From assembly GCF_025024155.1 (NCBI RefSeq), contig NW_026251730.1, positions 248,001 to 312,000 of the forward strand: a DNA stretch of 64,000 bases, given 5' to 3'. The DNA comes from Gamsiella multidivaricata. Lineage: Eukaryota; Mortierellomycota; Mortierellomycetes; Mortierellales; Mortierellaceae. Under the pieces are notes generated by a model. It was not told where the DNA came from. It did not search any database and was given only the letters and a program-made list of their open reading frames with translations. The translations under genes were made by a program, and so were the position numbers. Positions 1 to 64,000 of this stretch are shown here, one piece after another; the stretch's first letter is position 1, and every line of letters starts with the position of its first letter.

Positions 1-109
1 TGCAGCACGCTATTACATTTGACATTACAAAGATGATACATCAGTATGCCACTTTCACAAAAAAAAAAAAAAAAGCAAACCGATCCAATGAAGAATATTT
101 CATGACTTA

Positions 110-556
<447 letters not shown>

Positions 557-1090
557 GATGAAAAAGTGTTTATATGGAGAAGAAAGGGGAGAGGGGCGAT
601 ATGACTAGGTGAAGAAGAGAAAGGTAAAGGAAACCCTTTATTCTCTGGCAAAAAAAGGCGTCTAGTGAGTGGGGGTATTCAAGCAATAAAGTGATAGAAG
701 ACGTCTGACTTGCACAGCAGGAAAGAACAGCCTGTGTCAAGAGGAGGCAATGGGATGGAAAGGGGGGGATGTGGATGTGTCTTGACAGCGGTGTAAAAGC
801 AGCAAGGGGACAAGCGATGTATGCTCACGAAAGGGTCAGGGCCTTTTTTTTTTTTAAGAGTGGCTTTCGTAGTTTTGAGTAAACAATCTGTATTTCAGGA
901 CTGCTTTCCTAAAAGAGAGAGGGGCAAACTCAGTTTCCCCGCAGCAGCACTTACTTTTTTGTGAAGTGAAGCCCGCAGTTCCACGCTGCGGCAAAGCAGC
1001 TCCAATAAAAGGCAACCCCCCGCTCCTCCCCCTTTTATTTTTTTTTTCTCATACCTTTTCACTTTCACGTATACCGCCGACCTAACAACG
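557..1090. promoter_or_regulatory. Divergent promoter region between SPB1 and eIF5
   Basis: No supportable gene. The stretch separates two start codons pointing outward and holds a poly-T run near 845 and a long pyrimidine-rich tract (about 1015–1080) immediately before the eIF5 start, typical of a fungal core promoter/5' leader. I could not recognise specific factor sites. Confidence 0.5.
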
Positions 1091-2675
1091 ATGCCGCGGC
1101 CAGCGAATGCAAAGCCCAAGAAGGGCATCAACAAGCGCAAGCTGATGAACTCCATGGTCAACATCCCAAGCACTAATCCCGACCCATACTACCGCTACAA
1201 AATGTAACACAACGCGTATTTATTAAAGAAGAACGCGTGTCCAATTGAACTTCCTCCTTACTAACGAGCACAACATCTGTTCTCTCCGCTCAAATAGGCC
1301 CGCACTTGAAATTCGTATCAACCCCTCTCGCATCCGGACCAATAACCCCGCAAAAGAGCCCATCGAGACCCCCGCTTCCACCCAAATCCAGAACCTCACC
1401 GCCATCGCCCGGGCCCTCAATCGCCCGCTCGAATATCTCTCCAAATACTTTGAACTTGAGCTCGAGATGCAAGGGGTCATGGATGATCGTCAACGATGGT
1501 TCAAACTCTGTGGTGGGGAGGTCTCTGAATGGGAGCTGATGCGTGTCCTCGACAAATTTATCCGACGATTCGTGTTGTGTTATATCTGCAACAACCCCGA
1601 GACGGCCTTGACGATTTTCAATACCCATATCATGAAGGAATGTGGAGCCTGTGGACAGAGCACACGTGTGGATCGTTTCTCGAAATTGACGAGGTACCTC
1701 CTCAGGAACAGGAACTTTGGCATGGGATTTGTATCCGTCGCTCTTGATCCTACAAAGTAAGGTGCTTTTATCCAGTCACGCTTTTTGTGCTTTCAATTTG
1801 TTCCCTGAATCCTTTCGATGACTTTTTGCTCACTCTGTTGCAAAAAAATGCGAATTTGTTGACTTAGATGTCGGTTCTTGAAGGAGGGCGTTACTCAAAC
1901 CAAGGGTACTGTCATGACCTCCGCAACAGGGTTCAAAAACGGTGTCAAGGTCGCTAGCGCTGCAGAGATTGAGGACGACGATGAGGATGAAGACGATGAC
2001 GATGACGAGGATCAGGACTGGAAACTGGACACATCACTTGAGGCAGTTGCGCAGCGGAGACTGCAGGAACTCGACTTGATCACGCGTGTGGAAAAGATTA
2101 TGAATGCAGGACTGGGCGACAAAGCCCGAGGTATGTCAATAGTAACCCCTCCTTTCGAATGCTGGGAAAAAAAAAAGAGGCAGGCCAATGTGTTTCGAAT
2201 GATACTGACTGTGGTACGGTCACGGTTGTGCTTTTTTTTTTGGGGTGTCATAGATCCTTATAAGGTGTTTGAAGAGTTCGTTACAACACCAAAGGAGGCG
2301 GCAACAGGGTCAGGCCCAGTGCTGCCAGACAAGGACGAGGTTCTCGGTCGATTCTACACATTGGATCTCGAAAAGGAGGGCGCTATCCTTGTTTTGGAAA
2401 GACTGCAGAAGCGACAATTGGAACCGCAGGACACTGCAGCTGAAGGCATGTCTGAAGATAGTCCGACACCAGAAGTACCATCGGAGCAGGAGAGCAGTAA
2501 GACAGTGTGCCGAGAGGACTATAGCGAGATGATCCAGGTACTAAAGGATAGTCTAGAGCGTGAGGTGGCTGTGGAGGGCATCCTGGATGAGAGCAGTAGT
2601 GGTCTGAGCAGCAGCGACGATGATGATGACGACGACGATGAGGATGAGGATAGGGATGAGAATGAGAAGAAATAA
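1091..2675 (+). CDS. TIF5: Translation initiation factor eIF5 (divergent)
   Basis: eIF5 is the GTPase-activating protein for eIF2 in start-codon selection. Exons 1091..1203, 1298..1756, 1868..2130 and 2254..2675 (GT–AG throughout, phases consistent) give 418 residues, close to the usual ~400–430. The N-terminus shows VNIPSTNPD-YYRYKMP, which carries the catalytic arginine of the GAP motif; the KMP block is completed only after splicing. A C2-C2 zinc ribbon follows (CYIC…CGAC), then an acidic stretch and a DW-containing linker. The C-terminal W2/HEAT region is unusually short and weak (LGRFYTLDLEKEG… is its best part) and ends in an Asp/Glu tail. An in-frame ATG at 1154 starts exactly at the conserved MVNIP; I chose 1091 because of its better context and the pyrimidine leader just upstream, so the first 21 basic residues are uncertain. 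Confidence 0.85.
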
Positions 2676-2754
2676 TAAAGGCAGTTGCGAAACTGTAACC
2701 TTGATGTTCATTGTATGTCTATCGCATATCGCTCTAAAGAGCTCAGGACAATGT

Positions 2755-2787
<33 letters not shown>

Positions 2788-3763
2788 CGCTCCAATGGCT
2801 CTTGATCTTGGTTTCTGTTACCCGGTAATAGTTGAAATGGGCGAATTTGCGGTCCCAGGAGGGCGCGCCCTCTTTGCGAGGGGTTTCACACTCCGTAGAG
2901 GGATATGATACCCTGCTTAAGCAAGCACTGCTAACAATAGATGTCTCTTCATTCTTCTTCCCGGTGTCCCACGCCTATCGCGTAGCTGCTGTATCCTCGA
3001 GGGTCTCTGTGCCCTGCCTATTATTAGAGAGATGCACCTCGTTAGACAGACTCATTTGGAAATTGATCGAGGGGCCTATTTCTTCTTCAGACCACGGTAA
3101 GAGGGCACTGCTTGACACCCTTTGTCAATGCAATGCTTTGTCACTTCAACAGACACAGGCAAGAGGAAGCTCCAATGGCAGTGTTCCTGCCTGTGTGTCA
3201 TTTGCGGCAGTGCCCTTCAAAGGGTTGGTTCGAGTGAATGTACGTGAACGTGTGTTGGGGGAAGGGGCTCTCTGCAGATGATGGATGCTCTCCCAAGTTC
3301 AATTCATGTGTAGAGAGAGAGACCGACCGGAAAGGCGTTTTTATGTGAGCAGATGGTAGTGTCTAGTGTATATCTGGATAACTGTATATCTGGCAGTGCG
3401 CACTGCACCCCTGCAGCGATAATGAATACAGGTAAGGAAAAGAGAGTTTCGAGAGCAATTTGTATCGTAAAAATAGCCCCGCTCCCTCGCAATAACGACC
3501 GAACCTTATTTGATTACACGCTTCCCACACGCGATCCATACATGGACTGGGCGGTTCGCTGCTGGTGCCTGGAAGCAGAGCCGAAGAACGGGTCTCGCCC
3601 TCGACTTGCATTGCTGTTTAAAAGGGTTTCGCTCGCTCCTATTCTCTCATCCCTCTTCTCTCATCCCCCGTCTCCCATCCCTCATCTGATCTCTCCATCT
3701 CTCCCCATCTCCTCCCTGCCCAACTCCTATACGTGAGCACCCCCCACCAAACATATTATAATA
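2676..3763. other. Intergenic; poly-T tract and pyrimidine-rich promoter
   Basis: No gene supported. A ~30-nt poly-T run lies at about 2758–2787 just after the eIF5 stop. From about 3630 to 3730 the strand is a C/T-rich tract leading to the next start codon, as expected for a strong fungal promoter. Short open frames here have no recognisable features. Confidence 0.45.
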
Positions 3764-4913
3764 ATGAAGATCACTGCCTCCCTCGCTCTCCTCGGCGCCA
3801 TGGCCTCGATGGCCACCGCCTTCATCAACCCCACCGACCCCTGGGGTGACTCCATCTGGAAGCCCAACACCCAGGTCACCATCAGCTGGAACGACGACGG
3901 CAAGGCCCCCAAGCTCGGACCAGAGCATGTCTTTGACATCTACCTCAGCACAGGCGGCGACCAGAGCATGTTGAACATTGCCACTATCGCCACCGGTGTC
4001 AAGGCCGGCGAGGTCTCCAACATCACCTACACCGTCCCTGAAGTCACTCCCCCCGGCAAGAGTAAGTGTCTCTTTCATTTGTTATCATATCCCAAACAAG
4101 CTCAATTGCCACCGACATCCGAGGGCAATCCCCAGTTTTTTTATTGGGGGAGGGGACACAGATATTTTTACCTGCACAAGAGCATTTTACAGAGGCGTAA
4201 CAGGACCGGCCCATTGGAGCAGCACAACTACAATAGGAATGGCTTCTTCAGCAAACAGCAACAGCAACAGCAACAACTGGTAACAACTACCAGGACTATT
4301 GAAGTCCATCCACCAGCACAGCAACTCGTTCTGTCGTTCTGTTGTCAGCACCTTTCTGGCTCTCAGATACTTCAACGGAAATGGAATCTTACCAGCAACC
4401 CGCGGAGAAGGATGTCTGCATTAAACAAGAAACCGAGGAGTCGCATTGGTCGTGTGAGGCCCAAAGAGCCCCTCTTCGTAAGGCATTTCGGAAACCCAAT
4501 CTAACCATTTTATTTATTTTCCCCCCCTCTACATAGTTTACTTCTTGACTTTCAAGGCCACTGCTGGACAGTTCAGCGATGTCAACAACCCCGGCGGTCT
4601 CGCCTGGAGCACCCGCTTCACGATCACAGATCTCGCCGGCAACCCCGGTACGCTCAAGCCCACCGGTGTTCCCGGTCAAAACCCCGGTGCTATTGGTGCC
4701 ACTGTCGCCCCCGGCGCCGGTAGCCCTAGCGCCACTGCTACTGCTACTAGCACTGCCGCTGGTAGCGCTGCTCCCTCGGGCGCTGCCTCGCCCACGAGCG
4801 CTAGTGCTGCGCCCGCGGCTACGAGCAACACCAGCGGTGCTGGCTCCGTCGGTACTTCCGCCCTGTTCGCTGCTGCTGCTGTCATCGTCGGCGCTGCTGC
4901 TTTGGCTCTTTAA
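3764..4913 (+). CDS. Secreted GPI-type Kre9/Knh1-like cell-wall protein
   Basis: Two exons (3764..4061 and 4537..4913) encode 224 residues. Residues 1–19 are a clear signal peptide (MKITASLALLGAMASMATA). The next ~100 residues fit the Kre9/Knh1-type Ig-like N-terminal domain (INPTDPWGDSIWKPN opening, ITYTVPEVTP, then after the intron IYFLTF). This is followed by a Gly/Pro then Ala/Ser/Thr-rich spacer and a hydrophobic C-terminal helix ending in -ALAL, the layout of a GPI-anchored wall or surface protein. The donor is GTAAGT at 4062 and the acceptor ACATAG before 4537; the joined codon is in phase. The 475-bp intron is long for this genome and contains a CAG/CAA tract near 4256–4277. The family is linked to beta-1,6-glucan and wall assembly; the precise role here is unknown. 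Confidence 0.82.
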
Positions 4914-6582
4914 ATGAAAGGAATAGTGCGGTAGTTACCTTCCCATGGGCTATCGAGGTCTTCCTTTTTCGTTTTCACCATGTCGGATCATGACTGATCC
5001 GGCGATTAAAATAGCTAAAAAAAAAATGTATTGTGTCATACTTTTTTAAAAGTCCCATTTTCATACCCCCCCCCTCTTCTCACCTCCAGCTGATCCCTAG
5101 TATGAGTATCTGTTGCCATTTTAAAAAGAATAGCCATAATATGACCTTGTAGAGTAATAAACAGAATGCGACCATCTAGTCTCTTCACTTGACCACTTGA
5201 ACAGTGTAATCGATTGAGTATTCAGGCTTAGAATTAGATCGCAATGCTGAAGGTGGAGCGGCCCCTTCTCTTAGACGCCAAAAATCGATCTGTGCGCCTA
5301 TTGATGAGGTCGCAATTTGAAGGGCCGTGAGTAAACTAAACTGGGACGTTGTAGACGCGCGCGCATGGGCATTATCAAACAGGCAAACGTTTAAACTAGC
5401 CAGTCTTTTTTTTTTTTTTTTTTTTTTTTTTGGAAATTCGATCCCTTTTAAACCATCAGAATCATTGTTGTAGTTGCTACTGTCAACGCAACTGCGGTCG
5501 TCTGACTTCTGTGTTGCCCTTAGGAAACGAGGATGCGGTGGAAGTCGATGCGCGGAGGAACGATGCTAAATAGTACCCTATGCGATTTATACTCTCCTAA
5601 GCCCTGGTTGTCAAATCGGATTGGTGGAGGGCGAGCGAACGAGGGCCATAAGAGCTTTCGCTGTAGACAGCCGTAAAAAGCATGGTGGCAATTTAGATCA
5701 TCTTCTGGAACATCAACATCGGGGGATTGGTGTTAGTACTGGACCTGTAGCTGCAGTGGTGATTGTTCGAGCGCCGCAAGCCGTTCCATCGGTCTTTGCA
5801 GAGCCTCGTCCCAACACCTATCGCTATCACGCTGGGCCCTGCTCTAGGATTCCTATATGACTTTGATGAGTAGATTCCACCAAATGGTCATGCTCCTGCC
5901 GCTGTCGTTATTCCCATCCGCTCATTAAGTGTATCCAAGAGGTTCGACTTTGGCGCGATGCATCTCCCTCTGAAAATATCACTCCTGAAATTGTCTTCAT
6001 TCGTGCCTAATGCGGCGCAGATTTAAGCGTACAATAATTCTCCTCTAGTCTTGAAGTAATAGGCCGCTGCCGGTTTCATGTAAACCAGGCGCAAGCATTC
6101 TCTTATTTACACCCTGCACAGCGGGGAGTCTTTGCTATTTTGAGTTTAGTGCGTGCTCCATTTACTGTACAGGATGATCAGTATCAATGGTGGTGCTAAG
6201 AAGTGAATGCACTAAAATTCATTAGCCCTGTGTTCAGACCGATATAATGGACAAAAACCATACACCATTCTACCACTATCAAGACATAATGCCAACGTCA
6301 TTTATCCCTTTGTTCATTTTTAGAGGTTGCCTCGATAGTTTTTATTGCCAAAAGACGATGCTCAAAAATAAACAGGTGCGAAAAGAATGGTTGTTTTCCT
6401 GACATTAGCCTGACAATGGCGTTCCCTTAGGTATCGTCGACTGAACTCCACCCTCGGTTGTTGAATTCACCACGCCTGACAAATAGACAAATCGTTCCTT
6501 TGTTCATGCTCCAGCATCCTCCATGCAATAAAAAAAACCGGTCGGTATCCAAAGGGTAACAGTGAAACAGTCTGAGCCACTC
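4914..6582. other. Gene-poor intergenic stretch
   Basis: About 1.7 kb between the convergent Kre9/Knh1-like and eS12 genes. Poly-T of ~26 nt at about 5407–5432. An open frame at 5621–5860 shows no family resemblance or codon-use support. I see no tRNA, 5S rRNA or transposon signature. Confidence 0.4.
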
Positions 6583-7129
6583 TTAACGGGTCTTGAAGTA
6601 CTCCAAGAGGACGTTCATGGCCTCAGACTCCTCACCGAAATCCTTGACGACAACGCACGAGCATCCAACGACCTTGCGGGCATTGCCCTCGCGGTCGATC
6701 TTGCAAAGACCGGCCCACTCGCCCAACTTCTTGGCATCGGAGACCTTGATCAGGTTGATGTTGTGCTCAGCGCAGAGAGCCTCGACCAACTTGATGTACT
6801 CCTTCTCGGTACAGGTCTCGACGAGGACAGCCATATGGGCCTGACGTCTAAAGACAACAGCAATGGCAGAACAGAAAAACTACGTTGTTAGACAACCAAT
6901 TGGATTTGTGGCTGTGCCTACAACGTAAAAAACAGACCAATCGTTGTCGTCCGTACCTGTCAAGGGCCTTGGCGCACTCACGGAGACCACGGGCGAGGCC
7001 ATCGTGGACAAGGGCACGCTTCAGAACGTCCTGGAGAGCTTCCTCAACGGACATCTGACCACGGGCAGAGGTATCGGCAGCGACCTCAACCTCGGCAACC
7101 TCAATAGCGGCATCTCTTTCTGCAGACAT
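6583..7129 (-). CDS. RPS12: 40S ribosomal protein eS12
   Basis: Component of the beak of the small ribosomal subunit. Exon 1 (7129..6957) encodes [16 protein letters not shown]… with [30 protein letters not shown]. The intron 6956–6848 has donor GTACGG and acceptor TTTAG. Exon 2 (6847..6583) continues [11 protein letters not shown] and the strongly conserved [20 protein letters not shown] and [14 protein letters not shown]. The spliced protein is 145 residues, the normal length for the family. The open frame beginning at MAVLV is only exon 2. No anomalies. Confidence 0.96.
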
Positions 7130-7942
7130 TTTTTGATTTTTAATATGGGGGTAGACGTCCTCGCTAGAAACACAGAAGCCGAAGAAGGGCACCATTATTG
7201 TGAGTATGCCGGTTTTATTGTTCATACCGGGATGACGCGCATCCTCGATAGTATCAATTATATCAATTGTATTGATTGAGTCCTGAACTGTTACATTCTA
7301 TTTGAATTGTCGATCCAGTGATGCTGGATCATTCGAATGTGCCCATCCCAAATCCCAAAAAAGTTGATTCTCGCATTACTGATGAATATCGATCTTAACT
7401 CTGGTGCTGGTCCTGATACTGTATATCATTCGATATCCTTGATACGCGCTTCTATCCCGTGAGTGCTGTCGATCCTTTTTGCTTGCGTTCAGTTGTGTAT
7501 CCTTCCTGAATGGGGCCGAATCTGCAGTGTCGCAACTTACATGTCACAAAAGTGGAAGATCTCAACATTTCAAATTTTTGCAGTTCTTTTATTGGAAGAG
7601 GTCCCCAAACGCATCCGATAAAAAACAAACCATGACGTGAGCAGGAAGCAGCTGCTCTGCTGTTTTTTAACTTGGTGTGCTAGCACTATTTAACTAAACG
7701 TTTCAGTCTCATTTTAAGCTAAATACAGTCCCTTTTTGAACATTTTTCAGCTGCAGCACACCAGCACGAGGTACTGGCTAAAAATAAAAGAGGGCGCGCG
7801 CGCGCGCCAAAAAGCTCTTTCATGAAGAGCCGTAGGCTGCAAGAGATAAATAATACCGTGTAGATCTGGCGTTTTACTTATTACTATTTATTTTTCTTGA
7901 TCTTAATGCTTCTAAGAGTACTGCAGAAACGGGTAGTTCGCT
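7130..7942. other. Intergenic with alternating CG run and short hairpin
   Basis: Upstream region of eS12 and downstream of the F-box pseudogene. It holds an alternating purine–pyrimidine run (about seven CG steps, ~7793–7808) followed at 7813–7829 by a small inverted repeat (GCTCTT/AAGAGC). No gene is supported. Confidence 0.4.
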
Positions 7943-10423
7943 TTAATCCACATGACAATCTCTTCTTCCTGGCCCTTTTCCTCTCCCTTCAAACAGGCCA
8001 CGAATCTCTTGTAGTGCTGGCCAGTTCTTGCACATCCACTGCACCTCCTTTAGCCCAATCCGATGATCCATCCGTGTGACCTTCAAAATCTTCAAGTGCT
8101 TCAGTCTGTCCATCGCCTGTAGGCCGCTCTCGAGCGACAGCTCCAGGCATGGCTGCTGATAGCACGCCGGGACTTCCATAATGAATAGTCCATTCTCGTC
8201 ATCAACCCCAAGGGCAAGCTCCTCAAGCGCCGAAAACGACCCAAGGAACTGGCATACCTTGACCTGCGTCTCTCTTTCTAGTTCCGGATCGTGACCAGCA
8301 ATATTGACACGGACGCCACTGATCATCAAGCGGAGCACCTTGAGCGTCCCAGCACAACGCCAAGTCGTGGCTGCCAAGCCGTCGTTGTTCAGAACATCCT
8401 GGATTAGATGCCTCGCATCCAGATGACACATTCGCGGGCCATATGTCAGATAGCCCGAAGGTAAGAGATCGAGATATTCCAGGGAACCTAACATAGGGAG
8501 CATCTGCATGACCGCCACGCCTGGCTCATTTTGCCATTCTTCATGAGATGCCTTAAAGTTCTTGACCGCAAGATGGGTGAGCGTAGCTGCTTGCCGATGG
8601 ATGGCTTGAATAACCGGGTTATATGACGTCTAGATGACGCCAAGGAGCAGGAGCTTCTTCAACCCCACGCGTCCATGGCACTCCTTGGGCGTAGCATCGT
8701 TACGAGATAGCAGTGGTGATTGAGTTGGCGTGGATTCTGATGGTGCTGAGCTTTGACAGCACGCATCTAAAAGACAGGCAATTTTTGGTATCTGGTCAAC
8801 AGAATAATGTTTTGTGTAGAACGCCAGCTCCTCGATCATGGGGCAACACTCTTTAATGGAGTCGACAGTGGAGGCCAGCAAACTTGTAGAGCAGCCTATG
8901 AGACTGAGCGATTGCAGCTCTGGGCAACGGCGTAGAAACTGGGGCCGGGCAGACAGAGCTGCATCACCCTCCAAAATCAGTCTCTTGATTCCTGTCTTGG
9001 TCGCGAATGTCTCGTTGGTATTACTGCCTTTGACCGGTACCTCGACAGTAGCCTGGCCTGAGATCCTCAGTGTCTCTAATGCAGGTGAACAATGATCCAA
9101 AAGGTATCCCAGCCGCTGTTGATCGCCGTCTCCAGGGTCGATTAGAGATAGGGACATTAATCCTAAATCGAGCGATCGAGCTGAGAGTATATTCATCGCC
9201 TCGGCACTCCAAAGAGGTTTTCGGACACTGTGGAGCATCTTGATATGGGGTGCACTCTGGAGAAAACGCAAGAGTAATAGCATGTCGAATGGCTCGTCTT
9301 GAACCCAGGCCATTGGTCGTGGAATGTCAGACGGGGCATGAGGAAGTTCGAAGGGATACAATATGATATTTTCGAGAAGATCCTGATTAGGGGTTTCTAG
9401 GAGGGATTGCAACTGTTGCTGTTGCTGCTGGAATTGCTGTTGCTGCTGCTGCTGCTGATAAACCAAAGTGCTGTGATGTTCCAATGATACTGCGTATCGT
9501 CGAAGCTCTTGCTGGGATAGCAGTCGTTGAAGCCATTGACATTCGGTTAAAAGGATTAACTGCAACTCTCGAAGCTCTCGAAACTGTTCTCGCGATGGAT
9601 GGTCTATCGGTATACCGGGAATTGAAAGTGTCGTTCGAAACGCTGGAGCCACTGCTCGCATGAACCGCCGTGTGCTTTCTTCCACTGACTGAAATCGCTC
9701 AAGTAGATTCCTGGCCTGGTCTTGCTCCTGCTCCGAGAACCATCGCGCCGAGGCCTTTGGCGCTTGTGCCCGCGACTCGTGCAGCTGAGTTAGATGGTTT
9801 GCTTCTGTCCACACCTTGGAATTCTGTTCAAACAGCTCATCTAACTTTTCCGCCAAATGACGAATGGATCCGAGGCGTCTCCATTTTACGAATTCCTCTT
9901 TGTATATTTGGCGCTGGCGAATCGCATGGGTGTCGAGGAAATTCTTCAAAAAGAGCTCTCGTTCATCTAACCAGTCCTTGTCGCTGTAGGCCTGAGTAAT
10001 CTCTACTTGCTGTGCTGAAAAAATAGCTGGGGGAGCCGCGTAGACCAACTCGTTATCAATCTTGGATATATGCAGCGCTCGTGAAATGTCCTGGCGTTCT
10101 TGATCGACTCGGATCGGCCAAGGGAACTCGAGGATATGCAAGGACGGCAGGTGAGTCAATTGAGCACTCAAAAATGGCTCCAAGCTCTTACAGGTCTGAA
10201 GACGGATTACGCGGTTATGGCGGATGTTTCTTGCAATAGCCCGTTGGACCTCTGGGCAGGCAGTGAAGCGACGGTGTTGAATAAGGGTCTTGATGGAAAT
10301 GGTGTGCCAAAGGAAGGGCGAGAACAGTGGCAGACACGACTTTGACACGCGGCAGCAATTGGCCAGGTCTGTATTGGAGAGAGTAGACTAGATGAGCAAT
10401 AGGAGCTCTGGTATCTCTGCCAT
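7943..10423 (-). pseudogene. F-box/LRR protein gene with two in-frame TAG codons
   Basis: Substrate-receptor type F-box protein (SCF ubiquitin ligase adaptor family) with a long leucine-rich C-terminus. From ATG at 10423 the frame reads MAEIPELLLLI, then TAG (10390–10388, codon 12), then STLSNTDLANCCRVSKS and LFSPFLWHTI, so the F-box is continuous across the stop. The frame stays open for ~585 codons to a second TAG (8632–8630, codon 598) and resumes with LRR-like sequence (LKVLRLMISGV, LEELALGVDD, LKHLKILKVTRMD) to TAA at 7943. A poly-Gln tract lies at about 9420–9465. No ATG between codon 12 and the F-box end could rescue it. Each TAG is one C-to-T change from CAG. Either a young pseudogene or, less likely, a readthrough or sequencing issue. 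Head-to-head with TTI1, 158 bp apart. Confidence 0.75.
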
Positions 10424-10581
10424 GGTGAGGTGGTTGGAATGGGCTGGCTGTTGGGACAAAACAAGCGAGAGGTGGGAAAATAAAAGTGGCCCCCTTTATT
10501 TGAATCCTAAAAGTGCTCAGCTGCTGTGCTCGCAGCCCTCCTTTGTCAACGCCCCCTGCACCACCCGCCAGCCAACCAACC

Positions 10582-13500
10582 ATGCAGGAGCAGGAGCAGA
10601 CAGGCCCATCTGAAGAGACGGTACTGACCTTCAGTCTGGTAAGCAAGCCAAGCAGCATCGCCACCGCCCGCACGCTTCGAACTTTGGAACGCGTGAAAAC
10701 TGATCGAGCTTTACCACTCTGTCTGTTGCGAAATCAGCTCAGAGGCCCTGCCTCGCACCTCATGAGTCTTCCCTCCATAGATGCATCTAATGCTCAGGAA
10801 GCCGCTCGGAATCTCGAATCAATCTGCACTGTTCTGCGCGCCATGCCCGATCCAGAGTCCCATTTTGACAAGAAGCTGATCGCCTATACTCAACATGCCC
10901 TCAACCATGTTCTCCAGCTCTGCCAAAAGTTTATGCTGCCGGAGAAGCGCTTTGATTTTCTGGTCGAGGCCTGGTGCAAGTGCCTGGATTTCATCCTACG
11001 GCTGCCAGACGGATATGCATTTGTGATGGGCTCCAATTGGCAGTTCAGCATGGTATTGCTCGACGTCCTGCTCCGCGTAGTCGATGGCCTGATGCCAAGG
11101 CCACCACAGGCACAAAAGCAGACTAAAGACGCCACAACGTTGACAAAGGATCGAATGTCAGATGAGACGCGTCTTGCAGCCCTTCGATGTCTGATTCTCG
11201 CCCTTCCTCAGGATAAAAGCGCATCCACCCTACTGGATGGAATTGCAGACACAGGATATGCCCTTCCGGATTCAGAAGACGTGATGAACAGTTTTGGAAG
11301 GCGACTGAGGACAAACAAGGACACAGAAGTTCAGGCACTTCTCCTAGGCCCGAAATGTCAGTCTCTTATCGGTCAAACGGTGCTCGCTCTTTTGGATGCT
11401 GCCAAGGACGCCAATCTTTTGTCTCTTCGTACGACCGCATTGGAGGGTGTTAGGAGGTTAATCGGATGTCTTGAGACCCCAGAGCGAATTGCGACTTGGT
11501 TTCCAGGGGTGGCGGCCGGCCTCACCAAGGCGATGACGGAGCGTGGACTCAAAGAACACCACAGTGTCTTATGTAAAGCACTGGAAATTTGGACGTTCAT
11601 GATCGTACACGTTCTCGGTGGTCAATTTCCTGCTGGGCCATCAATGGAGGAAGCGGTGGCGAGCGGCGCAAGCCTGAGTGCGACACTGATGGATATGTAT
11701 AAAACCAAGGCCAAATTGACAACCCAACCGGTAACAGCAACAACAACAACAACAGCATCTATGGCGGAGGGGTTTGGATCAGTGACATGGATGAGGAAGA
11801 TGAATCATGGCCTGCAGACCCTCTTCAAACAGGTTGCACCGCTGCGGAATCATTCTCACTGGATGGTGCGCTACCAATTTGGAGAAATGGCGTTCAGGAT
11901 CCTCAAGGATTGCCAGAACCCGATCACCATTATGAGTGGAGGTCCAAGTCCGTTTGGAGTTGCAGCTTTCTTGCTCGAGACATTGATTGGATGTACGCAG
12001 GACGAATACAAGGATGTATCCACGCCCGCAAGATCGTATATTGGACAACTCACCGCAGAGTACAAGGACATGGGCCTTACAAATGTTGGCAAGGAGATCT
12101 TGCGAGAGAGATTGATGGCTCTATCCCGCGTACTATATGGGATCGATGAGAGAGTGAAGCAGGGCGCGATCCGGATGGCACAGGGACTGACGCTGTTCAT
12201 TGGGACTCAGATGCGGTCGCTTATCAACCACCAGACCTTGTTGTCCTATGTTCAGCCATGGATCAACGTTTCGACCGTCGAGCAGCTGGATCCGCATAAT
12301 ATGGAGGAACGAGGTGGACTCTTGGATACGGCGTCTACTGAGAATAGCATCGAATCAGGGAATATGCAAGAGCAATGGAGGGTATGGGTCCAGTCGCATA
12401 AAGGATCTGGTCGAAAGTTCGGTTTTCCTCGCAGAATCCATCTTCACTTGCGAGAGCAGCAGACATCACACGCATTCATGGCTTTTATTCGGCAAGTTGG
12501 ATCAACTACAGAGATCGACATCTGGACAGAAGAGCTCATTTCATGCCTACAGCAGGATAGCCGGGCGGTGCGCGACAACCAGGAATGGTTCGACTCTAGA
12601 TCTGTCTCGTCTGTGCTAATGTTGAACCAACTGCTTCTTGGAGCTTACGGCATCAAGCTTTCAACTATCGGCGACACATTCAACCCAACTACAGCAGTCA
12701 ACAGCACACAAAAGGATCTGGACGGCGAGAAGAAGGCATCGTCTCTTAGAAGAAAACGCCAACGACATGTCAGAAGAGCTGCGAAGAGTGTGCTGGATGA
12801 ATACTTGGCGGTCTTGGCGGAATGTTCACAGATTTCCGCCGACGTGACAGCGAGACAGGAAGCGACTCAAAATGCAGCGTCGTCTGCAGCCAAGAATAGT
12901 CGGACCAAAAAGCTGGCTCTCGCATCGCTGTTTGGCATGGAGGGTGAAGGATTCGATATTGAGCAACCCGAGACCGTGATTTACGACCACAACACCGATA
13001 TCACCTTGCAGTGCCTGCTTTTGGAGGGGATTGCATCTGTCGCTCTGGTGCTAGGTGGTACGGAGTTTGAAATGGAACTTGTACGAGTGCTGTACGTCTT
13101 ACTCGAACATCTTGGCGATCAGGATTCGGCGCTTGTGAGAGACACTGCTGAGGCGACACTAGAACACGTTGCGTTTGTTTGCCACTATGACTCAATCGGG
13201 GATTTGATTCAGGCTAACTACGACTATGTGATTCATCAAGTGTCACAGAGAATCGCCTTCCTGGGTTCGAACCCGAAAACGCCGCAGGTCCTTTGGTCGC
13301 TCATCCGCGTTGTTGGACCGCCTGCGATCTCCATGCTGGAGGACTCGGTCACAGAGATTTTCGACGCTTTGGATCATTGGAAAAGCCAGGAAGATCAGAT
13401 CGGTGAGGGGCTTTTGAAGACCCTCTGTGAAATCGTCAAAGTCATGGCGCAGGTGGCTACATCATCATCATTCGCCGGAGCATCTGAGGCACCTAGGGAA

Positions 13501-14715
13501 CAGAAACGAGATTCTGGAGTCATGATGTCGGTGGGATTTAAGTTTTCGTCATCGGATATGGCCTCCGCAGAGGTTTCATTATTTGCCAAGACGTATCGCA
13601 TTATGATTCAGGATGTTGAATCAGACGACGAGGAGTCAGAGAAGATGAGGAAGGAGACTGAAAACATGACAGCGGACCAAACTCGAGACTACTTCATGAA
13701 GCTGTCCAGGGAAGCCAAAGAGAGGGAGGAAAATCTGCTTGGACAAGCCGAGGATGAGAGTGGTCGCGGAGAATCGGATCGAGATGCAGACGACGACGAC
13801 TCGATGTCCTTCGGGGACCTGCGAGCCAGGATGCCAAAGCCCTCGAAGGAGTCGAAGCCAGAGCCTCCAACAAAACACCAAGCGCTGTGTCTTCGAATCT
13901 TGGAGAAGGCGGGCTACTTTCTGACGGCTACCTCGCCTCGCATGCGGATTCTAGCACTTGAGACGATTCAGGATGCAATTATTGTGCTCAAGGATCGACC
14001 ACAGGAGTTGAACCCCGCCATCCACGCCTTTTGGCCCTCGATTGTCGGCCGTGTACTGAAGCGATCTGAGAAGGATGTGTTTTTCGTGAGTTTGAGGGCC
14101 ATTGAGGTGGTCACAGTCCTAGCTGAAAATTGCAGCGATTTCCTTGGGCGGCATTTGCTGGACGATGTTTGGCCCTTTATCCTAAGAGTGGTGCAAACAT
14201 GGACGAAACCGCCATCGTCAGGGTCGAAAGTCGCACGGGTGAGAGATGTTCCAAGTGGAAAGAAAACAATTACTAGCACAATGGAATCCAACTCTACTTC
14301 CAAGCATGAACGTCAACAGTCAAGAAAACAAGGCAGACGTGCCGGATCCGAGAAGGTCTTCACAATGGAACATCGGCTACAAATGGCGACTCTTGAGAGT
14401 GTAAGCAAGGTTGTGCGCAAGGTGCACATACCGGTGCAACAGATCTGGGAGATGCTCTTGCTGGCGAGAGATATGATACTGGATCATAACATGAATCTGC
14501 ATTGGGATGTACGTATTGCAGCCGCAGACGTTGTGAAAAGCATGGCAGTTGCGGGACATGGTGACTCAGTATTCGTGGCATTGGACGAGGTAGTACAACA
14601 GCACGAACAGGATCGGCGTGAAAGTGGCAGTGGCAAGGATGCTGAAGACGAGAATGACAATGCCGTGCAGATGTGCCGCGATATCTTCGCGTTCATGGAG
14701 GAGCAGTCGCTGTAA
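10582..14715 (+). CDS. TTI1: TTI1 subunit of the TTT (TELO2–TTI1–TTI2) complex
   Basis: Single-exon gene of 1377 residues. TTI1 is an all-helical HEAT-repeat scaffold that, with TELO2 and TTI2, works with Hsp90 to mature PIKK kinases (TOR, ATM/ATR-type, DNA-PK-type). The C-terminal third matches the family best: a block starting TKHQALCLRILEKAGYFL, then HEAT units with LNPAIHAFWPSIVGRVLK, CSDFLGRHLLDDVWPF and a last block HRLQMATLESVSKVVRKV. Acidic, low-complexity linkers (around residues 1010–1100) separate N- and C-terminal HEAT arrays. It is somewhat longer than animal and yeast homologues (~1100), the extra length being linker. Start: ATG at 10582 is the first in-frame ATG, in a good context; upstream in-frame sequence lacks ATG. 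Confidence 0.85.
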   Translation: MQEQEQTGPSEETVLTFSLVSKPSSIATARTLRTLERVKTDRALPLCLLRNQLRGPASHLMSLPSIDASNAQEAARNLESICTVLRAMPDPESHFDKKLIAYTQHALNHVLQLCQKFMLPEKRFDFLVEAWCKCLDFILRLPDGYAFVMGSNWQFSMVLLDVLLRVVDGLMPRPPQAQKQTKDATTLTKDRMSDETRLAALRCLILALPQDKSASTLLDGIADTGYALPDSEDVMNSFGRRLRTNKDTEVQALLLGPKCQSLIGQTVLALLDAAKDANLLSLRTTALEGVRRLIGCLETPERIATWFPGVAAGLTKAMTERGLKEHHSVLCKALEIWTFMIVHVLGGQFPAGPSMEEAVASGASLSATLMDMYKTKAKLTTQPVTATTTTTASMAEGFGSVTWMRKMNHGLQTLFKQVAPLRNHSHWMVRYQFGEMAFRILKDCQNPITIMSGGPSPFGVAAFLLETLIGCTQDEYKDVSTPARSYIGQLTAEYKDMGLTNVGKEILRERLMALSRVLYGIDERVKQGAIRMAQGLTLFIGTQMRSLINHQTLLSYVQPWINVSTVEQLDPHNMEERGGLLDTASTENSIESGNMQEQWRVWVQSHKGSGRKFGFPRRIHLHLREQQTSHAFMAFIRQVGSTTEIDIWTEELISCLQQDSRAVRDNQEWFDSRSVSSVLMLNQLLLGAYGIKLSTIGDTFNPTTAVNSTQKDLDGEKKASSLRRKRQRHVRRAAKSVLDEYLAVLAECSQISADVTARQEATQNAASSAAKNSRTKKLALASLFGMEGEGFDIEQPETVIYDHNTDITLQCLLLEGIASVALVLGGTEFEMELVRVLYVLLEHLGDQDSALVRDTAEATLEHVAFVCHYDSIGDLIQANYDYVIHQVSQRIAFLGSNPKTPQVLWSLIRVVGPPAISMLEDSVTEIFDALDHWKSQEDQIGEGLLKTLCEIVKVMAQVATSSSFAGASEAPREQKRDSGVMMSVGFKFSSSDMASAEVSLFAKTYRIMIQDVESDDEESEKMRKETENMTADQTRDYFMKLSREAKEREENLLGQAEDESGRGESDRDADDDDSMSFGDLRARMPKPSKESKPEPPTKHQALCLRILEKAGYFLTATSPRMRILALETIQDAIIVLKDRPQELNPAIHAFWPSIVGRVLKRSEKDVFFVSLRAIEVVTVLAENCSDFLGRHLLDDVWPFILRVVQTWTKPPSSGSKVARVRDVPSGKKTITSTMESNSTSKHERQQSRKQGRRAGSEKVFTMEHRLQMATLESVSKVVRKVHIPVQQIWEMLLLARDMILDHNMNLHWDVRIAAADVVKSMAVAGHGDSVFVALDEVVQQHEQDRRESGSGKDAEDENDNAVQMCRDIFAFMEEQSL

Positions 14716-15868
14716 ATAGTCAACTTGGTTGCAAAACCTCCCTATCATATAGACTATACTTGGCGCTGTAATTAATGAAATAAAAGTACTTACCCATGCA
14801 CTCTTATTTTTCCTTCCGCCCAGTTCACATCTCTTTGCCTCCATCGTCCCTTTGCTCATTGTACTTCCCCCTATATCTCTTTTTTTCCTGCATGACAAGT
14901 GGCACTCTGCCTGTCCTACTATTCGTGCCATTCCCGATACAATTGTTCGTTCCGAGCATGAGACTCGGGATGTAAGCTTGCCGAGATTCGGAAGAGTTTG
15001 TCTTATTTCCTAGACCACCGCCACATCCTGTAAGTGGAAATCTAAAGTATCAAGGCACTTCTAGGATAGTTTCTCGATAGCGAGCCATAGTGGCGAGAAA
15101 CAGCTCTGGGACGTACATGAGCGGGTAGTGCAGGCCATGACAGCCTCAGGATGTACTCAAATGAGGTCAAACAAGATCAATTGCACTGTGAGGAAGACAG
15201 ACTTTGGTGATGATGTTGGAGTATCGAGGAATGACCTTCCTGTGGTTTCATCTCGCTGACCGGTATACAGATCTGGCTGGCACTGGTAATGGGCCTTCAG
15301 ATCCCGAATATGACGAGCGATCCGAACCAGGGCTTGATTGCTTGCTTGAGGCCCTAAGGTCCTATTGTCCCCATCGTCATCCATGAAGGATAAGGACCCG
15401 TAGTGAAGTGGTGCCTACACCTCCCGCACAAGATGACACGTCTACATAAATCACGCGAAGTCCTGAGTCGTTTGGCGCGGGGATGGCAAGCCATCGAGGT
15501 TGGGTAGCGTGAAGGTCTTGATAGCGGACATGTTTGATAGTAGAAAGATGTAAGATAATAAGGGTTAGGATTTTATTCAAAGTTTATGGAGAGTAATGGC
15601 GAACGCTATCCGACTGTCAATACGGAAGCCTCGAAAAATCGTGGAAAGTGTCTCCGTTCAATATTAACTGCTGCATATTCTTCAACCGCGCGAGCTGTTC
15701 AAACAGCTTTTGTTGCAGGACATCCAAATCCTTTAGCTTTGTGTGTCGCTGAACCATCTTTACCATACTGGTGATCTGCAAGCCCAGCCAGAGCCATCAA
15801 ATCCTTCAACTTCATGAGCACAAATACATCAACGGGTCTTACGCGTCTCACAGACTTTCATAAGTGTC
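14716..15868. other. Intergenic with probable degraded LRR remnant
   Basis: No intact gene. A plus-strand stretch around 15290–15375 can be read as GLDCLLEALRSYCPHRH, which resembles the LRR block of the F-box gene at 16.9–18.3 kb, suggesting that the decayed copy annotated at 15.87–16.61 kb once extended further left. Open frames on the minus strand here show no recognisable features. Confidence 0.35.
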
Positions 15869-16610
15869 ATGAAATGCAGCGCTAGTTGCGATAGCTTCAC
15901 TTGGACGGGTTTCAGGACAGACATGGGTCCGTCCTCCAGATCGTTCGAAATACACCTAAGCTATCAGATGCCGCCTGAGTTCAAGGAATTTTGCCAGCAA
16001 CTGGGACAGTATTGTTCGCTCCTGGACGAGAACTGTCTACATAATATCACTATTGATAAGAGTGGTCTTGAATGCCTGCTTGCAGCGTGCCGAAGGATCG
16101 CCAGTTTCAAGGGCTCGGAATACGATCATTTAAAGAAAGTGCGGCTATCTATCTGTGATCCTCAGACAGCAGACGCTTTGGGAGTCTCTGAAGCATATCT
16201 GGATACCAAACTTTATACCTAACACAGAGATAATATATCCAACCTTGGTTTTGACGTTGCTGAGGAAGTTCAGGCGACTAAGAACGGTGTCATTGCTGGA
16301 ATATCTCATTGACGCAAAGGATATGGTTCAGCTGGGCGGGGGACTCGACGTTCCGTCCGCCTGCCGTGAACTGGAGGTGCTTGAGGTGCACATCATTGGG
16401 CCAGATAAGTACTGGGCTCCTTGAGAGGTATACGCATATGACTACGGGCCTTCAGAGGATGAAGACCTTGTGAGTCAAGAATACCTTAGTTCGTCTCTGG
16501 AGCCGTCATCGCAGCCAAGAAAGCACGAGTTGTACGATGCGGTGATGAAGCAGCTCAGTACACTGCCGAAACTTGACATGACCAGTGTGTAATTCCTGTA
16601 CAGGTACAGC
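15869..16610 (+). pseudogene. Decayed tandem copy of the F-box/LRR gene at 16.9 kb
   Basis: Translated pieces in shifting frames line up with the C-terminal half of the intact neighbour. FCQQLGQYCSLLDENCL matches LCQQLRSHCPRLDQLSL. LTLLRKFRRLRTVSL matches LALLRKFKKLKRVSL. LEVLEVHIIGPDKYWAP matches LEVLEVSIIGPNKSWAP, followed by a stop and then KHELYDAVMKQLSTLPKLD against the same ending of the intact gene. Frame breaks and stops (for example after YWAP at about 16422) make it non-functional. The F-box end is missing or unrecognisable. Arose by tandem duplication (inference). Confidence 0.8.
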
Positions 16611-16897
16611 TATTAGGGTTTATGCGCCGCTTCAGAAAGATAGTCCTATCATGAGTCCTACTGCTTCGAAGACTTTGGTGCATGCTACCGGCATGTGGGG
16701 TAAAAAACGCTTAAAGGTTTCAGAGAGAACATGGGGATCGACATGGCTGTGTTTTATTATTATAACTCAGCTCCAAAGGGGAGTGCGCCCCGGCGCAGCA
16801 GCAAGTTCCTCGGGAAACACACAAAAAGCACAAGACCGCAGCCTTGAACCGTGGCGCCTCATTCCACCAATTCGGTCATTTCAGTACCCATCACACC

Positions 16898-18319
16898 ATG
16901 ACCCTGATCATGACCATTTTTGACATTCCTGAGATCAATCTCCAGATCGCAAAACATTTGCCGCCAGCAGATCTTGCCAGCGCCTGTCGCGTATGCCGCA
17001 GCTGGTTCGTACCTTTTGCAAGCCAGCTGTGGCGCTCGATCCAGCCAGATCAATGGACACATGGTGCCCTTACGGACGCCCTCCCTCGGTACTCAGTCTT
17101 TGTGCGGCAACTTAGGTGTTCCCTTTTTGTCAACCTGGACACGCTCGGCCCTGAATGCACCAGACTGACGCTGTTCAAGGCTCCAAGACTGAACCACTCA
17201 GCCTTTCCTGTCCTCAAGCGAATCCTAGAATCCAATCCAGATATCGAGGAACTCACGTTGATATCCGACTTTGGAATGAGTGCCATACAACTGACGATGG
17301 AAACCATCAGGATTGTGGCGGGCTTGGCAAAAATGAGAAAGCTGGTGCTGATGGACTTTGTGGCTCCTCGAGGAGCGCTTGAGTACATGATGGAGAAACT
17401 GCCTAGGCTGGAAGCGTTGAGTATCGAAGGATGGGAGGATTTGCCACCATTAAGTCAAGAGGTCGATCCTGCCACTGGGGCTGTGGTATTGAGTGGTGCA
17501 ATGGAGGAGGAGGTCTCGGATATGACAGAGCAATTTGGACGGGACTCTGAGCAACAGCATCAACAGCAAGGACAGCGCCAGCTACGATACTTGTCCATGG
17601 ATGAGTTTCAAGATGGGTACGAGTCTGTGCTCAGGATCGTTCGGCATACACCTCTACTCGAGCATCTCTCACTTACACAAACGCGTGCCAGTGCAATTGA
17701 CCTTACAATATCCCCCCAACTCGTGCAACTCTGTCAGCAGCTGCGATCTCACTGTCCGCGTCTCGACCAGCTATCGCTGAATTATATCTCCGTTGATATC
17801 GGAGGACTTGAGTATCTATTGATGGCGTTTCCCAGGATGAGAAAACTCGCGGTCAACAACGTCTATTTGCCACAACTCGCTCTTCTTTCCATGCTTCTTA
17901 ACCAGGACGCTCTTCAGGAGTCTCTAGAGGACATAAGGATCGCTGATATCGGCGCGATTGTCGACACATTGGCTTCGTCTATGCTATTGGCACTATTAAG
18001 GAAGTTCAAAAAGCTGAAGAGGGTCTCGTTGCCATTCCATATCATTGAAGCAGAGGACATGATTCGATCCGATGGCGAGTTTAAGGAAGAGCTCACATGT
18101 CGTAACCTCGAGGTGCTCGAGGTCTCCATCATTGGGCCCAACAAGAGCTGGGCGCCGCCTGAGGCGCATGCAGAGGGAGACTTGGATACAGATGACGAGG
18201 ACGAAAACCAAGAGGAGCAGCCCAGAGAGTACGAGTTGTACGATGCGGTGATGAAAAGGCTTGACGCTCTGCCGAAACTTGACAAGAACACGATACGTTT
18301 CAGATACAAGACCTTTTGA
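16898..18319 (+). CDS. F-box/LRR protein
   Basis: 473 residues, single exon. N-terminal F-box: FDIPEINLQIAKHLPPADLA then CRVCRSWFVPFASQLW, expected to bind Skp1. The remainder is an irregular leucine-rich-repeat solenoid (IEELTLISDFG, LRKLAVNN-type units, LRYLSMDEF), the probable substrate-binding face, with a short Gln-rich insert near residues 215–225 and an acidic segment before the end (DLDTDDEDENQEEQ). ATG at 16898 precedes the F-box by eight residues; another ATG at 16910 would also serve. It is the intact member of a tandem pair with the relic at 15.87–16.61 kb. Substrate unknown. Confidence 0.82.
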   Translation: MTLIMTIFDIPEINLQIAKHLPPADLASACRVCRSWFVPFASQLWRSIQPDQWTHGALTDALPRYSVFVRQLRCSLFVNLDTLGPECTRLTLFKAPRLNHSAFPVLKRILESNPDIEELTLISDFGMSAIQLTMETIRIVAGLAKMRKLVLMDFVAPRGALEYMMEKLPRLEALSIEGWEDLPPLSQEVDPATGAVVLSGAMEEEVSDMTEQFGRDSEQQHQQQGQRQLRYLSMDEFQDGYESVLRIVRHTPLLEHLSLTQTRASAIDLTISPQLVQLCQQLRSHCPRLDQLSLNYISVDIGGLEYLLMAFPRMRKLAVNNVYLPQLALLSMLLNQDALQESLEDIRIADIGAIVDTLASSMLLALLRKFKKLKRVSLPFHIIEAEDMIRSDGEFKEELTCRNLEVLEVSIIGPNKSWAPPEAHAEGDLDTDDEDENQEEQPREYELYDAVMKRLDALPKLDKNTIRFRYKTF

Positions 18320-20592
18320 AATAGGAAATTGCTATTTGTCGACCGGTGTGGTGCGGCAAAGCTGGATCAAGAATAATAAAATAAATGCAGGGCAGGGCAG
18401 TATTTGCTCCTGGTCCTTTTTACTCCCAAGCATCTCGTTGATGAACATGTTTCGGCGTTGCCCACTCTGAACTGAAAGCGCCGATTATCCTTCTACACTG
18501 TGCCACGCCCGTTTCGGGTATACCTTGCCACAGCTGGTCTTCACACACATTGCGCCAGCAAGAGTAGGGACGGGGTTGTGTGCCTTTCCTATTCGAACAC
18601 TAGACGTCGCGCATGCTCAGCAACCAGTCTCTCTTGGTCTTCTTTACTGATATCACTTAGCGATGGTGATCCTTTTTATTGTACAGCATAGTTTATCTTG
18701 AGTGCAACGAATGGTTTGTTCTATATGGTTCCCTCACATTTTCACTCGGCACGAGAATGTGTCGTGTCAATGCTGATAGCACCTTTGAGCTCCCCACCGT
18801 CTTTGTACTGGAGACAGCATTACAATACCACACTGGTCAAAGAGTTACGAACACTCCAAAATCGCGAAATGAAATGGTTCTATAAACATGGGTAGGAGGG
18901 ACGAATCCAGGAGCAGGGAATAAATGCTTACATTAGGCCTCGCGTATTAAACCAACTCAAAGATTGAACAAGACTTCAATGAGCGCCGCATGGCTGCATT
19001 ACCTGGTCGTTACACGATGATGTGGATTGGTTTCTTTGCTGCTCCATCAGGGAACACATTTGAAATATCACTTGTTGGGCCAATTTTCTTCTCATTCAGA
19101 GTGTTATGAACTGAGTAAGGAGGGCAGGTGCAGAGAACCGAATGCAAGCCTGTCGTAAGTATCTGGAAGTGTCTGGATTAAGCGCATAGTCCCATGTATA
19201 GGGAGATATCAACGAAGAAAGGGATGCCTTCGCCAGATGCTAATTGAAGCAAAAAGTAACGCATCTTACCTCTCAAGGTAGGCAACAAGGGCCAGATAAA
19301 ATGCACCTGCAGTAAGACTCAGTACAGACAGGGTCCTAAAGACTTGCCTACCGAAGGACCTGAGTCGCACAGAATTACACCCGGCGTTTGCGCGACCACG
19401 TTCGCAAAAGCATTTAAAAGTAATAAATAGGACAAAATGCTTTGCAAACCGACATACCTATAAGCGTTATACTCTTGCGGGAAAAATCTCCTTGTGTGAA
19501 CGAATGGGACGTGATTGCACTTGGATAGTCAGGAGTGATTGTTAATATAGAAGCAAAATGCGCGATGGGTCCTGGATGGCATCTCACTGTCCAGTGGATT
19601 AACCTGATCCGAATTCAAGCGTGAGGAGGCTGCACCCAACCGCTGATCTGACAATAACCCATTGCCAGACTAGCAAGAAGGAGCTGCAGACCATCAATGT
19701 ATGGACTATAGGCCATCTCCCATATCCAAATAGGGAACGGTAAGCAACGTGAACCGCGAATCGCTTGACACAGGATTGCCCCATGCGCACGCTGCCATAC
19801 CAGTCTATAGTCCTCCATCAGTTTTTGACAAAGCCCGCTGCTGCGAGAAAATGAAGACATACTTGCAAGTGATTATTCTTCACGATTATGTTGGCCGTTA
19901 TGGGCAAAACCAAGGCATGCCTGCTTTATTGTCAAGCAGAGCGCGGATCTGCCGACTGGTAAATAATCTTATTGGTCGACCGGTGTATTTTGCAGCACCA
20001 GTAGCGCCGCAGATTCCATCTTTACGCGTCATATGGTTTTCAACACGCGTCTACCGCTGCTTATATCACAGCTAAAATACACTCTGCCCATCTTTCAGTC
20101 CATCGGCGCACCTGTTCATGTCGTTTGACGCGTCATTTTCTGTGCTTTTGTTAAGGATTATTATTCTATTCTTTTTTCGACATCTGCTGTCGCCTTCTTT
20201 CATTGCGGGGCATGACGGATAGCAGCAGAAAGAAGATGGGAGCTCGTGTGGATTATATATGGAGGAGTATGCTGGATCCTGTCAAGATCTGGCAGGCAGA
20301 CAGATAGGAACGAGAATAGCGTGCAAATAAAGGGGCAAGAGCAGGTTCAAGACAAGGAGGTTTTGTATTGCAGACTGAGGGGCTGCTATGTGGGGGGTCT
20401 AACAACGAGTTTTGTAAATTCTACCATTAGCTGTATTTACAATAGGAGACGACACGCGATTAGGACTTCTGCATCGACTATAAGTTTCTCTCACTTTCTT
20501 ATGCGTAGTTGTGTCGAGATCTTTGAGCTGGAAGTCCGTATTCCATATTGCGTTCACCGCCCACATTTTCGTAGTTCATCTTGATGGCTAGG
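18320..20592. other. Gene-poor accessory stretch
   Basis: About 2.3 kb in which I find no supportable gene, RNA or complete mobile element. Open frames are short and on both strands. Nothing resembles a known domain with enough strength to report. Confidence 0.4.
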
Positions 20593-21474
20593 TCATTGAC
20601 AATATTTGCTGATCGGTGCTGAAAGGCCAAGAAAATAGCGCCAATGTCCACTCCATGATATCGTATGTCTGCTTGACAAAAGCATCGGGATTGATAGAGA
20701 GGATGATGATTGGTTCGTTTTGCCCATGATCCAGCGAAGGTCGCCGTACGCCCTTGCCTCTTCTCGTGAGAGGCGCGCCAAGATGCTTTCGTTCTGAACT
20801 AGCAGCGATCCCCTGTGTAACGCGTTTCTTGAATATTGGCGTTGTAGGGGGAAGGTCCTATCGAACTCTGTGTTGTACGCGATCAAGGAGGTCCACTCTA
20901 ATTGGCTTGGGTATCTCGCCTCCTTCCTTACCACCGCCATCATCCCTGGCCAGTCAATTGGGAGACCTGAGTTTTTCAGTTCCCAAGGCTAAGAATACGT
21001 GGGTGCACCAAGATGAATCCGGGCATTAATAAATGTCCATAACCACAATAAGAAGGTGAATGCTCCTATAGTAACTTACCGAAATCATGCAGCGTCTCAT
21101 CGACGAGATAATATCTCTGCTGCTCGCAGCCTCTTTTCACCAGCCAACTTCAATCGGGCTGCCCTGTTTTGATTTTCCTTCTCCACCTCTTCGTTCCCGA
21201 GTTGTTTCCGGAATTCTTCGGTAATTTCCGCCTTTGAACTCCATTCCTTTGCAAGTCTTTTCCATGCGTCTTGCAAGTTTTGGAAAGAACTGTTTTTGAG
21301 GGCCGGAATGATCGACTGAAGCCAAATGTTCGATAGATATCGGCGGTCAGCACTGGTAGGCTGGAGATACTTTAAAAACCTGATATGCTCGAAAGTCGCT
21401 GGATTGGGTTCGCTTTCAAAGTACGATGCATGGGGGAGGTTCTTCACCTCAACGCGCCAAAGATGCTTTGCCAT
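20593..21474 (-). pseudogene. Unrecognised minus-strand gene, probably decayed
   Basis: An open frame starts at ATG 21474 (MAKHLWRVEVKNLPHASYF) and runs through helical, charged sequence (EKENQNRAARLKLAGEKRLR) to a stop at about 21099. One base out of frame the sequence continues as RYYLVDETLHDFG up to a good GTAAGT donor near 21078, so a single-base shift seems to have broken a longer gene. A further open frame at 20593–20943 may be a downstream remnant. I do not recognise the family. Confidence 0.4.
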
Positions 21475-21764
21475 TATGGAATGGCTATGGGAGATATTGA
21501 CAGTGCCTCGTGTCAAAGATTGAATAGAGAATTAATTCCATGCTTACAGCAATCGTCAAAAAAAAAGTATGTGCAGGCCACATGGCCCCGGATTAGCTGT
21601 GGCATCCCCCTCCTGTCACGGCCCTTTGCTACGGTTCGTGACAGGCAGACGCCACATCGACAACGGCCAGACCGCCGCAGCCTCTCGCTCTCACAGCCAG
21701 ATGGTGGATGGCAATCCCACAACTCCGCAAATCTTACAACCTTAAAATCTTAAAAAAAAAATCC

Positions 21765-21815
21765 TGTCGCTCTGCCGCCCTGCTGCCCTGCTGCCCTGCT
21801 GCCCTACTTGCCCCA
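21765..21815. repeat. CTGCCCTG-type short tandem repeat
   Basis: Several successive near-perfect copies of an 8–9-nt CTGC/CCTG unit between about 21768 and 21812, next to the rRNA fragment. It may be part of the spacer that originally followed the rRNA 3' end (inference). Confidence 0.6.
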
Positions 21816-21966
21816 ACCACCTCTAAAAATTTGCTCTGCTCCCTCCTATCCACTCTGGCTCCTCCCTCCAGACACTGCCATACCTCAGAGCGCCTCCGGT
21901 TGACATCCCATAAGTAGAATCCTACCAGAAAGAAATAAAAAAGAAGAGAGAGATGTTGTTCTTACG

Positions 21967-22380
21967 AACAAATTTATAGAACAATGGGCTTAATCTCAGC
22001 ATATCGTAGCAACAAGGCTGCTCTACTGCCTACAATACCCCGTTCAATAAAAGTCGTCTGCAATGGATTTATCTCTTCCAATATTTGAAATTAACATCAA
22101 CAGGCGCCTCATGAGACCTTTCCATTCCACAAGATCACCCCACGTAGTATGGTTCAGGGCTCAGAGGTTTATTTGTATTCAACTAGATCTCGAAAGGCAG
22201 AGGGTAATCGTTGCGTTCTAGCACGGATTCTGAATTAGAGGCACTCAGCCATAATTCAACGGATTATAGCTTCGGACTATTGCCTGCTCAGGCAGGCCCA
22301 AAAACTAATTATCCAAATGAACGGTTCCTCTCGTACTAAGTTCAATTGCTATTGCAACATTTCATCAATAGGGTAAAACG

Positions 22381-22416
<36 letters not shown>

Positions 22417-22469
22417 TCCTATTAGTGGGTGAACAATCCAACGTTTACTGAATTCTGCTTCAGTACGGC

Positions 22470-22500
<31 letters not shown>

Positions 22501-22546
22501 AACGTTGCTATGAACGGTTGGCTGCCACAAGCCAGCCATCTCTGTG
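21967..22546 (-). rRNA. 3'-terminal fragment of large-subunit (28S/25S) rRNA, degenerate
   Basis: Read on the minus strand, ~580 nt correspond to the very 3' end of fungal 25S/28S rRNA. On the printed strand, landmarks in order are GGCTTAATCTCAGCATATCG, CTACAATACCCCGTTCAA, CGGTTCCTCTCGTACTAAG, CTGTCTCACGACGGTCTAAA, GTGGGTGAACAATCCAACG and GAAGAGCCGACATCGAAGG, all highly conserved LSU segments. Many substitutions (mostly transitions) and the absence of the rest of LSU, 5.8S and 18S show a relic rather than a functional rDNA unit. The similarity stops abruptly near 22546 and starts at the natural 3' end near 21967. Confidence 0.88.
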
Positions 22547-23425
22547 AATAGGATTACGGCCGTTGCTCGTTTAGTAAAGTGGCGAGAAGTGAGTATGTAA
22601 TGTATAGTACAAGCAGAGATGTTTGAATGACAGTATAGCAGCAACTCTACAGAATCATATTGAAAAAAGGACGTAGTCATTCCGCAGGAACTATCTTCGT
22701 ACGGACGTACTTGCGCAGGAATTCAGGGGAGAATTCAGATGTGCGAAAAGCATTCAGAGGGATGCAAGGGGTTGTTGATCTCATCTTTGGGGAATGCTGG
22801 ATACGTTGAGATGTACTTTGCATAACTGTCAAGGTGCGCAAGGGACCTGCGTCAGCCCTACTTGTCGGCGAAATACAGGCATGATCTGCGCACACTTTCC
22901 TGTCTCACTATTTTTGCCGTCTGCATAGTTACCAGTAGAAAGATTGCCCTTCTCTCTCTTCAAGCTCCACCTTTGCTGAGATGGGTGTCCCTTGATTTTT
23001 TTTAACACATTTTCAAGGGCAGGGATGCCCTTCCATTCAGCGTGTCGGCGAGTCTCACATCCTGCACTTCCATCTCGTTCATTCTGGCGCCCTTAAAATT
23101 CATGCTGATTATTCTTAGGAGTAAGGCCAAAGCCTATCTGCTGCCATCCATTTTTCCGAGTTTCCCGTTCGGTGTCGTGCTCTGGGAGATACTAACGCGC
23201 TGCGAAGGAAAAGGACAAGAATGAGATGGCTCATACAGAGAGAAGGATTTGCATCACGTATATAAGGGAGTCGCACATTCAGGCTGTTGGTACCAACACT
23301 CAACCGACCCTTCCTCAAGGACTCAACCGACTCTTCCTCAAGGCTCCAGACTTGCAAGAACCCTCACACGAACCTTCCTCACACAAACCATCGCAAGAAC
23401 CGTCGCAAGAACCTCCTACCTTGTC
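22547..23425. other. Intergenic; short direct repeats before secreted-protein gene
   Basis: No supportable gene. Just upstream of the next start codon (23300–23420) are imperfect direct repeats with the CTCAAGGACTC and CGCAAGAACC motifs, and a TATATAAGG element lies at about 23260–23268 that could act as a TATA box (inference). Confidence 0.4.
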
Positions 23426-24301
23426 ATGTTGACTAGCATCATCCTCGCTGTGTTACTCATGTGTCTCCGCTATGGGTCGGCAGCTCCTGGATCGGAGGCT
23501 CCTGAATTACCGCCTCCAGGCCACTGCCGCTTTGAGAAGGACAAGGATTTCCGAGAAGTGCAAGCCTTCTTGAGCTTTGGGATGGACCGGACGCTGTTTG
23601 GCAAAGAGGGCAAGACAAGCGACGCAGGCTATATATACTATCCACAAAGTGGCATCGCTTCGGCCGTTGGCCTCTGTTTTGGAGGGCAAATGTCGGATAT
23701 TGTTGTACCCCGTTCCAATGCTTGTCCAGTATTTGCAGCCCCGAGACGTCCAGGTGAAATACCGCTTTGCAAGTACAAGGACATGAGTGTCAAGGCGAGA
23801 TTCCGACTGACTATGGTCGACTACCGCAACTGTAAGGCAGAGAAGTGCACGTTCACGAAGAAGGTGGGGGGAACAGAGAAGACGGAGGTCCATGGTGACC
23901 TCAAGGCTGCTGGTACCATCTTCAAGAGCGTCGGTGTTGAAGCATCCATCGGCGGCAGCACGGAGACCACAAAAACATATGAAATCACGACGGAGGACCA
24001 GTTAGCTGCAGAGCAGTCGGCGTTCTTGGTTGGCGTCACGGTGGAACTGGTCACAAGCGTTGGAGAGATCACTGTGCCTGGAGTTGGTGGCGATAAAAGA
24101 GTTTGTCAAGAAGACATGTATAAGTCAACTATGCCTGTCTCCAACAACTTTCTACTCACCAGCAAGTCGAAGACCCTGTGGTTGGACTGTAATCTGTCGG
24201 ACGCTCCTGTAAAGAGGCAGGTTAGCGATGATCCTGAGAAGAACTTTTGCTACTATCTCGATGCCGAAGGCAATCCGGTAGAAGAAGAATGCCTGAACTG
24301 A
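23426..24301 (+). CDS. Secreted cysteine-rich protein, unknown family
   Basis: 291 residues in one exon. The chosen ATG opens a textbook signal peptide (residues ~1–20, MLTSIILAVLLMCLRYGSAA); in-frame sequence further upstream is repetitive and lacks a good start. The mature part has ten cysteines, an even number fitting disulfides. Its middle (about residues 135–220) is a run of alternating polar/apolar beta-strand-like sequence with Ser/Thr/Gly-rich loops (VGVEASIGGSTETTKTYEI). This is weakly reminiscent of aerolysin-type beta-pore folds, but I see no diagnostic motif and would not assign that function. Surrounded by accessory DNA without syntenic conserved genes. Likely an extracellular protein of unknown role. 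Confidence 0.65.
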   Translation: MLTSIILAVLLMCLRYGSAAPGSEAPELPPPGHCRFEKDKDFREVQAFLSFGMDRTLFGKEGKTSDAGYIYYPQSGIASAVGLCFGGQMSDIVVPRSNACPVFAAPRRPGEIPLCKYKDMSVKARFRLTMVDYRNCKAEKCTFTKKVGGTEKTEVHGDLKAAGTIFKSVGVEASIGGSTETTKTYEITTEDQLAAEQSAFLVGVTVELVTSVGEITVPGVGGDKRVCQEDMYKSTMPVSNNFLLTSKSKTLWLDCNLSDAPVKRQVSDDPEKNFCYYLDAEGNPVEEECLN

Positions 24302-24799
24302 TGTGCATCGCGCCTAAGTCACAGCCATACAGAGAATCTTTCATAGCAGCCGTCCTTTATCTTCAGCAACTCTTTTTTCCACTCAAATTTTCAGATAAAA
24401 TAAATGAAAGGAGTTTATCTCAAGTCAGCATAGAAAATAAACAAAGCTCACATGCACACTATGTTCTACAGCAAACAATGCCTCGTTTGCGAGAGTCTTA
24501 AGTGAATCGTGGGAAAGGCAAAGAGCTACGATTAGACCGGACAACTATTTAGTCATTCGCTTTATTAAGGTAATTTATGTTGCAAGAGTTTGCTCCGCGC
24601 CTCTCCTGACAATCTCGCTTTCACATCTGTTTAAATATTAAAGAACTTGAATATCATGCTCATCGATGCCTATGCCATGAATTCGTTGCAAAAAAGAAAG
24701 AAAGAAAGCGATTAGTGTATCTTTTTGTTCAGAAAAACTTCCATTAAAAAGGCCATTCCTACTGGTAGCATTGAGAGCGCATTCACGGCGAAAGAAAAG
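24302..24799. other. Intergenic, AT-rich
   Basis: No gene seen. AT-rich downstream sequence of the secreted-protein gene, with a short AAAG tandem run near 24694–24710. Confidence 0.4.
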
Positions 24800-24801
24800 C
24801 A

Positions 24802-25376
24802 AAAAAAGGACTCGACTTCCTAACGGCGAAACACGGCACTTCGGAAGAAGATACTAGTACCTTTGGCACTGTATCGCAAGGCGCGGCAGGTACAGCGCTC
24901 CTTAGTTCGACTGAAGAGGCAGCTAGGGCGCAACATACCTTCAAATCGAACCGTGATGTGATGAGACCCGAAAGAAATAATGTAGAACAATGGATTCGCA
25001 AGCAAAAAAAGGACTCGACTTCCTAACGGCGAAACACGGCACTTCGGAAGAAGATACTAGTACCTTTGGCACTGTATCGCAAGGCGCGGCAGGTACAGCG
25101 CTCCTTAGTTCGACTGAAGAGGCAGCTAGGGCGCAACATACCTTCAAATCGAACCGTGATGTGATGAGACCCGAAAGAAATAATGTAGAACAATGGATTC
25201 GCAAGCAAAAAAAGGACTCGACTTCCTAACGGCGAAACACGGCACTTCGGAAGAAGATACTAGTACCTTTGGCACTGTATCGCAAGGCGCGGCAGGTACA
25301 GCGCTCCTTAGTTCGACTGAAGAGGCAGCTAGGGCGCAACATACCTTCAAATCGAACCATGATGTGATAGATGGGT
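24802..25376 (+). repeat. 203-bp tandem repeat, three copies
   Basis: The segment starting CTCGACTTCCTAACGGCG recurs at 24811, 25014 and 25217, an exact 203-bp period. The first two copies are essentially identical across the unit; the third is identical until about 25357 and then diverges into the downstream gene. Each internal copy contains an ATG followed by DSQAKKGLDFLTAKHG-type coding sequence, but 203 is not a multiple of three, so copies cannot be read through in one frame: each ends in a stop a few codons into the next. This is a recent duplication of a first exon or leader rather than of a protein domain. Confidence 0.93.
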
Positions 25377-28151
25377 TTTCGAGACCCGAGAGGAAAATTA
25401 AAGTGAACGGTGTAGATGAACGCGCTACAGCGCAAGACGATCAATCGTACCTTCAGAAGGACTCACTCTGTGCTGTCAGGATGAGTGAAGACGAAGAAAG
25501 AGGAGGCCCATGGCGAACTCGCTCAGGAGCGCGTGTTCGTCAAAGCCACCGCTCTCTTGGCGGGTCGAAAAGCTCTTCCAAGGTCATTCTCCTCGACACC
25601 ACCCTCTGTCAGCGCGGACGTACGTCTTCATTCCAGGCTCATGTCGACCTATCCCTCCCTTCGAGTTTCCAGCGAAGCACCTAACGAAAGCTGGCGCCAG
25701 ATTCCTCGACTGGATTCATATTTTCTGGAAAGACCAGCTGAGAACTGGCATCCCGAAGACTTCGAACGCAACACGACCCATACGGATCTCAATGTCTTTC
25801 TTCGCGACCTTGCACGCATCTCCCGTTGTCGTCTCGCCTCAGTGTCAACCTATGCGGGAGATATCTTGAGTTACCTTTCAACAACAGCTGGAGAGGAGCT
25901 CAAGAAGAAGGTACAAGAGAAGTTGGAGTTTCGCAAGATGGCATACTTGAATCAGCTGTCCTACTCCAAACTCCAGGTGCAATATTCGACAGAGAGTTAC
26001 CTGGATGTTCTCAACGAGTCAAAGCGAAAGCGCTGTGAGTATTCGTGTATAAATGTGTCCTTTTGCTTTTCGATGCTGAGAGTGTTGTTGCTGTCAATTT
26101 TCTAACAGTTACAAAAAAAAAAAAAAAGTAAAGTCTTGGATAGTGCAAACGGATCATTGTCAGCATCCACGACCTCAACTCCGGTGCCCTTGAAGCGTGG
26201 ACGCATAAGCCGGAGGAAGACGACCTTGGTCGCTGTACCTGCCTCCGTGCCCATGGCGCCCGATACTGTCCCCACCTTTGATCCGTCTGCATCCAGTTCG
26301 TCACGACCACGAATAGATTGCCCGTGGCATGATCTTGTGCAAGCTGCTCTCTCTCTGGTAAGCAATTTCTTTTACTCTTTTCTTTCGCTCAGTTTCAAGA
26401 ATCGGACAAATAAAAAAAAAAGAAAAAAAAGTTATTCAAGCCATTGTTTCTTCAACATTTTATCGTAGTATGAAGGAGTGAACGTTGAGCTCCCGTCTGA
26501 ACAAAGTGGAGCCGCAGAACAGGATCCTGAAAAAAGGACGCTCTACAAGCTGGCTCTAGGACACCTCCAGAATGCACAGGCAGAGATGCAGCAGCCCAAG
26601 TTCGACAGAACAAGCTGTATTGACTTTAAGGATGCCTTGTACGACCTCCTCCTTCTGTGACATCGCATTCTTTAATTCATCTTACCCATGATCAGGAAAC
26701 TAACACTCGTATTCGGAAATGACATCTTCCCTTTGCTAGTATAGCGCTCTCGGGAGTCTGGAACGTGTTTTCAAAGGAGGCGAACATGGCTTTCCAAAGT
26801 GCTGATCGTCAAGAGGTTGAAGAACTATGCAAAATGGGCGAGCTCGAGCACAAAGACGCGGATGTCACGGAGATCTTGAACACATTGGCAGACAAGTCTC
26901 GAAAGGCCCCTCTCACAGACGTCGTGGACGAGCTCTGCACCCTCCTATCGACTAAGCCAGAGCGTCGTCCGCTTCTAATGGTTCTTCTCGCAATGTGAGT
27001 GGATGAAGCTTTTTTTTTTTTTTTTTTTTTTTCTTCGTTGGATGCAATGTGATAACATGCGTGATTGACTTTGCTGACTTTTATCACTTTTACAAAGTCT
27101 TCGGCACGTAATTCGCCCTCATCATGGCAGCATAGCGCCCTCGGAAGCAGATTCGTTGTATCTGTGGGCAAGGATCTTTGACGATGGTATGCCGCTGAAC
27201 ACCCCTTTTTCCTTTCATCTGTAAGTGCATCCCTGGTCAAATGTTCTAGACTAGGCTTCATGCTTCATCTTTTCGATTCACTGTAACACTTTATTTCAAA
27301 CGCACAGCGGCGAGCAGGGCTGTGCAGCGACTGCGTTGTCGAAGTCGCAGCTCGCTAAGGTCTTCGACACTGGATTCACGGCCCGAAAGTGCGACTGTCT
27401 GTTCACTGTGAAGGGGCTTGAGGTGGGCAACGTCGAGGCAAAGCGTATCTCAGCACCCAAGCTTGAGGTGGCGTTTCAATTACGCAAAAACATCAAAATT
27501 AATAAGTCCATCCTACTTCAGCTGGAGAAGTATGGAGTTGAGTGCCCCCCTCTTTTGTCACTTCATGGTAAGGACGCAAGGCATGTGAAGGGCTTCTGCA
27601 AGAACAAAGATGCTTTTATGAAACTTACATCGGCATATGGCGCTTTCACTCGCTAGGCAATACCGCCGTTGTCTTTCGTGTCCGTCGATGGAAACGTATC
27701 TTCGTGGCATCAAAGGCATGTCCCACCTTGGTCTTGCCCACGACAGGTGATGAATGGCCTTTGTTTTTGAGCCGGCATGCACATGTGCTCAGTAATCTTC
27801 TGGTAAGAACTTTGATAACCAGAACTGCGAGATGTGTAAAGAAATCTTTTTAAGCTGTTGATGCAAATAATTTTGTAGGAGCATTATCATACTTTCTCGA
27901 GGAGTTGTGCGGAGAGCTACAGCCTTGTCCAGTACGAAGAGCAAGCGGCAGCGGAGGATGAGCTCGTGTCTCTTACGCGTGAAGAACAGGCCACGCTCTT
28001 GGAGTGGGAACACGTCGTCCTCCACACGCCCACGAAGCCCAAGCTGACCAAGAAGATATCATACAAGGCGCCTGACACCGCGCTGTTCTGGAGGAGAATC
28101 GAGGAGGCCGCCAAAGATCGCGAGGATGAGGACGGTCGAGCGAGCAAGTAA
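25193..28151 (+). CDS. Seven-exon gene with PD-(D/E)XK-like motif, probably damaged
   Basis: Exons reconstructed from phase-consistent GT–AG junctions: 25485..26034, 26134..26357, 26469..26656, 26740..26994, 27098..27220, 27308..27802, 27879..28151. The start may be the ATG at 25193 in the third 203-bp repeat, but that frame does not join exon 1 without a shift or an unseen intron near 25440–25490. A second one-base frame break is needed at about 27651, where TAG follows AYGAFTR although the next frame continues sensibly (VFRVRRWKRIFVASK). Exon 6 contains DCLFTVKGLEVGNVEAK, a D-x13-E-x-K arrangement like the PD-(D/E)XK nuclease core, followed by a Gln/Arg helix; such nuclease domains occur in Crinkler-type proteins (inference). 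The C-terminus is charged and helical. Family otherwise unrecognised. Confidence 0.5.
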
Positions 28152-28304
28152 AGCTTCATGGATGTTGAATGCCGTCCTCACCTATTCAGGACTCAGTGTT
28201 ATTGGGTTTTCGTTCTGTGCGTCCTTTGTTTGATTGAGCTTCCGCATTCAGAGTCTTCATTCGTCAACAAGGTCAGAGGAATCGAAGACCACAGAGATAA
28301 AGAG

Positions 28305-28475
28305 CAAGAAAGGACTTGACTTTCTGAGAGCATGTGCAGTTTATGAGGAACAGACACTCGTACCGTTAGCATAGTATTGCAGGTATGGCGGATACAGCGG
28401 TTCTCAGCTCAAATAAAACAGCTAAAGCACAACTGCCTTCAATTTGAACAATGACGTGGAAGGTTGGTTACTTTG
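28305..28475 (+). repeat. Degenerate single copy of the 203-bp repeat
   Basis: AAGAAAGGACTTGACTTTCT… through GGCGGATACAGCGGTTCTCAG and AACAGCTAAAGCACAACTGCC lines up in order with the 203-bp unit at 24.8–25.4 kb (GACTCGACTTCCT, GGCAGGTACAGCGCTCCTTAG, GGCAGCTAGGGCGCAACATACC) with many substitutions and small indels. It lies ~150 bp after the gene that the intact repeats precede, in the same orientation, so it is probably the front of an eroded second gene copy. Confidence 0.7.
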
Positions 28476-29012
28476 GCTCAAGCAGAAAAAACGCCCATGA
28501 TCCGATGAGCATTGGTTCACTCAGTGATAATGAGTGGTACGATGAAGACGCGTAGCGTAAAGCTCCTCTCGTCTTCACTCCAGCTTTCATCTACACTACT
28601 ATGCTTGAGACAGTGGCTGCAGTGGCTCCACCAACTTAGTTTGCTTATCCCTAGAGAGTTGCAGCGTGCCGGGAAGGGCTGAAGATGAACAATGGATAGT
28701 TTGGTCCGCATGAATAAGAAATAAGGGCTAGAGTACCCCAAGTCAACGGAGAAAGGCCAGCTGGCGCGCAAGCGCACTCGACTGTGGACACAAAGCCTCA
28801 ACTCAGCCATGTGCTGAAGTCACTTTATTCTTCGGAAGACTTCGTCTTGACTCGCTTGCGTTGATGATTTGATATTGTTGTACATACTGAAAAAAGCCCA
28901 CAATCCTACGAAACACACTCCTTGCCCTTTCTTTCCAGTCGTCTTGCGCAAAGCATATCTGGTCGGGGAGGTGGAAAGAGCGGAAAGATGGCTGATTGTA
29001 TCCTGTTTTCTC
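28476..29012. other. Intergenic between two accessory gene remnants
   Basis: No supportable gene. Open frames are short, on both strands, and show no domain-like sequence. Confidence 0.35.
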
Positions 29013-30192
29013 TCATTTCTCAATGGTGCGCTGGATGAACTGCCATCTCACCGCAGTCGATGCTACACCATGGGATACAGCTGTAGTGCTGTCATCGTCG
29101 GCGCCGTCCTCAAACTTGCACTTCCTTGATAATAATGTCGTGTCCAGCTGAACCATATTCTGAGCAACTGCACATGAAAAGACTTGTGCGCAGGTTACTG
29201 CGACTATGCTGGAAGAATCAGCCCTGCACTGCACATCGTAGTAGACAGCTCCGTTGCCTCGTGCACCTGATATCTCCTTATCTGGTCTAAGCTTTAGCTC
29301 TGGGAAGAATGCGACGGCGTGAATGATAAATGCTTGGATGTATATGGGCAATACATGTTCCTCCTCGGGTAGCAATCGATTTAATGGCAGCATTCAAGGT
29401 GGCGTACAAATTGTCCACGGCTTGCAAGTGCTCCACAGAGTCGAATGGTATGATTCCGGGGTCATCAAGGCCAGTAGGATTGTCGAACAGCTCCCACACC
29501 TTATCTTCGCCATACACCTTGACAGTGTCCTCAGAGTCAATGTCAGAGAGCGGTGTCGGAGGGACTTCCAAACGATCAACCAAGTCCTTGACCGTGGTCC
29601 TCTCGTATCTCATGACGAAAGACTTTAGTATGGTGTGGTTGGGCATATGCTCGATGCATCCTTCGTGCTCAAAAGTAACGTTCCTTGGCCCGTCATCAAG
29701 CGCTAGATGTTGGGTATAAATGGTGGATCGCAGGCTCTCTTCAGTAGCTGATTTCCATTCATATACCAGAGCATGGGCGTTGCGATTTTACGGTTGCTGA
29801 GGTGGAACACCAGTCGTGTATCGTCTTCATCATCTCGCACTATAAGTTGTTGTACGTATAGGTCAGGTTGTTGATCTTGAAAGTAACGCTTGGTTACCAC
29901 AAGCACTTTTTTTCATTATCAACCGCACTTTTTCTCTCGTCCACGTAGTATTCACTTCACGCCGGATGTTCACGCCGTCTTTGTTGATGTTGATGCCATT
30001 GACAGGGGTGCAGCATATGGGATTATCAATACACACTTTTATTTCATTCACCAACGCGCACATTTTTTCCATTGACCAGTGCCCACTTTTTTCCCTTTTA
30101 CCACGACACATTTTTTTTTTTTTTTTTTTTTTCGCCCATACTCTTGCTGCGATGATTTGGTCGGTGTAAGGGTCCACCGTAACATACTTCAT
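29013..30192 (-). pseudogene. Unrecognised minus-strand gene remnant
   Basis: Several protein-like stretches lie collinearly on the minus strand: MKYVTVDPYTDQIIAAR (start at 30192, followed by a possible GTATGG donor), NGININKDGVNIRREVN, then YVQQLIVRDDEDDTRLVFHL, then LDDGPRNVTFEHEGC… and EVPPTPLSDIDSEDTVKVYG to about 29290. Neighbouring pieces are in different frames; one junction (near 29703) sits at a CATCTAG that could be an acceptor, others look like frame breaks. A poly-A run (minus strand, ~30112–30132) interrupts it. I cannot name the family; it may be a multi-exon gene or a decaying one. Confidence 0.3.
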
Positions 30193-30591
30193 TGAGCTTT
30201 AGGTCGAGAGTGCAAGTAGTAAAAACTTTAATTTATTAATCTCAAAAACATAAGGAATACTCCTATCCTCACCCCTCTATTCCAGGTGGGGTCCATAATC
30301 GAGGTCCTCGAACAACAATCCAGGATAGTCTATTCTGAGGATACTTGATGGCGTGCCATAGCCCTCTTCTGCATCATGGGAATGGATATCAAAGACGCGT
30401 CGACTCTCTTGAGAATCTCCACGTCTAGCATCACCAATTGGGCCGGTAAGTAACTACCATTACTTGATACATCGGCCCCAAGACTATGCCCAGCATGAGC
30501 TGAGAGCTCGAATAGCGTGAAATCAAATCTTGTTTCGAGGGCGCCTCGAAATACCGTATCTCAACGATAGCGCACTGAAATCTTTACAATT

Positions 30592-31310
30592 TTATTTGTA
30601 AGGCACAATATTACAGCAATAAGGTCGTTGGCGAAGCTTGACTCGACAACCCTCGCCACACTTGTGATGTAAGAGCTGGATCGAAGACCAGAACGTGGGA
30701 TTCTGCGGTGCCACCCGAAACCATTGTGCAGACCAAGGAGGCTCATCCACGGTATTGCTGTCCCGCGTGATTGTCGCTACCACCAAGTATCTTCGAGTTC
30801 GAAACAATAATGCCCACGACTAGAATCATGGCCTCGGCCGTGACAGTGACTACAGGAGAGTTCCTCTTGAGCCAACACAGCGTTTTCAAGGATCCACTCC
30901 TCATAATTGTGTAGAAGACGGTCAATGTTGTTCGTCCAGAAAGCGCCTTCGTTGATCTCTAGCAAGTTCTCGAAGCTATAAGCTCGCATAGCATTAGAAT
31001 TCACACGCGGATAGAGCAGCACTTCATTGCGATTCGATTCTATGGGCCTGGCGGAATCAGAAATGGGAATGGGACTGGACTCAATATCGAAAAGTTGTAC
31101 GTCGCCATCTAGGTCTTGGCAACTGATGACTACCAGTACAGACTCTTCGCGGATGACCCGCTCTAGAGCTATCTCTAAATCTTTGGTTGTCGAGATGTAC
31201 TGAGATGGTACGTTCTCCGTCTCTCTGAGTATGTACTGGTCGATTGTCAGTCCGGCATCAGGGTTGGTTGCATACAGGCCGTTGGAAGGATTGTCGTGCT
31301 CGCGGAGCAC
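30592..31310 (-). pseudogene. Unrecognised protein remnant with zinc-ribbon-like cysteines
   Basis: Open frame from about 31310 reads GLTIDQYILRETENVPSQYI, then ESVLVVISCQDLDGDVQLFD and ends with CSHCHGRGH. One frame over, from about 30805, the sequence continues as YLVVATITRDSNTVDEPPW… to CGEGCRVKLRQRPYCC near 30600. The paired Cys motifs on either side of the shift suggest that one zinc-binding C-terminus was split by an indel. There is a TAA just upstream in the same frame. Family not recognised. Confidence 0.35.
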
Positions 31311-33371
31311 ACGAAACAGGAAGGTTTACTTCATGTAGGCGGGTTCCCAGAAACCAGACATTACAGAACAAGGATGGCTCAGGCAAAAGTATTGTGGGCA
31401 GGGGGAAGGTACGCCGATAACGACTACAAGGCAGACGTACGTGAAGGGTGTAGTATGTATGCCACGAGCGAGTGGAGGGCAGAAGAGAAAACGACAACGC
31501 GTGAGAACGGACAGTTACTCACTGACCCATGTGATGCACTCCCTGGCGTCGCTGCTCTGGCCACAGCATAACGCACTCGCACTTTACGGCCCCTTAAAGC
31601 GCATGGACCAACAGCAATGTCTGAGGATAGACATTGAGGTGTGGTGGTATTGTCGCTCAGACACTCTATCTCTGCTGCAGAAACGGATGGATGTTGATGC
31701 GGGGTCAAGATGACAGCTTTCATCCTTCTCCGAAGCCAACGATGTCCGTCGACCATTTCTTTAGTTCTGTATCTGTCTTTGCACGGTATCTAAAGCATCT
31801 GCACGTCTTTGTTTTACAGGTCCTTGGACATCAAACGTTGCGCCGTTGTTATTCGACTGTATCGATTTCGAGAAGCCTTACAGGCCCTAGCTTGAAACGT
31901 CCGCCATGTATGAACCATGTGTTTTCCGGCGTCTTGAATCTGGGACGAAACCACTGATGCACGAAATTTGACCCCCTCCGTAACTGAACTGAGCCTCCCT
32001 ATTATGCACTTCAAATGACTTACACGAATTAGAGAACCGGACCGATGGCCTCAAAGAATTTAATATGATCAAGCGGTTCCTAAAGTCCAACCTAGCCCTA
32101 GAGGAAGACACACTGGCATTATCTTACGCGAAGAAAGGATCCAGAAAATGCTGAAGAGGCTGTCTTTGAAACGCCTTCGTGCTTCCCTCCCCAGGGGAGC
32201 TCATCCCAGCCTCCAGTATATGGGCTGTGCGATAAAGCTCAAGAGCGGTTTAGCAACGCTACAGAAACTCGATAAGATCAAGGTACGTTTCTGATACAGA
32301 ATCCGACGAACCAGCTGTGCACGACAACACATGGCCGCACCTTATTTAAAGTTCGGTTCAATTGGACCATCTTTCCTGTTCGCAGAAAACCATAAAAGGG
32401 AAGGGGTGGAGATCTCTTGCTCCTGTTCTCCACCAAAACGCGTCGACACCGCAAGCAGCCGGGCAAACAGCAGCAGCCTTTATCGATAAGACCCTTCTCC
32501 TTTCCCCGAGCGCCCCTCACCCCAAGAACCGAGCCCCCATTTCCATGGGCCCATGGACAATACCTTCACTATGTCGAACCAAGGCTATATCCGCATCCCA
32601 GGCAGGTCCATCTCTGTCTCAGATGGCCCATCTCCGTAATGTCGCGAACATGGGTCTCAATGGGCGCTCCTTACCCCATAGAATTACGCGTGTTTATATT
32701 TTTGGCACCTCCACGCCTCTCTCTAGACCACCAAGATATGATCTGCATTGCACTGAGATACCTTTTCTAACAATGGCCGCACACCTCCCATCGTCCCTAT
32801 CCATCTCCATTCCTTTTTTTCTGTTGCTTCTATTCCATCTCGAGTACTCCACTCTCGATCAGTTCAAATTCTAACAAGTGTTATATCTCTGTTTCTTTGT
32901 TGTCCCCGCTGGAAATGATAATCCCATGGCTACAAAGGGCAACAGGAGGACAAGCTAAATGAGGCGAGTGGTTTGTGTTCTCTTCGGAATCGAAAGGAGG
33001 GTCCACTGACGGTGTGCATGGGCTTTACCCCACATTTTTATTCTTTTGGCATATTTCCTCCAGATGGACGCGGCGGAATGTACGCTGAGCAATGGTATCC
33101 ACTTTTTTTTTCTCATAAGGGTGGGAAAACACGAACAAACAGATGGCATGGTGCAACCATTCGGTTCGTTCTCCGTCTGGTTTCTCATTTTCTCTGACGT
33201 ATTTGAAATCCCCCCTCCCTGGGTCTTCTCCTCTGTTCCTCCCCACAACGATCGCAGCGGTTCCTTCCCCTCCATAGCAGCAGCCGAATCCCTCGTGGAA
33301 TCTCCCATCGCCCTCTGCGCCCAGCTTCATCAGACCCTTGTTCGGAGCATTCCACAAGCAAATCATCTACC
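31311..33371. other. Gene-poor region with F-box relic traces
   Basis: No intact gene. 31790–31860 can be read as YLKHLHVFVLQVLG, an LRR-like phrase, and the segment around 32200–32300 matches the 3' end of the 16.9-kb F-box gene (listed separately). The last ~200 bases before 33372 are C/T-rich, fitting the promoter of the next gene. Confidence 0.4.
32205..32300 (+). pseudogene. C-terminal relic of an F-box/LRR paralogue
   Basis: The stretch translating as AIKLKSGLATLQKLDKIKVR (then F and a stop) aligns with AVMKRLDALPKLDKNTIRFR of the intact F-box gene ending at 18319. At DNA level GAAACTCGATAAGATC..GGTACGTTTC parallels GAAACTTGACAAGAAC..GATACGTTTC. Only the last ~30 codons are recognisable. 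Confidence 0.5.
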
Positions 33372-35315
33372 ATGTCAACACCACAGCACACCACCAGCAC
33401 GGCAGAGTCAACGAGCAGCTGTGGGAATCTACAGAGTACAGCACACAATCAACCCATCCTGAACAACCTTAGCATCAACATTGACATTGACATTGACAAT
33501 GACAATGACAATGACAATGACAATGGTGATGAAAGTAGCGCCCAACAATCACAATTCCATCCTGACAACTGCACTGCTACTGTCGCAGAGGACCACACCG
33601 AGACAACACAGCCAGACCTCAGCATTGTTCCTTCCCCTGTACGGCCTGGACCCTTGCAACAAGACGACCATCGATCCCCTGCATCCACATCCGCAGAACA
33701 GCAGCACACAGCCAACACCAATCCCTCGACTCCGATACTCTCCCCCTCCGCGGAGCCAATACCCCTAACCCCAGAAGAACCAGCCTTAGCAACATCATCA
33801 TCAACCCCGCAACCCCAGATACCTCCTCCACTCACCTTGAGCCATATCCCTTCCTTCATCTCAACAGAGGAACCCCCACCATACTCGCCGACGCACACGA
33901 TCCTCCCGCACTATTTTTCCCTCGAACCAATCCCTATACGAACGTATATCATCAAAGACTCATCCTCAGTCCCGTTTCTTTTCGATTTTTGGTTAAGCGT
34001 CCCAGTCAACGGCTCTTTCTCGCGTCCCCAATCGCCCACGATAGCAGCAGCGCATCTTCACCAACAGCTACAGCAAGAACGTGGCCCATTTCCTTCCTCG
34101 GCCCAGTATAACGTTCAACAACAGCTGCAACAGCAGTACCGAAATGAACTCAAGTTCTGTATCATACGACCACAGCATACCGACAGAACCGCGATTTCCT
34201 CGACCCATTCCTCAGCCTCAAACCCATACTTCATCCCGGCCTTGGCCCTCGTGGCCGCGAATCACCCCTCTCGATGGATCTGGTGGGGCACCGAAGCGCT
34301 TCAGATGGTTGTTTTTGGAAGGCAGCTGAAGAACATTATTATGGAGTGGCGATGGAAGCATGGGAGGACGAGGATTGGTGGACCCGTGGTGAATCGGTTG
34401 GTTGGGTGTAGTTTCCGCGTGGCGGACGAAAGGAGGTTTTGTTGGAAAATTGGATCGGGAAGACCTCGACGGAGAGGGGTAGGGGGAAGTACTTCTGCTG
34501 CTGCAGCGGCAGCAGCAGGAGCGATGATAGTGCCGGGGCAGCAGCAGTCGGCGATCAATCGAGTGGGGAATAATTGGTTCGGATCGTTCTTTGGAAGGAC
34601 CACAACACCACCCTTGCCCTCGTCTGAGCGCCACGACAGCAATACTATCGCTCTCGAACACGTCCGCATCTCCATATCCTCAGAATCCACACCCGATGGA
34701 CTTCATCCATCACCCTCCGATCCCGCAACCCTTCGCGAACAAGAATCCGCTGCTGCCACTGCCGCCGACCAAGAAGACGACGAAGAGGCTGGATGCTACC
34801 ATTTGCGAGAAGAGAGCCTGACTGGTACGACGGGGCGGATCGTGGCGGTGTACCGTCCTGGACGTCCCGCGAACCGTGCACTCGATCGGCCAGCCATGTC
34901 AAAGCGGTTGGAGATCTTTACTGAGTTGGGGGAGAAGTGTGAGACGGCATTGATGTTGATGTGTGTAAGGCTGGATGATTTGTTCATGGCCATCCCGGAT
35001 GATAAGAAGGGATCGTTTACCGATCCGGTTGCAGTACAGAGGAATGGAGGCCGGAGTGGAAATGGGAGTGAAGGCGCAGGAGGTGGTGAGGATACGACTG
35101 AGCAGGGCGGAGAGACTGAAGGAGGAGAACCAGGAGGAAGAGAGAGTGGTACAGGAGAGGGGGAGGATGATCGGAGGAGTGAGATATCGGTGATGAAGAG
35201 GTTGTTGGGTGGACGACATACGTGGAGATTGAGGATCAAGTGGGTAATTGCAACGATCTTGGTAGCAGTTGTCATCGTCTTGATCCTCAAACCAAAGTTC
35301 TCTCAGTCTTCGTAA
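33372..35315 (+). CDS. Tail-anchored protein with possible tubby/DUF6593-like domain
   Basis: 647 residues, one exon, ATG in good context. Residues 1–170 are low-complexity (Ser/Thr/Pro/Gln), with an Asp/Asn/Ile tract coded by a GACATT/GACAAT microsatellite at 33478–33525. PPPYSP near residue 174 is a PY motif of the kind bound by Nedd4/Rsp5 WW domains. The middle region (WIWWGTEALQMVVFGRQLKN, VNRLVGCSFRVADERRFCWK and, after a linker, GRIVAVYRPG…LEIFTELGEKCETALMLMCV) has the strand pattern of fungal tubby C-terminal-like/DUF6593 proteins (inference). A single hydrophobic helix (WVIATILVAVVIVLIL) lies nine residues from the C-terminus, predicting a tail-anchored membrane protein. Acidic/Gly-rich linker before it. 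Confidence 0.7.
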   Translation: MSTPQHTTSTAESTSSCGNLQSTAHNQPILNNLSINIDIDIDNDNDNDNDNGDESSAQQSQFHPDNCTATVAEDHTETTQPDLSIVPSPVRPGPLQQDDHRSPASTSAEQQHTANTNPSTPILSPSAEPIPLTPEEPALATSSSTPQPQIPPPLTLSHIPSFISTEEPPPYSPTHTILPHYFSLEPIPIRTYIIKDSSSVPFLFDFWLSVPVNGSFSRPQSPTIAAAHLHQQLQQERGPFPSSAQYNVQQQLQQQYRNELKFCIIRPQHTDRTAISSTHSSASNPYFIPALALVAANHPSRWIWWGTEALQMVVFGRQLKNIIMEWRWKHGRTRIGGPVVNRLVGCSFRVADERRFCWKIGSGRPRRRGVGGSTSAAAAAAAGAMIVPGQQQSAINRVGNNWFGSFFGRTTTPPLPSSERHDSNTIALEHVRISISSESTPDGLHPSPSDPATLREQESAAATAADQEDDEEAGCYHLREESLTGTTGRIVAVYRPGRPANRALDRPAMSKRLEIFTELGEKCETALMLMCVRLDDLFMAIPDDKKGSFTDPVAVQRNGGRSGNGSEGAGGGEDTTEQGGETEGGEPGGRESGTGEGEDDRRSEISVMKRLLGGRHTWRLRIKWVIATILVAVVIVLILKPKFSQSS

Positions 35316-35638
35316 ACCTCTAAATAAGACCTTTAGTGTGTATACACATGAGCACACCAGTGAACATGCCATGGACTTTGAATACACCGATGAACGCAAA
35401 ACGCATTCAAGCGTAAAATATGTAAACATGATATCCTTATTAAACACTCAGCATGATGGTCGAGACGATATCGAGTGCTCAAAGGGCGATCATTCAGGAG
35501 TGTTGGCGGCAAGAGTCCTGCGTCTGGAATTTGCCTTTGACGCCAGGAAATGGAGAGAATACACACAAACGATAAACACTTAGTACCTGATTTACCACTA
35601 GCGGGGGGGAACGTTGTTAAAAACTGGGGCGAGTTATA

Positions 35639-37918
35639 CTAAACCCTATTTTGCATTAAACCTTCCGCAAGCGTCCTTTGATCTTCACCCGTCCTCGGAC
35701 CTTTGGTCGCCGTAAGGCGATGAAGACTGTCAACAATTCTTTGTAGTTGATGTGGTGGGATCGCTACTGTGGTGGCCAAGAGCCGCTGTAGGAGCGATTG
35801 TTGATCACGATGCCTCATTCTGAATCCGATGCGTCCGTGTAGATCTCCGCCTGTGGGTTGGTCGCAGTCCACGATAGTCCATTCCATTGTTGGAGGTGAG
35901 TACACCACCAGAGAAGTAACTCTGTTGCTGCTTGAGGAAGAGAGATCGAGCCCTCCCAGGATGAGCCCGATTTCAGCGCATGGGCCTTGACGGTCTGCAA
36001 GTGTTGAATTTTGAGGCGTGCTGGAAAGACAGCTGCAGTCATGGCAATAGCCTTGCCGATGAACGACGAGAGCTAGCGCACTGTGCATGCCCCCTTGTTG
36101 GCCAACTTGGATGCCTCGCGTCGTACGTCGCGGACCTTGTTGCCTGGAACCTTCAGCGTCATAAAGCTCGTATCGATCTCGGATCCTAAGTGCTGCTGGC
36201 TCTGCAAAGGCGTGAGACTGGATTTGGCGTCTTTTGTTAAGAAGCCTGGGTTCTTCAATTTGTGCAGCACCATCTCTGTGGCCTCGAGAGACTGCTCCTC
36301 CGTGGCTGTCGCGACACTTAGATCGTCCAGGTATGCCGATACTCCTGGTGCCCTTCTGCCTGGCCCAACGAAGAAGGGGTTTGAGAACCTTTGTGAGCAC
36401 TAGGGGTGCCAGTGATAGTTCGAACGGGAGGACTTTGAATTGATAAATCTGACCCTGCTACTGAAACTGAAGGTAACGTCGTGATGATGGATGATCGGCA
36501 CACGGACAAAGGCATCGCTCAGGTTCTATAGGAGTCAAATAATCATTTAGGTTTTATTAAATGGCAAACGTATTGAATGGCTCCTACTTTGAAGTGCCGT
36601 GTGGGCAGGAATTGATTCAGTGCTCGTAGGTTTGAGAACCAGTCGAAGGTCCCCTGTCTTCTTGAGGATAACGAACATTGGACTTGTAAAGCAGGGCCCA
36701 TTCGCGAATTCTATTGCTCCCTTGGTCAACTAATCCGATACTTCTTTGTCCATGCTGGCTGTTGCCTCCTGGGAGAGAGGGTGTGGTTGCGGATGGATCG
36801 TTGAGACTGGTGGGCGCATCTCGAACGGTACTCTGTATCCCTCCCGGACGGTTGCCAGGATGTTGGGGTCGTCGGTAACAGTCCGCCATTCGCCTAAGAA
36901 TCGCGCGAGACGATTCCCGACTCTGAAAAGCGATCGCGCCTTCTGCTGTCGCCCCTGCCTCGCTGTTAGCTGTGCCCCCGTCTTCTGTTGTTTTCCTTGT
37001 GAAAAGAAGACTGGCGGTTGTCGTTGCCGTTACGGTGTGTATAGTTCGAGTCCCGACAGTACTGGTCCCGTTGCGGATCCTGCTGATTGGTGCGGCTATT
37101 GTCCGTCGGAGTGTCGGGTCGGTGTTGCTGTTGTTGAAAACTCTTGCCGGGCTTGAGTGCGTTCGTGAGAGTCTTGATGAATTTGATCTCGTCCTGGATT
37201 TTGTGTGGGTCGACCATGTCGGAGGATCTTGCTTGAACGAGGCACCTTGGGTGGGTCGGAGGTTGTCCATGCGCATGGCAGTGATCCTGCCTCCAACCGC
37301 TGCCAGTTGGTCGCGAATGAGGATGGCAAACGTAGAGCACAGTTCCACCATTTCCTCGGCGTCGAGGTGCTCCTTGCCTTCCAAGGGCCAAATTTTGTGC
37401 AGGAAGAGATCCACTGAACGTGTGAGGTGAGCGATCCGTTTCTGGATCATGCGAAGCTGGGTATCGTGGGCCTTTTGGGCTGAAGAGCTGTGCATACCAT
37501 TTGGTATCTTAGGTGGTTCATACCCCACGGCATGGTTCTTGGGGTACGCTCGGAACAGCTCCCAGAGCTCCTCATCAGAGATATTGTGCTTGAAGAGGAA
37601 GAAGGGGTCATTAGGCTTGATTGGAGGGTACCGACGGGCCTCGGCTTCGGAAGGATAAAAGACAGTGCTGGGGCGTTGATTCTTGATCTGAGGATCTCTG
37701 TCAGTGGTGTTGCGTTCTTGAAGGCGAGCCAGCTGTTCGGTCATTTGAGCCAGCTGCTCACGAAGTGCGTCGATGGAATTAGCTGCGGACATGGATAATT
37801 GAACGTAAAGGGTGAACTCTTTGCGTGCGGGTACGTCCCTGGCGAAACAAAAGAAGATAGTAGACATTCACGGCGCAAGAGTAGAATTTACTTCATTTTT
37901 GCCTTACGGGTAGTTTCT
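35639..37918 (-). mobile_element. DIRS-like retrotransposon remnant (gag–RT–RNase H)
   Basis: Minus-strand element. Gag starts at ATG 37792 (MSAANSIDALREQLAQMTEQ, coiled coil) and is frameshifted near 37210. Reverse-transcriptase parts follow: LTKGAIEFANGPCFTSPMFV-ILKKTGDLRLVL (~36730–36620), NLSDAFVRVPI (~36520), then FIGKA and AKSSLTPLQSQQHLGSEIDT thumb-like sequence (~36240), and RNase H start AEIYTDASDSE near 35840. This order and these motifs fit DIRS-type elements common in Mucoromycota/Mortierellomycota. Multiple frameshifts and loss of everything after RNase H (no methyltransferase or tyrosine recombinase) make it dead. A terminal repeat segment (37853–37918) lies just upstream of gag. 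Right boundary is that repeat; left boundary is a truncation around 35640. Confidence 0.75.
37853..37918 (+). repeat. DIRS-associated terminal repeat, copy R2
   Basis: GAAGATAGTAGACATTCACG … GGGTAGTTTCT is shared with copies at 40012–40069 (inverted) and 63487–63551 (same orientation). It lies at the 5' end of the minus-strand gag, as expected of an inverted terminal repeat of a DIRS-like element. Confidence 0.75.
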
Positions 37919-38126
37919 TAGCAGTTAAAACGTTAAGGACAAGGTCGGAGTAGAGATTATTCAGGGGATGATTGTTGTACATTCACGGATTCATACGTGC
38001 TATATAATTGTTGGTTTGGGCAAAGCGCCTGCAAGACGAAGTGTGCTGATCATGCAGTATCATGCCGTAAGAGGAATCACGGTCTAGTAACTTACTGAGA
38101 CGGTCGCAATCCGTTTGCACACAGCC

Positions 38127-39773
38127 CTACTCGATATGGACCCATGGTCTTTTTTCTTTCAGCGTAGCCATGAATCGCTCTTGCGCCAGCAGTGTCGTCT
38201 CCGATAAAGCATCTCGGTCAGTGCCCCGTAACGCAACATGGATCAGTCTCGGCCAGTTCTCAATCATCCACTCTGCCTCCGCCGTATCCATGGAGTTCTT
38301 CGAGCGAGCGATGTATGTCAATGACTTCAGCCTCTTCAATCCCGGCAGCAAACCAAGGAACCCATCCGATAAACACAACAGCTCAACATCGCGTCCAAGT
38401 CTCCATTCCTCCAGCCCCGAAAGCCGCGAAATCTGCGGAAAGACATAATGCATGAAACGACTCTGCAATTCCTCGCTTGGACACCTTTGACTGACAACCT
38501 CAGTCCCACGTTTCAGGGTGTAATACAGCGCCAATCGCTTCAGCTCAAGGCAGACCCACCCTTTGTGAAGCGCCAGATCCTCTTCCGGAGTACGACCGTT
38601 CTGTGACTGCAAGTTAACAGTGATGGCCAGGGTATACAGTTTCGGAAGGCTGCTCACAAGACTTACAAAGTCTGTCAGCCGAGTGTTGCGGCAGTGGATG
38701 ATGTACATGAACGTCAATGTAGTGGCTTGATGTTGCGTAAGGGCCATCACAAATGTTTTTAGGGCCGTAGTACCCTTGGCTGTTATGGACCCGAGCCCAC
38801 ATTGTCTCTCCACGTCGCCTGCGTTGCTGTTGAGGGAGTCATCGCCGCTTTCTCGTCCGAGCGAGCGTATAAACCTTGTGTTCAGTTCTTCGGTATCCTT
38901 GCCTAGAACACCGTCTAGTTCAAGGTCCCGCAATTTTGGACACTTGTCGTCTTCAAATACAGATACGATCTGTTCCAGTATTTCTTTGGTCTTCAGATCT
39001 CCCATGATCTTCAGATCACCCAGTCGAAAGACTTGCAAGTGTGGACATTGTGCTAGGAGCAGAGGCAGGATGGCGAGCTCGTGCCCAAAAGACGGTACGT
39101 AAAGCCCCAGCTCTCGCAGTTGGGTCTCTGGCATCTGCTCCATGTCACGGTTGGTGGACTCGTCCTGTTTTCTCAGAGCTTCAGGGAGATACTCGTCTTC
39201 ATATAGTATAGTATGGCAGGATCTGACGCGTAGAATCAATGAATCGAGGTTGCTGCAGGCCTGGAAAAGTTGCAGTATAAAAAGCGGGTAGAGGAATCGA
39301 CGAGAAGTGAGGTCAAGTTCTTCCAACTGTGGAAGTCGTTGTAGCACCTTGAGAAGCTGTTTACGAACGCTTAGATCGATGAGCCAGAGTTCGAGCTTCA
39401 GTGTTCGTAGAACAGTCGGAGTAGTTCCCAAGAACAAGCGTAAACTAGACATCTCCATTAGGATTGAATAACCGCCAGAGACATGCCGCGGAGAGAACAC
39501 CTCCAAGGACCAGAGATTGGAGAGTAGAAAGTCGTCAATGGCCAGGCGAGCGATACTCAGGCGGAGGATTGTCTTGACGTGATCGTGGTGCTTTTGCAGA
39601 GTACATTCATTGAAATCCGAGGACCCAAAGTCGAGGGTACGCCAGAGAGTGGGCATAAACCAGGTGGACCACTTTTTGGAAACGCAGGAGCAATGCGCCA
39701 GGTCGCGATTGGAGAGATACTGAGTGACCTCATCCTTGAGAAGGGGGACGTCGAAGATCGATAGCTTCTCCAT
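38127..39773 (-). CDS. F-box/LRR protein
   Basis: 548 residues, single exon, intact. The start ATG at 39773 gives MEKLSIFDVPLLKDEVTQYL-SNRDLAHCSCVSKKWSTWF and PTLWRTL, a typical F-box; in-frame upstream sequence lacks ATG. The remaining ~480 residues form leucine-rich units (LRTLKLELWLIDLS, LEELDLTSRRF, LRELGLYVPSFG, LRDLELDGVLG, LKRLALYYTL). It is clearly paralogous to the gene at 49446–51056 (shared N-terminus SIFD-PLLKDEVTQYLS, and a shared ending with WMI/LDHWPRLI and KRPW-H/Q-E). Probable SCF substrate receptor, substrate unknown. Flanked on both sides by DIRS fragments carrying the same terminal repeat in inverted orientation. Ends with TAG, showing that TAG is a normal stop in this genome. 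Confidence 0.85.
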   Translation of the reverse strand: MEKLSIFDVPLLKDEVTQYLSNRDLAHCSCVSKKWSTWFMPTLWRTLDFGSSDFNECTLQKHHDHVKTILRLSIARLAIDDFLLSNLWSLEVFSPRHVSGGYSILMEMSSLRLFLGTTPTVLRTLKLELWLIDLSVRKQLLKVLQRLPQLEELDLTSRRFLYPLFILQLFQACSNLDSLILRVRSCHTILYEDEYLPEALRKQDESTNRDMEQMPETQLRELGLYVPSFGHELAILPLLLAQCPHLQVFRLGDLKIMGDLKTKEILEQIVSVFEDDKCPKLRDLELDGVLGKDTEELNTRFIRSLGRESGDDSLNSNAGDVERQCGLGSITAKGTTALKTFVMALTQHQATTLTFMYIIHCRNTRLTDFVSLVSSLPKLYTLAITVNLQSQNGRTPEEDLALHKGWVCLELKRLALYYTLKRGTEVVSQRCPSEELQSRFMHYVFPQISRLSGLEEWRLGRDVELLCLSDGFLGLLPGLKRLKSLTYIARSKNSMDTAEAEWMIENWPRLIHVALRGTDRDALSETTLLAQERFMATLKEKRPWVHIE

Positions 39774-40011
39774 ATTGGTGCGGATAGGAGGTGCTGTAGG
39801 GCGTGCAGCGAGGAAACGGACGAGAGTAAGAGTGAAGATTAGAGAGCGAGGCAGAAAGATAACGGTGAGAGCAAGAGAGAGAACAGAGAGAAAAGAGAGG
39901 AACGAGCACGTCAAATTGGTAGCTTCTCGTCATGCCACCACATGTTTTAAATTCAGGTCCAAGGACCATTTTGTGCTATCTTTTTATATTGGAATAAAAC
40001 GCGAAAAGTCC

Positions 40012-40190
40012 AGAAACTACCCGTGAGGAAAAAATGAGCTCGTGTACCCTGAATGCCTACTATCTTCTCAAAGGAGAGCCAGGAAGTGCAGAAGTGAACC
40101 AGGGTGGGAAAAAGTGGGTGGGACATATATGGTCCTGGCCCTCAGATAATAAGCTTGAGTCTTCATGTTATTCGACTCTGCCAGCTATTA
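40012..40190 (-). repeat. DIRS-associated terminal repeat, copy R3 (inverted)
   Basis: Reverse complement of the R2/R1 core (AGAAACTACCCGTGAGG … CTACTATCTTCTC at 40012–40069), extended to about 40190 by sequence shared with 63397–63486 (GAAGTGAACCAGGGTGGGAA, CATATATGGTCCTGGCCCTC, AGATAATAAGCTTGAGTCTT). It lies downstream of the tyrosine-recombinase remnant on the minus strand, i.e. at an element's 3' end. Confidence 0.75.
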
Positions 40191-40398
40191 TCCTTCGGAC
40201 TAGGGCCATATACGTGAATCCAGAGCAGAATTAAGAAAGAGCCACCGATGTGAGTTCGGTCGCGGTAGCGGCATTCAATCGATAAAATTTGTCGAATAGG
40301 GCGAGAATAGGACCAATTGCCATATATAACAACATCGTCAACACGTGTACCTCACTTGATGGCGGTGCGGCGGTTAGGCAGTACTTTGGAATGGTGAG

Positions 40399-40806
40399 TT
40401 AACGAGAAAGAAAGATGGTGTTTATTGATCTGGGTTTCTTCGTTAAATAAAAACAGGAGCCAGCCGGGTGTCCGGCTGTACCTGATCTAGTGGCTGCCTT
40501 TCCGTTATAGGCGGCCGTGGATCCGATCGCGCGAGCCTCAGATAGCTTAGCAGCCTTTGGCAAGGAGAGCTTTCGGCTGATACAGGCGATGCGATTGCTG
40601 ATGCGCTCAGCTCCTATATGTCCTCCAGGATCCCTGACATTGCGCAGGAGAGGGCAATGTTGTATCAACGGGTCCTTGAGGTGAGGAACATCAATATCGT
40701 GGCCTTGTATGCGTCGGAGGTACTCGGCGAGGGGCTTAATCGGACACAGGAAGGAGTCGTCGTGACCCTTGGTAGTGGTGTGCATATTAGCCGTTTGCCG
40801 GTACAC
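40399..40806 (-). mobile_element. DIRS-like tyrosine recombinase C-terminal remnant
   Basis: A 135-residue open frame ends with ISRKLSLPKAAKLSEARAIG-STAAYNGKA, resembling the C-terminal catalytic half of DIRS-type tyrosine recombinases (the KARALGSTLA-like box); CPIKPLAEYLRRI matches the segment before it. The N-terminal half is missing, and no clear catalytic tyrosine context can be confirmed. Located directly upstream of repeat R3 on the same strand, as in the 3' end of a DIRS element. Confidence 0.6.
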
Positions 40807-40903
40807 TTACACTGAATCAAAGGACGGAAGGTGGGGGCGACGTGAGTCGGGAGTGACACGTGGACTATAGAGAATGAAGTCACGTTTTGCCTGTTCACGC
40901 GTG

Positions 40904-41288
40904 TCAAACGAGCTCATTTGTTTGGCCATGGCCGTGATAGGCACAGCAGCTGAATGAATTACCCGGTGGAGGCCGCTGCATAATGATGTAGATGATGTCC
41001 TCAGATAGACCTTCTGGAAATAGCTTCGAAAATGTCAGTTGTTGGAAGTAGCTCCCCCTTCTCGGCCAGCGTGTCAAGCGTGACAACAGGCTCGTCGTCA
41101 TTTTCGGGGTTCGAGACGAGCCAGATAGTGAGGCTGTTTTTATCTATGTCGTCAAATGAAAGAGTCGTTGTGTCTTTGATGCTCTCCTTGAGGTCGTCGA
41201 CTGTGTCCGTTGAGGAAATCTTGACTGAGAATGCTCTCGATGTGGACTGTCCCTCGACGAGATAGAAGAGACGCAGGATGTCGGCCAT
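40904..41288 (-). pseudogene. Crinkler (CRN) N-terminal ubiquitin-like domain, frameshifted and truncated
   Basis: ATG at 41288 opens MADILRLFYLVEGQSTSRAF, then SVKISSTDTVDDLKESIKD, DDIDKNSLTIWLVS and ELLPTTDIF: the canonical N-terminal SSK1/ubiquitin-like header of Crinkler proteins, first known as oomycete effectors and widespread in early-diverging fungi. At about 41035 the frame must shift by one base to continue as FSKLFPEGLSEDIIYIIMQR-PPPGN, the conserved end of the header, which then stops at 40904. No P-loop or C-terminal effector/nuclease domain follows; the next leftward sequence is DIRS recombinase. Probably truncated by transposon activity. It is divergent from the Harbinger-derived gene, ~440 bp away. 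Confidence 0.85.
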
Positions 41289-41728
41289 GGCTGAGGAGTC
41301 GGATGGCTGGTTGACAGAGCAGTAGAGAGATGGGAAAAGAGGACTGTGAAGTGTGGAGTGGACGCGTGTGGGTCCGTGTAACCCACCGCCTGGTTACACC
41401 AGCGATAAATCAAAAACCCTTAACGAACAAAGAGATGTGTCTACTGTGTGTACGCACCGCAATGCCCAACTTTTCCGCCCAACCCGCCTCCCTTAACTCT
41501 ATTTTGCACCATCACCTTTCTAAATCCTCCTCCATCCACCATCCAATCGCATCGTTCCTTACCTCGCTCGTCTTCCATCCAAACACCTTTGAATCGTGTC
41601 CCTCTTCTGCTTGTCCTTTCAGCTCCGTACCTCTGCACCGACTGAAGAAGGTGTACACCTCAATCTATTGCCACCTACCACCTTACTTTTTTATCCAAGC
41701 AAGAGAGGACGGCACAATCAATCCGCCC

Positions 41729-43981
41729 ATGGTTTCGGAACGCAAAAAGTTGCTAGCGCTGTTAAACCAGCGTCAGGTACTGGAGTCGGAATACGCCAGC
41801 ACTCAAGACGAGGCCATCAAGACCAAACTGAACGGACTCACTCCGAGCCTACTTCACTATTTCCGATGCAATACACAAGAGATTCTTCAGGAATTATATC
41901 CCACCACCGCCCACATGAAGGCCGCGGCCGAGAAGCAACGGTATTTTGCGCCGAGAAAGACACCTCAGCAACGGACAGGAGCGGTTTATGAGAATCTGAG
42001 GCGCACAGGATCGGATACCGACTATCTAGAATTCGTAAGGGTGTCCAAGTCGGTGTTCCTGAGCATTGTCTCCTCGGTCTTGTCACAGCACCAGGTGTTC
42101 AAAAATCATTCCAACAATGGGCAGGAAAGCGTTGAGAAGCAGTTGGCGATTACACTCTGGAGGTTAGGACACAATGGCAAGGACGCAGGCATTGGGGAGG
42201 CGAGCAAAATCTTTGGACTTTCCGAAGGAACGATTATGAAGTGTACACAGCGGTGCATGGAGGCACTCAAGGATATCTCGCTCGATGTCATTAGCTGGCC
42301 AAGTCCAGGAGAAAAGCGGACCATTAAGGCTAGGATCAAAGATATTGCTAGTTCCACCACCAACACCACCGACTCTGCCGCCACCCCCGCCGCCACCTCA
42401 TCGAACCGCAACAACGGAAAGAAGACTGCAAATCAAGGCGGTATCACAGATGCGGTGGGAATTGTTTCTAGTATGAACGTCTTCTTGGTGTCACGTCCAT
42501 TACTCAAGAACACGGACGAGTACCTCATACCACTACATCCCTCTGCGCTGGCATCAGCATCGTCACTTTCAGTACTCGATCAGAATCTCAGACTTTCAAC
42601 ATTATCAGGGCATACAGAGTCCGCGCTGGACCCGTTCACTCCCACCTCAACAGCATCCAATAAGAAAACAAGGGTGTCCAGAAAAACGAACAAAAACAAA
42701 GAAGCTGATAATGCATTGGACCCTGTAGACTTGGCCAGAACGTTAACAGAGGAACAAGCGGAGGAGCTCCGGCGGACAGAAAAGCGAAGCCGGTTGATGG
42801 GTGTCTCTCAAGAAGCGCTGCCATCAACGCAACTCACAGATCAAGCAGAGAAGGCCGCGACCGAGTCGTCAACGTCTTTAGAAAAGAGATCAGGAGCACG
42901 TCAGCGAACGCTAGTCAAGTCAGCATACCTCAAGCGGGATTTTGGATACAACATTTTAATCGTGTGCGACTCAACCACGCGGATCCGATTCTCAGAAGTG
43001 ACTCGTCCGGCCGGATGGAGTGATCAGCGAGTGCTAGAATCAAGTCAGCTCACCCTGGATCATTCGACACTCTTTGACGAAGGCGAATATATGGTGGCCG
43101 ATAGTAGTTTCGCACCAGGCACGAATGTGGTCCCGCCATTTTTAGAATCGGAAATCAGAGGAGAGCATCTCAAAGATGATGCTGGTCACGCGGCTGCTGA
43201 GAAAACGACCAAGGCCGATGTGACGACAAGAGGTTCGGCGCACCAGGATGGAGACGTTGCAGAGGAGGCGGACGATCTGGAAGCGAAGAGGAAATTCAAT
43301 GAGACGCTCAGCCGCATCCAAAAAAGGGCCATGGATTGTCAAAAGAGTCTTAAGGCACGGTTTCCTAGTCTACTAGGAATGCGCGTGCAATTGAAGGACG
43401 ACACTGCTAGTCAAGATAATGCTCGGAACTGGATTCTCGCCTGCATGACGGTCCACAACCTGGTTTTGGGAGATGATTCGTGCTACAACCCGGCCTGGGA
43501 GGCGCAACTGGAAGAAATGGAGGAACAGATACTGAAGCAGCAAGAGCAGCAGGCACGATTGATGTGGAAGTTTGAACACCACCCACCCAAGAAGGCTCGC
43601 AAGGGTACAGCATCTACTCTGGCTGAATTAATGGAAGCAGATGGGACATCCTCCAAGGGTGCTTCAGAGGAAACGGAGGTTGATCCGAAGGTGGGAAAGG
43701 AGCGAGAGGGCCAAGGAGGCGAGGCTGCACAGGAGGAAGAGGAGGAGCGAGTGTATGAGCTGATGGATACACCGACGCCAGATGCTGGTGCGGAGAGCCA
43801 CCACGGTACTAGAGAGGGCTCTACAAACGCAACAGGATCAGAGAAGGAAAAGGACAATCCACGGTTGCAGGGGCACTCTTCAATTTCATACTCTAGTCCG
43901 AGTAGACGCGATGAGGTGTTTGCGATGATGCAGGGGACCAAGGCAGCAAGTGGACATTCGCTGAGCATGCTTTTGAACTAG
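41729..43981 (+). CDS. PIF/Harbinger transposase-derived nuclear protein (catalytic site lost)
   Basis: 750 residues from ATG 41729 (MVSERKKLLALLNQRQVLES); the frame is open further upstream (to 41330) but that part is pyrimidine-rich leader. Around residues 105–185 lies a helix-turn-helix segment (WRLGHNGKDAGIGEASKIFG-LSEGTIMKC) as in DDE_Tnp_4 proteins. The DDE fold is recognisable: NILIVCDSTTRIRF (first Asp), GEYMVADSSFAPGTNVVPPF (second Asp, but the usual GY is SS), and SRIQKRAMDCQKSLKARFP-LL in place of the SRxxxExxFGxLKxRF helix, where the catalytic Glu position is Met. ACMTVHNLVL matches the terminal LHN motif. Long Ser/Thr/charged insertions interrupt the core. Intact frame, altered active site and no terminal inverted repeats seen suggest a domesticated gene. 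Confidence 0.7.
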   Translation: MVSERKKLLALLNQRQVLESEYASTQDEAIKTKLNGLTPSLLHYFRCNTQEILQELYPTTAHMKAAAEKQRYFAPRKTPQQRTGAVYENLRRTGSDTDYLEFVRVSKSVFLSIVSSVLSQHQVFKNHSNNGQESVEKQLAITLWRLGHNGKDAGIGEASKIFGLSEGTIMKCTQRCMEALKDISLDVISWPSPGEKRTIKARIKDIASSTTNTTDSAATPAATSSNRNNGKKTANQGGITDAVGIVSSMNVFLVSRPLLKNTDEYLIPLHPSALASASSLSVLDQNLRLSTLSGHTESALDPFTPTSTASNKKTRVSRKTNKNKEADNALDPVDLARTLTEEQAEELRRTEKRSRLMGVSQEALPSTQLTDQAEKAATESSTSLEKRSGARQRTLVKSAYLKRDFGYNILIVCDSTTRIRFSEVTRPAGWSDQRVLESSQLTLDHSTLFDEGEYMVADSSFAPGTNVVPPFLESEIRGEHLKDDAGHAAAEKTTKADVTTRGSAHQDGDVAEEADDLEAKRKFNETLSRIQKRAMDCQKSLKARFPSLLGMRVQLKDDTASQDNARNWILACMTVHNLVLGDDSCYNPAWEAQLEEMEEQILKQQEQQARLMWKFEHHPPKKARKGTASTLAELMEADGTSSKGASEETEVDPKVGKEREGQGGEAAQEEEEERVYELMDTPTPDAGAESHHGTREGSTNATGSEKEKDNPRLQGHSSISYSSPSRRDEVFAMMQGTKAASGHSLSMLLN

Positions 43982-44971
43982 AACATCCCTCCCATAGATA
44001 TCCGCCATAGGATGGACCCTACTTAATAAACAGAGCGATGATGCCACTGCAATTCAAGTGCCCTGTAGACCGCACATATGTCTCTCAGGCATGTTATCGT
44101 CTATGGGGATTAGCAGATAGTCGCAATGTCCGTTCTGTTGAGAAACACGTAGACTACTTTGCTCATCGCATGTAGGGCTCACTTACAGGACCAAGGCGCG
44201 TGCTCGTGGCAGAAGGTGCTCCCTGATGGATCTGTGGACAGTCGCAAGGACACGCCTGCGATTGCCCACAAGCCCTCCATGGTAAGGGCGCTCGGGCGAG
44301 CTGATACTCTACGCTCCACAGCGGGAGGACTGGAATTGTTTGAATACTTTGGACACGAAGTATGCAGCATCCAACAGGCGGGATATGGATGCCACATGGG
44401 ACTACTTCTGCCCCATGGAGGTGACGCCAGCCAGTCCCCCTCCTTCGCCTTTCTCGTCCTTCTTTCTTGGATCGCCATCGATTGGTGCCATCTCCTTTCG
44501 TCTCTTCCTTCTTCCTTCTTCCATCTTTCATTCCTCATTCGCCATTGCTGCTTTCTTGAATCAACCCTCCTCTGGCTCCTATTTTTGTGTTTGTCGTTCC
44601 TGTTCTCAAACACGAGGATCATTCGGTCTCAACCACAAGGACAGCAGCAGGAACAGACAATCAGCAACAACAACAATAACAACAACAAGGATCAACGAGC
44701 GCGTGCTGTTCCGGTGCTTGTGCGTAATCCCTGCGGTCTATTGCGTGTTTCCCCCCTCCTCTGTGTCCCCTTTGCTCCACTCGACTTGACCAGCGCGGAC
44801 CCCACTAGGCCCTATCCTGCCCCTGTGCCCTCTGTCCTTTGCCCTGACCAACCATTAGCGATACTGGTCAGCAGCAGCAACAGCAGCAACAGCAGCAACA
44901 ACAACAACAGCAGCAGTAGTAGCAGTAGTATCATACTCGTTACCCTTCCCCCCCCCTCCTTTTCTTCTACG
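43982..44971. other. Intergenic/long leader upstream of SPRY gene
   Basis: No separate gene supported. A plus-strand frame in phase with the SPRY gene is open here but has the composition of untranslated leader (C/T-rich, CAG/CAA/AAC runs at 44640–44690 and 44870–44935), so I begin the protein at 44972. A real N-terminal extension cannot be excluded. Confidence 0.45.
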
Positions 44972-47017
44972 ATGCGGCTTCCTGTTCTTTCTTCTCTCTC
45001 CTCTCCAAGGTCTTCGTCTACCTCCAAGGCACGACAGATACGGAAACGTTCGCTTGGACAAGGCAGCGAGGGACAACTGCAACTGCACAGCGCACCCGAG
45101 AAAGGCGGCACAACGTGGCCAGGAACGCTCTCTCCTCAGGAGGCAAACACCGACAATAACAACAACAGCCCACAGGTACAACAGCAACAACACGACAACG
45201 ACTATCGACTACAGCAAACCTTCGAGAACGTTGCAAAGTCTTCCAAGGCAGCAGTGCCCTTTCTTCTACCCTCAATATCGTCCTCGCTGCAGGTGGCTCT
45301 GCCCACAACAACCCTGCGCTATCCTCCTCAGTTTCCGTCGGGCGAACCCGAACCCACGATCCCGCCGCCCGATTGGGAGGACGAGGACCCTTTCTGGAGC
45401 ATCCTCCTTATCCTTGCGGCAGTTTTCATCATTATGATCATCGGTGTGATTCGATACTGTGGCCAAAAGACCAGTTGGCTTACAGGTGCATCCTCGTCTT
45501 CGTCGTCGAATGGTCGGCACAGTCATGGTGGCGGTGGTGGCGGTGGTGGTCGAGACGGCGGTCGAGGTGGCCGTAGTCGAGGAGGATATGGCCCACATCA
45601 TGTGCCCGATTGGGAAGTCGACCCGGAGGCGACCGAGACAAGGTTGGCGGCACTTCCAGATACAGAGCGTCAGGCTTATGAAGCTGCACGAGGTATGTCG
45701 ATTTAGCGGTGGCGAATCAACTTTCATGCGGGCAAGGGGATCATCAATTGTCTGGATGGTGCAACGTGGGATATCTCTGCACAGCGATATTCTCTTTTAA
45801 TTATACTCCGACTGACGAGCGACTTTTGTCTCGACTGCACTCTGAAGCTTTCCAGATAGTGCATCCACCGAACAGTATCCCGACCGACATTTCGCTCTCA
45901 CAGTATCTCTCAATTCAGGAAAAGGGCGTCTCGGCATGGGAATTCGAGGCTTCATACGACCAACATCTTTTCGTTCATGACAGGACCGAAATCTCGTTTT
46001 TTGAGCAGACCGCGTGCGTGCAAACGAACCTGCCCCTCCCAAAACAACAGGAGGTCTACTACTGGGAGGTCAAAATGTTTGAAAAGAGCCCCAACACTAC
46101 CATTTCCGTTGGCGTCAGCACCAAACCATACCCGACGACTCGCCTCCCAGGTATCTATCTATGCACATGTCTTTATGCGTTTAGGAGGCTTTGTTCAACA
46201 ATATATTGGATTTTTGTTATCTTGAAGCGAGCTAACATGGGTCTCCTTGGATTGCTGGATGATAGGTTGGAATCGTCACTCTGTTGGCTACTTTTCGCAT
46301 AACGGACAAAAGTACTGCAACTCGCTCTGGAGCGGATACCCCTACGGCCCCATCTACTTTGAAGGCGATGTCGTCGGCTGTGGTTACCGGCCTAGAAACG
46401 GAACCATCTTCTTTACCCGAAACGGCAAAAGGATTGAAGATGCATATACGGGATTCGGCAGAATGAACTTGTTCCCGACAGTCGGCACCACGGGTCCCTG
46501 TGTGCTGCATGTCAACTTTGGACAGTCTGGTTTCGTGTTTGTCGAGGCCAATGTCAAGAAGTGGGGACTGGCGCCCGCCAGTGGATCGCTAGTCCCACCA
46601 CCAGCTTATGGCAGTGAATTGGGATCGATTCTATTGGAGGCAGCAGGGTCTGCGAACAATCTGCAGGCACCGACATCATCATCGCAACGGCCAATTTTTC
46701 AGTCGAGTTCGTCAAGGATGCGGGTGCAGTCAGCAGGCGCATTAAGACGAGAGGATTCGTTTCAAGGAGCAAGAGGCGATGGCGCCACAGTGCAGGATCG
46801 ATCGTCGTCACCAGTGCAGATCTCATTGTCCACTATGTCGGCACCTCCGCCTAATTACTCAAGTCTTGACAGATACGGACACCCTCGGCATAGAGATGAT
46901 GACGCAAGTAGTGTGGCGAGCTCGGAAAGCAATGAGTCGGCGACGTTGTTGCTGGGGGATGCTCAACCAGATCCTAGCAGTGGACATTCACAGGATGGGG
47001 AGGGCTCCTGTAATTAA
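44972..47017 (+). CDS. SSH4: Ssh4/Ear1-like SPRY membrane adaptor of a Nedd4/Rsp5-type ubiquitin ligase
   Basis: Exons 44972..45692, 45785..46150, 46266..47017 give 612 residues. A low-complexity N-terminus precedes one transmembrane helix (residues ~142–160, WSILLILAAVFIIMIIGVI). A Gly-rich linker follows, then a SPRY domain spanning all three exons (YYWEVKMFEKSPNTTISVGV, GWNRHSVGYFSHNGQKY, GDVVGCGYRPRNGTIFFTRN). After the domain there are PY motifs, PPAY at ~473 and PPNY near 565, which recruit WW domains. This is the order found in yeast Ssh4 and Ear1, endosomal/vacuolar cargo adaptors for Rsp5. Both introns have clean GTATNT donors and phase-1 joins. C-terminus is Ser-rich. Confidence 0.85.
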
Positions 47018-47396
47018 GGCGACTTTGCCTGGTGTAATTAGCAGAGCTGCATCAGCTGTTATTGCGTTGCAGACATGTACAGTATTCAAGCAAGAAATAA
47101 AGAGATTATGCGAAGCCAAGCGGGCTATGCTCGAGGTGCTCAATGTGTACCACAGCACTTTCGGATTTTGGTTCGATCGATGTATTCGAGGTCTGCAGCT
47201 TGATTCGTCCGACCTTGGCCCGGATATGTGAGCCGCATGCACTCGTGCGCTTGTGTGGGGTGTGGGAGAGAGGCTCTGCTCGGTTCACCCTCATTCTCCT
47301 CCCTTCCCCCATTCGTCATTCTTGATCCCATTGCTTTTTCTTTCCATTCCTTCCCTCCTTCCTCTCTTATTCAACCACGTATTTTTGAAAGGCATA

Positions 47397-48219
47397 ATGA
47401 CGGTCCAGAAGATCAACAAAGAGATCGCGAACCACAACTACAGCAAGCGGGCGTATAAGGTGGACGGATACAAGTCCTTTGAGGAATTTTACCCCTACTA
47501 TCTGTCAGAGCATTGCAACCCCATCAACCGACGCCTGCACCTCTTTTGTAAAATGCAGCTGGAATGGAAGGTTTTTATTTTATGCCAGATTTTTTTTTTT
47601 TTATTAACCACTCAAAGATGGGGGGTTTTTTTTGAATGCATGTATGCGGTATGATAGCGACGACGAACGTAGTGGCGATTCTCACGTATCTCGTCCTGAC
47701 CAAGCAGCCGAGATATTGGTGGGTGGCCCTTGTGCAGGGTAAGTGAACGTGAACCATGAAGCTCCAATTGTGATTTTTACTGTCTTGCGACATGCAAGAC
47801 CGACTGGGATGGACATGTCCTGTCCATGAGCTGATATGATTGCTTGGGAATAGGATATGGACTCGCGTGGGTTGGCCACTTTATTTTCGAGAGGAACAAG
47901 CCCGCGACATTTAAGCATCCAATCTACTCGGTATGGGACATATTGGGCTTTTTTTTTTTTTTCTGCAACGGGATCATGGAGGGAGTGCTGTGTTATATTA
48001 ACTCGGTTGAATTATTATTATTTTTTCCCTTCTTTATACGCTTTGATATATAGCTCATGGGAGACTGGAAGATGTGGTTCGAAGGTAAGGGCCAAATGCT
48101 GTCGATCCAACAAGGTCGCGTCGAATGTGGAGGTCTACTATGAGGATGCCCTTTTCTTACGCAAACTACTTTTTTTGAAAAAAAAAAAATTAGTTGTCAG
48201 TGGAAGACGCAAGTTCTAG
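47397..48219 (+). CDS. DUF962/Mpo1-like ER membrane protein
   Basis: Five short exons (47397..47547, 47658..47738, 47854..47930, 48054..48084, 48194..48219) join in phase to a 121-residue protein: MTVQKINKEIANHNYSKRAY opening, FYPYYLSEHCNPINRRLHLF, a hydrophobic segment TTNVVAILTYLVL, then WWVALVQGYGLAWVGHFIFE and RNKPATFKHPIYS-LMGDWKMWF. The HxxNPxxRRLH block, the GHxxFExNRPATF block and SLMGDWxMW are hallmarks of the DUF962 family, which includes yeast Mpo1, an iron-dependent dioxygenase in alpha-oxidation of 2-hydroxy fatty acids. The His residues fit metal binding. This copy has the compact form common outside yeast. Introns carry homopolymer T/A runs. Function by homology only. Confidence 0.88.
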
Positions 48220-48583
48220 GGGTGATCGGGCAAACAGCTCAAAGCGCATTTGAGGATTTATGCGTGTCAGGTTCATTGGAATGCTGGAACATGTATGGAA
48301 TAAAGATATATATGCCCACAAAGTCAGCTTGCAAAAAAAGTGAAGTTTTTTTTTTATTTAGACAAGTCCAGCTGTGGCCATAGTCCAAGTTGCTCGGCAG
48401 CTGAGGTCGGATGGGGTAGTTGCACAAGTGGGGATCAGTCCTCCTCGAGCAAGGTCCTGAAATGACGATGTCTTATCGATGATGAGCGGTCTTGACGACG
48501 CTCACGGTCGGAGAAAGTTCTTTCGCCCGCCAAAAAAATATGGCGAAGCAGTGAAGTGCGTTATGACAAGATCTAATAATTCA

Positions 48584-49144
48584 TTATGTTCCTGCATTTC
48601 GCCGCCTCTCCAGCCGCTGCCTCTCTAGCCGCTGGCTCACTTCGGTCAGCATCCCCCCTGTCTCGCCGAGCAGCCTCCGCATCTCCACGACCAGCGCATC
48701 CAGTTGCTCCTGTGATTCTTGCACCTCCTATTTTTGCCAAAAGCAACAAAGTACATTTGGACCGATCTTAATGAGCAACAATTGTTCCCCCGGTCTGATT
48801 GCTTTCAGTGCACCTCACCCATCTCCATCGTAACAAAAGCAAAGGGCAAATACCTCTTGCTCTTTAAGCTGCCTCCAGAATTCCCTCCGTTCATCCTTGG
48901 TTCGTTCCCATTCCTGAAGGAGTTTCTTGGAAGTACTGATGGCCGCTAGCCATTCGTTGCTGGCGGAGCCATGTTGTTTGGATGAATACTTTTGACGTCG
49001 AAAGAAGGCGATGGCGTCGGCTCGTCGGCGCCGTGCACCTTTGAGGTGTCTCCGGGCGCAATCCCCAACCTTGTAGGGAGTCACCGACGGCGCAGTCGTG
49101 GTTCCTTTCCACGGCCGTTGAGACGAAGGAAGGGTCTTGGTCAT
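48584..49144 (-). CDS. Small coiled-coil protein, unknown
   Basis: Two exons (49144..48854 and 48727..48584) with donor GTATTT and acceptor ATAG, phase 0, give 144 residues. The N-terminal half is basic (MTKTLPSSQRPWKG, then a CARRHLKGARRRRADAIAFF segment). From about residue 70 it is a continuous amphipathic helix (KLLQEWERTKDERREFWRQL, then LDALVVEMRRLLGETGGML), i.e. a probable coiled coil, ending RRRNAGT. I recognise no family. It is divergent from the F-box gene at 49446, with ~300 bp between start codons. Confidence 0.5.
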
Positions 49145-49445
49145 GTTCAAGTAAGAGTAGCGTCGATATATCAAATGGATGGAACAGAAGAAAGAGGTCG
49201 AACGGAGGCTCCAGTGACATCACCGCCAACGCTTCAGGGACCATCTTCGCAAAAAGAAAAAGGAAAACGAGACCTTGAGTCCTGGTGCGTGCGAGCTGCG
49301 TTGTGCTTTTTGGTTTGTGTGTATATTTTAGGGCAGGCTATGCCCGCAGCTCCATCTATTGGCCGTTCCTGAACAGCGTCTCGCCAACGTGTGCACCACT
49401 GGGCATGCTCCTCTCCATCACTCTTTCTTCATCATCCTCCTCCGC

Positions 49446-51056
49446 ATGGATCTCTCAATCTTTGACATCCCGCTCTTGAAGGACGAGGTCACCCAGTACT
49501 TGTCCAAACAGGACCTCGCACGGTCTGTCCAGGTCTGCAGGGCCTGGTCGGCCTGGTTCACTCCCACGCTCTGGCGCACCGTAAACTTTAACAACCGAGC
49601 TTCCATCGCTGGCCAGGGCCTCTCCGCGCTAACACGCTACCAAGATCATGTCCAATCAATCGTCGCCTTCCAATACTACCTTGGCTCCGCCTCAATGGCC
49701 CTGCGACCCTTCCGCAACCTACAGTCTCTAGAACACAGGACATTACAGGCCAACGTGCACGAAGACACTATTGTACTACTTGTCATAGGCGGTACCCCTT
49801 CTCTCCAACGCCTCAAGCTCACCCTATCACTCGTCCGAGAAGAGATCCAGACACAATTGATCGATGCCCTTCACTCCCTGCCGAGGTTGAGGAGTCTAGC
49901 CTTGACGTGTTACCAAATTACGCCTGTAGGTGTCATTCAGCGGATCATCGACAGCTGCTCCCATATCGAAACCCTGCATCTCGATCTCGGAAGCTCTGTA
50001 GTCAAAGAGCCATACTCTCAAGGGGATGACCGAAAACAATGTCTGCTTGCTAAGCGTGTCATGGAGCAGATGCTCGATACACGGATCCGCCGTCTTTCGA
50101 TTCGAGTCTCGCTCGCGTCCCAGGAGTCCGCTATCCTTATACCGCTTCTAGAGCGATGCCCGTTGCTGGAGAGACTTGAGGTGGACTGGCTACACCATCC
50201 GGACACTCTTGGGCAGATAATAGATGTGCTCCGGAGAAGGAAATGTCCACTATTGAAGCATGCCCTCTTGGGCGCAGTCTTGAGATTCGATGCAGCAGAG
50301 GGCCAGTTTGCAGAGTTGATCAGTGCCTTGGGGAGTGGAGAGAGAGTCGACGAGACCATTCGCAACAATGGCTGTGACCATGGTTACCGAGGCTATGGTC
50401 TTCACACCTTTACAGTCGAATCCATCCTGCCTTTTGAACAGCAGTCTGCCCTGGCCCTGACGCGACACCACTCCCAGACGATGACAGTCCTCGATCTGAT
50501 GAGCCTGCGCGAGTTGAGAATCCAGCTCTTTGTCGGGATGATGGAGGGTCTCCCGAGACTACAGAGGCTGATGGCCGCAGTCTGGCTTGGACACAAGCAG
50601 GATGGAGGGCCAGGCATGGATACCGTATTCAAAACTCAATGGAGCTGCCTTGGCCTAACAGAGTTGAGACTAGGGCTTCAATTGAGCGAAGAAGTGCGAC
50701 TCGAGCCCGATCACCGACCCGGGAACCTATCCGTGGCGGATCAATATATCGGCTACATGTTTTCACAGATCGGTAGATTGACACAGCTGAAGGAATGCAA
50801 TCTAACGAGTGGGGTCAATCTACTGGACTTGGAGAAGGGATATTTGACCCACTTAATCAAGTTAAAACAGCTTAGAGGCCTGAATTTGAGGCGGTGTACA
50901 AGCTGCAAGCTGAGTGTCGACGTGGCACAGTGGATGCTTGATCACTGGCCGAGGCTTATTTACTTGGTGGTTTTTGCATTTGAATGGCCGCTTGACGCAG
51001 GCAAGGCAGTCCTGCAAGAAAAGAGGCCGTGGATGCAGGTCGAAGGACTGCATTAG
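49446..51056 (+). CDS. F-box/LRR protein
   Basis: 536 residues in one exon. F-box: MDLSIFDIPLLKDEVTQYLS-KQDLARSVQVCRAWSAWFTP and TLWRTVNF. LRR-type solenoid follows (LQRLKLTLSLV, LRSLALTCYQI, LERLEVDWLHH, LTELRLGLQLS, LRGLNLRRC). Ends HWPRLIYLVVF…KRPWMQVEG. Paralogue of the gene at 38127–39773, with the same F-box opening and C-terminal signature and a shared overall plan; opposite strand, 10 kb apart. ATG 49446 is immediately before the conserved SIFD motif; upstream in-frame sequence is not protein-like. Presumed SCF substrate receptor. Confidence 0.85.
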   Translation: MDLSIFDIPLLKDEVTQYLSKQDLARSVQVCRAWSAWFTPTLWRTVNFNNRASIAGQGLSALTRYQDHVQSIVAFQYYLGSASMALRPFRNLQSLEHRTLQANVHEDTIVLLVIGGTPSLQRLKLTLSLVREEIQTQLIDALHSLPRLRSLALTCYQITPVGVIQRIIDSCSHIETLHLDLGSSVVKEPYSQGDDRKQCLLAKRVMEQMLDTRIRRLSIRVSLASQESAILIPLLERCPLLERLEVDWLHHPDTLGQIIDVLRRRKCPLLKHALLGAVLRFDAAEGQFAELISALGSGERVDETIRNNGCDHGYRGYGLHTFTVESILPFEQQSALALTRHHSQTMTVLDLMSLRELRIQLFVGMMEGLPRLQRLMAAVWLGHKQDGGPGMDTVFKTQWSCLGLTELRLGLQLSEEVRLEPDHRPGNLSVADQYIGYMFSQIGRLTQLKECNLTSGVNLLDLEKGYLTHLIKLKQLRGLNLRRCTSCKLSVDVAQWMLDHWPRLIYLVVFAFEWPLDAGKAVLQEKRPWMQVEGLH

Positions 51057-51991
51057 CATAATAAAACTCGATGTATTCAAAATGTGTTGTCGGGTGCGCT
51101 TGAGAAAAGTTGGTGGCGCAAAAAGTATTATATCTGTAACCCATAGAGTTCTGACATCCCAGTCAATCCTCTTTATCAATTTGTCATCTGTCCATTCAAG
51201 GAAAGAACTGGCCGCGGAGAGGGCGACAACAACAAAAGATAGCTTGTACTGCAGTGGGACGTCCCTGAACAGCGTGTCATGCCCAGAGAGTGACCAAACT
51301 CATTCCAGGGATTCGACCTATTCAAAGGCATTGAAGATGTTTGTCGTTGAAATGATTCTTCTTTCGTGCAAGATCAAACCCCATATCACTGAGTAGAAGG
51401 GTCGCACTCTAATACTCTTTTGGCAAAATACTGCGATCCACAGGAGCCTTGAGCTCTTCTGGAGGCGTTTTACTTAAGGTACAGTTTGGTCGGTAGTGTG
51501 CCATTATCCTTTACTTCTCTTACACAACTCTTTTTCTCTTCTCGATAGGCGTGACACCGGGCCAGCGCTGAGACTCGTAGTGATAGCCTAGCGCTAGTGT
51601 TCCCAAGCTGTTATTATTGGGGGGTTTTTTTTGGCTCAAACATCAATGCAATAGAAAAGGGCCGCGGTGGTCCATAACTGATAATGGTCTTTATTCAAGG
51701 GGTGTTGAAGTCTGCCTAGCTAGGAAACGCGTCCGTGGAGGCTAAAAATGACTGCGGAAAGTCCTAGGAACACCTTCGGATATCCTTCTAAGAAAAGCTA
51801 TCTTTGGAGTCAGTGGAGTCAGTATAGTGAAGGGACTCAAAGTAGCTATCCCTGATAATATACGATGGTTCCCGCCATGCTACAAGCTTTGTGACATGAA
51901 TGGTAGGTGAAATAGCTAGATGCTGTGCCCTTATTAAACACATTGGTACAGCAAGTATATATCATAGGCTAAGCAGCTTCCTTCTCTTGCA
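51057..51991. other. Intergenic, no gene seen
   Basis: Downstream of the F-box gene; a G-run followed by T-run at about 51619–51632 is the only notable feature. Open frames lack domain-like sequence. Confidence 0.4.
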
Positions 51992-52272
51992 CTACTCATC
52001 ATCACTCTCATCACCCTCATCGAATCTCCCCCTCTTATTCTTCTTGGAGGGTGTAAGTAAGCCATAGGGCAGCAGTTCAGCATGCTTTTGTGGCGGTGTT
52101 GATGGGAGTGGATGGCGTTGACTAGTGTTGAAGACGTTGGCGACCTCTATTGCAAACTTTTTAGTGTGCTCCTTTTCAGTTCTAATCCTATAGCCTATAG
52201 TTGAACTGTTAGTAATATGTAATACGAGACTCGCGGTGATAGTGGTGCTGATAGCACCAGAATGAGGAATAG
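51992..52272 (-). CDS. Possible terminal exon of a small nuclear-type protein
   Basis: An open stretch with protein-like composition ends at TAG 51994–51992: AIPHSGAISTT, then EKEHTKKFAIEVANVFNTSQ, then LLPYGLLTPSKKNKRGRFDE-GDESDDE. The KKNKRGRF segment is a plausible nuclear-localisation signal followed by an acidic tail. A TTTTTTCTAAG at 52283–52273 could be its splice acceptor. Upstream, an ATG at 52347 begins MASQNVLQVQQAQQAQ in another frame, and I could not join the two convincingly. A LINE inserted 20 bp upstream of that ATG. Family unknown. Confidence 0.3.
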
Positions 52273-52348
52273 CTTAGAAAAAAGCGCGAGCTGGGTGAAC
52301 TGGGCTTGTTGGGCTTGTTGGACTTGCAGGACATTCTGGCTTGCCATT

Positions 52349-52366
52349 GCTGGGAGATGCGGGAGC
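52349..52366 (+). repeat. Target-site duplication of the LINE, left copy
   Basis: 18-bp sequence GCTGGGAGATGCGGGAGC abutting the poly-T (poly-A tail) of the LINE; identical to 54538–54555. Confidence 0.9.
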
Positions 52367-54537
52367 TTTTTTTTTTTTTTTTTTTATAACAACTTGTCTC
52401 TCGAGTCAATTGACTCTGCGAATCTATCAGACTAACTAGCAAAGATCTACTATCGCTGTCCTCACCACCAAAGCGGAACCGATCCACAGTCGCCAAAAGA
52501 CAGGTCACATTCCCCGGGCCTGCCCCTAGGGCCTGCGCAACAATTGCCACACCTCATCAGTGTGTTAAAAGCTGAAAACACCTTGTTACAAGAAGGGTAT
52601 CTTCCCCATCCCCTCCATAGTTGTCAACCGCCTCCTCCCTTGCAGGCAATCCAGCAGCGTCCGATCCGCTGCGTCTGGGTCAAGCACGGGGCCAGGGCAG
52701 CTCCCGTTTACATGGTCAGCGAGTAATGCACCACACGGACATTGGTCATCGTCGCTAATATATCCATACCCATCACTCCAGTCCCCTCTCGGTCCCTTGT
52801 ATGGAGTTCGTTTTATCTTGGCTGTGATCCCCCATTCTCGCTCTCGAGCAATGGTGGCCTTGCAGCGTGGTTTCCAGATCAGCTCCGTAGCTTTCTCCTC
52901 AATAAAGCCGACGAACTTGTGAATGACCTGGCGCGCAATCGACGATGGCGAGGTAAATAGACTGCCCCACTCCTTGATAAGGCTTATGGGTGTGATGCCA
53001 CGGCATAAATCGCTGATGCTCCAGGTCAGATCCGGAGAGCGGTCATAATACTCGTCGCCTTTGAGCATTGATCGGGTCCCGGCGATACAGGATAGACCTC
53101 GGATGTGGGTCTCGTTGTTAGGACAAACCCATCGAATGGGTTTCGGTGCAGCAGCGGCGGCTCCAGCGCGGATCCTATCACGCTCTTGCTGCTTCTTGCT
53201 GTTCTTGTTGTATGCGGTCGTTGCAGCTCGTCCCCACTTATCAATCTGCTGTAGCCCTTCGCGCCAGATCTCCTTGTGGACATCTCTAGTAGCACTGCAC
53301 GTCCACAGGTGATGGTTGTCTTCGTCCTGAACATCGCAGACGCAGCAGACACGGTCAGGATATAGACTCGGGTGGCGAGCCTTCATGGTATTCAGGGTAG
53401 GCAGCATACCATGCAGCTTCTTAATATGATGTGTCCTCTGGGACGTATCAGCAGCACTGCTGAAGAACGTGTGCACAGAGCGCTTGTCGTGGACATGGGC
53501 AAGGGTGGACCGCCACTCCACGTCGGCAAGATCTGGTATCGCTCTCTTGACACGACGTTGGGTTGTCCAGGCCTGATGACGCCTGATTGTCGTCTGCTGC
53601 TTGAGTAGCTGCCGCAGATCATGTTCCACAAGATGGTCGTGGCAATGTGCAAAAAAGCGGATGTCTTGCTGCTCGCTTAAATCAACCGACCAGGGCATTG
53701 ACTCGACTCGGACGGCGGCTGTCGCCACAGTGTCTGCAATATTGTTGCCAGTGTTGGTGCTGTGCCCACGGACCCACCTCACCTCCACCGACCCAGACCG
53801 ATCCTGGACAATCTTGTGTAGTGCTGCCCAGTGTCCAGAGTACGTACTACGGAACCGCTTACGAGGTAACGTGTCCGCACGGGAACGCACAAGCTGCTGG
53901 TATTGTTGCACGACCGCTTGGTTGTCGAGCTCCACAATAATGTTTTGGTCTGGTGGTGCAGATAGGATGGCAGCTAGGAGACCCATGAGTTCTGCTTTTG
54001 CTGAAGAAGCGTACCCGTCTGTGCGGCCCTGCACACACCTGACCACGGGCTGCGATCGATCAACGACCCCAAAGGCCATGGCTACGTCTTCTTGACCAGT
54101 GTTAATCAAAGAGCCATCGGAGGAGATGACTCGCGGTGCTGTGTTGTCGACAGGAGATTCTCGCAGCTGTGACACAGCAACTGCCTCAGCGTGTGATAAG
54201 CTGACTGGTCCAATTGTGGTTCTGTCTGGATATAATGTGCCCACCTCCTCAGACAGCTGGTGTACAGGCAGCAATGGATACGTTTGGCGTTGAGGCAGTA
54301 GACGCAACTCTCGTTGTTGTTGACGCTGTAGTCGACGTTCGCTGTTACGCAGGCGTCGGCGCTCCCGTGCCTGCTGGGTACCGTACTGGGCATGTATCGC
54401 TTGCGATGCACGTGCGCGTTGTGAGTTGATGTCTTGCAAAAGTGCTTTTCTGCGCCGAGCAGCAGAGTCTAAGGCAGCCTGTGCGCGTCCTCGTAGGCGA
54501 GCCAGGACGGTGTGATACTGCGCGCTGTTAAGATCCG
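52367..54537 (-). mobile_element. 5'-truncated LINE (non-LTR retrotransposon) insertion
   Basis: Minus-strand insertion of ~2.17 kb. It ends (3' end) in a poly(A) tail, seen as poly-T at about 52367–52385, and is flanked by an 18-bp direct repeat, GCTGGGAGATGCGGGAGC, at 52349–52366 and 54538–54555: a target-site duplication. It carries the C-terminal part of a LINE ORF2: RNase H domain (VISSDGSLIN, SSAKAELMGLLAAILS, IIVELDNQAVV, VRWVRGHSTNTGNNIADTVA with the catalytic D-E-D-(H)-D residues) followed by Cys/His clusters (CCVCDVQDEDNHHLWTC and CPCGALLADHVNGSC). The stop is at 52588–52586. The endonuclease and reverse-transcriptase regions are absent, hence 5' truncation. The frame happens to stay open into the flanking target DNA to an ATG at 54670. 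Confidence 0.9.
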
Positions 54538-54555
54538 CTGGGAGATGCGGGAGCG
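54538..54555 (+). repeat. Target-site duplication of the LINE, right copy
   Basis: Identical 18-bp copy of 52349–52366, marking the 5' truncation point of the LINE at 54537. Confidence 0.9.
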
Positions 54556-54670
54556 GCGAGAAAGAGTGAGAAAGGAATAATGCTGTTTGAGTACGATGGC
54601 AAATTGCACATCCAATGAGAGCCAATTCCACGTTACACGAGAACGAGGGAGCCTTGGACCTTGAAAGCAT

Positions 54671-55657
54671 GAGTCTGCTTAGCTTATACAACAACGATGG
54701 ATGTGTCTAGACTCGATCCAGCCTACTCGAAACCCTTATTCTCATTTTCCGCTCTTTTCCGTTTTCCTTTCTTCCCAGCTACACCCTCCCTCAATCCATC
54801 AGGAACTGTCTTTTCTCTTTCTCATCTTTTCTCGCCTATCTGTCTCTCATACGTCTCTGCTCAATCTCAATAATCACAGTCCGGCGGCGACTTACTGGTA
54901 ACAAAAAACACTGTTTATCTGTGGAGACCCCTTTCCTGCCTGTGCCTGAACCATTAAAATCGATCCAAGAATACTAATGCTAGAACAGTTGGGATAAGGG
55001 TGCGCGACGGTCGAAAGGACAATCATGAGCGTGCAATGGGTAATAACCACTTCTTGCATCATAACAGGTACCTCTCCTAGAAGTGACGAGAGGAAGCGAA
55101 TATCACTCCATTCGACAACCTTATTCGTGCGCGGACATTCTTGAACAAAGGATTGGAGTAGAGAACACTGCACAAGGACGGACCATCTCCTCAGCCAGTA
55201 AAAGGAATCCTGATACAGACTCGTGTTGAGGTGAGGCATTGTTTCTTGTCACTCGAGGGTAGGCAACAGGCGTGTGTAATGGTTATTAATCCGTCATGCT
55301 TCATTAAAGGCATTTGGTACCGTTGCTAGAAGACACAAAGAGATCAAAACTTCTGGACTACCTCGGCATTCAGTCAAAGGACACAAGAGTTGAATAAATA
55401 CTTCCGAGGTGAGGCGTCATCACTTGCGCAGAGTAACTACACATGATAAAGTTCAGGCAGCCGCTATGGATACTAATCGATTTGTTTGAGGATAGACCGG
55501 CCTACTGCCACCACATCTACAATCTCTCAGCTCATTGTGTCCTATTTCGTGCCAGTTGCTGTCGGTGAGTACGCAAATTACTCGCACAAGTATATTAATT
55601 GAAGTCAACGTCATTAACATCGCCACCATCTACTCTGTAATACCATAGAGAAGTAAC
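54671..55657. other. Intergenic; possible leader intron of the NLR gene
   Basis: No clear gene. On the minus strand 54892–55239 reads with LRR-like phrases (VVEWSDIRFLSSLLGEVPVM) that may be another F-box relic, but this is weak. Just before the NLR start, GTGAGT at 55565 and ACCATAG ending at 55648 bound an 84-nt potential 5'-UTR intron. Confidence 0.4.
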
Positions 55658-58600
55658 ATGTTTGACAGTACTTTTTCATCATCAGGAAGCATTCTCTCAC
55701 CACAAAAGGAGCTGGAGATTGCTAATACCCTATTGGAAAATGCGCGCAAAACAAATGATCCAGAAATTTCTCTAAAGTTTTGCAGCGATGCAGAAGCCGC
55801 ATTATCTCGGGCGAAAAGAGCTGCAAAAAAGGCTCTGGCCTCTCCACAGTCGGGCGCAGATCAAACCTTGCGTGATGGAATCGCTAATGCTTATCTCGAG
55901 CATGGAAAACTGCTGGACAGCTTGGGGTATGGCGCAATGGCACAAACCAGCTATAAGAAGGCAGCGAAATGGGGACATGTCCAGGATGTTGACCAACGAT
56001 CACCCGCCTCTTCTCGGCCCGGCAGCAACAAGACCAGCTCCATCCATCGCGCACTAGCTTCCCCTGTCTCTCTTTCAGTCACGCCTCGCTTCTCATCTCC
56101 TTCAGGTTCGAGTGACTCTCATCACAGCGACATTGCACAGATTCCTTCAGGGATTTTTGACCGGGACGTGATTCCGGCTAGGACCAAGTATGCCTTGCCG
56201 AATGCGGGCGCACGTCTCGCTAGTGCCTCTCAGCTCGCGTACTGCCTCAGCTTGTTGCCCTCTGCATCACTGTCTCTGGAACTTCTCGACGAAGCCGAAC
56301 GGGCCTGGTCGCAAGCTAAAGCGAACGATGAAGACGAGCAGGAACGACTACGCACGTTGGCGGCGGACTTGACAAAGGCATTCATCAACGACGTGATCAA
56401 ATCGCCCCCCATTGTCGCTGAAGTGGCCTGCTTGGCGCCTGTACTCGATCAAGACCTATTCAGAAAGCTACTTATGAACTTTATCGACGGCATCAATCAA
56501 GCCACTTTGCTGGAGCTCCATCTACTTGAAGGACTGGCGCAGTTGATGCAGCGCGCTTCACCGGAATACCTTGACGCCGATGATTTGGTCAAGATACTGC
56601 AGGTTCTCAGCACACGCTTGAAGGACACCCACCAGCAATCGACCCAGCATGTTTATAAATTGACACTGGCGGTGTCACACGTTTTGGATGCGATGGCTGA
56701 TTGCCATGTCAAGGACCTGAACCGGGAACAGCTGCATGAGCCCCTCTCTGACTATTTGAACGGACTGAAGGGCAGTCCTGACCCATATCTGGTGTATCAA
56801 GCCGCCTACGCCTTCCAAGCACTGCAGTACGTCCCGGACGATGAGTCACCTTTGCAGGCCACGCTAAGACGCGCACGGACAGTGGTCAAGGGCATTTCAG
56901 GGGTCGTGAGCGCGGTCAAGGGTCTAGATGTGAATGGCTTTATCGATGGACTAGGACATCTTCAAGACGGCTTGGTCGAGGTCTACCAGGTCGCTAAAAT
57001 CGGATACGACGGCGCCAAGGCTCTGGTAGAGAGCGGGCAGGACTTTCTCGACTGTCTCAAAGAAGGCCTCAGCTTTGCTAAGAAGCGCACATGGTATCCA
57101 GCATTACGTGGTATCGATAGTTTGCTTCGAGACGGCCAGCTCGCCAAAGTCAAGAAGCTGATCTGTGAAGCACCTCACCGTCGTGATCTCGCTTTTCAAT
57201 GGGGAGTGTGCCAACGACTTGGGGAAATAGCCGCGAATCCGGACTGGGATCCTACCACCCGCTGGAGCGCTGTAGACTTCCTAGGCGAGCTGTACAAGAA
57301 TGATGCGGAATGGGGCCAGCAAGCCATCGTCAAGCAGCGGATCCTCAATATACTTGAGCAGCTGGCTTCCACGCCAGGGAGCGCATTGCAGTGTATGTGA
57401 GGACGAAGGACAGTTGAGGTGCGATCTCTTGCGATTGACTACCGAGATCTCTACCTCCATATCTAACCCTATCTACCACACTCCAACATAATCAATATGT
57501 TACGTACCATAGCTGCCGAAGCCCTGCTGCAAGAGCTGGGTACGGATGGGGATACCAGGAAGCAAGGCCTTTATCAAGCTTACCGAGAGAAGCCTCAGCG
57601 TCAGTACCCATTGGCTTTCTCTGTACCCATGCTGGCATCTCCATCCCTGCTCGATCGCGTTCAGAATAAACCTGACATTGAAGCTGACTTGCGTCAACTG
57701 AAAGAGCGACGCCTCAAGGAGCGAAGCGACGCTGTCTATATTCCCCCTCAGGCCAAGGCTAGTCTACAGGCTTCCGATGATACGCTGTTTCCATTGATGG
57801 ACAAGGTCAAGGAGTTCCTGGGCAGTAATCAGAAAGTGATGTTGCTGCTAGGTGATTCTGGCGCAGGAAAGTCGACTTTTAACCGGGCGCTCGAGTGCGA
57901 CTTATGGGACGCTTACAAGAAAAAGGAAGGCAGAATTCCTCTTTTCATCAACTTGGCTGCAATCGACAAACCAGAGCAGGATCTGATCGCCAAACAACTA
58001 CGGAAGGCAGAGTTCACCGAGCCCCAGATCAGAGAGTTGAAGGGCTATCGCAGATTCATCTTGATCTGCGACGGGTATGATGAGAGCCAGCAGACCCACA
58101 ACTTGTACATGAGTAACCGACTGAATCAGCCGGGAGAATGGAGAGCTCAGATGGTCATTAGCTGTCGCAGTGAGTACCTTGGCCTCGATTATCGGTATCG
58201 GTTCCAGCCAGCAGATCGCAATCACCAAGCGGAGCCAGCATTGTTTCAAGAAGCGGTCATTGCACCGTTCTCAGTGGGCCAAGTCCAAGATTACATCAAG
58301 AAATATGTGGCTACGAAGGAACCGCTCTGGCAGGCAACGGACTATCTGCAGGCACTTGATAAGATTCCCAATCTGCAGGACCTGGTCAAGAACCCTTTTA
58401 TGTTGACGCTGTCCTTGGAGGTACTGCCGCGCATGGTGGATCCAGGACAAGACATCTCGGCCGTCCGGGTCACTAGAGTGGCATTATATGACCAGTTCGT
58501 AGAGCAGTGGCTGGAGCGCGGCAAGAAGCGGCTTGGGAACAAAGACTTGAGCCCTCAAGCAAGAGCGGGCTTTGAGAGGCTTAACGACGAAGGCTTTACT

Positions 58601-61600
58601 CAAAACGGCATGGAATTTCTCAAGGGTTTGGCGAGTGCAATCTACAAACATCAGGCAGGCAATCCGATGGTGGCCTATTCGCACAAACGAGACAGAGAGA
58701 CATGGAAAGAACAGTTTTTTTCCCGAGAAGATGAGAACCAGCTCCTGCTGGAAGCCTGTCCTCTGACCCGCAACGGCAATCAGTACCGGTTTATCCATAA
58801 ATCACTGCTGGAATACTGCATATCCCGCGCAGTATTTGAACCGCAAGAGGCCAAGAAGGTCCTGGATCGGATACCCACTCCAGCTCGTCGTGGAAGCGCC
58901 AGTTCCATGTTCAGCTTTGAAGATCGAGTGGTAGCTGAGGAAGAATCCATCGGCATTCAGCAGACTCTGGTTGACCATCCATTGACGTGGAGAAGCTTCG
59001 TGAGCGAGCCATCTATTCTGCAATTTCTAGCGGAGCGTGTCCATCAGGAACCTGTCTTCAAGCAACAGCTGCTCGCGATGATTGAATACTCGAAAACGGA
59101 TAAAGAGGCACGCAAGGCAGCGGCGAATGCGGTCACGATATTGGTCAGGGCTGGGATGCGGTTTAATGGAGCGGATCTGAAGGGCATCCAGATTCCAGGG
59201 GCGGATCTGAGCTATGGCGAATTCGATTCTGCTCAACTACAAGGGGCGGACTTGAGAAAGGCCAATCTTCGCGGTATTTGGCTGCGTCAGGCTAATTTGA
59301 GCAACGCGCAAATGGCAGGCGTGCAGTTTGGCGAATGGCCGTATCTTAAAGAAAATGACGGAGTACAATCCTGCGCATATTCGCCGGATGGGAATACCTG
59401 TGCCGTGGGCGTCGACGATGGCACGATCAGCGTGTATGACACCATGACTTGGACAAAAACCCACACCTTGCGTGGCCATACTGGCATAGTCAGGAGCGCG
59501 GTATACTCACCCGGAGGCCAACAGATTGCCTCCTGCAGTACCGACAAGACGGTGCGACTGTGGGACGCGCAAACCGGTGCACCCGGCCCCATCTTAAGCG
59601 GCCATACCGAACACATATGGGGCGTGGCGTATTCGCCCAGTGGCCAACAGATTGCCTCCTGCGGTGACGACAACACGGTACGGCTGTGGGACGCGCAAAC
59701 CGGCGCACCCGGTCTCATCCTAATCGGCCATACCGAACCCGTATTGGGCGTGGTATATTCACCCAGCGGCCAGCAGATTTCTTCCTGCAGCTGGGACAAG
59801 ACAGTGCGGATGTGGGACGCTCAAACCGGCGCACTCGATCTCATCCTAACCGGCCATACCGAGTACGTATTAGATGTGGCGTATTCGCCCAACGGCAAGC
59901 AGGTTGTCTCCTGCAGTGTCGACGACACGGTGCGGCTGTGGGACGCGCAAACCGGCGCACCCGGTCTCATCCTAACCGGCCATACTGACGCCGTAGGTGG
60001 CGTGGCGTATTCGCCCAGCGGTCAACAGATTGCCTCCTGCAGTTACGACAATACAGTACGGCTGTGGGACGCTCAAACCGGCGCACCTGGCCCCATCCTA
60101 AGCGGCCATATCAAATCCGTATGGGGCGTGAAATATTCGCCCAGCGGCCAGCAGATTGCTTCCTGCAGTGACGACAAGACGGTGCGGCTGTGGGACGCGC
60201 AAACCGGCGCACCCGGCTCCATCTTAAGCGGTCATACCAAATCCGTATGGGGCGTGGCGTATTCGCCCAGCGGCCAGCGGTTTGCTTCCTGCAGTGCCGA
60301 CAAGACGGTGCGACTGTGGGACGCGCAAACCGGCGCACCCGATCTCATCCTGACCAGCCATACTGGCGATGTTAACAGCGTGGCGTATTCGCCCAACGGC
60401 CAGCAGATTGCCTCCTGCAGTGTCGACGAGACGGCGCGGCTGTGGGACGCTCAAACTGGCGCACCTGGTTCCATCCTAAGCGGCCATACCGGTTGGGTAT
60501 GGAGCGTGGCATATTCGCCCAACGGCCAACAGATTGCCTCCTGCAGTGTCGATGTCACGGTGCGGCTGTGGGACGCGCAAACCGGCGCACCAGGTCTCAT
60601 CCTAACCGGCCATATCGAATCTGTATTGGGCGTGGCATATTCGCCCAACGGCCAACAGATTGCCTCCTGCAGTGTCGATGGCACGGTGCGGCTGTGGGAC
60701 GCTCAAACCGGCGCATCCGGTCCAATCCTAAGCGGCCATACCGAATCCGTATGGGGCGTGGCGTATTCGCCCAGCGGCCAGCAGATTGCCTCCTGCAGTA
60801 CCGACAACACGGTGCGACTGTGGGACGCTCAAACCGGCGCACCCGGTCTCATCCTAACCGGCCATATCGAATCTGTATTGGGCGTGGCGTATTCACCCAA
60901 CGGCCAGCAGATTGCCTCCTGCAGTGTCGATGGCACGGTGCGGCTGTGGGATGCGCAAACCGGCGCACCCGGTCTCATCCTAACCGGCCATACCGGATCC
61001 ATATTAGGCGTGGTATACTCACCCAGCGGCCAGCAGGTTGCTTCCTGCAGCTACGACAATACAGTGCGGCTGTGGGATGCACAAACCGGCGCACCCGGCC
61101 CCATCCTAAGTGGCCATACTGACTTCGTCCCCAGCGTGGCGTATTCGCCCAGCGGCCGGCAGATTGTCTCCTGCAGTGGCGACAATACGGTGCGGCTGTG
61201 GGACGCACAAACCGGCGCACCCGGTTCCATCCTAAGCGGTCATACCGAATCCGTATGGGGCGTGGCGTATTCGCCCAACGGCCAGCAGATTTCTTCCTGC
61301 AGCTGGGACAAGACGGTACGGCTGTGGGACGCGCAAACCGGCGCACCCGGTCCCATCCTAAGCGGTCATACTGCCTCCGTCACTAGCGTGGCGTATTCGC
61401 CCAGCGGCCAGCAGATTGCCTCCTGCAGTACCGACAACACGGTGCGGCTGTGGGACGCTCAAACCGGCGCACCCGGTCCCATCCTATGCGGCCATACCAA
61501 CGGTGTCAATAGCGTGGCGTATTCGCCCAGCGGTCAGCAAATTGCCTCCTGCAGTACCGACAAGACGGTCCGGCTGTGGGACGCGCAAACCGGCGCACCC

Positions 61601-62296
61601 AGCCTCATCCTAAGCGACCATACCGACGGTGTCAATAGCGTGGCGTATTCGCCCAGCGGCCAGCAGATTGCCTCCTGCAGTGGCGACAATACAGTGCGGC
61701 TGTGGGACGCTCAAACCGGCGTACCCGGTCCCATCCTAAGTGGCCATACTGACTCCGTCACTAGCGTGGCCTATTCGCCCAGTGGCCAGCAGATTGCCTC
61801 CTGCAGTGATGACAAGACGGTGTGGCTGTGGGATGTGAATTCGGGTCACTGTTTGGCTCTTGTCGAAGGTTTCCATGGAGTAGTCACATGTATCGCCTGG
61901 AGCACGACCCCCAATGGCTCCTATTTCGTAACCGGCTGTGAAGATATGTCTGTTCGCTTGTGGCGGGTCACAGAAGAGGAAGGTCACCTTCAGGTGCGTC
62001 TACAGTGGAGTTCGATGCAAGGCGCACTTGTTGTGTCGAATGCCTCTATCCAAAACGCACAGGGCTTGAACAGGATAAATATGCGGCTATTAGAGCAGCG
62101 CGGCGCTGTGGGCAAGCCGATTCCACCTTCGAGTTTCCGCGAGGCCAGCAGGAAGCTTATCAGCATGGCGTCCGTGGCATCTAAACTCAAGTTGCCGTCA
62201 AGCCGCGACACAGTGGATACCTTCCTCGTTACAGATTCTCCCGCTGTACAGCCAGCACAGCCGGTCGACTCTGCGGCTGTCTCTTCGCTTGCTTGA
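55658..62296 (+). CDS. NACHT–pentapeptide–WD40 NLR-like (STAND) receptor, 2172 residues
   Basis: Exons 55658..57392 and 57513..62296; donor GTATGT, acceptor ACCATAG, in-phase joint giving …SALQ-SAEALLQELGTDGD. Residues ~15–110 are TPR-like helices (LEIANTLLENARK, then AYLEHGKLLDSLGYGAMAQT), followed by a Ser-rich linker and a helical domain to ~580 of no known family (VVKGISGVVSAVKGL region at ~400–470). NACHT: Walker A GDSGAGKST at 692–700, Walker B FILICDGYDE at 760–769, ISCRSEYL near 795. A winged-helix/arm region follows (FIHKSLLEYCISRAVFEPQE). Pentapeptide-like A(D/N)L repeats lie at ~1125–1185. From ~1195, 21 WD40 repeats: number 1 divergent, 2–19 exact 42-residue near-identical units (first at nt 59486, period 126 bp), 20–21 divergent. 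A ~100-residue Ser-rich tail ends the protein. STAND proteins are ligand-gated oligomerising switches; in fungi this architecture mediates nonself recognition. Ligand and output are unknown. Confidence 0.9.
59486..61879 (+). repeat. 126-bp tandem repeats encoding 42-residue WD40 units (18 uniform plus one hybrid)
   Basis: Units start every 126 bp from 59486 (59612, 59738 … 61754). Consensus protein unit runs x-V-x-x-VAYSPSGQQIASCSxDxTVRL, then WDAQTGAPGxILSGHTx. DNA similarity between units is very high, while differences concentrate at unit positions 1, 3, 4, 19 and 21, with minor S/N at 10, P/L/S at 35 and S/T at 38. The last unit (61754) switches half-way into a diverged sequence (WLWDVNSGHCLALVEG). 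Confidence 0.95.
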
Positions 62297-62409
62297 GATG
62301 AATGTGATGCAATTACGAGTGCAGTATCTTGTCCAATAAAGCATGCACTAATAGCTAACATTCTGTACATCATGTTATATATGCACAATAGACATGGTAT
62401 ATTTACCGT

Positions 62410-62850
62410 GTAATAATCTGATAGTTAGTTAGTAGTATTTGTAATGGGGATGTATTCCAGGGACGGACCAAGATGAAGATATCTGGCGTATACTTCATTT
62501 TTATTAATATAAACCAGCAAATATGGCCGTTACTTACAAAGGACATAAAGGTTGCGTTTGTCTGCGTCCGCGGCATTACTGCATAACAACACCGACACTC
62601 GAGCAACCTGAGTGGCCTTCTTGCCACGAATTGGACCGGTAACAAGGGTTTGTTGGACGGAGCCTTCAGAAAGAGACCCGTCTCATTGCAATTATAGATG
62701 TTATCAGGGCCAAAGTCCTTGAGCGCCATGTGGATCTGTTCAACTTGAGTCTGATAGAGATCCACGTTGACCGATCCGCTTTCGCCATGGCCGATGTAGC
62801 TCCTGAGCGCTCTCTGTCTCTTGAACTTTTGGAGTCAATTATTTGAAAAG
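62410..62850 (-). pseudogene. pogo/Tigger-type DDE transposase relic
   Basis: Minus strand. LQKFKRQRALRSYIGHGESG leads into VEQIHMALKDFGPDNIYNCN-ETGLFLKAPSNK, which matches the DDE_1 (pogo/Tigger/CENP-B-like) segment around the first catalytic Asp; here that residue reads Asn (NCNETGLF instead of NxDETGLF). After a one-base shift the next frame gives GKKATQVARVSVLLCSNAAD-ADKRNLYVL, the following conserved block. An upstream stop and frameshift show it is dead; the N-terminal HTH and the remaining catalytic residues are absent. Confidence 0.7.
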
Positions 62851-63396
62851 GTAATCGGCTCTGGCTTATGTTCAGGACGAGAGAAATCTTTCACGAGGAT
62901 CCACATCACCACAGCAGTTCCTTTCAGGCAATAGTCAGATTCGTTGATGCCTATCAAAGTATATGGATGAGGGAATGTGCTATCAGAAGCGAGCAACTGC
63001 ATGAGCTTCCATACCTAAGGATTCCTGGTGTTTATACCAGGTGTAAACAGCCTCTTCCACAACCGCCATTGGTCTTGACCTGTTGTGTACAATTGTTCTT
63101 GTTGCCACAGGCGGCAGTGTCCCCGCTGCTTGACGGATCTTGTCTTTCTTTTTAAGTATATTGGCGACTTTATATTCAACATTTTTGCGAGAGCGACATG
63201 AAAGGTATCTGAGTTTTGCTATCGCTCTGCATGGTATTCTGCACCTTATCGAGAAGCGTATACTTCGTTCGGGATATGTGTGATTTGGAAGCCGAGGTGA
63301 CAGGGTCAGAGCGTTCGATATCAGGTCGTTTGGGGGCCGGAGCCTCGACTAGATAATTACATCGTTTTAGCTGACAGATTCGAATAACATGAAGAC
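62851..63396. other. Intergenic, no gene seen
   Basis: Short open frames only, none with recognisable sequence. Lies between the transposase relic and the repeat cluster at 63.4 kb. Confidence 0.35.
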
Positions 63397-63606
63397 TCAA
63401 GCTTATTATCCGAGGGCTAGGACCATACATGTCCCATCCCTTTTTCCCGCCCTGGTTCACTTCTGCACTTTCTAGCTCTCCTTTGAGAAGATAGTAGACA
63501 TTCACGATGCAAGAGCAGGATTTATTTCGTTTTTTCTTGCAGGTAGTTTCTGGATATTTCGCAATAAAAGAGAATACATATATGGTCCTGGCCCGAGGGA
63601 TAATAC
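63397..63606. repeat. DIRS-associated repeat, copy R1, with palindromic ends
   Basis: 63487–63551 (GAAGATAGTAGACATTCACG … GTAGTTTCT) matches R2 at 37853 directly and R3 at 40012 inversely; 63397–63486 matches the R3 extension inversely. The block is bounded by inverted copies of one motif: TTATTATCCGAGGGCTAGGA at ~63400–63419 and TGGTCCTGGCCCGAGGGATA at ~63585–63604, so the ~210-bp unit is itself flanked by short inverted repeats. No coding part of an element is adjacent. Confidence 0.65.
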
Positions 63607-63965
63607 TACGTAAATCCATCGCGTTTCGTTTTTGCGTCTCCGCACTATAGCACAACAATGGGAAGGAAAGGGCGCTCACTTTTTGTCTTGTTTCTGACCC
63701 ATCGGAATAGTCGGAAGAGAAGAGGAAAGACAGAGAGAGGATGAGCCAGGAACAGGCGGACGGATGATGCGCATCAGTCCTCCATCCCGTTTGGGCGGAG
63801 TGACAACGAAGAATGGAACAGGGCTTCTCCACTTTGTGGCCCGGTGATGGCGTGATGTTCAACAGGATGAGTCGGTGGACGCTTTCAGCTGGCACAGACA
63901 CGGTGCCGTACCGACTTGAAGTCGAGCTAAACTCTCAAATAAAAGGGACGGGATGGCTCACGCAT

Positions 63966-64000
63966 GCCTGCAGAGTAAAGTAAAGTAAAGTAAAGTGAAG
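63966..64000 (+). repeat. AGTAA pentanucleotide microsatellite
   Basis: About five AGTAA/GTAAA units at the right end of the window (AGAGTAAAGTAAAGTAAAGT); may continue beyond it. Confidence 0.8.

Follow-up and report, generated by a model that had tools for sequence, protein, structure and literature searches.

The window, a stretch of 64,000 nucleotides from Gamsiella multidivaricata, contains on its forward strand a gene of two exons whose spliced product has 2172 amino acids and a single terminal stop. The exons lie in open reading frames of 580 residues (55658-57400, exon 1) and 1599 residues (57497-62296, exon 2), and the protein is composed, in this order, of TPR-like helices, an ARM_5 solenoid (PF23948), a NACHT domain, a pentapeptide module, and 21 WD40 units:

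55658..57392, +, exon 1, encoding the N-terminal helical domain with residues 1-578 plus the first base of codon 579 (ORF, splice frame, comparison with 29 other loci)
56318..57364, +, ARM_5 alpha-solenoid, PF23948, residues 221-569 (Pfam, 255.2 bits, cut-off 27; E 1.4e-75)
57393..57512, +, intron of 120 nt, phase 1, GTATGT...TAG (comparison with paralogous loci of the same genome)
57513..62296, +, exon 2, the remaining protein up to residue 2172 and the stop (ORF, splice frame)
57851..57877, +, Walker A GDSGAGKST of NACHT, residues 692-700 (sequence; Pfam NACHT match)
58064..58084, +, Walker B ICDGYDE of the NACHT type hhhhD[GAS]hDE, residues 763-769 (consensus as quoted in PMC12258605)
58790..58831, +, HETHS (winged-helix/ARC2) motif FIHKSLLEYCISRA (compared with a NAIP-like consensus)
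59168..59320, +, pentapeptide repeats, residues 1131-1181 (PF00805, 42.1 bits, cut-off 20.2)
59327..59452, +, divergent first WD40 unit, FGEWPYL...VYDTMTW (sequence)
59453..61846, +, 19 similar WD40 units of 42 residues, with more divergence in the last one (ending WLWDVNSG)
61847..61981, +, divergent last WD40 unit (sequence)
61982..62293, +, C-terminal tail, the first part of which (...VRLQWSS...RLLEQRGAVG...) is also present in homologues and paralogues

The coordinates, reading frames, and intron proposed in the initial annotation are correct. The intron is backed by a comparison across 30 loci of the genome: 19 of these, the window gene included (18 of the 29 others), have a GTATGT donor at the identical phase-1 site, nine are intronless with read-through, and the remaining two have a GTATGA-type intron and an altered donor, respectively. 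At the level of sequence comparison, the gene is confirmed as real with the gene model as given.

The N-terminus had been regarded as undescribed but matches Pfam ARM_5 far above the cut-off. A helical domain of NLRs termed NLR_Helical reportedly goes back to the Wojciechowski/Dyrka line of work of 2022. The available part of PMC9815663 describes such a helical solenoid as common to Pezizomycotina and Mortierellomycetes. The window protein, from a member of the Mortierellomycetes, likewise starts with a multi-helix alpha-solenoid of more than 500 residues, and the identity of NLR_Helical with PF23948 is our inference from this likeness in description, not in alignment. Residues 1-578 are modelled as helical by AlphaFold2 (mean pLDDT 75.3), and residues 1-221 match no Pfam family at E up to 1. 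ARM_5 is the only match in the Pfam scans of exon 1, which report no HET, HeLo, or Goodbye domain, and the ARM solenoid contains neither a catalytic nor a known death domain. For 14 ARM_5 members no Goodbye or HeLo profile is listed at E up to 10, under filters that drop most weak matches, and a Goodbye search of the genome, in which the controls gave no match either, is uninformative. Sequence searches of the PDB returned for ARM_5, besides weak hits, matches of short length to SAKe proteins, which are designed (the best with E 4.5e-5, spanning about 33 positions), and a single match for NACHT (E 0.52). Foldseek found nothing in the PDB at E 0.001 or less, the rows listed being mostly designed or ARM/HEAT repeat proteins. 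NCBIfam gave no match above any cut-off, the best PADLOC match has an E of 0.039, and the search of viral contigs led nowhere.

Two candidates for additional effector elements were considered. An extra effector domain upstream of ARM_5 in the longest homologues is rejected: of 12 long homologues compared, six (P0002-P0005, P0013, P0015) match residues 1-700 twice, for which a fusion of tandem gene models is the simplest explanation, and the remaining six have one match, or one and a partial second. A cryptic membrane-active helix at residues 406-460 is not supported: this segment is conserved and nearly ungapped but of low confidence in the AlphaFold2 model, and the most hydrophobic 19-residue windows lie elsewhere.

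The NACHT motifs noticed initially are borne out by the Pfam profile (33.2 bits, cut-off 26.7), which together with GDSGAGKST and FILICDGYDE identifies the NACHT switch of a STAND/NLR protein. The pentapeptide module also lies where it had been placed, between this switch and the WD40 sensor. The HETHS motif of the window gene reads FIHKSLLEYCIS. The commonest form, found in 19 of 111 matches (122 sequences), is FIHRSLLEYGLA, which has L where the consensus has Q, and G where it has a hydrophobic residue, and in the window gene S also replaces the final A of FhHxxhQE[YF]hxA. The FIH[KR]SLLEY of the window family resembles this consensus in the N-NACHT NLRs of Sordariales and of Entomortierella parvispora (PMC12258605), which likewise belongs to the Mortierellales. 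However, position 7 is L in the window gene and Q in N-NACHT, and fungal N-NACHT proteins are reported with HEAT C-termini whereas the window protein ends in WD40 units.

Pfam WD40 matches 21 stretches of the protein, and 21 d-strand anchors follow each other at a spacing of 42 residues, the final one at 44. The initial count of 21 repeats, built as one divergent first, 19 similar, and one divergent last unit, is therefore correct. The special meaning given to this number as three times seven could not be upheld. Among the 95 countable homologues, 14 units are present in 39, 15 in 27, 16 in 25, and 21 in none (these 95 come from 120 listed homologues after exclusion of 23 with cut-off arrays without a usable span and two without a first-unit match). 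The only entries with 21 units are the window gene and its nearest paralogue; two paralogues in its small clade have 16 units, the other long arrays 14-16, and the long arrays within this one genome range from 14 to 21. The mean DNA identity of units is 0.828 at an offset of one, 0.808 at seven, and 0.771 at 14, and thus no duplication of seven-unit blocks is visible. Structure prediction of the array by AlphaFold2, suggested in the initial annotation as a check, gave a mean pLDDT of 33.5.

Tandem units of high similarity are a known cause of breaks in short-read assemblies (PMC12222747, available part), and the array might be an artefact that was collapsed or expanded during assembly. This is very improbable considering the regular unit spacings, the frame that is open throughout the array, and the longest exact repeat of only 61 bp. 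The array of the nearest paralogue, of 21 units as well, has a different interior. The mean internal identity of the window array, 0.76 over 42 columns, is below the published figures for HNWD units of about 85% amino-acid identity (PMC4986451) and over 80% (PMC12222747).

The variation between the units is concentrated at few positions. In the window gene and its nearest paralogue taken together, the five most variable of the 42 unit positions are 30, 11, 32, 12, and 14. According to the available part of PMC1805685, codons 7, 9, 25, and 27 of the Podospora units are under strong positive selection and flank the conserved codons 8 and 26. Aligned on the conserved residues (offset 5), these codons correspond to positions 12, 14, 30, and 32, flanking V13 and D31, and the window array accordingly shows the hypervariability at four positions around two conserved residues that is characteristic of HNWD. 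The ratio of pN at the four sites to pS of the array, a pairwise and simple measure on units that are not independent and recombine, is 2.09 for the window gene, 2.24 for the C96 paralogue, and 1.75, 1.94, 1.25, 1.65, and 1.65 for five further arrays. It exceeds 1 in all seven arrays measured, with a bootstrap lower bound above 1 in six and an interval of 0.91-1.53 for the C132 array, and lies at 0.17-0.42 for the remaining unit positions of the same arrays. Of 20000 site quartets drawn at random, 0 and 1 attain the observed value in the two arrays with 21 units, and 0 to 8 do so in the five further arrays. Averaged over 98 homologues (those with at least eight units among the 120 listed), the five most variable positions are again 12, 30, 14, 11, and 32; in single homologues, all four sites are among the top five in 27% and among the top eight in 67% of the 98. 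Most of these homologues lack a highly homogeneous array (internal identity 0.49 in the median and at least 0.70 in 13 of 98).

Loop positions of WD40 blades generally tolerate change, and the agreement with the Podospora positions may therefore partly reflect the fold. Alternatively, unequal crossing-over and gene conversion would keep the array homogeneous as mutational housekeeping only, and unconstrained loops would account for the variable positions, in line with the same positions being on average the most variable in the less homogeneous arrays of homologues too. We regard this as improbable, because replacement change at the four sites is above the synonymous level in every array and relaxed constraint alone does not give that; the rarity of equally variable random quartets argues against it as well.

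Outside the array, the window gene and its close paralogue are 93.5% (3,677 columns) and 94.1% (204 bp) identical in their flanks. Inside, units 4-18 of the two close paralogues, the only pair compared in this way and with a cut chosen after inspection of the data, have a DNA identity of 0.831 on the diagonal versus 0.835 off the diagonal and no positional homology (6716 of 10000 permutations reach the observed value). If all 19 units including the ends are taken, the diagonal is above chance (0.846 versus 0.820; 55 of 10000 permutations). A run of four units is displaced, units 15-18 of the window gene being units 7-10 of the paralogue. Exchange between paralogues may have caused the loss of positional homology. 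In the literature searched, largely outside subscription journals, nothing was found on unit homogeneity, hypervariable sites, or selection in Mortierella NLRs, and unit hypervariability at the four positions of HET-D/HET-E combined with lost positional homology seems not to be reported there.

The window gene belongs to an already known family of immune-type receptor genes, with about 46 related members in this genome. The 46 ARM_5 loci of the genome are distributed over 21 contigs, and nine of them have an in-frame stop inside the ARM_5 match, although an intron that goes unrecognised in a six-frame search may produce a stop as well. In a tree that includes 32 of these ARM_5 loci, own-genome clades have up to six members. 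Because of these clades and stops, birth and death of the family is suggested. From 1121 homologues found, 120 are listed, and the 110 of these that carry an organism name all belong to Mortierella-type genera, which we take to be Mortierellomycota. With ARM_5, NACHT, pentapeptide, and WD40 in order in one protein, and with these close homologues, the window protein is a Mortierellomycota receptor. Novelty of the receptor type is not supported: NACHT-PPR-WD40 receptors of Mortierellomycota have been published by Ciach et al. 2024 (PMC11291939), with the same phylum and domain order if PPR is taken as pentapeptide repeats. The ARM_5 N-terminus, unit homogeneity, hypervariable sites, and shuffling are, however, unmentioned in the available part of that work.

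HET-D, HET-E, and HET-R (HNWD/NWD) of Podospora anserina have in common with the window protein the NACHT domain, similar WD40 units, equivalent hypervariable positions, and, as it appears, shuffling. In both, conserved units are joined by divergent ones, 19 + 2 in the window array and 11 + 3, forming two 7-bladed propellers, in the available part of PMC12222747. The same source sorts units by seven positions (10, 11, 12, 14, 30, 32, and 39 in its own numbering, unmatched to ours); if the numberings agree, its 10 and 39 fall outside the most variable positions of the window array. The analogy to HET-D/E/R drawn in the initial annotation holds for a STAND/NLR with NACHT, pentapeptide module, and a WD40 sensor of the HET-D/E/R kind. 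It does not extend to the HET N-terminal domain that defines HNWD, in place of which the window protein has the ARM solenoid, and further differences are the added pentapeptide module, the 21 units, and the distant phylum. Given the similar sensor architecture and the equal hypervariable positions, the family could control heterokaryon incompatibility like het-D/het-E. This is rather unlikely in view of the Pfam scans of exon 1, which lack the HET, HeLo, and Goodbye domains, and of 46 loci here against ten NWD genes in Podospora (PMC1805685, available part).

It could also be, with a probability somewhat short of even, that the receptor monitors endohyphal bacteria, viruses, or bacterial effectors and not conspecific nonself, and that the family is shared with the Mycoavidus endosymbiont by horizontal transfer and serves symbiosis. 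In the available part of PMC11291939, Mycoavidus homologues with an identity of about 45-50% are best reciprocal hits, and a transfer to the fungus is stated there; the available part of PMC9815663 has the helical domain in Mycoavidus too. However, two GTDB genome scans for bacterial ARM-NACHT relatives gave 41 and 72 pattern matches of which none was confirmed, with short exact patterns that homologues at 45% could escape, and plasmids contained no ARM_5 match and two NACHT matches at only 22.6% and 26.2% identity.

Most probably, the window protein is an NLR sensor receptor diversified by unit shuffling and diversifying selection, belonging to a large expanded Mortierella-type family, and its putative function may be pictured as follows. 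The receptor would be a cytosolic STAND/NLR whose WD40 array acts as the sensor, possibly of nonself, and contacts a ligand with the upper faces of its propellers. Ligand binding would lead to nucleotide exchange and oligomerisation of NACHT, which would gather the N-terminal TPR-like/ARM solenoids into a platform for a downstream partner, the outcome probably being cell death or another defence response. The sensor would diversify by swapping entire units of 42 residues, both inside one paralogue and from one to another, and selection would favour changes at the surface positions 12, 14, 30, and 32 (and 11) as in HET-D/HET-E of Podospora.

More tentatively, this may be an independent diversification system, in which dozens of ARM-NACHT-pentapeptide genes would share a genome-wide pool of WD40 units exchanged between loci. 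Diversifying selection would act on the propeller surface that is also its target in Podospora, and the effector chassis would be another. In that case, two fungal lineages would have either evolved or retained one sensor strategy on different receptors, and the 21-unit genes would be its three-propeller form. Work on fungal NLRs has mostly dealt with Ascomycota. If the HET-type sensor regime also exists in Mortierellomycota on an ARM-NACHT chassis, it would point to a general route to new recognition specificities without adaptive immunity, and would offer a system open to testing in fungi with reported endobacteria.

The receptor gene was modelled with two exons:

Gene model of the receptor (positions in the window, strand, feature and its basis)
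55658-57392, forward strand, exon 1 (ORF and splice frame)
57393-57512, forward strand, intron of 120 nt, phase 1, GTATGT...TAG (splice frame and paralogue comparison)
57513-62296, forward strand, exon 2 (ORF)

The initial annotation had joined both exons into one gene, which is supported by the intron pattern across 30 loci of the Gamsiella multidivaricata genome encoding the ARM_5 solenoid (window gene counted in). The GTATGT donor is found at the same codon in 19 of these loci, one (L028) has a GTATGA-type intron, and nine are intronless with the frame open across the junction. In one further locus (L015, contig C104) the donor is altered from the conserved GTATGT and splicing may therefore be impaired. 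A 702-aa ORF on the reverse strand (52586-54694), which lies about 1 kb upstream of exon 1, matches an RNase H domain with 39 bits (cut-off 25.8) and is probably part of a retroelement. The long ORFs at 16844-18319, 38127-39914, and 49359-51056 appear F-box/leucine-rich-repeat-like, as judged by eye from their translations.

The genome (37.48 Mb, 180 contigs) contains 42 NACHT matches and 53 ARM_5 matches, the latter corresponding to 46 loci on 21 contigs, with at most nine per contig, if matches on the same strand separated by less than 1,500 bases are merged. Nine of the 46 loci have an in-frame stop inside an ARM_5 match. Of the 46 loci, 32 were included in an ARM_5 domain tree, in which the window gene clusters with three paralogues from the same genome, one on contig C96 and two on C159, and the nearest rows by tree distance after this cluster are five Dissophora globulifera proteins. 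A database search resulted in 1121 homologues out of 7984 candidates scored. An organism name is present in 110 of the 120 homologues listed, and every one is a Mortierella-type genus. Each of six database proteins of 2574-3119 aa (P0002-P0005, P0013, P0015) contains two matches to residues 1-700 of the window protein; they are probably fused tandem gene models. A divergent relative (L065, contig C145, about 150700-152500; 33% identity over residues 140-1005) has a stop in the ARM_5 region, and its WD40 part looks clearly less uniform.

WD40 units were counted in 11 of the 46 loci. The eight long arrays comprise 14-21 units, namely 21 in the window gene and in the C96 paralogue, 16 in each of the two C159 arrays, 15 and 14 in the two C110 arrays, 15 in C132, and 16 in L061, the last unit being weak in the latter two. 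The other three loci (L062, L063, and L064 on contigs C144, C93, and C163) all have in-frame stops and only three to four unit matches in one frame; units may be lost along with function. In the 95 countable of the 120 listed homologues, 14 units are most common (39 proteins), 15 (27) and 16 (25) are also common, and 13 (2), 11 (1), and 17 (1) are rare. The commonest number fits the two seven-bladed propellers as which HET-E has been modelled in the account available from PMC12222747. The count of 21, proposed to represent 3 x 7, is right and compatible with three propellers. However, 15 and 16 units are common, only the window gene and its nearest paralogue have 21 among the arrays counted, and unit-to-unit DNA identity in the window array tends downward with distance without the maximum at offset 7 or 14 that was looked for. 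Therefore, a need for multiples of seven is unsupported.

The window gene and the C96 paralogue are 93.5% identical upstream of the array (3,677 alignment columns, intron included) and 94.1% identical from the interior of the last unit into the tail (204 bp, up to the end of the retrieved C96 sequence). Units 1-3 and 19 have the same-numbered C96 unit as best partner (0.89-0.93). Units 4-18, in contrast, are out of order, with a mean DNA identity of 0.831 between same-numbered versus 0.835 between differently numbered units, the former value being reached by 6716 of 10000 permutations. Over all 19 units the diagonal (0.846 versus 0.820) is above chance (55 of 10000 permutations) because of the end units. 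A four-unit run is displaced by eight, units 15-18 of the window gene corresponding to units 7-10 of the paralogue. The same pattern is described as concerted evolution in Podospora in the parts of PMC1805685 and PMC4986451 available.

When the units of both genes are pooled, the five most variable of the 42 positions are 30, 11, 32, 12, and 14. Paoletti et al., in the available part of PMC1805685, describe strong positive selection on codons 7, 9, 25, and 27, which lie on either side of the conserved codons 8 and 26. Shifted by five, an offset set by the conserved residues, these codons are positions 12, 14, 30, and 32, flanking V13 and D31. Random placement would put these four into the top five of 42 with a chance of 4.5e-5, although WD40 loop positions are no random draw. 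The pairwise pN at the four sites was divided by the pS of the whole array in seven of the eight long arrays (all except L061).

Ratio of pN (four sites) to pS (bootstrap interval or bound); C110a to C159p with units in exact register only
Window: 2.09 (1.75-2.40), 17/19 units
C96 paralogue: 2.24 (1.65-2.74), 17/19 units
C110a: 1.75, 10/11 units
C110b: 1.94, 8/9 units
C132: 1.25 (lower bound 0.91), 7/9 units
C159m: 1.65, 10/12 units
C159p: 1.65, 9/12 units

The bootstrap lower bound exceeds 1 in six of the seven arrays, the exception being C132, and the ratio at the remaining positions is 0.17-0.42. Positions 30, 11, 32, 12, and 14 lead again when variability is averaged over the 98 homologues that have eight or more units; in single homologues, all four sites are within the top five in 27% and within the top eight in 67%.

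In STAND receptors, the WD40 part is the sensor, the NACHT part an ADP/ATP switch that oligomerises, and the N-terminal part provides the signal. By analogy, the WD40 array of the window gene would be the putative sensor and NACHT the putative oligomerising ADP/ATP switch. The helical solenoid would be the putative signal part, and because it has no known enzymatic or pore-forming domain, partner recruitment is its likeliest output. Solenoid residues 406-460 are about as conserved as the rest, are not confidently folded in the model, and are a candidate contact surface.

Mortierellomycota NLRs of the order NACHT-PPR-WD40 are described, with the endosymbiont Mycoavidus as proposed origin, in the available text of PMC11291939, and a helical N-terminal domain common to Pezizomycotina, Mortierellomycetes, and Mycoavidus in that of PMC9815663. 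Our search for a bacterial relative of the ARM-NACHT protein, by short exact patterns in GTDB genomes and in plasmids, reached none. For Entomortierella parvispora, a 2025 survey (PMC12258605), as far as available, gives a number of 26 N-NACHT receptors; the HETHS motif of the window gene is similar to that type but does not contain its glutamine. Our literature search listed nothing for Mortierellomycota on homogeneous units, hypervariable positions, or the shuffling of units. Thus, while the kind of receptor is already known, the sequence evidence suggests a HET-type sensor regime in Mortierella-type fungi as well.
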